From: Oscillospiraceae bacterium | GTDB taxonomy: Bacteria > Bacillota > Clostridia > Oscillospirales > Oscillospiraceae | DNA length: 37,965 nt | NCBI GenBank assembly: GCA_009784725.1 | Contig: WQXS01000019.1 | Location: 1-37,965 of the forward strand | Reading direction: 5' to 3' | In this document: positions 1-37,965 of the stretch, piece after piece | Position numbering within the stretch: the stretch's first letter is position 1 | Layout of the letters: each line of letters opens with the position of its first letter | The notes under the pieces: model-generated | Database searches by the model: none | The model's input: the letters and a program-made list of their open reading frames with translations, nothing else | Told to the model about the DNA's origin: nothing | Position numbers and translations under genes: made by a program

Positions 1-129
1 AATGCAGGATATACACTCGATTTTGCTGATATTGATGTTGATGACCTTATGGTAGCTACAATTCATTCAGCACGAGGTGTTCGAGATGGATTAACCAAAA
101 TATTTTCATCTGCAATAAACCTTGCATAA
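1..129 (+). CDS. possible 3' end of a plus-strand gene (partial)
   Basis: Frame 1 is open from the first base to a TAA at 127-129 and gives about 42 residues, ending in IFSSAINLA. The peptide is acidic in its first half (DFADIDVDD) and looks protein-like, but no family is recognised. It would overlap the convergent minus-strand gene by about 67 bases, which is more than is usual, so one of the two C-terminal ends is probably wrong or disrupted. The start lies outside the window. Low confidence. Confidence 0.25.
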   Translation, partial: NAGYTLDFADIDVDDLMVATIHSARGVRDGLTKIFSSAINLA

Positions 130-503
130 TAACCATATATGCACAATAATTTATAAGAACTCCAATCGGCGAGCGGCACATCATCTTGCATAGCGTTATA
201 TAAAAATTTTGGTGAGCCGGAAAATACATGAGGTGTTGTTCCGTCTTTTTTACGTCCGAAATCAGTCAGGTAATACGAATAGTTTGTAATTTCATTTTTC
301 AACTTTTTAACGACTTCAATCAACGTATTGTGGTACTCCTGTAATGCTTGTTCATTTATACTCTCTCCGCCGTGGTTCATATTATGCATAAAAAGAGTAA
401 GTGCCTCATCCCAAACGGATCCGGATTGCAAAAAACGTGTGTGAGACGGCATATTATCCTGAGCATATCGAAACAAGTCAAAAACCAAGTCTCCCCTTGC
501 CAA
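63..503 (-). CDS. hypothetical protein, translationally coupled to XRE regulator
   Basis: This is a 146-residue soluble protein of unrecognised family, without a signal peptide or an obvious membrane segment. It looks mostly helical, with a hydrophobic core around LLCIYGYYARFIADEN near the C-terminus. The start is TTG at 501-503. It lies three bases after the TAA of the upstream XRE gene, in the same frame, and has a good GGGAG ribosome site seven bases upstream that sits inside the end of the XRE gene. Translational coupling, and so a shared role with the regulator, is likely. The C-terminus may be affected by whatever lies at the window edge. No function is proposed. Confidence 0.5.
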   Translation of the reverse strand: MARGDLVFDLFRYAQDNMPSHTRFLQSGSVWDEALTLFMHNMNHGGESINEQALQEYHNTLIEVVKKLKNEITNYSYYLTDFGRKKDGTTPHVFSGSPKFLYNAMQDDVPLADWSSYKLLCIYGYYARFIADENILVNPSRTPRAE

Positions 504-506
504 ATT

Positions 507-1295
507 TTATCTCCCAAGAATCCATGTCATTATTTCTGCAACCCAATCCCAAGTATCCGGATATTGGTCTAAAATTACCTGTTTTACTTCCTGTCCGCTG
601 ATAGAGGAAAAGTCACCTGCTCCCGAAGTATCTATAAATTCAAAAACACCTCTTACTTTTCTGCCTACAGCAATCGGAGCATATGCATTATCACCCACAG
701 CTACCCGGGATGCAAGCGATAATGCACCTAAAGAATAGACACCTATAGATATTGCACCTATTGTGAGAAGACCTATTGCGATCGCTCCAATGGAGAAAGC
801 ACCTATTGAAATACTGCCGACAGCCATGAGTAATCCAATGGATAACAACCCAAAACTTAATAATCCTAAACTGACAAGTCCGAGAGATAAAAATCCTGTT
901 GATACAAGACCGATAGATATTAAACCTGTTGCAATATTTCCGATTGCAATTACACCTTTTGCTTTCTTTACCCCAAATCCGATATGAACGTGTAAAAGCG
1001 GCAATCCGTTAAAAGTTCTCTCGCTTTTATATTCGTATACATTACCCCGGTTTACCCAATATGGTATTGAAATTGTGTTCTGATAATCAATTTCAGTATC
1101 GACATCCTTTAGTAAACTGTCAACTGTTACCCCGAATATTTCGCTTAGTATGACCAGCTTATCCGTTTCGGGATATGCTCCCCCGCTTTCCCATTTAGAA
1201 ACCGACTGCCGGGATACCTGCATCATTTCTGCAAGCTCCTCTTGAGACAATCCCTTTTCTTTGCGAAGGTTTTGAATTTTTTCATGAAATTTCAT
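507..1295 (-). CDS. XRE-family HTH regulator with glycine-pentad repeat domain
   Basis: The protein has 262 residues. Residues 1-65 are a typical Cro/CI-type helix-turn-helix ([20 protein letters not shown], then [12 protein letters not shown]), so DNA binding is expected. Residues about 115-192 form a hydrophobic tract with glycine at every fifth position: 119 to 154 in one register, then 160 to 190 after a one-residue slip. The unit is roughly x-S/A-I-G-x. This is either membrane-embedded or a compact beta-solenoid; Clostridia encode other XRE proteins with similar tails, of unknown function. The C-terminal 60 residues are soluble. ATG at 1293-1295 follows a GGTGG ribosome site. It probably controls itself and the downstream hypothetical gene; palindromic sequence lies upstream. 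Confidence 0.8.
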
Positions 1296-1383
1296 TTAAT
1301 CCACCATCCTTAATATTTATGAAGTCTGTTTTTATACGCATGTAGACTCCATATTTAATGGTTCTGATTTTAATAATACACAC

Positions 1384-1392
1384 ATTATAACA
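1384..1392 (-). promoter_or_regulatory. extended -10 promoter of the XRE gene
   Basis: On the minus strand the sequence reads TGTTATAAT, an extended -10 element about 90 bases upstream of the XRE start codon. A TTGACA lies further upstream, but the 25-base gap is too long for a standard -35. The leader of about 80 bases contains no clear hairpin. Confidence 0.45.
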
Positions 1393-1396
1393 CTAC

Positions 1397-1449
1397 CAAC
1401 CAATGATTGCTTTTTGTCAACTTTTGGTTGCATTTTATAAAACGCAACC
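1397..1449. promoter_or_regulatory. possible operator: CAACC/GGTTG inverted half-sites and 24-bp palindrome
   Basis: A near-perfect 24-bp palindrome with no spacer (1426-1449, GGTTGCATTTTA followed by TAAAACGCAACC, one mismatched pair) lies directly upstream of the XRE promoter. Another CAACC at 1397-1401 is inverted relative to GGTTG at 1426-1430. Repeated half-sites beside the promoter of a helix-turn-helix gene suggest an autoregulatory operator. This is inference only. Confidence 0.4.
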
Positions 1450-1460
1450 TATATTATCCA

Positions 1461-1497
1461 ATAAAAAACGGAAACGCACAACATATTTGTACGTTTC
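1461..1497 (-). terminator. Rho-independent terminator of aspS
   Basis: On the minus strand an 11-bp stem (GAAACGTACAA with TTGTGCGTTTC, one G-U pair) closes a five-base loop and is followed by CGTTTTTTATT. It lies 47 bases after the aspS stop codon. Confidence 0.8.
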
Positions 1498-1543
1498 TGT
1501 TTGGATAACCGGTTTTTCTGCCGTCTTATACGTATATAGTGAT

Positions 1544-3403
1544 TCAAGTTAAACGGATTCCCAGTTCTTCTAATTGCTTGTTATCAACTATATCCGGGCA
1601 GGCAGTCAGGAGTTCCGAGGCGTTTTGAACTTTCGGGAAGGCTATAACATCACGGATGCTGCTGAGTCCTGCAAGGTGCATGACTATTCTGTCGAGTCCG
1701 TAGGCAATGCCGCCGTGCGGCGGTGTTCCGTACTTAAATGCTTCAATTAAATGTCCAAACTGCTCCAGGGCTTTTTCATCGGAAAATCCGAGTGCTCTGA
1801 ACATACGTTTTTGCAGTTCAGGCGTATTAATCCGTATTGAACCGCCGCCAAGCTCCGAACCGTTAAGAACCAGGTCATATGCTTTTGCACGGCAATTTAT
1901 CTTATCTGTTTCAAGAAGGTCAATATCTTCATCCATTGGAGCAGTGAACGGGTGATGCTTTGCAACAAACCGTTCATCCTCCTGCGAATATTCAAATAAC
2001 GGGAACTCTGTTATCCAGACAAATTCGTATTTTGGAATACAATGGTCCGGATTGCTTCGTGCTCCCTGTGCGCCACAGATTGCTCCCTGTGCGCCACAGA
2101 TTGCGCTCGCAATGACGGATGGGTCGGCTATGAGCCCTAAACGTTTTGCACATTCTATGCGTAAAGCTCCGAGTGATGCAAAAACAACGTCATCTTTTAC
2201 GTCTGCAACGATTAGAATTAACCCACCCGCTTTTGCACCTGCACGGGTTAATATTGCGTTATTCTCATCTTCTGTTAAAAACTTCGCATAAGAAGAGGAC
2301 ATACTCCCCTCTTCATTGCTTGGATAGTTTTCGCCAAGCTTTGTCCACGCAAGCCCTCTTGCTCCATATGTTTTAACAAATTCAACGAGCGCATCAATCT
2401 GTTTCCGGGGCATTGTCCCTCCGCCGGGTACATAAATCATCCTTACACTTCCGCCGTTTTTTACAGGTTCCGTGAAGACTTTAAATTCACATTTCCCGAC
2501 AATATCACTTATATCACACAGCTCAAGTCCAAATCTCATATCAGGTTTGTCAGAGCCGAATCTGTCCATCGCTTCTCGCCATTTAAGCCTTTTAATCGGC
2601 AAAGAAATATCGACACCAAGTATTTCACCAAATAATCTTTTAATATACCCCTCGTTCATTGAGATAACATCTTCTTCGTCCGCAAATGACATTTCAAGAT
2701 CAATTTGCGTAAACTCAGGCTGACGGTCTGCACGCAGGTCTTCATCCCTGAAGCAGCGGACTATCTGCATATATCTGTCAAATCCTGCAAGCATCAATAG
2801 CTGCTTGTATTGCTGCGGCGATTGAGGAAGTGCATAAAATTTCCCGCGATGAACACGGCTTGGCACAAGATAATCTCTTGCTCCCTCGGGAGTTGATTTC
2901 GTGAGCATGGGTGTTTCAATTTCATAAAAACCCTGTTCATCAAAATAATCGCGCGTTATTTTTGCTGCTTTGTGCCGAAGTTCAATATTTCTTTGCATAT
3001 CGGGACGCCGCAAGTCAAGATAGCGGTATTTTAGCAGTAAAGCATCATTAACATCGGTATTTTCTTCAATTTCAAACGGCGGGGTTTCCGCTGTTGAAAT
3101 AATGTTTAATGACGTAACCTCAAGCTCGATGTCACCTGTCGGAAGTGCAGGATTTTTTGCAGATCGCTCCCGCACTGTCCCGGCTGCTTGTATTACAAAT
3201 TCGCTGCGCAATGTAACTGCAGCATCAAAAACATCTCTGCAAGTATTTTCATCAAAAGCCAGTTGCAATATACCCGACCGGTCACGTAAATCTATAAACA
3301 GCAACTGTCCGAGGTCACGGCGGCGCTGAACCCATCCGCAAACTGAAATTTCCTTCCCGATACTATCAATACGCGGCTGTCCGCAATAAATTGTCCGTTT
3401 CAT
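1544..3403 (-). CDS. aspS: aspartyl-tRNA synthetase
   Basis: Class II aminoacyl-tRNA synthetase that charges tRNA-Asp (or tRNA-Asp/Asn if non-discriminating). The N-terminal OB-fold anticodon-binding domain contains VCGWVQRRRDLGQLLFIDLRD. The catalytic core has the usual motifs, including the FRDEDLRADRQPEFTQIDLE stretch and, near the end, GIAYGLDRIVM. A GAD-type insertion domain lies between. The length is 619 residues against about 590 for the family. The excess is explained by about 28 extra residues at roughly 428-456 that carry AICGAQG twice in tandem. These are encoded by a dispersed repeat (2051-2117) inserted in frame. ATG at 3401-3403 follows AAGGAG. It is a single-gene unit with its own promoter and terminator, divergent from pyrE. 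Confidence 0.97.
   Translation of the reverse strand: MKRTIYCGQPRIDSIGKEISVCGWVQRRRDLGQLLFIDLRDRSGILQLAFDENTCRDVFDAAVTLRSEFVIQAAGTVRERSAKNPALPTGDIELEVTSLNIISTAETPPFEIEENTDVNDALLLKYRYLDLRRPDMQRNIELRHKAAKITRDYFDEQGFYEIETPMLTKSTPEGARDYLVPSRVHRGKFYALPQSPQQYKQLLMLAGFDRYMQIVRCFRDEDLRADRQPEFTQIDLEMSFADEEDVISMNEGYIKRLFGEILGVDISLPIKRLKWREAMDRFGSDKPDMRFGLELCDISDIVGKCEFKVFTEPVKNGGSVRMIYVPGGGTMPRKQIDALVEFVKTYGARGLAWTKLGENYPSNEEGSMSSSYAKFLTEDENNAILTRAGAKAGGLILIVADVKDDVVFASLGALRIECAKRLGLIADPSVIASAICGAQGAICGAQGARSNPDHCIPKYEFVWITEFPLFEYSQEDERFVAKHHPFTAPMDEDIDLLETDKINCRAKAYDLVLNGSELGGGSIRINTPELQKRMFRALGFSDEKALEQFGHLIEAFKYGTPPHGGIAYGLDRIVMHLAGLSSIRDVIAFPKVQNASELLTACPDIVDNKQLEELGIRLT
2051..2117 (-). repeat. dispersed palindromic repeat inserted in frame in aspS, with 21-bp tandem duplication
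   Basis: Read on the minus strand, the element starts CGTCATTGCGAGC and ends GCACGAAGCAATCC. This resembles a short intergenic repeat type common in bacterial genomes. Between the ends a 21-bp unit is present twice without mismatch (2060-2080 and 2081-2101). The reading frame is preserved, and the unit is translated as AICGAQG twice. Confidence 0.75.
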
Positions 3404-3432
3404 TTATTTGCTCCTTAATTTACTCGGAAATC

Positions 3433-3441
3433 AGTATAACA
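3433..3441 (-). promoter_or_regulatory. extended -10 promoter of aspS
   Basis: The minus strand reads TGTTATACT (TG-n-TATACT) about 30 bases upstream of the aspS start codon. No convincing -35 is present, as is common for extended -10 promoters. Confidence 0.45.
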
Positions 3442-3469
3442 ACTTTTTCTCAAAATTGGTATATATTTG

Positions 3470-3510
3470 TTAAATAAGACATGCTTATGTCTTATTTAAT
3501 GTGATATACT
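3470..3510 (+). promoter_or_regulatory. pyrE promoter with perfect 13-bp inverted repeat
   Basis: A perfect inverted repeat (3470-3482 TTAAATAAGACAT, loop GCTT, 3487-3499) occupies the -35 zone. It lies immediately upstream of an extended -10 element, TGATATACT (3502-3510). The palindrome is upstream of the expected transcription start (about 3517), so it should act as DNA, for example as an operator, rather than as an RNA hairpin. The block AATGTGATATACTA recurs exactly at the promoter in front of the U32 peptidase gene (22924-22937). Confidence 0.55.
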
Positions 3511-3542
3511 AGCTTGAATAAAAAACGGGAGCATTAAAAAAT

Positions 3543-4184
3543 ATGTTAAATAAAAATGATTTCATCACATTCATGCAGGATGCGGGAGTCCTGACTTTTG
3601 GGGATTTTACCACAAAAAGCGAGCGGAAAACACCTTATTTCGTGAATACGGGGAATTATAAAACCGGAAAACATATTTCTGTTTTAGGGGATTATTATGC
3701 CGATTTGATTATCAAAAGCGGTGAGAAATATGACGCTCTTTACGGTCCCGCATATAAAGGAATTACTCTTGCAGCCGCTGCTGCAGGTTCCTTATACCGT
3801 AATCACGGAATTGACAAACCTTACTTTTTTAACCGAAAAGAAGCCAAAGACCATGGTGAAGGCGGTTCGCTTATCGGATATAAACCAAAAGACGGAGATA
3901 AAATCATTATCATTGAGGATGTTGTCACTGCCGGCACCGCCGTAAGAGAAAGTCTGCAGCTCTTAAAAGCAGCAGCCGATGTTACGGTAACCGCTCTTTT
4001 TGTCTCAGTTGACAGAATGGAACGAGGAACGGGAGCGCTCTCTACACTTAATGAATTAAAATCAGAGCACAATATAAATGTTTATACAATAATAAACGCA
4101 AGAGATATAATCGATTCATTCCCGCAAGGCGATGAAAGAATAGATAAAATGGAAACATATCTCAGTGAGTATGGCGGGCGGTAA
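3543..4184 (+). CDS. pyrE: orotate phosphoribosyltransferase
   Basis: Converts orotate and PRPP to orotidine 5'-monophosphate in de novo pyrimidine synthesis (cytosol). It has 213 residues, normal for the family. The type I PRTase PRPP-binding motif IIIIEDVVTAGTA is at about residues 119-132. The N-terminal GDFTTKSERKTPYFVNTGNY and the GPAYKGI loop are typical of PyrE, and the flexible-loop RKEAKDHGEGG is present. ATG at 3543 follows GGGAG. Other pyr genes are not in the window; pyrE stands in front of uvrB with an 84-base gap that holds a dispersed repeat. The palindromic promoter upstream may provide regulation. Confidence 0.95.
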   Translation: MLNKNDFITFMQDAGVLTFGDFTTKSERKTPYFVNTGNYKTGKHISVLGDYYADLIIKSGEKYDALYGPAYKGITLAAAAAGSLYRNHGIDKPYFFNRKEAKDHGEGGSLIGYKPKDGDKIIIIEDVVTAGTAVRESLQLLKAAADVTVTALFVSVDRMERGTGALSTLNELKSEHNINVYTIINARDIIDSFPQGDERIDKMETYLSEYGGR

Positions 4185-4222
4185 CCGGTAAAACAATATG
4201 TTTTCTTTGATATGAAGCACTT

Positions 4223-4250
4223 AAGATTCTTCGCTTTACTCAGAATGACA
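4223..4250 (-). repeat. short dispersed repeat copy upstream of uvrB
   Basis: On the minus strand this reads TGTCATTCTGAG followed by TAAAGCGAAGAATCTT. It has the GTCATTCTGAGC-AAGCGAAGAATC layout of a widespread bacterial intergenic repeat and begins with the same GTCAT block as the copies in aspS and at 35890-35916. It ends 18 bases before the uvrB start codon, so it lies in the uvrB leader. Confidence 0.55.
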
Positions 4251-4268
4251 ACAATAAATGAGGTGTAA

Positions 4269-6227
4269 ATGGCACAGTTCAAAGTAATCAGCGAGTTTAA
4301 CCCCGCAGGCGGACAACCCGAAGCAATTGAAGCACTCGCAAACGGGCTTGGTTTGGGTTTTGACGAGCAGACCTTGCTCGGTGTAACAGGCTCGGGCAAA
4401 ACATATACAATGGCAAAAATAATTGAAAAAGTACAAAGACCAACCCTTGTGCTTGCTCATAACAAAGCCCTTGCGGCACAGCTATGCAGCGAGTTCAGAG
4501 AGTTTTTTCCCGAAAACTCGGTTGAGTTTTTTGTAAGCTATTATGATTATTACCAACCCGAGGCATATATGCCGACCACAGATACGTACATTGAAAAGGA
4601 CAGCTCAATAAACGATGAAATTGAGCGTTTGCGCCACTCGGCTACCTCTGCACTTTTCGAACGGCGTGATGTTATTGTAATCTCATCCGTCAGCTGCATC
4701 TACGGTCTTGGTGACCCTATTGATTACAGCAGTATGGTCATTTCATTACGGCAAGGCGCACATTTAAGCCGTGATGAGCTTCTCGCCAAGCTTGTTGAAA
4801 TACGTTATGAACGTAACGATATTGCATTTGAAAGAAATGCCTTTCGTGTAAGGGGAGATACGGTTGAAATATATCCCACCTATGCTCATGATTATGCGGT
4901 GCGGGTTGAATTTTTCGGCGACGAAATAGAACGTATCAGCGAAATTCATGTTGTAACGGGGTCAGCTACAAGAGAGCTTTCACACGCTGCAATCTACCCT
5001 GCATCACATTACGTTACAACAGAAGAAAAAATCCAAAACGCAATTGCATATATAAAAAACGAAATGAATGAACGCCTTGATTATTTTGAAGCAAACAATA
5101 AACTGGTTGAAGCTCAAAGACTTGGGCAGCGTACAATGTATGATGTCGAAATGCTGACAGAGCTCGGTTATTGCAATGGTATAGAAAACTACTCCCGTAT
5201 AATCACCGGAAGAGAGCCGGGCAGTGCGCCTATGACATTGCTTGACTATTTTCCGAAGGATTTTCTTATGTTTATTGATGAATGCCATGTTACGATTCCG
5301 CAGGTCCGCGCAATGTATGCAGGTGACAGGTCCCGCAAGGACAACCTCATCAATTACGGTTTTCGCCTGCCTTCAGCATATGACAACAGACCGCTCAATT
5401 TTGATGAGTTTAACGAGCGGTTAAATCAGGTTATCTATGTATCTGCAACACCGGGTGAATATGAACGTTCACGCTCAAGTCAGGTTGTAGAGCAGGTAAT
5501 ACGTCCGACAGGACTTCTTGATCCTGAGATTTCCGTCCGCCCGGTCGAAGGTCAGATTGATGACCTTATTTCCGAAATAAATATCCGCTCTGCAAATAAT
5601 GAGCGTGTACTGATAACAACGCTTACAAAAAAAATGGCAGAAGACTTAACCGCATTTCTAAAAAGCGCAGGCATAAAAGTCCGATACCTGCACCATGATA
5701 TAACTACAACCGAGCGAATGGAAATAATCCGCGACCTGCGCCTCGGAGAGTTTGATGTTCTGGTAGGAATAAATCTGCTTCGTGAGGGTCTCGACTTGCC
5801 CGAGGTTTCCCTTGTTGCAATACTGGATGCGGATAAGGAAGGCTTCCTGAGAAGTGCAACATCGCTGATTCAGACAATAGGGCGCGCAGCAAGAAATGTT
5901 TCCGGTCTTGTAATTATGTATGCGGATAGAGTCACCCCTTCAATGAGTATTGCAATTGAGGAAACAGACATCCGCAGAGATAAACAAAAAGCATTTAATG
6001 AAGCCAACGGAATCGTACCGAAAACCATCATTAAAAATGTAAGAGACCTGCTTGAAATCTCCAAGCGTGACTCCACGGCAGAAGTTGACGGCGTCAAGCT
6101 TACCAAGCGAGAGCGTGATGAAGAAGTAAGAAGGCTCGAAAAAGAAATGGCCGCTGCTGCGAAGCTGCTCGAATTCGAGTATGCAGCTGCACTGCGCGAC
6201 CGTATTATTGAACTTAAAGGGAATTAA
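4269..6227 (+). CDS. uvrB: excinuclease ABC subunit B
   Basis: DNA damage-verifying helicase-like subunit of UvrABC nucleotide excision repair, loaded by UvrA and recruiting UvrC. It has 652 residues, the normal length. Walker A GVTGSGKT is at residues 38-45, the beta-hairpin region [12 protein letters not shown] at about 94-105, the DEAD-like [11 protein letters not shown] near 335, and helicase motif [11 protein letters not shown] near 535. A C-terminal UVR domain ([14 protein letters not shown]) would contact UvrC. ATG at 4269 follows GAGGTG. The stop codon overlaps the convergent DUF368 gene by four bases. In many Bacillota uvrB and uvrA are adjacent; here uvrA is about 22 kb away. Confidence 0.97.
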
Positions 6228-7186
6228 TCGGCTTCTCCGGATATACTTTCATCTGATATACCGGAAGAACCGTCCCCTTGACTTATTGCGTTAGAACTGC
6301 CTTCCGGAGAAACTGCCACTTCTTCGCCGGATTCGGTTCTGTTCATTATTCTCCCGAGTACCATAAACATAATGGAAATACAAAAACCGGCTGCAAGCAT
6401 TATTCCGCCAAGTGTCCATGTGAAATTTTCTTCCGAGAGAAAATGGCTTTGGTATGCTATGCCAATTAATGAGCCGAACTGGAAACCAAGAACCGTTGTG
6501 TTTGATATCCCCGGATGTTTATCAAACACATATTTTATTCCTTTAGCCGTACACATCAAACCGATTACAGTACATAAAATAAATAATCCGATTGGTACTA
6601 TAAATGAAAAATTCATTCGCATCAGTGCTTCAGCGGCATATAACAGCGGACCGTATACTCCGAGTACAACAAGCACCGTCGAAAGACTCATTCCCGGTAT
6701 AAATGCAGTTATTCCTGCCGCAAAACCTCCCAACGCAAGCCCCCGCCAATCCGCCATTGAAGCAGTATCACCGGACATAAGTCCTTCTCCCGAAGCGAAG
6801 ACACTGACAGTAACAGCAATGGCACAAGCAATTGCGGCACCGATAAGATATATCGGTTTAAATCCGATTTTTCTGACTTCGATAAAAACAAGCGGAATAC
6901 TTCCTGCAATTAATCCTATGAAAAGCAGGTAAACCGCCTTTTCATAGGAGTCAAAAAGCTGCCTGAAAGCAAGTACAAAGACCACCGCACTTACCAGTAC
7001 TCCGACTCCGAGAGGAATACAATAAAAAATGTTTTCCTTAAGCTTTTTAAATGGATTTGATATTATCCGCACAAGCTCATGATAAATACCCATTGCGATT
7101 GCAACAAGACTTCCGCTGAAGCCCGGTGCAAAAACACTTAGACCTAAAAAAAATCCGCACAAAATTCTATATAAAAACTTTTTCAT
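6224..7186 (-). CDS. DUF368 family polytopic membrane protein
   Basis: The protein has 320 residues with about eight hydrophobic segments. The family-typical start is [25 protein letters not shown], and a second copy of the theme, [29 protein letters not shown], lies near residue 155. This internal duplication resembles undecaprenyl-phosphate carriers. DUF368 proteins have been implicated in recycling C55-P across the membrane; that role is family knowledge, not visible here. The last 40 residues are a soluble Ser/Gly/Glu-rich tail that contains the dispersed 18-mer at 6266-6283. The gene follows hisS after 17 bases and ends in a four-base convergent overlap with uvrB. Confidence 0.85.
6266..6283 (-). 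repeat. 18-bp dispersed repeat in the DUF368 tail
   Basis: The minus strand reads AGTCAAGGGGACGGTTCT, an exact 18-base match to 21858-21875 on the plus strand inside dusB. Relative to the host gene the orientation is opposite in the two cases. Here it encodes SQGDGS in the hydrophilic C-terminal tail. Confidence 0.7.
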
Positions 7187-7203
7187 ATAAATTATCTCAC
7201 TTT

Positions 7204-8553
7204 TTATTTTTCTTTAACAGGCTCACCCTTACGTTGGGTTTTTATTTTATCCAGAATTCCCGCTGTCAGGATTCCGTATGATGCTATTGTCTGCTCTCCT
7301 GTTGCCATATCCTTAACTTTAATCAAACCCTTGCTTATCTCGTCTTCGCCAAGAAAAACAACAAAAGGTATTCCAAGCTTATCTGCATAAGATATTTTAT
7401 TCTTAAATTTCTTGTTTTCGGAATATATCTGCACTCTTAATCCCGACTCACGCATTGTTGTTGCAAGCTTAACAGCATGTGAACATTCTTCTGTCATAGG
7501 AATAATCAAAACATCGGCAGGTGCCGTTAAAAGCGAATCATTTAACAACCCTTGCTCCTGCAATATATAAAATAGACGTGTAAGACCTATTGACAGCCCG
7601 ACACCCGGCATTTTTCTGTCGGTATAGTGCTCAGCCAGATTATCATATCTGCCGCCCGAGCATATTGCTCCCACCTCGGGATAATCCGTAAGATATGTTT
7701 CGTAAACCGTTCCCGTATAATAATCAAGACCTCGGGCAATTGACAGGTCAATTTTGTAATGGGTTTCAGGCACACCTAAATCCGAAAGATACTTTCGCAG
7801 GGTTATTATTTCCTCTGTCCCTTGGTCAAAGGTTTCATTTTTACCCTTGTATAAATCCAAAGCTCCAAAAGGTTCTGTTTTGTTGGTTATGAATCCAAGA
7901 AGCCCGTCAACCTGTGTTTGCGTCAGGCCTAAAGCATCAATCAAAGTTTCCGATAATTTTTTCTCTCCGATTTTATCAAGCTTATCAACAACCCGCATTA
8001 CTTCGGTTGATAACTCATTTATTCCGAGAATTTCAAAAAACCCGTTTAGTATCTTCCGGTTATTTATCTTAATAATAAATCTTTTCAGTCCAAGTGATGT
8101 TAAGCTTTTATATATAACCCCCGGTATTTCCGCCTCGTTCATTAAGTCCAGGCTTCCATCACCGATTATATCTATATCCGCTTGGTAAAACTCCCGAAAC
8201 CGCCCTCTCTGAGCACGCTCGCCGCGGTAAACCTTACCAATTTCATATCTGCGAAGCGGAAATGTTAAATCGTTGTAATATAATGCTGCATACTTTGCCA
8301 AAGATGCCGTAAGCTCATAACGGACAGCAAGGTCGTTATCTCCCTTGCGTAAAGTATATATTTGCTTCTCTGTTTCACCGCCGCCTTTTGCAAGCAGAAT
8401 TTCCGACGCTTCCATTAAAGGAGTGTCCAGGGGTGTAAATCCATATAATGAAAACGACTTGCGAAGGTTTAGCATCATCGTATCAAAACACACTTGATCC
8501 GGGGGTAATAACTCCATAAACCCGGAAAGAGTGCGCGGTTTTATTTTGTTCAT
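7204..8553 (-). CDS. hisS: histidyl-tRNA synthetase
   Basis: Class II synthetase charging tRNA-His. It has 449 residues, slightly longer than the usual 420-430. Motif 1 region and TPLMEASEIL are near the N-terminus, motif 2 YEIGKVYRGERAQRGRFREFYQADID near residue 105, the histidine-specific RGLDYYTGTVYE near residue 270, and motif 3 GVGLSIGLTRL near residue 320. A C-terminal anticodon-binding domain (ADVLIIPMTEE onward) follows. ATG at 8551-8553 follows AGAGGA. The gene lies directly after the MgsA-like gene, across a 13-bp triple repeat. hisS and aspS are often adjacent in Bacillota; here they are about 4 kb apart, with pyrE, uvrB and DUF368 between them. Confidence 0.96.
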   Translation of the reverse strand: MNKIKPRTLSGFMELLPPDQVCFDTMMLNLRKSFSLYGFTPLDTPLMEASEILLAKGGGETEKQIYTLRKGDNDLAVRYELTASLAKYAALYYNDLTFPLRRYEIGKVYRGERAQRGRFREFYQADIDIIGDGSLDLMNEAEIPGVIYKSLTSLGLKRFIIKINNRKILNGFFEILGINELSTEVMRVVDKLDKIGEKKLSETLIDALGLTQTQVDGLLGFITNKTEPFGALDLYKGKNETFDQGTEEIITLRKYLSDLGVPETHYKIDLSIARGLDYYTGTVYETYLTDYPEVGAICSGGRYDNLAEHYTDRKMPGVGLSIGLTRLFYILQEQGLLNDSLLTAPADVLIIPMTEECSHAVKLATTMRESGLRVQIYSENKKFKNKISYADKLGIPFVVFLGEDEISKGLIKVKDMATGEQTIASYGILTAGILDKIKTQRKGEPVKEK

Positions 8554-8567
8554 AAAAATTCCTCTAT

Positions 8568-8606
8568 GTCTTTGGATTAAGTCTTTGGATTAAGTCTTCG
8601 GATTAA
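8568..8606 (-). repeat. three tandem 13-bp repeats across the mgsA-like stop codon
   Basis: The unit (plus strand GTCTTTGGATTAA) occurs at 8568-8580, 8581-8593 and, with one change, 8594-8606. The copy at 8594-8606 encodes the last residues of the MgsA-like protein and the copy at 8581-8593 supplies its stop codon. Because 13 is not a multiple of three, gain or loss of a copy shifts the frame. Confidence 0.8.
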
Positions 8607-8994
8607 CAATATCCCGCCAGTCAAGGTCACCCCTGCTGAGCCCGTGTATGAGTACCTCGGCGGTTGCAACATTTGAAGCAAAGGGTATATTATGCTGGTC
8701 ACAGAGTCTTGCTATATCGGTTACGCTGCCGTGGTATTCCTCAATAAGCTGCGGGTCGCAGAAAAATAAAACCATATCAAGCTCGTTATATGCTATTCTC
8801 GAACCTATCTGCTGACTGCCGCCCTGATTGCAGGACATATATAAAGTAATCGGAAGTCCTGTTGCTTCTGTAATAAGGCGGCCTGTTGTATTTGTTGCGC
8901 ATAATGAATGTTTTGCCAAAATTCCGCAATAAGCAATACAAAACTGCACCATTAATTCTTTTCTTCTGTCATGAGCAAGAAGAGCTATATTCAA
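8590..8994 (-). CDS. methylglyoxal synthase-like protein, catalytic residues replaced
   Basis: The 134 residues align end to end with MgsA (IALLAHD at the start, ATNTTG, AEVLIHGLSRGDLDWRDIVNP at the end). MgsA turns dihydroxyacetone phosphate into methylglyoxal. Against the E. coli enzyme, His19 and Asp20 are kept (His8, Asp9) and so is Asp91 (Asp80), but Asp71, the catalytic base in GGDQQ, is Ser60 (GGSQQ). In an ungapped alignment from that DP to RLCD, His98 is Tyr87 and Asp101 is Ser90. Gly46 and Gly66 are Asn35 and Cys55. The fold is probably intact, so a non-catalytic binding or regulatory role is plausible, as in the MGS-like domains of CarB and PurH. It lies between the MinD-like gene and hisS. 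Confidence 0.85.
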   Translation of the reverse strand: MNIALLAHDRRKELMVQFCIAYCGILAKHSLCATNTTGRLITEATGLPITLYMSCNQGGSQQIGSRIAYNELDMVLFFCDPQLIEEYHGSVTDIARLCDQHNIPFASNVATAEVLIHGLSRGDLDWRDIVNPKT

Positions 8995-9019
8995 AATCGG
9001 TCACATCCTATCTCTTGTA

Positions 9020-9754
9020 TTACCGGAGCGGTACATCGTTTCCGGCAATACGGCGTGCGGTGTCCAGAAATTCATATGCGGAAAATCTTTTTTTGTACAT
9101 TATAAGCGGTGTATTATCATGCAGAGCAGCAAAAATGTATTTATCTTCGGGTATCAGTCCAACAAGCTGTGCTCCTACCGTATCAATTATATCATCAATG
9201 TTGGTTTTGATTTTTTTGAGATTTTTCGGCAGCAATCTGTTCACAATCATTCGAATGTTATCGACACCAAGTTCCCGGACTGCATTTGCCGTCCTGTTTG
9301 CATCTCTTATTGCGGCAAAATCGCCTGTTGTCACAATTATTGACATATCCGCATCAGTATGTGCCAAACGAAATCCCGGACCGATTCCGGCAGGACAATC
9401 TATTAAGCAATAGTCGAACTCACGGCGTATATCTGAAAACATTGCCTTGAAATTTGAAATATCAATATCCTCGGGGACTTTTCCGGTTGGTGCCGAGAGG
9501 AAAAAGAGGTTTTGGATTTTCGGTGATTCACTACAGGCAGCCGTCAGATCCAAACGCCCGCTTACAACATCCATAAAATCCATGACTGCAAAATCTGTCA
9601 TACACAAAGCAAGATCAAGGTTTTTAAGCTGCTCGTCAAAATCAATACATAGTGTTTTATGTCCGAGCACAGCAAGGCAGGAAGAAAGAGCAGCTGTAAC
9701 CGTTGTTTTACCGGTACCGCCTTTTCCCGAAGCCACAGCTATAATCTTACCCAT
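9020..9754 (-). CDS. MinD/ParA-like ATPase
   Basis: The protein has 244 residues, starting at ATG 9752-9754, which has GGGAG six bases upstream; a TTG ten codons earlier lacks a site. The deviant Walker A KGGTGKTT (residues about 10-17), DFDEQLKNLDLAL and the Walker B-like DYCLIDCPAGIG identify the MinD branch. MinD positions the division septum by membrane-bound oscillation or polar recruitment. Unlike typical MinD, the C-terminus (RRIAGNDVPLR) does not look like the amphipathic membrane-targeting helix, and neither minC nor minE is adjacent. A MinD next to an mgsA-type gene is seen in other Clostridia. It could instead be a MinD-like protein with another partner. Confidence 0.8.
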   Translation of the reverse strand: MGKIIAVASGKGGTGKTTVTAALSSCLAVLGHKTLCIDFDEQLKNLDLALCMTDFAVMDFMDVVSGRLDLTAACSESPKIQNLFFLSAPTGKVPEDIDISNFKAMFSDIRREFDYCLIDCPAGIGPGFRLAHTDADMSIIVTTGDFAAIRDANRTANAVRELGVDNIRMIVNRLLPKNLKKIKTNIDDIIDTVGAQLVGLIPEDKYIFAALHDNTPLIMYKKRFSAYEFLDTARRIAGNDVPLR

Positions 9755-9825
9755 CTTTGCCTCCCGTCGGTTTCGTCCGAACAATATGGTATTATATACA
9801 AAATATAACTGCTTTTCAAATTAAT

Positions 9826-11445
9826 TTATCTGTCCCATTTATTTGAAAGTGAATCTACTTGATCGGCAAACTTTGCAAGGTCTTTATTTGTTCCGCCTTT
9901 ATTTCTCGATATAACATCAACCAGCCTTAAGCCGGCAAGCATAAGTCTTTGAAAAACAGGAGAGTCCCTGCGCTCCTGCCTGTCAATATCACTGCGTTTT
10001 AAGAGGTCCCGTCCTTCAAATTCCGCTTCGAATGTCAACAAATCATATATTGAAGTATACTTCGGCGCAATTGCTTTAAAGTCTTCTTCTATCAGCTTGA
10101 GTGTAAACCCGTTACAGATTTCTTCTTCTCCGTGGACAACAAATACACATTCGGGTTTCTTTATAAAGCTTCCTATCCAATGCAGCAGCTCTCCTTTATC
10201 GGCATGTGAGCTCATGCTTCGGAAATTATGTATTTGGCATCGAATTGCAATTTCTTCACCAAAGAGAGAAACACTTGATTCTATCCCGTCAACAATTATT
10301 CGCCCGAGAGTACCAAGAGCCTGAAATCCCGTAAATACCACAGCACATTCCTGCCGCCAGAGATTATGCTTGAGATGGTGACGGATTCTGCCTGCATCAC
10401 ACATTCCGCTCGATGATATTATTACCTTTGGTGTTTTGTCATCATTTAATCTTTTTGAATCTTCTGATGTTTCTATTATGACCAAACCGTCAAACGCAAG
10501 AGGTTGCACTCCCGATTCAATCAATGCAAGGGTTTCGTCGTTAAGATAGTCTGTAAGCTCTTCCGAATACAGCTTTGTTGCCGCCTTAGCCAGCGGACTG
10601 TCGAGGTAAACCGGGAAATCCGGAACAGAGCGTACAAGCCCTTTCTCTTTAATCTCTCTTATATGATATAGCAAATCCTGTGTTCTGCCTATCGCAAATG
10701 ACGGGCATATAACGTTCCCGCCTTTTGCCAGTGTTGCCTCTATTACTTTTGCAAGCTCGGTAACAGTATCAAATGAATGGGCATGGCTTCTGTCGCCATA
10801 GGTTGACTCCATAACAACGATATCGGCTTCGTCAACAAACTCGGGCTCTCTGATTATCGGATGACCGGGTGTTCCGATATCACCCGAGAAAACGATTTTC
10901 TTTCTTACAAGCCCTTGTTCGGTATTATCCTCCGTCAGCCACATCTCAACATATGCAGAACCCAGTAAATGTCCTGCATCCGTAAATAGAAACGATACTG
11001 CCTCATCAATCTCTATTTTTTCTCCGTATCGGCAGGGAATCAATAACGGAAATACACGAAGCGCATCTTCCATGGTATATAGGGGTTCTGTTGCGGCTGC
11101 ACCTGCACGGCGTTTTTTTCTGCTTGACCAAAGAGCTTCAAGCTCTTGAATATGCGCACTGTCTCTGAGCATTATATCAAGCAGCTTGCATGTCGGCTCC
11201 GTGGCAAAAATGCCGCCCTTAAAACCGTTTTTGACAAGCAACGGAAGTCTTCCCGAGTGGTCAATATGTGCATGGGTAATAATTACATAATCAATTTCTC
11301 CGGGATGAAACGGAAACGACTGACCGAACCCATTGCTTCCCCCTTGCTGCAAACCGCAGTCAACAAGAACCTTTTTGCCGTCCGCTTCAACGCAAAAGCA
11401 ACTCCCCGTAACCTCTCTTGTTGCTCCATAAAAGCTTATCCTCAT
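9826..11445 (-). CDS. beta-CASP metallo-beta-lactamase-fold hydrolase (RNA-processing type)
   Basis: The protein has 539 residues. The N-terminal metallo-beta-lactamase fold has HAHIDHSG at residues 58-65, DAGHLLGSA and the SGDIG zinc-binding motifs. A beta-CASP domain (CPSFAIGRTQDLLY, YLDSPLA) follows, then an RMMBL-type region with SMSSHADKGELL and VVHGEEE. This arrangement matches the CPSF73/YSH1-like RNA hydrolases, which act on RNA ends. The bacterial members are poorly characterised, and they are distinct from RNase J. A charged extension of about 70 residues follows. The gene is 23 bases after the hybrid kinase gene and probably cotranscribed with it. Confidence 0.88.
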   Translation of the reverse strand: MRISFYGATREVTGSCFCVEADGKKVLVDCGLQQGGSNGFGQSFPFHPGEIDYVIITHAHIDHSGRLPLLVKNGFKGGIFATEPTCKLLDIMLRDSAHIQELEALWSSRKKRRAGAAATEPLYTMEDALRVFPLLIPCRYGEKIEIDEAVSFLFTDAGHLLGSAYVEMWLTEDNTEQGLVRKKIVFSGDIGTPGHPIIREPEFVDEADIVVMESTYGDRSHAHSFDTVTELAKVIEATLAKGGNVICPSFAIGRTQDLLYHIREIKEKGLVRSVPDFPVYLDSPLAKAATKLYSEELTDYLNDETLALIESGVQPLAFDGLVIIETSEDSKRLNDDKTPKVIISSSGMCDAGRIRHHLKHNLWRQECAVVFTGFQALGTLGRIIVDGIESSVSLFGEEIAIRCQIHNFRSMSSHADKGELLHWIGSFIKKPECVFVVHGEEEICNGFTLKLIEEDFKAIAPKYTSIYDLLTFEAEFEGRDLLKRSDIDRQERRDSPVFQRLMLAGLRLVDVISRNKGGTNKDLAKFADQVDSLSNKWDR

Positions 11446-11468
11446 AATTCACTTGTTACCATTCCTCT

Positions 11469-14400
11469 TTATTTTATATCGCTGAGTAATTTGTCAATAA
11501 GTTCAATTGCTTCGTCATACTCCACTATCAGAATGTGTTTTGAGATATCCCTTGCAACCGCCATTACATTATCCTCGAGTGCCGAACGCAGCAGATTGTC
11601 AATGCTTTGATTTGTTACATCAATATCGAAGTTCTCCAGTGCCGTCTTCAGCTGACCGAGCAGCTTTTTTAAATCCGCGGCATCAATTTTCTTAACATCC
11701 TTGTCGCTTGCGAGCTTCTGTTTGAGCAGCTCATCGTTAATTTTGCCGAGCAGCTTTTCAAATGCCTTTAAAAACGGAACATTATTATCAGAAACAAAAT
11801 CCATATCCTCATCTATTGCCGCATGCTCAAGATTTGCAGCCATCTCCGAGACTTTATTCGCACCGATATTTGCAGAAGCACTTTTTAAGGCATGAACATT
11901 TGTTATATACATAGGAATATTTTTTGACTTAAGATACTCAGCGATGGTATTCAGCCGCTCAAGCCCGTCACTGTGGAAAGTCGCAAGAGTTTCAAGATAG
12001 TATTCAACCGTTCCGCCTGTCAGTGCAATTCCTTTTTCTACGTCCACTCCTTCGATTGCAAACTTCGAGCCTTCTTTTGCCGGTTTTATTTTTACAACTC
12101 CCGGATTTTTTCTTTTCTCTTTTGGTATAAACTTTTCAAGAACAACAGCAAGCTTGCTTGTGTCAATCGGTTTTGACATAAATTCACTAAATCCGCTCTC
12201 CATAAACATTTCTTTCATGCCCGAAACGGCATTTGCCGTTAATGCGACAATAGGAACATTAGCATAATACGGATTATCTTCTCCCATCGCTCTTATCCGT
12301 TTTGTAGTTTCCACACCGTCTATACCGGGCATCCTGTGGTCCATAAATACAATGTCATACTGTTTTGATTTGATTGCTTCAATTGCTTCAAATCCGTTAT
12401 TGCTTAAATCAACCGACATTTCATAAGGCAGAAGCAACCCGTTTGCGACTTTGAGATTCGTGTTTATATCGTCGACAACAAGTACACTTGCATCGGGAGC
12501 GGAAAATCTGACTGTATTTTTTTCGTTATAGCTATACGTGTAACTGTCACTATCGCTCACACGATTGAGAACGCTTGCTATTGAAATTGAATGTGTCGGC
12601 ATAGAAAGTGAGTTCCAGTTTCCTGCAGGAATCGAGTCTCCGAATTCCGTTAAGAAAACGATTTGTGAGCTTTTGCTTGACTCAAGAACAGGCTCTTTAT
12701 TTCGTTCAAACAGCAGATATGAAACAAATATAAAGGAAAAGCCGTGCTTTATGCGTTCAAGAAACTTATCTTCACTTGTAACAAGCTCATAACTTACACC
12801 AAGGTTATCAAGCGACTGGGCAATTGAGTCTGCATAAATTGCTCTGCGTTCAAAGAGTAATACAGTTTTTTCGCTTGCGTTCTCTACTTTTGCAATCTTG
12901 TCGGGTTTGCAGATTTCCTGAGGCAGTTTTATCGTAAATATACTTCCCTCTCCATAAACCGATTCGACAGAGATGCTGCCGTTCATTGCCAAAAGTATAT
13001 TTCTTGAAATCGCAAGACCGAGTCCGGTTCCTTCGATTTCTTTGTTGTGCTCTTCTCCGGGCTGAAAATAATCCTGGAACAGATTGTCTATATCTTCTTG
13101 TTTTATGCCTCTGCCGCTGTCCACAATATCGACTGTTAGGTTTACTTTATTTGTTTCCTCATCTATCTTACCTGCAAGTGTAAATGAAACAAAACCCGTT
13201 TCGGTGAATTTTACGGCATTACCTAAAATATTAATCAGAACCTGACGTATTCTGGACTCGTCACCGATAAGTGCATCGGGAATATTACTGTCGATATTAA
13301 CAACAAATCTCAGCTGTGAATCAAAGGCTTTAATCCTGATAATGCTTATTACATCATTAATAAGCGAAGACAATGAATATTCTTCCAAAGTAATCTGCAT
13401 TGCTCCCGACTCGATTTTGGAAAAGTCTAAAATATCATTAATTATGGAAAGAAGATTCGTTCCCGCTTGTCTTACGGTAACAATATGATCCCGGACGGCA
13501 TCCGATACATCCTCACGCAGTGCAAGCTCTGCCATTCCTATGATTGCATTCATCGGTGTGCGGATTTCATGACTCATTTTTGCAAGGAAGATTGATTTTG
13601 TCTGGCTCGCAAGCTCAGCCTCTTCACGTGCTTTGCGCCGTTCATATGCGGTTATTGCCAAAGCCATAAGGTCTGATAAGGAGGATGCAAAGTTCTGCTC
13701 TTCCGCCATCCATTCACGGCTGTCCGTATACGTATCGGATTTCATCTGTTCAATACTTAATGTACCTGCCAGATTGCCGTCAATAAATATAGGCGCTTCA
13801 AGTGATGCACACATATCCTTGTTTGATTCTTGAATATAAGGAAGAACTTTTTTGATATCCGAAACGGAGTTCATTGCAACAAGTCTTTCCGACCTGAGCA
13901 GTTTTGCATATGTATGCCGGATTGAAAGATCATAAACTTCATTAGATTCATCAATACCTTTTAGTGCACTGAACCGTGTTTGGCTGATTAAAGAATTTTC
14001 ATCTGCCGATAAACGCCAGAACCCTACACTGCTTGCATTCATAGCCTCACATGCCGCTTGCGTGATAACCCGTGCAGCAGCCTTTAAGTCACCTGCCGAA
14101 ATTGTCGGTGATTTTGTAATGCTTGCAAGAACCTCCCTCAGAGCGCTTGCATATTCGTATCTTCTTGCGGTAAGTATTTCAGCTTCGAGTGTTCTTTTTG
14201 CAATAAGCGCATGCCTGTTAATTGCGCTTGCCATCATGAGGCTGACCGAACGCAGGATTGAAATTTCTTCTTTCGTAAAGTCACGTTCGTTATGACAATC
14301 GTCAACACTGAAGAATCCCCAGAATTCTTCATCTAAAAATAACGGGATGACAGCAATGGACATTACATCATACGGCTTGACAAATTCTTGTTCTACAACC

Positions 14401-16334
14401 GACATTTCGGAAAGCGGACCGCTTATGCTTTCGCCTTTAATAAGCTTCTCATGCCATCTTGGCCCTTCGTCAAAATCAAGCTTATAGTCTTTAAACATTT
14501 CCTTTTTTTCAGCACCGATTTCATTATACCAGTTATATGAGCAAACATGATACAGCTTGCCGTCGATCGCTTCATTTTTCCATATGTGTACCCGGTCAAC
14601 ATTATTTGCCCGTCCTACAAGCTCCATGCTCGCCATCAGGTTTTCATCGACATCTTCACCGTCTTTAGTTGTTAAAAGCATTGCAGCTGCCTGATTGACC
14701 GCCATAAGAAGCTTATCTCTTTTACTGAGGCCGTCCATCATTTTATTATGCTCGCGCAGATCTCTTGTATACGCAATTATAACATCACCGCTGTCATAAC
14801 TTGCTCTTATTATAGTAACCTCCGTCGGCATTTCAGAGCCGTCGGCGGGAATGCGGTGCATATACTCAAAAATTGCATGGCCTTCTTCAAGTGCAAGATT
14901 ATAATAATGTCCGGCTTTTTCATTAGAGCGCTCTCCGTCAGGCTGAAGCTCCGGCGAGCATGTTTCAAGGAAGCTTGCAAACAGTTCCTTTTTATCCTTT
15001 AGCCCGAAAAGCCTGACCGCTGCTTCGTTACAGTCAACTAAATTTAAGTCTTTATCCCACAAAATAGTACATAGCGGCGATGAATCAAGCATCAGCATTG
15101 TACGTTTATTTGCTTCGTCTATCTCTGCTTCCAGGCGGTGGCGGTCTGTATTTTCCAATGCTACCGAAATAAAGTTTGCGAGGATTGCAATGAAGTTTTG
15201 CTCTTTTTCACCCCATTCGCGTTTTTCGGGATATGCCTGACAACGGTGCTGTTCAACTCTCAGTATTCCGTAAAGCTCTCCTCCGACTCTGACCGGTGCG
15301 TCCATATATGCACAAAGTGTTGGGTTATAGTCACGTGTCGAGCTTGATAGCGCATTCGGAACAGAGATATCGTCTACGACAAAAATCTGTTTTGTATTAA
15401 TCAGCTTTAAGTATGTTGAATTTCCCTTAAGATTGATTTTGCTTTGCCCAAGTACCTTCTGCGACCTTGTATCATATGTATTTACCCTTGTAAGCGTAGA
15501 CATGTCATCTGAAAATTTCATAACAACGATACTTTGTACATCAATCGCTTTACAGCCTTCTTCTGAAATTAAATCCGCAGCATCATCAAAAACTCCCGCA
15601 TATAAAATCGGCGAGCTCGTAATTGCTGTCATAGTATCCCTGAAATGTGAAGTGTGCAGGTTCTGAACATATGTTGTATATGAAAGGTACACAAACGGGA
15701 TAATTGTGAAAAAGTATCCTATCGGCGAAAGGTCGTAAGCTGCTCCGAATAATCCGAAAATATAGAACAGATTCAAAATGTAGGGGATTATTATTGCTAT
15801 TCCCGTAATAATCAAAAACGGGTAGCGACGCAGGTTTTTTGTAATATATGTTACAAGCTCTATATAGAAATATACAATTAATGACGAAAGAACGACATAA
15901 TGAAGCCAGAAGATAAACCCTGTCTGAGGAATTATACGGGGAGCTACGGGATAATCCATATTCATGAAAAACAATCCGTGAAGGTTGGTAGTAAGCAACA
16001 GAACTATGGTAAATGCCGGCATGAAAACCAAAAATGCCCGCATTGATTTGGAAACAACCAGTTTAGATTCTATATAATTCAGGATAAACCAAAATGTTAA
16101 AAACGTAACTATGATTGAAAGAGATATTTTCGCCGGATATGTAAATGCAAAATAAGCGGGAGCTGCAAAAATATTGGCAGTAGAAACAGCAATCCATGCC
16201 AACGCCGCAACACACATTGGATAAAAGCCCCTCATACGGCGCTCATTTGCAACTATCGGCCGCAGCTTATAGAGAAAAATGCTCGCTGTAGGAATAATTG
16301 CTATTGAAATGTAAAAAAGTATTGTATCTCCCAT
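11469..16334 (-). CDS. giant hybrid sensor histidine kinase (7TM–GAF–PAS–GAF–GAF–HisKA–HATPase–REC–REC–HPt)
   Basis: The protein has 1621 residues. About seven membrane helices fill the first 230 residues (7TM histidine-kinase type sensor). These are followed by a GAF-like region (about 245-400), PAS (about 405-530), two further GAF-like regions (about 545-900), and HisKA with the phospho-acceptor His922 in MSHEIRTPMNAIIG. HATPase follows, with an N box ending NAVKF and GTGLGLAIS. A degenerate receiver lacking a clear phospho-Asp comes next, then an intact receiver (VLVVDD, Asp1332 in FMDHRMPG), then an HPt domain with His1481 in VHALKSASANIGA. About 90 helical residues end the protein. It is a complete intramolecular phosphorelay; the output partner is not in the window. 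It lies 33 bases after dnaE. Confidence 0.93.
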   Translation of the reverse strand: MGDTILFYISIAIIPTASIFLYKLRPIVANERRMRGFYPMCVAALAWIAVSTANIFAAPAYFAFTYPAKISLSIIVTFLTFWFILNYIESKLVVSKSMRAFLVFMPAFTIVLLLTTNLHGLFFMNMDYPVAPRIIPQTGFIFWLHYVVLSSLIVYFYIELVTYITKNLRRYPFLIITGIAIIIPYILNLFYIFGLFGAAYDLSPIGYFFTIIPFVYLSYTTYVQNLHTSHFRDTMTAITSSPILYAGVFDDAADLISEEGCKAIDVQSIVVMKFSDDMSTLTRVNTYDTRSQKVLGQSKINLKGNSTYLKLINTKQIFVVDDISVPNALSSSTRDYNPTLCAYMDAPVRVGGELYGILRVEQHRCQAYPEKREWGEKEQNFIAILANFISVALENTDRHRLEAEIDEANKRTMLMLDSSPLCTILWDKDLNLVDCNEAAVRLFGLKDKKELFASFLETCSPELQPDGERSNEKAGHYYNLALEEGHAIFEYMHRIPADGSEMPTEVTIIRASYDSGDVIIAYTRDLREHNKMMDGLSKRDKLLMAVNQAAAMLLTTKDGEDVDENLMASMELVGRANNVDRVHIWKNEAIDGKLYHVCSYNWYNEIGAEKKEMFKDYKLDFDEGPRWHEKLIKGESISGPLSEMSVVEQEFVKPYDVMSIAVIPLFLDEEFWGFFSVDDCHNERDFTKEEISILRSVSLMMASAINRHALIAKRTLEAEILTARRYEYASALREVLASITKSPTISAGDLKAAARVITQAACEAMNASSVGFWRLSADENSLISQTRFSALKGIDESNEVYDLSIRHTYAKLLRSERLVAMNSVSDIKKVLPYIQESNKDMCASLEAPIFIDGNLAGTLSIEQMKSDTYTDSREWMAEEQNFASSLSDLMALAITAYERRKAREEAELASQTKSIFLAKMSHEIRTPMNAIIGMAELALREDVSDAVRDHIVTVRQAGTNLLSIINDILDFSKIESGAMQITLEEYSLSSLINDVISIIRIKAFDSQLRFVVNIDSNIPDALIGDESRIRQVLINILGNAVKFTETGFVSFTLAGKIDEETNKVNLTVDIVDSGRGIKQEDIDNLFQDYFQPGEEHNKEIEGTGLGLAISRNILLAMNGSISVESVYGEGSIFTIKLPQEICKPDKIAKVENASEKTVLLFERRAIYADSIAQSLDNLGVSYELVTSEDKFLERIKHGFSFIFVSYLLFERNKEPVLESSKSSQIVFLTEFGDSIPAGNWNSLSMPTHSISIASVLNRVSDSDSYTYSYNEKNTVRFSAPDASVLVVDDINTNLKVANGLLLPYEMSVDLSNNGFEAIEAIKSKQYDIVFMDHRMPGIDGVETTKRIRAMGEDNPYYANVPIVALTANAVSGMKEMFMESGFSEFMSKPIDTSKLAVVLEKFIPKEKRKNPGVVKIKPAKEGSKFAIEGVDVEKGIALTGGTVEYYLETLATFHSDGLERLNTIAEYLKSKNIPMYITNVHALKSASANIGANKVSEMAANLEHAAIDEDMDFVSDNNVPFLKAFEKLLGKINDELLKQKLASDKDVKKIDAADLKKLLGQLKTALENFDIDVTNQSIDNLLRSALEDNVMAVARDISKHILIVEYDEAIELIDKLLSDIK

Positions 16335-16367
16335 TTCCGTTATTAATCCTTCCCATAAATACTGATG

Positions 16368-19300
16368 CTAACGAACTACTACATTACTTTCTCCCAGCAT
16401 GGTGCTAAGTTCGGCTATAAACGCATCATGTATTACACATTTAGCCCCAAGCTTTTTGTTTGTGTCTCCAAAGAGAATAACCATCTGTTCTCTCCCCGGA
16501 AACATTGTGTGAACAAGCTTTAATCTTTCATATTCCGGTGTATCCTCGCTGCTTAGTTTTATATATAATTTTTTCTCCGGCTTTACGGGTGTATTTATCT
16601 GCGATTGCTGCGGTGCTTCCGTTGGAGGTGGTTCCCTGTTGCTTATTTCCGGTGATGTTAAATTTTCCGAATCCGATATCGGACGAAGCTTGTCTAAAAC
16701 TATTTGCGGTTCTTTTTCATCCCTTTCGGAGATTTTACCATATGCAATTACCAGTGATTCCGCTTGCATATATCCGCCGGACTCATCTATAACCCGTTGG
16801 AATGCAAGCATCTCTATGGTGCCTGTTCCGTCATCAAGTGAAATATATGCCATCAATGAATTATTGCGTGTCGGTTTGGTTTTTACCGATTCAACTACAC
16901 CTGTGATAATAACCCGCTGGTTATCTTTAAATTTCAGCTTTCCTTCTTCCCGCGCATAATCTGAGATTATATCACCAATGGATACAGCGTTTAATCTTTT
17001 TACGGCATCTCTGTATTCATCCATCGGATGACCGGATAAATAAAGTCCCGTAACCTCGCGCTCCATTCTGGTAAGCTCACCCTTTTTATAGTCAGGTACA
17101 TCGGGAAGCTCTATTTCTCCGAATGATTTTTCACCATTATCGCCCGACATACCGAACATGTCTATCTGACCTTCTACATTTCGTCTGTTATGCTCGGTAA
17201 CACTGTCAATAACAGTCTGGCATATCATCATAAGCTGTCTTCTGTTTGCACCAAGACCGTCAAAGCAGCCGCATTTTACAAGGCTTTCAAGTGCTCTGCG
17301 GTTTAAATCCCCACCGTGCATACGTTTGCAAAAGTCCTCAAAGCTTTTAAAGTCACCATTTTTATCACGTTGACTTGTTATCTCATTAACAAATCCGGAA
17401 CCGATATTTTTTACGGCTACAAGCCCGTATCTTAAATCATTACCCGAAACAGTGAACATCGCATTTGATTTATTTATATCGGGCGGTAATAGTTTGATGC
17501 CGAGGTTTTGACATTCATGTGTATACTCCGCAATATGCCCGAGAGAATATAATACCGATGAGAGTAGTGCCGCCATGTATATCTGAGGGTAATGACATTT
17601 TAAATAAGCGGTCTGATAGGAAATTACCGCATATGCTACAGCATGGCTCTTGTTAAATGCATAATTTGCGAAAGCATATATTTCATCATAAATACTTGAT
17701 GCGATTCTCTTTGGGATGCCGTTTTCAACTGCGCCTTTTATGTTACGCTCCGGGTCACCGTTAATAAATGCTTCTTTTGCACTTTCAATCTCTGTTACCT
17801 TCTTTTTTGACATTGCGCGCCGTATCATATCTGCCTGACCGAGCGAAAATCCTCCAAGCTTTCGAAGAATGTCTATAACCTGTTCCTGATATACAATGCA
17901 TCCGTATGTAACAGATAAAATTGATTCAAGCGACGGATGTTTATATGTTATTTTATCGGGATTGCGGCTGCTTTCAAGAAAACGCGGTATTGACTCCATC
18001 GGACCCGGGCGGTATAGCGCAATAATTGCAGTGATATCTTCGATGGTTTTTGGGCCGAGACCGACACAGACACCGGTCATACCTTGTGATTCCAGTTGAA
18101 AAACACCCGCAGTTTTCCCTTCGGTCAGCATTTTATATGTTTCCGCATCATATTCCGGTATATCTTCAATAGAAAAGTCCGGCTCCGTTTTTCGTATCTC
18201 CTGCACGGCATCTTCAATAATCGTAAGGTTACGAAGACCTAGGAAGTCCATCTTCAAAAGGCCTAACTCCTCGAGGGTATTCATTGAGTACTGCGTAGCA
18301 ATCGAATCATCTTTTTTTGATAATGTAAGCGGAACATACTCACATACCGGCATTTTTGTGACAACAACACCCGCTGCATGTGTACCCGAATCCTTCGGCA
18401 TATCCTCGAGTACCATCGCTGTGTCAATGACACGTTTGATTCGGGGGTCCTCGTCATACATGGAACGAAGCCTGTTTGATGCTTTAAGAGCTTCTGCGAT
18501 TGTTATATTCAAGCGGTCGGGTATTTCCCTCGCAAGTTCATTTTCTTCTTGAAACGTCAGGGACAATGCTTTTGATACACTTCTGACTGCGTTTTTCGCT
18601 TTAAGAGAATTAAAGGTTACAATCTGTGCAACTTTATCCGCTCCGTACTTTTGCTTAACATAGTCAATTACCTCGCTTCGTCTCCGTTCGCAAAAGTCCA
18701 TATCAATATCCGGCATACTGACACGTTCCGGATTTAAAAATCTTTCGAAATAAAGATTATACTTAAGCGGGTCAATCGCAGTAATTCCAAGGCAATATGC
18801 AATTATACTTCCTGCGGCGCTGCCTCGTCCGGGACCGACGGGAATTCCGTTTTTCCTGGCAAAATCAACCGAATCCGCAACTATGAGAAAATAGTCGATA
18901 AACCCCATATCTTCAATCATATCGAGCTCGTACCGGAGCTGCTTACCGACATCAGGGTTATCCGTTCCGTAGAGCTTTTTCGCGCCTGCAAGACATAGTT
19001 CCTTTAAATAATCAGCGGCATTTGTTTTCCCGGGCGGCAGTGAAAATTCCGGAAGATGGTATTTTGAAAAATCAAAGTCAAAATTGCATTCATCAGCGAT
19101 TTTAGTTGTGTTGTCATACGCTTCGGGATATTCGGGTAACAACAAACGCATTTCATCCTCGGATTTTATATAAAACTCTTCCGATTCAAAGCGCATCCTG
19201 TCGGTATCGTCAACTGTTTTTCCGGTCTGGATGCACATAAGCACGTCCTGTGCCTCTGCACCGTCCTTGTTTGTGTAATGTGCATCATTTGTTACAACAA

Positions 19301-19898
19301 GCGGAATACCTGTTTCCTTATGAATCCTAATAAGTCCGTTATTTGTTTCAGACTGCTCTGTATAACCTTGATCTTGAAGCTCTAAATAGAAATTACCTTT
19401 GCCGAATATTTGCTGATATTCCAAAGCTTTTTCTTTTGCTTCCTTAAATCTGCCGCTTAAAATTAATCGCGGAATTTCTCCGGAAATACAGGCAGAAAGT
19501 GCGATAAGACCACTGCTGTATTCTTTTAGCAGGCTTAAATCAACTCTGGGTTTTATGTAAAAACCTTCCGTAAATGAAGAACTGACTATATGGCAAAGAT
19601 TTTTGTACCCTGTTTCATTTTTACAAAGCAATATTAAATGATGTCGTGTGGAATCGAGCTCGTAATCTTTGTCGAATCGTGTTCTTGCTGCTACATATAC
19701 TTCACATCCGATAACAGGTTTGATTCCGGCTTCTTTTGCTTCCTTGTAGAAATTTACGGCTCCGTACATAGCTCCATGGTCTGTAACGGCAACACTTGTT
19801 TGTCCGAGTTCTTTAACACGTGCAACAAGGTCGCGTATTCTGCATGCGCCGTCAAGTAAACTGTATTCACTATGAACATGCAAGTGTACAAAACCCAT
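16368..19898 (-). CDS. dnaE: DNA polymerase III alpha subunit
   Basis: Replicative C-family polymerase of 1176 residues. The N-terminal PHP domain begins FVHLHVHSEYSLLDG. The palm carries GPGRGSAAGSIIAYCLGIT and the catalytic PDIDMDF at about 395-402. The finger region has NYAFNKSHAVAYA, and a tandem HhH and an OB-fold (VIITGVVESVKTKPTR onward) lie in the C-terminal third. The length and domain order fit DnaE (DnaE1/DnaE3 type), not PolC: there is no exonuclease insertion. ATG at 19896-19898. A TTGACA-17-TATTAT promoter lies upstream, after the terminator of the sigma operon, so this gene probably heads the minus-strand run that reaches DUF368. Confidence 0.96.
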   Translation of the reverse strand: MGFVHLHVHSEYSLLDGACRIRDLVARVKELGQTSVAVTDHGAMYGAVNFYKEAKEAGIKPVIGCEVYVAARTRFDKDYELDSTRHHLILLCKNETGYKNLCHIVSSSFTEGFYIKPRVDLSLLKEYSSGLIALSACISGEIPRLILSGRFKEAKEKALEYQQIFGKGNFYLELQDQGYTEQSETNNGLIRIHKETGIPLVVTNDAHYTNKDGAEAQDVLMCIQTGKTVDDTDRMRFESEEFYIKSEDEMRLLLPEYPEAYDNTTKIADECNFDFDFSKYHLPEFSLPPGKTNAADYLKELCLAGAKKLYGTDNPDVGKQLRYELDMIEDMGFIDYFLIVADSVDFARKNGIPVGPGRGSAAGSIIAYCLGITAIDPLKYNLYFERFLNPERVSMPDIDMDFCERRRSEVIDYVKQKYGADKVAQIVTFNSLKAKNAVRSVSKALSLTFQEENELAREIPDRLNITIAEALKASNRLRSMYDEDPRIKRVIDTAMVLEDMPKDSGTHAAGVVVTKMPVCEYVPLTLSKKDDSIATQYSMNTLEELGLLKMDFLGLRNLTIIEDAVQEIRKTEPDFSIEDIPEYDAETYKMLTEGKTAGVFQLESQGMTGVCVGLGPKTIEDITAIIALYRPGPMESIPRFLESSRNPDKITYKHPSLESILSVTYGCIVYQEQVIDILRKLGGFSLGQADMIRRAMSKKKVTEIESAKEAFINGDPERNIKGAVENGIPKRIASSIYDEIYAFANYAFNKSHAVAYAVISYQTAYLKCHYPQIYMAALLSSVLYSLGHIAEYTHECQNLGIKLLPPDINKSNAMFTVSGNDLRYGLVAVKNIGSGFVNEITSQRDKNGDFKSFEDFCKRMHGGDLNRRALESLVKCGCFDGLGANRRQLMMICQTVIDSVTEHNRRNVEGQIDMFGMSGDNGEKSFGEIELPDVPDYKKGELTRMEREVTGLYLSGHPMDEYRDAVKRLNAVSIGDIISDYAREEGKLKFKDNQRVIITGVVESVKTKPTRNNSLMAYISLDDGTGTIEMLAFQRVIDESGGYMQAESLVIAYGKISERDEKEPQIVLDKLRPISDSENLTSPEISNREPPPTEAPQQSQINTPVKPEKKLYIKLSSEDTPEYERLKLVHTMFPGREQMVILFGDTNKKLGAKCVIHDAFIAELSTMLGESNVVVR

Positions 19899-19937
19899 AC
19901 TTAACTCACTTCATAAAAGCTGTATTTTTATCCGAGT

Positions 19938-19966
19938 ATAATACCATAAAAACGCCTGTGTGTCAA
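19938..19966 (-). promoter_or_regulatory. dnaE promoter
   Basis: On the minus strand, -35 TTGACA (19961-19966) and -10 TATTAT (19938-19943) are separated by 17 bases, with TGG before the -10. The expected start is near 19931, about 30 bases before the dnaE ATG. Confidence 0.75.
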
Positions 19967-19970
19967 AATG

Positions 19971-20007
19971 ATTCAACCCCGCTCAATGCTTTTGAGCGGG
20001 GTTGAAT
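19971..20007 (-). terminator. terminator of the dusB–sigma–anti-sigma operon
   Basis: A 16-bp perfect stem (ATTCAACCCCGCTCAA with its complement) closes a five-base loop 12 bases after the anti-sigma stop codon. A short run TTTT follows on the minus strand. The hairpin ends four bases from the dnaE -35 element. Confidence 0.8.
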
Positions 20008-20019
20008 TTCATGCATTAT

Positions 20020-20985
20020 TTATCTTATTATAAACTCTCCCGCAATGTAAAAAGCAGGTTTATCGGAATTTGAATATTTAATCTGTTTTACAATACGGTA
20101 TGTCCCTTCGGGAAGAGGTCCGTACATCACCGACCAATCGGCTATCAGTGAAATGTCATCACCCGGCTGCCCGATAAACAGTCCGCCGTTAAAACCAAAA
20201 TCACTCTCTTCTGCAACTATGTCGACCCATGTTGCGTCACTAAATACCTGTATGAAAAACTGCTCGCCAAACTCTATTTCATCATCCTGTTTATTTGAAA
20301 TAGTATATATTACTCCGGCCGGGGTGAGAGAATTTTCATCTATGGTGAGCGGTATCAGCGGTTCTGCCGATACTTCTATATCCGAGCTGCGGGTTTGGAG
20401 TGGTCCCGTTTGTGAACGCCGTGATGGCAATGGTGCCAAGTCATCTGTCACCTGCGACGTCATATCAATACTTTCATTGGTAGCAGAACCTCCGGTGGTA
20501 AACCCTCCGCCGGTGTCCGCCTCCTCAGGAGCCATATTGTCTTCACCACCCATATCATAGGCATATGAAGCAGTTTCAGGCATGACATTTAATGCGTCCG
20601 ATGTTTCAGGTGCGCTGCTTCCTGCAGGCATAAATGCTCTTATAGGATTCCAAAATTGAAACACAAGAAGCATAACTACCAAACATGCAGCTATCGGTGC
20701 ATATCTTGTAAGAATATATCTGTATTGCCTTCGTTTTTTGCTGATTGTCGCTTTTTGCGGTGTTTCCTCGTTTTGGATTCTGTTCATAACACCTATACAT
20801 AATGCATCAGGTGCAGGAACGTTTGTATCATTTACAGAGCTTGATATTTCACCGTACATCTTAAGGATGGCGGAGCAGTTTTCGCAAATAACAAGATGAT
20901 CTTCAACAAACTTCTTATTTGAATCATTTAACTCGCCGTCTGCATATGCACACAATAACTCCGCAATTCCAACACAGTTTTTCAT
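20020..20985 (-). CDS. zinc-finger anti-sigma factor with C-terminal Ig-like domain
   Basis: The protein has 321 residues. Residues 1-45 hold an anti-sigma zinc finger (zf-HC2 type) with His30-x3-Cys34-x2-Cys37 after CAYADGEL. A single membrane helix lies at about 96-112. A Ser/Thr/Glu-rich linker follows, then residues about 215-321 outside the cell (SNKQDDEIEFGEQFFIQV, then PLPEGTYRIVKQI), which resemble a Gram-positive Ig-like domain family (Big_14-like). The topology suggests that an extracytoplasmic signal releases the partner sigma factor. It starts one base after the sigma gene stops, and its product presumably binds that sigma. Confidence 0.85.
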   Translation of the reverse strand: MKNCVGIAELLCAYADGELNDSNKKFVEDHLVICENCSAILKMYGEISSSVNDTNVPAPDALCIGVMNRIQNEETPQKATISKKRRQYRYILTRYAPIAACLVVMLLVFQFWNPIRAFMPAGSSAPETSDALNVMPETASYAYDMGGEDNMAPEEADTGGGFTTGGSATNESIDMTSQVTDDLAPLPSRRSQTGPLQTRSSDIEVSAEPLIPLTIDENSLTPAGVIYTISNKQDDEIEFGEQFFIQVFSDATWVDIVAEESDFGFNGGLFIGQPGDDISLIADWSVMYGPLPEGTYRIVKQIKYSNSDKPAFYIAGEFIIR

Positions 20986-20986
20986 C

Positions 20987-21610
20987 CTACTCCACCTCCT
21001 TTTGGTGTTCTTGAATATTTAGACGGAAACTGTCGGGAAATGTTCCTTTTTGTTTAAGTATCTCTATTAGCTTCAATCGTGCTCTGGCAAGACGCGACTT
21101 TACAGTGCCTTCATTAATTCTGAGAGACTTAGCTATTTCGTCATAACTCATGCCGGCTATTTCCCGCATAACGAGTACTTCACGGTGTTTGAGCGGAAGC
21201 TCTTTAATACCTTCATCTATGTTTTTCCGCATTTCCTTGCGCAGTATTGTATCCTCCGGAAGATTGCGGATATCAGGTATCTCAAGCGGAGCCGTATCGC
21301 CGCTTTCGTCTTCATGATAGAGTGATGTTGTGGTTGTTTTAGGTTTTTTACGCAGAAAGTCAATGCACAGATTATAAGTCAGCCTGTACATCCAAACCGA
21401 AAAGCGGCTGTCTCCGCGGAAATTACGAAGCTGCCTGAACGCTTTGACAAATGCCTCTTGAGATATATCAAGCGCATCATCTTCATTGCGTGTCATTTTC
21501 AGAGCAAGGTTATATACGTTTTTTTGATTTGTAAGTACCAAACCTTCAAACGCATTCTTATCTCCGCCGATGACTCTTTGTATTATTTCTTCTTCCAGTT
21601 CTTTGTTCAT
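20987..21610 (-). CDS. ECF-type RNA polymerase sigma factor
   Basis: The protein has 207 residues. Region 2 spans about 20-95 (DALDISQEAFVKAFRQL, then FSVWMYRLTYNLCIDFLRKK). Region 4 spans about 140-190 (LPLKHREVLVMREIAGMSYDEIA, then EGTVKSRLARARLKL). There is no region 3, as in ECF sigma factors. It is followed by an anti-sigma gene. Its start codon overlaps the dusB stop in an ATGA arrangement, so translation is coupled to dusB. The target promoter is not known; autoregulation would be usual, but no duplicated ECF-type promoter motif was recognised in the window. Confidence 0.93.
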   Translation of the reverse strand: MNKELEEEIIQRVIGGDKNAFEGLVLTNQKNVYNLALKMTRNEDDALDISQEAFVKAFRQLRNFRGDSRFSVWMYRLTYNLCIDFLRKKPKTTTTSLYHEDESGDTAPLEIPDIRNLPEDTILRKEMRKNIDEGIKELPLKHREVLVMREIAGMSYDEIAKSLRINEGTVKSRLARARLKLIEILKQKGTFPDSFRLNIQEHQKEVE

Positions 21611-22620
21611 AACTCTCTTTTTATGCCCTCGGTAATTTCACGTAAATCATCAATTGTGGTTGCTTTGGAAATTTTTTCTTTAAAGTATCCTGCGTACGGT
21701 ACTCCCCTTAAATACCATGAATAGTGTTTTCTCGCTTCGAGACATGCTATCTTTTCACCTTTTTGCTTCGCTGCTATTTCAAATTGCCTTAGTGCGGTTT
21801 CCGCACGTTTCCCTATCGGCGGTACAAGAGATCCCGGGCCGGGAGGACGGTTCTCGCAGTCAAGGGGACGGTTCTCGCGGCTGTCGTTTTTCAGCAGCTC
21901 TGCCGCCAGCTCAAAGAGCCAGGGGTCACCCATTGCACCTCTTGCTATCATTGCCATATCGGCTCCGGTGTAGTTAAGTATCTTCACAGCATCTGCAGGT
22001 TTGAAAATATCGCCGTTTGCAATAACCGGAACACTTACTGCCTGCTTAACTTCTTTAATTATATCCCAGTCTGCCTTGCCGGAGTACATTTGCGTCCGTG
22101 TTCTGCCATGAACCGTTATTGCAGACGCTCCTGCTTCTTCTGCCATTTTCGCAAACGAAACGGCATTAACATTTCCTTTATCCCAGCCTTTCCGTATTTT
22201 AACTGTTACAGGTGTTTTTACTGCTTTTACTACGGCGTTAATTATTCCCATTGCTTTATCAGGGTCTTTCATAAGTGCGCAGCCGTCGCCGCTTTTTACA
22301 ACCTTACCGACAGGGCAGCCCATATTTATATCAATAAAATCTGCTCCCGATATTTCAAGCGCTTTGATTGCTGCTTCCGCCATACATTCAGGCTCGCTTC
22401 CGAATATCTGAACTGCCGACGGGTGTTCATCATCCCCGAGCTGCAGCAGGCTTTGTGTCTTACGGTCCTGATATACAAGTGCTTTTGAGCTTACCATTTC
22501 GGTATATGTAAGCCCCGCTCCAAGCTCACGGCATATCGTACGAAACGCAAGGTCCGTAACCCCCGCCATAGGCGCAAGAGCAAGCCTTGAGTTGATGATA
22601 ATATCACCTATTTTTATCAT
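21607..22620 (-). CDS. dusB: tRNA-dihydrouridine synthase
   Basis: FMN-dependent reductase making dihydrouridine in the tRNA D-loop. With the start at ATG 22618-22620 (MIKIGDIIINSRLALAPMAGVTD) the protein has 337 residues. Catalytic Cys102 lies in NMGCPVGKV; KIRKGW, HGRTRTQMYSG and ARGAMGDPW are FMN/tRNA-site motifs. An upstream extension of 41 codons is open but has a Cys-rich, non-family sequence, so I do not use it. Residues about 239-262 are an insertion relative to the family and contain ENRP twice, seven residues apart, encoded by dispersed repeat 21845-21878. No ribosome site precedes this ATG; a promoter places the start of transcription on it. It overlaps the sigma gene. Confidence 0.92.
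   Translation of the reverse strand: MIKIGDIIINSRLALAPMAGVTDLAFRTICRELGAGLTYTEMVSSKALVYQDRKTQSLLQLGDDEHPSAVQIFGSEPECMAEAAIKALEISGADFIDINMGCPVGKVVKSGDGCALMKDPDKAMGIINAVVKAVKTPVTVKIRKGWDKGNVNAVSFAKMAEEAGASAITVHGRTRTQMYSGKADWDIIKEVKQAVSVPVIANGDIFKPADAVKILNYTGADMAMIARGAMGDPWLFELAAELLKNDSRENRPLDCENRPPGPGSLVPPIGKRAETALRQFEIAAKQKGEKIACLEARKHYSWYLRGVPYAGYFKEKISKATTIDDLREITEGIKREL
21845..21878 (+). repeat. dispersed repeat in dusB, two units 21 bp apart
   Basis: GGACGGTTCTCGC occurs at 21845-21857 and 21866-21878, offset by 21 bases. The 18-mer AGTCAAGGGGACGGTTCT at 21858-21875 is identical to the reverse complement of 6266-6283 in the DUF368 gene. The frame of dusB is kept. Confidence 0.7.
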
Positions 22621-22626
22621 AAATAC

Positions 22627-22656
22627 ATAATACCACACTGAGCAATTACTGTGCAA
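22627..22656 (-). promoter_or_regulatory. dusB promoter, possibly leaderless
   Basis: On the minus strand, TTGCAC (22651-22656) and TATTAT (22627-22632) are 18 bases apart, with TGG before the -10. Counting the last base of the -10 as -7, position +1 is the A of the dusB ATG at 22620. There is no Shine-Dalgarno sequence in front of that ATG. Confidence 0.45.
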
Positions 22657-22705
22657 TTGTATTTGTATTGTTGAGCAGCAGACGTTGCGGCGAACACGAA
22701 AAGGA

Positions 22706-22728
22706 ACTGTTGCAAAATGTGCAACAGT
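22706..22728. promoter_or_regulatory. 9-bp-arm palindrome upstream of the dusB promoter
   Basis: ACTGTTGCA and TGCAACAGT flank a five-base centre (AAATG). It lies about 50 bases upstream of the dusB -35 in the 374-base divergent region before the U32 gene. It may be an operator; no protein can be assigned. Confidence 0.35.
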
Positions 22729-22810
22729 GCATGAACTCCACAAGGTAATCGTTTTCTTTATAGAAATTTATTTTTTTTGCAGTATATAAGTTGGCAAATT
22801 AAGTTATTAT

Positions 22811-22859
22811 TGAAAATATGACACACAGTTGTCATATTTTCATGTTATATTGACATGAA
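22811..22859. promoter_or_regulatory. two adjacent inverted repeats upstream of the U32 promoter
   Basis: A perfect 13-bp inverted repeat (22811-22823 TGAAAATATGACA, six-base centre, 22830-22842) is followed by a 7-bp one (TTCATGT at 22839-22845 with ACATGAA at 22853-22859). They lie about 70 to 120 bases upstream of the extended -10 of the U32 operon. The first has the same arm length as the pyrE promoter palindrome but another sequence. Confidence 0.4.
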
Positions 22860-22927
22860 GAAGCTCCAAAACGGCATTTTGTTTACAAAAGTTTTTGATT
22901 TAAAGTATGGCATTTTGGGCATAAATG

Positions 22928-22936
22928 TGATATACT
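22928..22936 (+). promoter_or_regulatory. extended -10 promoter of the U32–mreCD–mrdA–uvrA–mnmG run
   Basis: TGATATACT inside AATGTGATATACTA, identical over 14 bases to the pyrE promoter. The expected start is about 22943, giving a leader of about 52 bases before the GTG start. Confidence 0.55.
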
Positions 22937-22994
22937 ATGTCACTATTTGTAACTTTTAATTAACTTTAGAAACTTTGGAGTTTGGAGAATTCTT

Positions 22995-25127
22995 GTGCTC
23001 GAAATATCATCTCCTGCAGGTTCGCCCGAGGGAGTTATCGCATCAGTTCAAAACGGAGCTGACTCAGTTTATCTGGGTTTTAAAGAGTTTAATTCATGTT
23101 TGGACGCAGAAAATTTTACATTTGATGAGTTCGGGCGTGCTCTTGAATATTGTCGTGTTCGGGGTGTAAAGACCTATCTTACACTTAATACTCTTGTGTC
23201 CGATTATGAGCTGCCTGTTATTGCACATCAGGTAAAGGAAGCAAACCGCTACGGTATTGACGCTGTAATAATACGGGATTTTGGTGTTATGCAGGCAGTT
23301 AAAGAGGTTGTTCCCGAGGTTCCGTTACACGCAAGTGCCGATATGAATGTGCATAACCTTGAAGGCGTTAAAATGGCAGCAGCAATGGGGTTTTCCCGTG
23401 TCACCATAGCACGGGAGCTGTCACGGAAAAAAATAATACATATTTGCAGATATTCTCCCATTGAAATAGAGATATTTGTTCACGGAGCCTTATGCATGGG
23501 ATATTCCGGGCAGAGTTATATGAGTGGGCTTTTAGGAGGCAAAAACAGCAACCGCGGTCCCTGCTCCGAACCTTGTCAGTTGAATTACAGCACAGCAGGA
23601 CATGTAATCACATATCCTCTTGCCCTTAAAGATAATTGCCTTGTAAGATATCTCGAAGATATTGAATCGATTGGTGTTGCAAGTGTAAAAATAGACGGAC
23701 GTTCAAAACGCCCCGAGTATTCTGCGCTGGTAACAGGTATATATTCAAGAGCAGTACGAGGCGTAAAGGCACCAACCCAAGAGAGCATTAAAATGCTTCA
23801 GAAATCATTTTCCAGGCAGGGCTTCACCGACGGGTATTATACGGACAGGCGTGATATAAATATGCTTGGTGTCCGTGACGAGGATAAAAGGTCGGATACT
23901 GCATTATTTTCATCAACCCGCAAAAGTTACTTAAACGGCGAATTTCAACGTGTGCCTATTCGATTTGTAGGTTCGGTTAAAGAAGGAAAACCGGTAAAGC
24001 TTGCTGCTGCCGATGATATGGGAAACTCTTCCGTTGTCTACGGTCCCGTTCCCGAAAAGGCTTTTCATAAAGAAATAACAAGTGCTTTTTTACAGACGCA
24101 GCTCCACAAAACATCAGGTACGCCGTTTGTCTGCCTTGGTGTTAAAGGAACGGTTGAACCGGGGTTGACAATACCGATGTCCGCTTTTAATGAAATGCGC
24201 CGTGAAGCATTCGCAGAGATTCTTGAACAGAGAAAACCCTTATCGATGCGTGCCGAAGGCAAATATTCACCAAACTGGTTACCCGATGAAAATGATTTAC
24301 CCGAAGAAGATGAACCGGTTGTCCACTCGTCAACTCCTCCCGCAATAACGGTTTCTTTATCCGGAGAAAATCAAATATCTGACGAGCTGATAGAGCTGAG
24401 CCCAAAAATACTATATATTCCGGTCACGGAGTTTGATTTTGAATCAAAAATGATAAATAAATTAATTAAAAACAGGGAAATAACAGTTGCTGTTTCGTTG
24501 CCGCGTGTTATTCATGATAACGAAAAAAAGCAACTTACGGGAATGCTCGGGAAGGCAAAAAAACTTGGTGTAAATACTGCGCTTGTAAGCAATATAGGTC
24601 ACATACAATTTGCAAAAAAGCATGGAATGGTTGTGCGGGGTGATTTCGGATTTAATGTTAATAATTCCGAGACCTTGTATGTTCTCCAAAAGCTGGGGTT
24701 AATATCCGCAACATTAACATTTGAGCTTCCTCTTACCGAGCTTCGGGATATTGTTAAACCGATTGATACAGAGCTTATAACGTACGGACGTTTGCCGCTG
24801 ATGATTACGGAAAACTGTATTGTAAGAAATTGCACAGATGCATGTACATGTGACAGTTTTACAGGTCTTATAGATGAGCAGGGTGCAGTTATTCCCGTAG
24901 AGCCGGACTTTAATTGCCGAAATATCGTATTAAATCCAAAGAAGTTATTTATGGCAGATAAAAAACGGACAATATCCACTCTTGGAATTTGGGCTGAAAG
25001 ACTTAGTTTTACAACAGAAAATGCAATCGAATGCGTAACTGTATTAAAAAGATATATGGGTCAAGGGGATTTCACGCCGACGGGATTTACAAGAGGAATG
25101 TACTTCAGACACACAGCGCAGGATTAG
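22995..25127 (+). CDS. U32 family peptidase/tRNA-rRNA hydroxylation-type protein, long form
   Basis: The protein has 710 residues. It starts at GTG 22995 (GGAG seven bases upstream) with LEISSPAGSPEGVIASVQNGADSVYLG, typical of U32 proteins. The U32 signature is at about 160-195 (FVHGALC, SGQSYMS, NRGPCSEPC). The signature cysteine after SGQ is Ser174; Cys167, Cys190 and Cys194 are kept. Related UbiU/UbiV, and by inference TrhP/RlhA, use such cysteines for a 4Fe-4S cluster. The C-terminal domain ends with NCIVRNC, then CTCDSFTGLIDEQG, typical of the long YrrO/YdcP-like form. Known relatives act in RNA hydroxylation or quinone synthesis; peptidase activity is doubtful. It heads a run, 33 bases before mreC. 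Confidence 0.85.
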   Translation: MLEISSPAGSPEGVIASVQNGADSVYLGFKEFNSCLDAENFTFDEFGRALEYCRVRGVKTYLTLNTLVSDYELPVIAHQVKEANRYGIDAVIIRDFGVMQAVKEVVPEVPLHASADMNVHNLEGVKMAAAMGFSRVTIARELSRKKIIHICRYSPIEIEIFVHGALCMGYSGQSYMSGLLGGKNSNRGPCSEPCQLNYSTAGHVITYPLALKDNCLVRYLEDIESIGVASVKIDGRSKRPEYSALVTGIYSRAVRGVKAPTQESIKMLQKSFSRQGFTDGYYTDRRDINMLGVRDEDKRSDTALFSSTRKSYLNGEFQRVPIRFVGSVKEGKPVKLAAADDMGNSSVVYGPVPEKAFHKEITSAFLQTQLHKTSGTPFVCLGVKGTVEPGLTIPMSAFNEMRREAFAEILEQRKPLSMRAEGKYSPNWLPDENDLPEEDEPVVHSSTPPAITVSLSGENQISDELIELSPKILYIPVTEFDFESKMINKLIKNREITVAVSLPRVIHDNEKKQLTGMLGKAKKLGVNTALVSNIGHIQFAKKHGMVVRGDFGFNVNNSETLYVLQKLGLISATLTFELPLTELRDIVKPIDTELITYGRLPLMITENCIVRNCTDACTCDSFTGLIDEQGAVIPVEPDFNCRNIVLNPKKLFMADKKRTISTLGIWAERLSFTTENAIECVTVLKRYMGQGDFTPTGFTRGMYFRHTAQD

Positions 25128-25160
25128 TTTTAAGCAACAAAAAGGCATTGGTATAATTTT

Positions 25161-26018
25161 ATGAAAGCACTTATTACAAAAAGGTCAATAATAATAGCAT
25201 CGGCTTCGGTGCTGATTGCGTTAATATCACTTGTTTCAATTAACCTTTTCAGCAGCGCAGGGCCTGTTACGGGGTTTGCAAACACGGTTACAAGACCTGT
25301 TAGAGCTCTTGCAACAACCGTTGCCCGCACATTCGGAAATATATTCGCATCCATCTACAGGTATGACGAACTGGAAAAACGTCATGAAGAGGTGCTGCAG
25401 AGACTTGCACGATATGAAGCAGACCTTCGCGAATCAGAAGCACTTGCGTTAGAAAACGAACGCTTGCGCAGAGCTCTGGATTTTCGTGAACGGCGTCCCG
25501 ACTACACACAGGAAATGGCAACACTTTCAGGATGGAACAGTGATAACTGGTCTCATTCATTTACAATTAACAAGGGGTATATGAATTCCAATATAACTAC
25601 AGGAATGGGAGTCGCAACCGAATACGGTGTGTTGATCGGGCAGGTTTCGGATGTGGGGCCGACCATATCAACAGTTATATCTGTGCTTGATACAACATTT
25701 TCGGCTGCAGTATACGTAGGCGGCGATACAGAAAGCACTTCGGACGGTACGGCAACTGCAAAAGGAAGCTTTTCGCATATGCGCAACGGGTATTTAATAC
25801 TTGATTATATAGACGAGGATCTTATTGTCTTAAACGAATCCACCATTGTTACTTCGGGTCTTGGCGGTGTTTTCCCGCCGGGTCTTACAATCGGTGAGGT
25901 TGTACAGGTGTTCGACCATCCGAGCGGTATCGGGCGATATGCAACAATAAGGCCGATGCGTGATATTGAAACACTTCAGGTTGTATTTGTTATCCTTGAT
26001 TTTGAAAATCCGGAATAG
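25161..26018 (+). CDS. mreC: rod shape-determining protein MreC
   Basis: The protein has 285 residues. A single N-terminal membrane helix at about 8-28 is followed by a coiled coil (about 60-110, ELEKRHEEVLQRLARYEADL onward) and the MreC beta-domain (GVATEYGVLIGQVSDVG, then SGLGGVFPPGLTIGEV). MreC is an extracytoplasmic scaffold of the elongasome and stimulates PBP2. mreB is not adjacent. mreD follows after nine bases. Confidence 0.93.
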   Translation: MKALITKRSIIIASASVLIALISLVSINLFSSAGPVTGFANTVTRPVRALATTVARTFGNIFASIYRYDELEKRHEEVLQRLARYEADLRESEALALENERLRRALDFRERRPDYTQEMATLSGWNSDNWSHSFTINKGYMNSNITTGMGVATEYGVLIGQVSDVGPTISTVISVLDTTFSAAVYVGGDTESTSDGTATAKGSFSHMRNGYLILDYIDEDLIVLNESTIVTSGLGGVFPPGLTIGEVVQVFDHPSGIGRYATIRPMRDIETLQVVFVILDFENPE

Positions 26019-26027
26019 AGAAATCTA

Positions 26028-26597
26028 ATGAGAAGAAAAGAACTTATAATCTCGATATTGCTTCATTCGCTATTTATAGTTTCGGTATATGTTTTTCAGG
26101 GAGTTATATTCCCTCATATGCGGATTCTCGGGCTTGTGCCGCTACTTCTTCCAATTGCATGTACCGGAGTAGCACTGTATGAAGGGCGGTATTACGGAGG
26201 TATAACAGGTCTCTTTGCAGGAATATTATGCGATGTGTCATTTAATCAGCCTGTCGGTATTTTTACGGTTTTCTTAACACTGACAGGGCTTGTTGTCGGA
26301 ACTATGGCGGAAACCGTCATTCTTCGCGGATTTGTAACGTATTATATATGCTGTGCATTTGTACTTGCCGGCTCGGCGTTTATCGGAATGTTTCCGCACT
26401 TCTTTATTACTCAGGTTCAAAGCGTCCCGATTCAGGAGATAATTCCCGAAAACCAAAGCATACCCGTACAGGCACTTATAACAACAGCAGTCCAGCAAAC
26501 TATTTATTCATTAATTCTTGCTCTCCCGATATGGTTTTTTGTACGGGCATTAGGAAACAGGACAGATCGGATTTCACCATCGGGAAGAATGTATTAA
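26028..26597 (+). CDS. mreD: rod shape-determining protein MreD
   Basis: A 189-residue polytopic membrane protein with about five to six hydrophobic segments and the MreD-like YEGRYYGGITGLFAGILCDV stretch at about 45-65. It is a partner of MreC in the elongation complex. Identification rests on size, topology and position between mreC and the PBP2 gene. Confidence 0.88.
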   Translation: MRRKELIISILLHSLFIVSVYVFQGVIFPHMRILGLVPLLLPIACTGVALYEGRYYGGITGLFAGILCDVSFNQPVGIFTVFLTLTGLVVGTMAETVILRGFVTYYICCAFVLAGSAFIGMFPHFFITQVQSVPIQEIIPENQSIPVQALITTAVQQTIYSLILALPIWFFVRALGNRTDRISPSGRMY

Positions 26598-26619
26598 CGC
26601 GAAAGGAACGAAAAGCTAA

Positions 26620-28725
26620 ATGCAAAAGATGTACACTCCGGCGAGAATAGTAGTTATATTTTCTATCCTTGTCGTTATGCTAACGGTATATGTGTCGGCT
26701 CTTTATATAATTCAAATACATGACCCGATGATTGTGGATGATAATCAGGGTCCGCGGAGATTTATAACCCGCAGGGATACACTTGTAGCGGCAAGGGGAA
26801 ATATTTACGACCGCAACGGCGTTCTGCTCGCCTCCGGCCGGCCGTCCTATAATGTAAAAATCGACAGAAGAGCAATGCTTGCATCGGGGCGCCCGAATGA
26901 AATTGTGCAAGAGCTTGTATATACCGCTATGGATGAAGGTCTCACATACACGGATACATTCCCTGTTACACGCGGTGCACCGTTTGAATTTCTCACAGGA
27001 ATGACAGGAGTGCAGGAGAACAGGTTAAACGCATATCTCGAATATTTTAATCTGGATCCCGATATCAGCGTATCAGATTTGCTTTCATGGATGCGAAATC
27101 ACTATAAAATTGATTTTACAGTCGGGATTCTTGATGCACGCCTTATTATCGGGGTGCGTTATGAGCTTGAAATAAGAGCAATTGTAGGTTCAATCAGCCC
27201 GTATATATTTGCATTCGATGTAGACACGGATTTTGTATCATATCTTGAAGAAAGAAGCTTAAACGGTGTATATGCCGACAGTACTTTCGTTCGTGAGTAC
27301 CATACTTCAAGTGCGTCACATATGCTTGGGTATACAGGACGGATGACAGCCGAAGAATATGAAATATACAAAGAACGCAATTATCCTATGGACGCAATAG
27401 TCGGAAAAGTAGGGGTTGAGTTTGCGTTTGAAGAGGCACTCCACGGCTCGCCTGGTGAGAAAATTACAAGAATGACAGAAAACGGAACGGTTGTGAGCGA
27501 AGAAATCCTTTCAAATCCGCATCCCGGACAGCATGTTACCTTAACATTGGATATCGGACTTCAAACTGCCGCTGAACACGCTTTGCGGACAACTGTTGAA
27601 AAGATAAATGTCGACCGGGCAAATGAGAGACTGCTTACCGAAGACGAAGAGGATAACTCGATTCAGGGTGGTGCTGTTGTTGTAACAAATGTTAATACCG
27701 GTGAGGTTCTTGCCGCTGTTTCGTACCCTTCATTTGATTTAAATACACTTTCCCAGGACTGGGCATACTTAAATACAGACCCTGCATTTCCAATGCTTAA
27801 CAGAACAACACACGGAAGATATGCTCCCGGGTCCACATTTAAGATGGTGACAGCACTTGCCGGGCTCCGGCATATTGCAGGTGTAACACGTTACAGAACT
27901 ATTGACGATACGGGTGTTTTCGACAGATACAGAGACGGCGGATTTGTAGCACAATGCTGGTTTTACGGTGAACACAGAGTCGGGCATGGCGAATTGAATC
28001 TTGAGCAGGCGCTTGAGCGTTCATGCAACTTCTATTTTCTTCAAGTCTCCGACTGGTTTCCCGGCGGTGCAGAACCGGGCTCAAGATTTCTTGCAGAAGC
28101 TGCAGTCGAGTTTGGCCTTGGACTCCGAACCGGTATCGAAGTACCTGAAACCGCAGGAACTCTTGCACTTCCGGAGGTAAAAGAGGAACTGACCGGAGAG
28201 CTTTGGTATGCTGCCGATACACTTCTTGCAGGCTTCGGGCAGGGAGACAACCTCTTTACGCCGGTACAGCTTGCAAACTATGCGGCAACTATCGGGAATA
28301 ACGGGTATTTATATACTCTTTCAATTCTCAGTCAAATAAGAAGCTCGGACTTTAGAGAAACACTTCATATACATGAACCCGAAGTGCGAAGTGAAATTAT
28401 GGAGAAAGATTATCTGGAAATCATACAAAGCGGTATGGTTATGGTTTCCCGGTCAAATCACGGAACAGCAAGAAGTGTTTTCAGAAATTATGATGTGACG
28501 GTTGCATCAAAAACAGGAACGGTTCAAATTGAGGGGCTTGCAATTAATAACGGAATATTCGTTGCGTATGCACCTGCTGAAAACCCTGAAATTGCAATTT
28601 CCGTCGTTGTAGAAAAGGGTGGTTCCGGAGCGGAAATTATGAGTATCGCCCGAATCGTATTTGAACATTATTTTGCTTCAGACAACACATTTCGCGCAAT
28701 CCCATACGGCGAACTTATACCCTAA
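26620..28725 (+). CDS. mrdA: penicillin-binding protein 2 (elongation-specific transpeptidase)
   Basis: Class B PBP of 701 residues. A membrane anchor at about 8-30 is followed by a dimerisation/pedestal domain (ARGNIYDRNGVLLASG). The transpeptidase domain has active-site Ser405 in PGSTFK (Lys408), SCN in ERSCNFYFLQ near 470, and KTG at 631 in ASKTGTVQ. It cross-links lateral-wall peptidoglycan with a SEDS glycosyltransferase (RodA), which is not in the window. The genomic position after mreC and mreD supports the elongasome role over FtsI or SpoVD. The downstream gap of 99 bases contains a duplicated uvrA start region. Confidence 0.93.
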   Translation: MQKMYTPARIVVIFSILVVMLTVYVSALYIIQIHDPMIVDDNQGPRRFITRRDTLVAARGNIYDRNGVLLASGRPSYNVKIDRRAMLASGRPNEIVQELVYTAMDEGLTYTDTFPVTRGAPFEFLTGMTGVQENRLNAYLEYFNLDPDISVSDLLSWMRNHYKIDFTVGILDARLIIGVRYELEIRAIVGSISPYIFAFDVDTDFVSYLEERSLNGVYADSTFVREYHTSSASHMLGYTGRMTAEEYEIYKERNYPMDAIVGKVGVEFAFEEALHGSPGEKITRMTENGTVVSEEILSNPHPGQHVTLTLDIGLQTAAEHALRTTVEKINVDRANERLLTEDEEDNSIQGGAVVVTNVNTGEVLAAVSYPSFDLNTLSQDWAYLNTDPAFPMLNRTTHGRYAPGSTFKMVTALAGLRHIAGVTRYRTIDDTGVFDRYRDGGFVAQCWFYGEHRVGHGELNLEQALERSCNFYFLQVSDWFPGGAEPGSRFLAEAAVEFGLGLRTGIEVPETAGTLALPEVKEELTGELWYAADTLLAGFGQGDNLFTPVQLANYAATIGNNGYLYTLSILSQIRSSDFRETLHIHEPEVRSEIMEKDYLEIIQSGMVMVSRSNHGTARSVFRNYDVTVASKTGTVQIEGLAINNGIFVAYAPAENPEIAISVVVEKGGSGAEIMSIARIVFEHYFASDNTFRAIPYGELIP

Positions 28726-28754
28726 AGAGAAAGAAAGCAGGTAATAAACCCCGA

Positions 28755-28817
28755 ATGCGTAATAATATATACATCAATAGGAGCAAGCTCCTTTTACAAA
28801 AAGAAAGCAGGTTATAA
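28755..28817 (+). CDS. 20-codon micro-ORF upstream of uvrA
   Basis: It starts at the duplicated ATG and encodes a 20-residue basic peptide beginning [10 protein letters not shown], which imitates the UvrA N-terminus [10 protein letters not shown] before diverging. The stop (TAA 28815-28817) lies seven bases before the uvrA ATG. If translated, ribosomes would terminate on top of the uvrA initiation site, so it could couple or dampen uvrA translation. It may simply be duplication debris. Confidence 0.3.
28779..28795 (+). terminator. weak hairpin plus T run between mrdA and uvrA
   Basis: GGAG-CAAG-CTCC is flanked by further pairing A-T and followed by TTTT. The stem is short, so this would be an attenuator or partial terminator at best. 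It lies inside the micro-ORF. Confidence 0.25.
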
Positions 28818-28824
28818 ACCCGGA

Positions 28825-31650
28825 ATGCGTAGTAATATTTTTATAAAAGGAGCACGCGAAAATAATCTTAAGAATATCGATTTGGAGATTCCAAGAGATA
28901 AGCTGGTTGTGATGACAGGGATTTCAGGGAGCGGGAAGTCTTCTCTTGCGTTTGATACTATTTATGCCGAGGGTCAAAGGCGTTATGTTGAGTCGCTCTC
29001 GGCTTATGCACGTCAATTTCTCGGGCAGATGGAGAAACCCGACATTGATTATATCGAAGGGCTTTCCCCTGCTATATCAATTGACCAGAAAACAACAAGC
29101 CGCAATCCCCGCTCCACTGTAGGAACGGTTACAGAAATTTATGACTATTTGCGTCTTTTATGGGCACGTATAGGCATACCTCACTGCTATAAATGCGGAA
29201 AGGAAATTAAGCAACAATCGGTCGACCAGATAGTTGACAGTGTGTTAACACTTCCTGAGGCAACAAGAATCCAAATTATGGCACCGGTCATCAGAGCAAG
29301 GAAAGGCGAATACCAAAAGATTTTCGAGGATGCACGAAAAAGCGGATATGTCAGAGCCAGGGTTGACGCCAGTATTTATGATCTTTCGGAAGAAATCCGG
29401 CTTGATAAAAACAAAAAACATAACATCGAAATTATTGTCGACCGTCTTGTTATAAAAGAAGATATTGCGCGCCGCCTGACAGATTCGATTGAAACGGCAC
29501 TTACTCTTGCAGGCGGGATATTGATTGTTGATATAGTTGATGATGAAAGAGAGCTTCTTTTTTCACAAAATTACTCATGTGAAGACTGCGGTGTTTCGAT
29601 GGAGGATCTGACACCCCGATTATTCTCATTTAATAATCCGTATGGAGCATGTCCCAAGTGTACAGGTCTTGGAACACAGCTTCGAGTAGACCCTGCGCTT
29701 ATTATTCCCAATCCTTCAATGTCAATTGAGGACGGAGGGATTTCCGCATCCGGATGGGGAAATGTAAAAAATGACGGAATTGCAAAAATGTATTTTGAAG
29801 CTCTTGCAAAAAGATACAGATTTAAACTGTCCACTCCGATTCGTGAACTATCCGATGAAATCATGGAAATAATCCTGTACGGGACAAACGGTGAAAAACT
29901 GCAGTTATACTATGACCAACCTCGGGGTAAAGGTGTTTTATCACAGCCGTTTGAGGGTATTGTCAATAATATTGAAAGGCGTTATAAAGAAACGCAAAGC
30001 ATGTCGATGCGCTGGGAGCTTGAAAGCTATATGGCGGAGCATCCGTGCCCGGAATGTAACGGAAGACGTCTGAAAAAAGAAGTACTTGCGGTTACGGTCG
30101 GCGAAATTAATATTGCCGAGCTGACAGCAAAATCAATCTCCAAAACAATGGATTTTATCGACGGATTAAAGCTGTCGGAAAAAGAAGAAATGATTGCAAC
30201 CCGTATCTTAAAAGAAATCCGGGAAAGACTCGGATTTCTGCAAAGTGTCGGACTGGATTATCTTACACTCAGCAGACAGGCAGGAAGCCTTTCCGGCGGG
30301 GAAAACCAAAGAATCAGGCTTGCGACTCAAATCGGTTCATCATTAATGGGTGTACTATATATCCTTGACGAACCGTCGATAGGGTTGCATCAACGTGATA
30401 ATGTCAAGCTGCTCAATATGTTAAAGCGCCTTCGTGACCTTGGTAATACCTTGCTTATTGTAGAGCATGACGAGGAAACAATGCTCGCTGCCGATTATAT
30501 TGTTGATATTGGACCGGGAGCGGGTGTCCATGGTGGTGAAATTGTCTGTGCCGGTACAGCTGATGAGATAATGTCCTGTAATAAATCAGTTACGGGAAAA
30601 TATTTAAGCAGAAAAAAGGTTATTCCGATTCCCCGTACACGCAGGAAAGGTAACGGCAGGTTTCTTACAATCATCGGTGCGGGAGAAAACAATCTTAAGG
30701 ACTTAACAATATCAATTCCTCTTGGGATGATGACAGCTGTGACAGGCGTATCCGGCAGCGGTAAATCGTCGTTTGTTAATGAGGTTGTGTACAAAGCGCT
30801 TGCAGCAGAACTGAACGGCGCAAAGTCAAGAGCTGGTAAGTATGATTCCATTAACGGTATGGAGTTTCTTGATAAGGTTATAGATATTGACCAATCTCCG
30901 ATAGGCAGGACACCGAGGTCAAATCCCGCAACCTATACAGGAGTATTCAGCGATATAAGGGACTTGTTCGCATCAACTCAGGATGCACGGGCAAGAGGTT
31001 ATAAAGCAGGGCGATTCTCCTTTAATGTACGCGGCGGGCGCTGCGAGTCCTGTTCGGGAGACGGGCTTTTAAAAATCGAAATGCACTTTTTACCCGATAT
31101 TTATGTACCCTGTGATGTTTGCAAAGGAAAACGTTATAACCGTGAAACTCTTGAGGTGAGATATAAAGGTAAAAACATACATGAAGTTCTTGATATGACG
31201 GTTGACGAAGCGTTGGATTTCTTCGAAAACCTGCCAAAAATCCGCCAAAAGCTTGTAACACTTGCCGAAGTAGGTCTTGGTTATATTAAACTCGGACAGC
31301 CGTCTACGACATTATCGGGCGGCGAAGCTCAGCGTGTTAAGCTTTCAACAGAGCTGAGCAAACGCTCAACAGGAAATACATTCTATGTGCTCGACGAACC
31401 GACAACCGGCCTTCATACAGCAGATGTCCACAGGTTGATAGATGTTCTGAACAGACTGACCGATGCCGGCAATACGGTTGTGGTTATTGAATATAATCTT
31501 GATGTAATAAAAACTGCGGATTATATAATTGATCTCGGCCCCGAGGGTGGAGATGCGGGCGGCGAGTTACTTTTTGAAGGTTCTCCCGAAGATGCAGCCT
31601 TGTGCGAAAAAAGTTATACAGGGTTCTATCTGAAAAAGGTGCTGCAGTAA
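28825..31650 (+). CDS. uvrA: excinuclease ABC subunit A
   Basis: Damage-sensing ABC ATPase of nucleotide excision repair, 941 residues, normal length. Walker A motifs are GISGSGKSS near residue 32 and GVSGSGKSS near residue 640. The signatures are [12 protein letters not shown] and [12 protein letters not shown]. Zinc-finger cysteines are CEDC/CPKC in the first half and CESC/CDVC in the second. The first ATPase site has the normal switch VEHDEE. In the second, the family VIEHNLDV reads VIEYNLDV, so the switch histidine is Tyr890. This is unusual, because that histidine supports ATP hydrolysis in ABC ATPases. The stop codon overlaps the mnmG start (TAATG). The upstream start region is duplicated. 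Confidence 0.97.
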
Positions 31651-33515
31651 TGGACTTTGAAGCAGGACATTATGATATAGCTGTTATAGGCGCAGGGCAT
31701 GCGGGAATCGAAGCTGCGCTTGCTTCCGCACGTCTTGGTATGAAAACGATTTGCTTTACCATAAATCTCGATGCAGTCGGAAATCTGCCATGTAATCCGA
31801 ACATCGGAGGTACAGGCAAGGGTCATCTTGTTCGTGAGCTTGATGCTCTTGGCGGAGAAATGGCAAAATGCGCTGATCGTGCCTGTATTCAATTTCGTAT
31901 GTTAAACAGAGGCAAGGGACCTGCAGTCCATTCACTCCGTGCACAGGCAGACAGGCGGTTATATCAGGAGCTGATGAAGCAAACCTTGGAGCAGCAGGAA
32001 AATTTAACATTAAGACAAGCTGAAATAGTTGATATAATTTTAGATAATAATGCAATAACAGGTGTAAAAACTCACACAGGAGCAATCTTCAAATGCAAAG
32101 CCGTAATTGTATGTACCGGTACATATCTAAACGGTATGACTATTGTCGGTGAAGCGATTCAATCGGGTGGGCCTGACGGCATGTTTGCGTCAACTGTTTT
32201 AGGAGAGCGGCTTTCAAAAATAGGGCTGACATTTCAGCGTTTTAAGACAGGTACACCGGCAAGGGTTAATGCCCGAAGTATTGATTATTCCGAGCTGGAG
32301 AAGCAGCAAGGGGACAAACCACCGCCGCCGTTTTCGTTTGAAACCAAAAAGCCGCTGACCAACAAGGTTGTTTGTTATCTCACATATACTAACGAAAAAA
32401 CACATGAAATTATTCGCAAAAACCTTCACAGAAGCCCTATGCATTCAGGTGCAATTGACGGTACAGGGGCAAGGTATTGCCCTTCTATAGAGGACAAGGT
32501 TGTACGTTTTGCCGATAAAAAAAGACACCAGATATTTCTCGAACCAATGGGGTTAAATACTGAGGAAATTTATTTACAGGGGTTTTCATCATCAATGCCC
32601 GAAGGCGTGCAGCTGCAAATGATTCGTTCTGTCAAAGGGCTTGAAAACGCTGAAATCATGCGTCCTGCATATGCAATAGAATATGATTGCGTTGACCCGT
32701 TGGAGTTATTACCCACTCTTGAATCAAAAAAATTCTCCGGTTTATACGGAGCAGGGCAGTTTAACGGCTCGAGCGGTTATGAGGAAGCAGCGGTACAAGG
32801 TTATGTTGCCGGAGTTAATGCAGTTCTTAAAATAAAAAATGAAGAACCGCTAATAATAACCAGAAATGACGGGTATATAGGCACACTTATTGATGACCTT
32901 GTGACAAAAGGCACAAACGAACCTTACAGAATGATGACCTCGCGGACCGAACACAGGTTATTACACAGACAGGACAATGCTGATATAAGAATGTCGCATT
33001 TCGGAAACAGGGTAGGGCTTGTTTCCGACGAACGACATAAGAGGGTTTTGGAGAAATATGAAGCTATAAACGAAGAAATAGCAAGGCTTGAATCTACATT
33101 TATCCCTCCTTCGGAAGCGTTGAAAAAATTGCTTGAAGAAAATGATATGCCCGATGTAGAAAACGGCATAAGTCTTGCATCGTTACTGAGACGGCCGAAA
33201 ATATCATATAATGATATAAAATCAATCGATGAAAAAGCTTCCGAACTCCCGGAGGAAATTACAGAGCAGGTAGAAATTTCAATTGTATACGCCGGTTATA
33301 TTAAACGCCAGCAACGTCAGCAAGATGAGTTGGCACGTATGGAGAGCCATCTGATACCCGATGATATTGACTATAACTCGTTAAAGGCGTTGCGTACGGA
33401 AGCACGGCAAAAGCTAAGCAAAATAAGACCAAAAAACCTTGGACAGGCAACAAGAATCTCAGGTGTCTCACCCGCCGATGCAGCAGCTCTGATGGTTCAT
33501 TTGAAAAATAAATAG
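31650..33515 (+). CDS. mnmG: tRNA uridine-5-carboxymethylaminomethyl modification enzyme MnmG (GidA)
   Basis: FAD-dependent enzyme that with MnmE modifies U34 of several tRNAs. It has 621 residues from ATG 31650, which overlaps the uvrA stop codon; an in-frame GTG 16 codons upstream lies inside uvrA and is not favoured. Dinucleotide-binding GAGHAG is near residue 14. Further motifs are [41 protein letters not shown], and the [17 protein letters not shown] motif with its conserved cysteine. The C-terminal MnmE-interacting helical domain ends with [15 protein letters not shown]. mnmE is not in the window. Confidence 0.96.
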
Positions 33516-33533
33516 AGGGTTATAACAAAAAGT

Positions 33534-33704
33534 ATGAACGAATTAAAAAAGCAAGAATTGTTTGAAAAAAATGACAAAATCGCAAATATGGTCATCGAGC
33601 GGGCAAAAAGAGATTTCCCGGATGATATTGCGATAATCGGCTTATCCGGGTCATTTCAAACAGAAGATTTCCACGAAAACAGCGACCTTGATTTAATCAT
33701 TTGA
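33534..33704 (+). pseudogene. truncated nucleotidyltransferase (MNT-type) fragment
   Basis: Fifty-six codons from ATG 33534 to TGA 33702-33704 encode the start of a nucleotidyltransferase domain: IIGLSGSF, then FHENSDLDLII, matching the GS...DxD catalytic pattern of the Pol-beta superfamily. The family domain continues well beyond this point. Here the reading frame stops just after DLDLII, and a convergent gene begins 32 bases on, so the gene is decayed or cut. A related frame (EVYEQYMK) persists for a few codons. Confidence 0.6.
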
Positions 33705-33736
33705 CGAAGTATATGAGCAGTACATGAAATAGTATT

Positions 33737-34774
33737 TTATCCTCCAAAAGCTACTTCAACGTCTCCGCTCGATGATGTGATTTTAATATGATTTTCAAGC
33801 ATAGAGCCGCTGATTATTGATGTTTGATCCCTTCGGCGCTCTCCGTCAAATGTCAGTCTTCCGAATTTTACAGAAATCTCGTAGGAGTAATTAATTTTTT
33901 CTCCCGATGTTGTCAGTTTAATACTGCCAAACTCATTGTGAATTATTATTTCACCGGAAATATCTCCGCTTATATTTATATCTCCACTATTTACGCGAAT
34001 GTTTGGATTTGATGTGATTAAACCTGTTGCAGTCACTTTTCCAAAGCTATTTAGTATAAGTGCACTACCGAACTCACAGTTTGTAAACTGTAAGTCACCT
34101 GAGTTTGCCTCGGCCCTTATACTTTTTGCTTTTACATCTTGGAATCTGCCGTCTCCAAAGCGGTTATTATATATAAGGTTATTTGCTTCCAGGCTTAAAG
34201 CTGTAAAACGCCCGCTGTTGAGGTCGATTTGCATGCTTTCGCTCACTGTTATGTTATTTATATCAACATTTCCGAATGTGTTGTTTATTTCTAAACTTCT
34301 TGCATTAAATTCTCCCATGGTTATTTTACCGCTGCCGGTTTTCACATTTACAATATCCAGGTCTGCATAAGCAGGAAGATGAATCCTTACATAGTTTTGA
34401 GCTGCAGAGTTAAATCCAAATTGAAGTATTTGAATCCTTGAACCCTTTTCGTGTGTAATGTTCAAAACACCGTTTTCATGTGACCAAGTCCATTCCATAT
34501 TATTGCCGTAAAGTTCAATACCAAATGTGTCGGAATTTATAAACTCAATATCACTAAATCCTGCGTCAATATAAATATCTTTAAACGGTGTCAGATTCGG
34601 TTCAATTACACTGCTTATTCCGCTGCCGGTTATATGGACTCCGGTTCTGTCTACGTACAATGAACGGCTTGCGCCGAGGGTTAATCCGATTATAGATACG
34701 ATTATACCGACGACTATCGATACGATTATTATTTTCCAAACTATTTTCATTTTTGTTTTAACTTTTGTCTCCAT
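33737..34774 (-). CDS. DUF4097 family membrane-anchored beta-solenoid protein
   Basis: The protein has 345 residues. An N-terminal membrane helix (about 10-32) is followed by a repetitive beta-rich region in which N-N-x-F-G and N-S-G-D-I/L patterns recur (NTFGNVDINN, NRFGDGRFQD, NSFGKVTATG, NEFGSIKLTT, and SSGDVEVAFGG at the end), typical of the DUF4097 putative adhesin fold. It is the last gene of the PadR–DUF1700–DUF4097 operon, one base after DUF1700. The trio is common in Bacillota and is thought to sense or respond to envelope conditions. The exact role is unknown. Confidence 0.85.
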   Translation of the reverse strand: METKVKTKMKIVWKIIIVSIVVGIIVSIIGLTLGASRSLYVDRTGVHITGSGISSVIEPNLTPFKDIYIDAGFSDIEFINSDTFGIELYGNNMEWTWSHENGVLNITHEKGSRIQILQFGFNSAAQNYVRIHLPAYADLDIVNVKTGSGKITMGEFNARSLEINNTFGNVDINNITVSESMQIDLNSGRFTALSLEANNLIYNNRFGDGRFQDVKAKSIRAEANSGDLQFTNCEFGSALILNSFGKVTATGLITSNPNIRVNSGDINISGDISGEIIIHNEFGSIKLTTSGEKINYSYEISVKFGRLTFDGERRRDQTSIISGSMLENHIKITSSSGDVEVAFGG

Positions 34775-34775
34775 T

Positions 34776-35366
34776 TTACTTTCCCCCTTTTTGCTTTCTT
34801 CTGAGTATAAAGCCGCCGATTTTTTTCGTCAGTAAACGAAAGCACATTCTTGAAAGTATCGCTGTTCCAATGGTAATTGATGCTCCAACTCCAAGCATAA
34901 TAAATCCCGCACCTACATAAAACAAGGTTGTTGGTACACTTTGAAGTATTACAAGAAAACCGGCTATTATGCTTGCAATACCGCTGAAAAATACTGCAAC
35001 ACCTGATATGAAAAATGAAAACAAAATTGCAATCAAAACAATTACTAAGGATAGTGCCACGACTCCTATTGATAACGCTATCGGTATTGCAACCGGTGAG
35101 GCAAACACCGCAAGAATAACAAGCCACATTGTACGCCAGTTCTTTTTAGCGGATTTTTCAGTATCTGCTTCTTTTACAGCAAAGTTTGCTATTATTTGTG
35201 ATGCAACAGCAGACGGTGAGCCAAGCTCAGCAAGAACAGCCTGTTCGTTTTCTTCTCCCGCATCACTGAAGTATCCTTCATAATAATCAACCGCTTCTTT
35301 TATTTCGTCATAAGGAAGCTTTCTCAGCTTCTTTTTTAGTTCATTAATAAAATCATTTCTGGTCAT
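34776..35366 (-). CDS. DUF1700 family membrane protein
   Basis: With ATG at 35364-35366 (a strong GGGAGGAG site upstream, inside padR) the protein has 196 residues; an earlier in-frame start adds 23 residues that duplicate the padR reading and is not used. The N-terminal cytoplasmic helical region (MTRNDFINELKKKLRKLP, then EAVDYYEGYFSDAG) is the DUF1700 hallmark. Four or so membrane helices follow, with a basic C-terminus. It overlaps padR by 14 bases, so expression is coupled. Confidence 0.88.
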   Translation of the reverse strand: MTRNDFINELKKKLRKLPYDEIKEAVDYYEGYFSDAGEENEQAVLAELGSPSAVASQIIANFAVKEADTEKSAKKNWRTMWLVILAVFASPVAIPIALSIGVVALSLVIVLIAILFSFFISGVAVFFSGIASIIAGFLVILQSVPTTLFYVGAGFIMLGVGASITIGTAILSRMCFRLLTKKIGGFILRRKQKGGK

Positions 35367-35679
35367 TGCCCGCTCCTCCCGAAAGTATTTTGTCGACTTT
35401 CTTTTTATATTCATCCCACTCACTAAGGTATTCATTTAATTTTTCCCGCCCTTTGTCCGTAATTTGATAATACCGCCTGTTCCGCCCGTCAAACGGCATA
35501 TCATATGTTGTGAGATAATCCTCTTTTTGCAACCGCCGGAGCACCGGATAAAGAGTCGACTCCGAAACATTAAGAATCTCCTTAACATTCTGCGTCAATA
35601 CATACCCATACGCATCTTCTTTAATAAGGATCGCAAGCACACACGCATCAAGCAACGCCGCCCCAACCTGAAAACTCAT
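35353..35679 (-). CDS. PadR family transcriptional regulator
   Basis: A 108-residue winged-helix protein: GAALLDACVLAILIKEDAYGYVLTQ, then STLYPVLRRLQKEDYLTTY and RNRRYYQITDKGREKL, followed by a C-terminal dimerisation helix. PadR proteins are usually repressors released by small molecules or envelope stress. It is the first gene of the operon and probably represses it through the ATAC-N8-GTAT site in the promoter. ATG at 35677-35679 follows AAGGTGG. Confidence 0.92.
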   Translation of the reverse strand: MSFQVGAALLDACVLAILIKEDAYGYVLTQNVKEILNVSESTLYPVLRRLQKEDYLTTYDMPFDGRNRRYYQITDKGREKLNEYLSEWDEYKKKVDKILSGGAGNDQK

Positions 35680-35740
35680 CCAACCACCTTCTTCTATACT
35701 ATTTCACATCATCTGTATGTGTTATTATCATTCTCACAAT

Positions 35741-35770
35741 ATTATACGCCATATAGTATTGTTTTGTCAA
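35741..35770 (-). promoter_or_regulatory. consensus promoter of the padR operon with candidate PadR operator
   Basis: On the minus strand, TTGACA (35765-35770) and TATAAT (35741-35746) are 18 bases apart; both hexamers are perfect. ATAC-N8-GTAT (35744-35759) lies across the spacer and -10, with the same half-site spacing as the ATGT-N8-ACAT sites known for PadR proteins. Repressor binding there would block the polymerase. Confidence 0.7.
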
Positions 35771-35786
35771 TAGGTGTTTTGAAAAT

Positions 35787-35810
35787 AAAAAAAACTGCTT
35801 TTTCTGCAGC
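35787..35810 (-). terminator. weak minus-strand terminator downstream of the DUF4143 gene
   Basis: On the minus strand a GCTGC/GCAGT stem with an AGAAAAA loop is followed by eight T residues. The stem is only five pairs, so it may be a secondary terminator between the ATPase gene and padR. Confidence 0.35.
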
Positions 35811-35889
35811 TCACCGTTCTCACAAGAAAAGCATTTTTATATAACATCGAAACAATAACCCCAAAATGAAAAAATCAGATTAAAACAGG

Positions 35890-35954
35890 GGATACCGAGT
35901 CAAGCTCGGTATGACGAAAACAAGGGACGGATGAACTGTCCCCTTGTCTTTTTC
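35890..35954. repeat. two adjacent dispersed-repeat hairpins downstream of the DUF4143 gene
   Basis: The first hairpin is ATACCGAG-TCAAG-CTCGGTAT (35892-35912) with flanking GATGACG-type ends, a GTCATACCGAGC-type bacterial repeat. The second, ACAAGGGAC to GTCCCCTTGT (35920-35947), is related to the CAAGGGGACGGTTCT repeat in dusB and DUF368. It is followed by CTTTTTC on the plus strand and TTTTC on the minus strand, so it may also end the ATPase transcript. The rest of the 280-base gap (35680-35959) holds the padR promoter and AT-rich sequence. Confidence 0.6.
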
Positions 35955-35959
35955 ATAGC

Positions 35960-37228
35960 TCAATTCTTCAAGCAACCAAGCGGGATAACCCAAACTCCAT
36001 CCTCACGCTTATGTGCGATTTGCGTTGCTGTTATTATTGCCAAAAATGACGGTTCTCCCATTTTTTCAATATTAACATTCTTCTTGAATTTCAAAAGGCT
36101 TCTTGCCGCTGCTTCTTCCTCGGTTCCACCCATTTTTACTTCCAATGCACCCCAGCGGCCATCGGAAAGTTCGATAATTGCATCTACTTCATTATCTACT
36201 TTGTCCCTATAATAAAAAACATTCCCGTTTAAGCTATCTGCGTATACCTTCAAATCGCGGATAACCATGGATTCAAATAGTAATCCGAAAGTGTTAAAAT
36301 CATTAAACAATTTATTCTTGTTTGCTCCAAGTAAAACTCCGGCAATTGACGGGTCGGTAAAATTCCTTTTTGGAGTGGTTCTGAGTGCTGTCTTTGAACG
36401 CATCGATACACTCCATACCGGCAGCTCATCAACAACATACAGCTTTTTAAGTGCATCCATGTAATCAGCAATTGTTTTATCGGAAATTGTATTATCATTT
36501 GCTGATAAATCTGCCATTATTGTAGAGTTATTTGCAGGAGCGGAAATATGTCTCGCAATTGAACGAAGAAGATTACGTACACGAGTTGCATTTCTCTTTT
36601 TCCCGTCAATACGTGACATATCATCATTGATTAATACATCAACGTAATCAGAAATTGTTTTTATTGCTATATTTTTCCTTTTTTCTTTTACAGCCTCAGG
36701 CCAACCTCCCCGGAGCATAACGAAAGCTATATCATCTATAGAAAGCCTTGATGTACCTACCATTCCTTCATTCCCATTAAATAAATCTGCCAGAGAAATA
36801 TCACCCGTTGATTCGTTTGATTCAAAAAGCGACATTGTTCGCATTTCCATCCTTGAAATACGCCCCGCTCCACTATGCATATTCTTTGTTGTTGCCGGAA
36901 CAACCGAACCGGTTAATATGAACTGCCCCTTCTTTTTTCTTTCATCAACAGTAAAACGTACAGCATTCCATAAAACAGGAGCATCCTGCCATTCGTCGAT
37001 AAGTCTTGGTGTGTGCCCCTCCAATAACTCCGAAGGTTTTAAGGATGCCATTTTAATATAATTCTCTGCATAGTTCGGATGCTGCATATATAAAATACTT
37101 TTTGCAAATTGCTTTGCTGTTTCGGTTTTTCCGCACCATTTCGGACCGACAACCAAAACAGCTCCTGATGATTGAAGTGCAGTATCCATTCTTTTATCTG
37201 CTAATCGTTGCAAATATTTAGTTTCCAT
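35960..37228 (-). CDS. AAA ATPase with DUF4143 domain
   Basis: The protein has 422 residues from ATG 37226-37228, with AGGTG six bases upstream; a GTG three codons earlier overlaps that site. Walker A is VGPKWCGKTET near residue 30, the Walker B-like RLIDEWQDAP near 80, and the sensor FILTGSV near 107. The C-terminal part has the DUF4143 features GLLFESMVIRDLKVYA, then VDNEVDAIIE and WGALEVKMGG, which look like a PD-(D/E)xK nuclease-type core (D...E-x-K). The family is widespread, often single-gene and variable between strains; its function is not established. It is transcribed from a repeat-embedded promoter and flanked by repeats and an insertion sequence, so it looks accessory. Confidence 0.88.
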   Translation of the reverse strand: METKYLQRLADKRMDTALQSSGAVLVVGPKWCGKTETAKQFAKSILYMQHPNYAENYIKMASLKPSELLEGHTPRLIDEWQDAPVLWNAVRFTVDERKKKGQFILTGSVVPATTKNMHSGAGRISRMEMRTMSLFESNESTGDISLADLFNGNEGMVGTSRLSIDDIAFVMLRGGWPEAVKEKRKNIAIKTISDYVDVLINDDMSRIDGKKRNATRVRNLLRSIARHISAPANNSTIMADLSANDNTISDKTIADYMDALKKLYVVDELPVWSVSMRSKTALRTTPKRNFTDPSIAGVLLGANKNKLFNDFNTFGLLFESMVIRDLKVYADSLNGNVFYYRDKVDNEVDAIIELSDGRWGALEVKMGGTEEEAAARSLLKFKKNVNIEKMGEPSFLAIITATQIAHKREDGVWVIPLGCLKN

Positions 37229-37245
37229 TTTTATCACCTATATAT

Positions 37246-37273
37246 ATTATACCACAAGTTCCGTATTTGGCAA
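37246..37273 (-). promoter_or_regulatory. promoter of the DUF4143 ATPase, -35 inside an iteron
   Basis: On the minus strand, TTGCCA (37268-37273) and TATAAT (37246-37251) are 16 bases apart, with TGG before the -10. The -35 hexamer is part of the first 23-bp repeat. The expected start is 37239, only about 11 bases from the ATG. Confidence 0.6.
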
Positions 37274-37353
37274 TAAATATATTCCGTATTTGGCAATAAT
37301 AAAATTCCGCAATTGGCAATAAAATATTTCCACGGTTAATTGCCATTTGGAAT
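37259..37353. repeat. three direct 23-bp iterons plus one inverted copy
   Basis: TTCCGTATTTGGCAATA at 37259-37275 and 37282-37298, and TTCCGCAATTGGCAATA at 37305-37321, are spaced exactly 23 bases apart. A fourth copy in reverse orientation, shortened by two bases, is ATTGCCATTTGGAAT at 37339-37353. The array begins 30 bases upstream of the ATPase start codon and covers its promoter. The 23-base spacing (about two helical turns) would put bound proteins on the same DNA face. Confidence 0.85.
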
Positions 37354-37433
37354 GCAAGATAGTAGGCAATAAGTCTGTCAGTGCCAAAAATCGTTGCTTT
37401 TTGAATGGCAGTAAGATTAATCATTGTGCCCAA

Positions 37434-37451
37434 ACCAGTCCGCAGACTGGT
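37434..37451. other. 7-bp-arm hairpin upstream of the insertion sequence
   Basis: ACCAGTC-CGCA-GACTGGT is a perfect stem with a four-base loop. Together with the terminator at 37493-37524 it could belong to a short structured RNA on the plus strand, or to the end of the insertion sequence. Neither can be decided here. Confidence 0.35.
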
Positions 37452-37492
37452 GCGGGAGAGGCAGACATAAAACTTGATATATAGTAACGCTT

Positions 37493-37524
37493 GACTGCGC
37501 CTGAGCATGGCACAGTCTTTTTTT
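37493..37524 (+). terminator. strong plus-strand Rho-independent terminator
   Basis: GACTGCGCC pairs with GGCACAGTC (one central mismatch) around a seven-base loop and is followed by seven T residues. No plus-strand gene precedes it in the 37238-37666 gap, so it either ends a small RNA or insulates the transposase gene from incoming transcription. GC-rich sequence follows (37525-37560). Confidence 0.7.
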
Positions 37525-37666
37525 GCACCCCCCGCGTGCCGCGCCCGTGCTCCCCACCCATTATTGGCTATCGCCACTTTTCCGTTGCACATTCAGATAA
37601 ATCTGGTTATCATTGAGCGAATGGGCGTTTCCCCGGTTGCTGTGACAATGGAAGGAGGATGGTGTC

Positions 37667-37965
37667 ATGCAAAATGATAAAACGTGCGCCCATACACATT
37701 TAAACTTAGAGAAACGGGAACTTATCGAGCGCGGTCTGAATGAAAGAAAAACCTTTACATTCATTGCCAACGAAATCGGCACTACAATATCTACCGTGCG
37801 CAGGGAGATTCTTCGTAACAGACGTTGTGACCATGCTTCACACTCTAAAGGTGCAGAAAAAACCGATTGCGCTCACCTACCGCATTGTAAAATCAAAGGA
37901 TTATGCGAGCTTTGTTATGTAAACAGGCTTTGCAAACGTTGCCATATCCCTTGTCAGAACGTTTG
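37667..37965 (+). CDS. IS30-family-like transposase, N-terminal part (runs off the window)
   Basis: Open from ATG 37667 to the window end (99 codons), with an ideal AAGGAGG eight bases upstream. The N-terminal helix-turn-helix (LEKRELIERGLNERKTFTFI, then ANEIGTTISTVRREILRNR) matches the DNA-binding region of IS30-type transposases. A Cys/His-rich stretch follows (DCAHLPHC, LCELCYVNRLCKRCHIPC), as in Bacillota members of the family. The DDE catalytic domain would lie beyond the edge. The left end of the element must lie between about 37354 and 37640 but no terminal repeat can be fixed without the other end. Confidence 0.75.
   Translation, partial: MQNDKTCAHTHLNLEKRELIERGLNERKTFTFIANEIGTTISTVRREILRNRRCDHASHSKGAEKTDCAHLPHCKIKGLCELCYVNRLCKRCHIPCQNV

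Follow-up and report, generated by a model that had tools for sequence, protein, structure and literature searches.

Why is a methylglyoxal synthase (MgsA) homologue kept when the residues that carry out its chemistry have been replaced? The question is raised by one gene in the window, as the whole stretch of DNA analyzed is called here: 37,965 nucleotides of an Oscillospiraceae bacterium (assembly GCA_009784725.1, contig WQXS01000019.1, positions 1 to 37,965). Its MgsA-like product is very probably a pseudoenzyme, conserved as such throughout the sampled family, and from the sequences compared that state appears to extend over much of the order and to recur elsewhere. The features of the locus are the following.

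7204..8553, minus strand: hisS, downstream of the MgsA-like gene
8590..8994, minus strand: predicted MgsA-like pseudoenzyme, 134 aa plus stop, TTG start (open reading frame, HMM, alignment, structure model)
8599..8628, minus strand: codons of residues 123-132 (DLDWRDIVNP), the C-terminal block (alignments)
8725..8754, minus strand: codons of residues 81-90, a variable loop that holds His98 and Asp101 in active MgsA (conservation, structure model)
8995..9019, minus strand: 25-nt gap between the stop of the minD-like gene and the start of the MgsA-like gene, with an AGGATG-like ribosome-binding stretch (sequence)
9020..9784, minus strand: MinD-like ATPase; the ATG at 9754 is the likelier start by alignment (HMM, alignment, Foldseek)

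The window protein and a second, intact mgsA

By sequence family and by fold, the protein is an MgsA. Pfam PF02142 matches it at 37.1 bits (cut-off 24.1), NCBIfam NF003559 at 123.8 bits (cut-off 84), and a PDB sequence search pairs it with B. subtilis MgsA 6f2c (E 9.7e-34). Its alignment with an intact clostridial MgsA (L217) is ungapped at 69% identity. Adding 11 to a window position gives the E. coli MgsA position, and in this numbering Asp71 is replaced by Ser60, His98 by Tyr87, Asp101 by Ser90, Gly46 by Asn35, and Gly66 by Cys55. The combination of Asp71 with His98 and Asp101 that marks a methylglyoxal synthase is missing. All the replacements reported by the first-pass annotation are real, and it was also right that the frame is intact (134 aa) and that a MinD-like gene adjoins it; that gene is on the same strand and ends 25 nt before the MgsA-like start. 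Retained are His19, Asp20, Asp91, and all six phosphate-binding residues (Lys23, Thr45, Thr47, Thr48, Gly49 and Ser65). A start codon (ATG, TTG or GTG) stands at the aligned first residue in 115 of 117 rows from the window's own order, the window among them. Loop residues 81-90 have a mean pLDDT of 70 in the structure model. The DLDWRDIVNP block is common to the MgsA-like proteins and the intact, MinD-linked MgsA of other orders; it is not seen in MgsA of the second type described next.

An intact mgsA, which the first-pass annotation had proposed to look for, is found in the same genome (G000:C1:38189-38539; L002:1432-1929), with the motifs GGDQQ and PHDTD. It belongs to a distant clade and shares 40% identity with the MgsA-like protein; this identity and the long starred branch between the two (0.59, support 100) rule out that the MgsA-like gene is its duplicate. 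Second copies are rare in the family. A strict DNA pattern for the second-type motif detects 10 of 250 genomes, nine once L050, which is not mgsA by translation, is set aside, and only 14 of the 250 have two or more MgsA matches at E 1e-6, so that most of the family shows no recognized active MgsA.

Profile models disagree on such proteins. NF003559, an equivalog model for methylglyoxal synthase, accepts the window protein and nine of nine other members examined that have lost the catalytic residues. TIGR00160 rejects the same nine and the window protein (117.2 bits, under the equivalog cut-off of 146.9); intact L217 scores 190.9. Since NF003559 accepts the lost members, automatic annotation is expected to call proteins of this type enzymes. 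Methylglyoxal production inferred from annotation is likely overstated for Oscillospirales, which are abundant gut bacteria.

Active-site residues and selection among relatives

Relatives of the MgsA-like protein are widespread. At E 1e-6 or better they are detected in 238 of 250 family genomes (in G123 as a contig-end fragment only) and in 143 of 147 order genomes; at 1e-5 they occur in 74 of 118 class genomes. Many of the 12 family and four order genomes with no MgsA match are drafts. At 1e-3 a match is present in 18 of the 19 genus genomes, G001 among them with second-type fragments only. Since rows of Flavonifractor, Pseudoflavonifractor, Evtepia and Oscillibacter share one starred 112-row clade with all 77 rows of family f1, we infer that f1 is Oscillospiraceae and the order Oscillospirales. 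The window protein falls inside the clade of clostridial locus-type MgsA in a FastTree phylogeny (119 columns, 240 rows) in which 103 of 235 inner branches are open.

The rows compared are a non-random sample: the 117 from the own order combine the top-scoring loci of each search with 20 deep loci selected by hand, with identical sequences and matches scoring below 120 dropped, and 77 of them, the window counted in, belong to f1. Rows from other orders come from 40 places hand-chosen among the class matches, 39 of them distinct. A contig scan contributed the best 80 of 595 confirmed stretches (73 distinct).

None of the 77 distinct family sequences has the full Asp71/His98/Asp101 triad, so the close relatives with Asp/His/Asp that would have told against the first-pass reading are absent from this set. 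His98 occurs in none of them, Asp101 in 25, and Asp71 in 11, including the near relatives L003 and L005; in the other 66, many different residues replace Asp71. The changes recur through the family, which rules out a change private to the window genome or an assembly error. Whether they are fixed in a clade, as the first-pass annotation asked, depends on the position. Tyr98 and Ser101 are present in 16 of 16 distinct genus sequences; position 71 is mixed (Ser in nine, Asp alone of the triad in three, Ala in three, Asn in one). In the whole own-order set the triad is complete in five of 117 rows, from families f16 (3/3 rows), f14 (1/4) and f2 (1/3). In other orders it is intact in 22 of 39 rows, or 19 of 36 without three second-type rows. 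The minimum number of changes between intact and lost triads is seven on this poorly resolved tree. Because intact rows surround lost ones, a catalytically active ancestor of the MgsA-like proteins is the natural reading.

Losses of catalytic residues have also been observed in other clostridial orders (L236, L239, L241, L242, L246, L247, L249, L250 and L253), some of them beside a complete minCDE (L239, L246 and L249). One genome, G459, has three MgsA copies (L240, L241 and L242), none with a full triad.

On the phosphate side of the pocket, residue conservation across the 77 family rows is 87-99%, while Gly66 and Asp71 of the same pocket vary; His19, Asp20 and Asp91 are kept in 92-96%. Ser65 is the exception, present in 61 of 77 rows, and all six phosphate residues occur together in 50. 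Position 46 is mostly Asn, and some of the deep order rows have lost part of the phosphate side.

Among 131 columns in the family rows, Glu99 ranks first in variability, His98 third, Pro100 fourth, Asp71 tenth and Asp101 thirteenth. The same five columns are invariant in 30 intact homologues; that set was chosen by Asp71, His98 and Asp101, and the invariance of Glu99 and Pro100 is independent of the choice. In the 77 family rows 39 columns are conserved at 95% or more, and parts of the motifs MVQFCIAY, RIAYNEID and RGDLDWR fall within them. The dN/dS ratio, an estimate suggested by the first-pass annotation, has a median of 0.058 over the five usable of 136 genus pairs (131 were saturated or out of range) and is weak evidence taken alone. 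Over all pairs, the median dN is 0.117 for the MgsA-like gene and roughly three times as high, 0.342, for the adjacent minD. No internal stop is present among the matches listed in the genus, family and handle searches. This pattern indicates that the chemistry is no longer selected and that the fold and other features still are. The half of the active site that has been lost is the one that does chemistry on DHAP (Asp71, Gly66 and the His98-Asp101 loop); the parts kept under purifying selection are the fold, most of the phosphate-holding half and the C-terminal block. The proposal that this is a retained pseudoenzyme and not a decaying gene draws support from the 143 of 147 order genomes, the dN/dS and the 39 conserved columns.

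The MinD neighbor and the locus

Many other Clostridia have the gene at the end of a locus that encodes PBP2, MinC, MinD, MinE, sometimes RodA/FtsW, and then MgsA; this order was taken from the sequence, and examples of it were verified with Pfam. In the window, the 25-nt gap with its ribosome-binding stretch suggests that the minD-like gene and the MgsA-like gene form one operon. The protein directly upstream of minD (9826-11445), where many relatives have PBP2, has a Beta-CASP/RMMBL metallo-beta-lactamase fold. A 1621-aa hybrid histidine kinase with 7TM, GAF, PAS, receiver and Hpt domains lies at 11469-16334. On the other side lies hisS. Among loci of at least 5 kb, it follows MgsA in 13 of 20 from the own order and in 52 of 69 named ones; in the window it adjoins an undecaprenyl phosphate translocase-like protein (PF04018, 6224-7186), possibly another cell-wall gene.

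The window MinD keeps the Walker A motif SGKGGTGKTT and lacks the C-terminal amphipathic membrane-targeting helix. It scores 206 bits against the bacterial MinD model TIGR01968, just under the cut-off of 212.9, and its structure model confirms the MinD fold (Foldseek TM about 0.9 to MinD of P. aeruginosa, Aquifex and E. coli). The deviant Walker A KGG[TV]GK[TS] is present in 106 of 108 own-order MinD rows, the window among them. Tails of at most seven residues occur in 96 of these 108, compared with at least 10 residues in 23 of 25 MinD rows elsewhere; the tails of the 11 order rows with 10 or more are basic or polar by eye. A MinD without this tail is likely regulated some other way, because B. 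subtilis MinD defective in membrane binding has ATPase activity below detection according to the excerpt of PMC13246001.

A strong MinD match (profile search, E 1e-38 or better) is found in 136 of 147 order genomes. The models for MinE and for the C-terminal domain of MinC (MinC_C, the one used for MinC in the order) each have no match at cut-off in those 147 genomes; the same models do detect clostridial MinE and MinC. Below cut-off there are three MinE and seven MinC_C matches, the window's genome among the seven, in ORFs of 380-546 aa. The MinC_C ones (481-546 aa) may be FapA-like beta-solenoids; one clostridial MinC also matches FapA weakly. In the class, MinE is present in 60 of 118 genomes, and the five of the 118 that belong to the order are all without it.

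Triad loss and MinD-tail loss are strongly associated by rows (Fisher 4.6e-10), an association that rests on one starred independent pair. Five order rows (f16, f14 and f2) keep the triad despite a short MinD tail; the two losses are therefore separable. Among class rows, the genome has MinE for 15 of 19 with an intact triad and for six of 17 with a lost one (Fisher p 0.017, kinship uncorrected); a coupling of triad loss to MinE loss is only suggestive.

Of the 117 own-order loci, 105 have MinD immediately upstream of the MgsA-like gene, three have it at a greater distance upstream, and nine have none upstream. Two of those nine genomes have MinD nearby (G390 and G276) and G045 has an intermediate match (7.8e-19). 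In the other six (G226, G055, G034, G032, G342 and G264) the MgsA-like gene is present and MinD matches are at most weak and paralogue-like; the profile-search values for G264 (2.1e-32) and G342 (2.6e-25) are at the level of a paralogue in the window's genome. Two of the six genomes are less than 90% complete. Conversely, two order genomes without an MgsA match keep MinD (G286 and G395) and two do not (G273 and G287). Strict dependence on MinD is ruled out by the six genomes together with G286 and G395.

Of 33 named or other-order loci without upstream MinD, 16 were picked by hand, mostly because PBP2 was seen nearby, and 15 of these 16 have a PBP2 frame whose end lies 20-287 nt ahead of MgsA. 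The triad is lost in 13 of the 15 and intact in L141 and L225. Since PBP2 is upstream in 15 of 16 such loci, it looks like the more lasting neighbor in those lineages, and MinD like a common partner that can be dispensed with. In L116, L122, L125, L128, L129, L132, L133, L135, L136 and L143 the triad is lost and no minD lies between PBP2 and mgsA.

Candidate roles and known systems

The best of the mechanisms considered, with about an even chance of being right, is an anion or triose-phosphate sensor or adaptor in a reduced morphogenesis locus. The largely preserved phosphate-holding half of the pocket makes the "phosphate or metabolite sensor" of the first-pass annotation plausible. The protein would be a small ligand-binding regulator or adaptor, oligomeric if it resembles MgsA, whose old pocket would bind inorganic phosphate or a triose phosphate without turnover. 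The ligand state would be passed to its cell-morphogenesis neighbors, MinD where present and otherwise PBP2-side machinery, and wall synthesis or division would in this way be tied to the state of glycolysis in bacteria that lack MinC, MinE and a membrane-tailed MinD. Against this sensor, retention of His19, Asp20, Lys23 and Thr45-Gly49 could be structural, and Ser65, position 46 and the deep order rows show the phosphate side itself changing. Its link to MinD is weakened by genomes in which either protein persists without the other and by the single independent pair behind the association with tail loss; a complete minCDE beside some lost MgsA of other orders tells against a tie to a reduced Min system. 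A bolder version is unlikely: a Min system rebuilt after loss of MinC, MinE and the MinD anchor, in which the sensor controls the soluble MinD ATPase and the PBP2 elongation machinery, directly or through MinD. If true, metabolism would feed directly into cell shape or division.

A somewhat less remote idea, still doubtful, is that the protein acts purely as a protein-protein adaptor of MinD or PBP2-side proteins, with pocket residues that hold the fold and no ligand sensed. The frequency of MinD directly upstream, the motif segments within the most conserved columns, and a MinD for which neither known partner, MinC or MinE, reaches cut-off are all in keeping with it. So is the finding that five of five MgsA-less family genomes examined (G026, G073, G110, G111 and G254) are also without clear MinD, although adjacent genes can drop jointly from a draft assembly. 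Such an adaptor fits poorly with phosphate-side residues kept while Gly66 and Asp71 of the same pocket vary, and with the six genomes that keep the MgsA-like gene without clear MinD. That the protein is still an enzyme, acting on a phosphorylated substrate with residual or altered chemistry, is improbable. His19, Asp20 and Asp91 are kept, some rows keep Asp71 (L003 and L005 among them), and His98 is described as not critical in the excerpt of PMC7843640; but Asp71 is mostly replaced, by many residues, and few columns vary more than positions 98-100, although some conservation there would be expected of a new chemistry common to these proteins. More improbable again is control of carbon flux through HPr/Crh-like binding, or a role as an inactive subunit in oligomers with intact MgsA. 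In its favor, Crh binds and inhibits MgsA in B. subtilis according to the excerpts of PMC12291648 and PMC10714963; against it, mixed oligomers cannot be general when so few family genomes have a second match (14/250) or an intact second-type motif (9/250). That the gene is a decaying relic on its way out is hardly credible: the catalytic residues are gone and a few genomes, many of them drafts, have no match, but the conservation of 39 near-invariant columns, the low dN/dS and the lack of internal stops among the matches listed speak against it, and conservation with dN/dS rules out decay.

An order without MinC or MinE at cut-off and with a mostly tail-less MinD makes a MinD role without membrane and MinC testable. 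The locus of the MgsA-like gene is a candidate for how wall and division machinery reads glycolysis. Among the open-licence papers listed in literature searches, no report of a conserved, catalytically dead MgsA beside MinD was found by title or start of abstract, and the excerpts of PMC13246001, PMC12291648, PMC10714963 and PMC7843640 contain none.

The closest known system is MgsA itself (EC 4.2.3.3, PDB 6f2c), whose fold the modeled protein matches with an rmsd of 1.2 Å over 119-121 residues at 50% identity. It also shares most phosphate-binding residues and the locus type with clostridial MgsA. Unlike the enzyme, it has Asp71, His98, Asp101 and Gly66 replaced, positions that vary in the family, and it scores under the TIGR00160 cut-off. 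An MGS fold without a catalytic triad is also found in the effector-binding MGS domains of carbamoyl-phosphate synthetases (1ce8 with IMP, human CPS1 5dou, and 2yvq). Those domains are fused and share 15-20% identity, whereas the MgsA-like protein is a free-standing 134-aa ORF with 69% identity to an MgsA with an intact active site. Finally, its neighbor is a MinD-type ATPase as in the MinCDE and MinCD/DivIVA systems, but in the 147 order genomes MinC and MinE stay under cut-off and the membrane tail of MinD is mostly lost.
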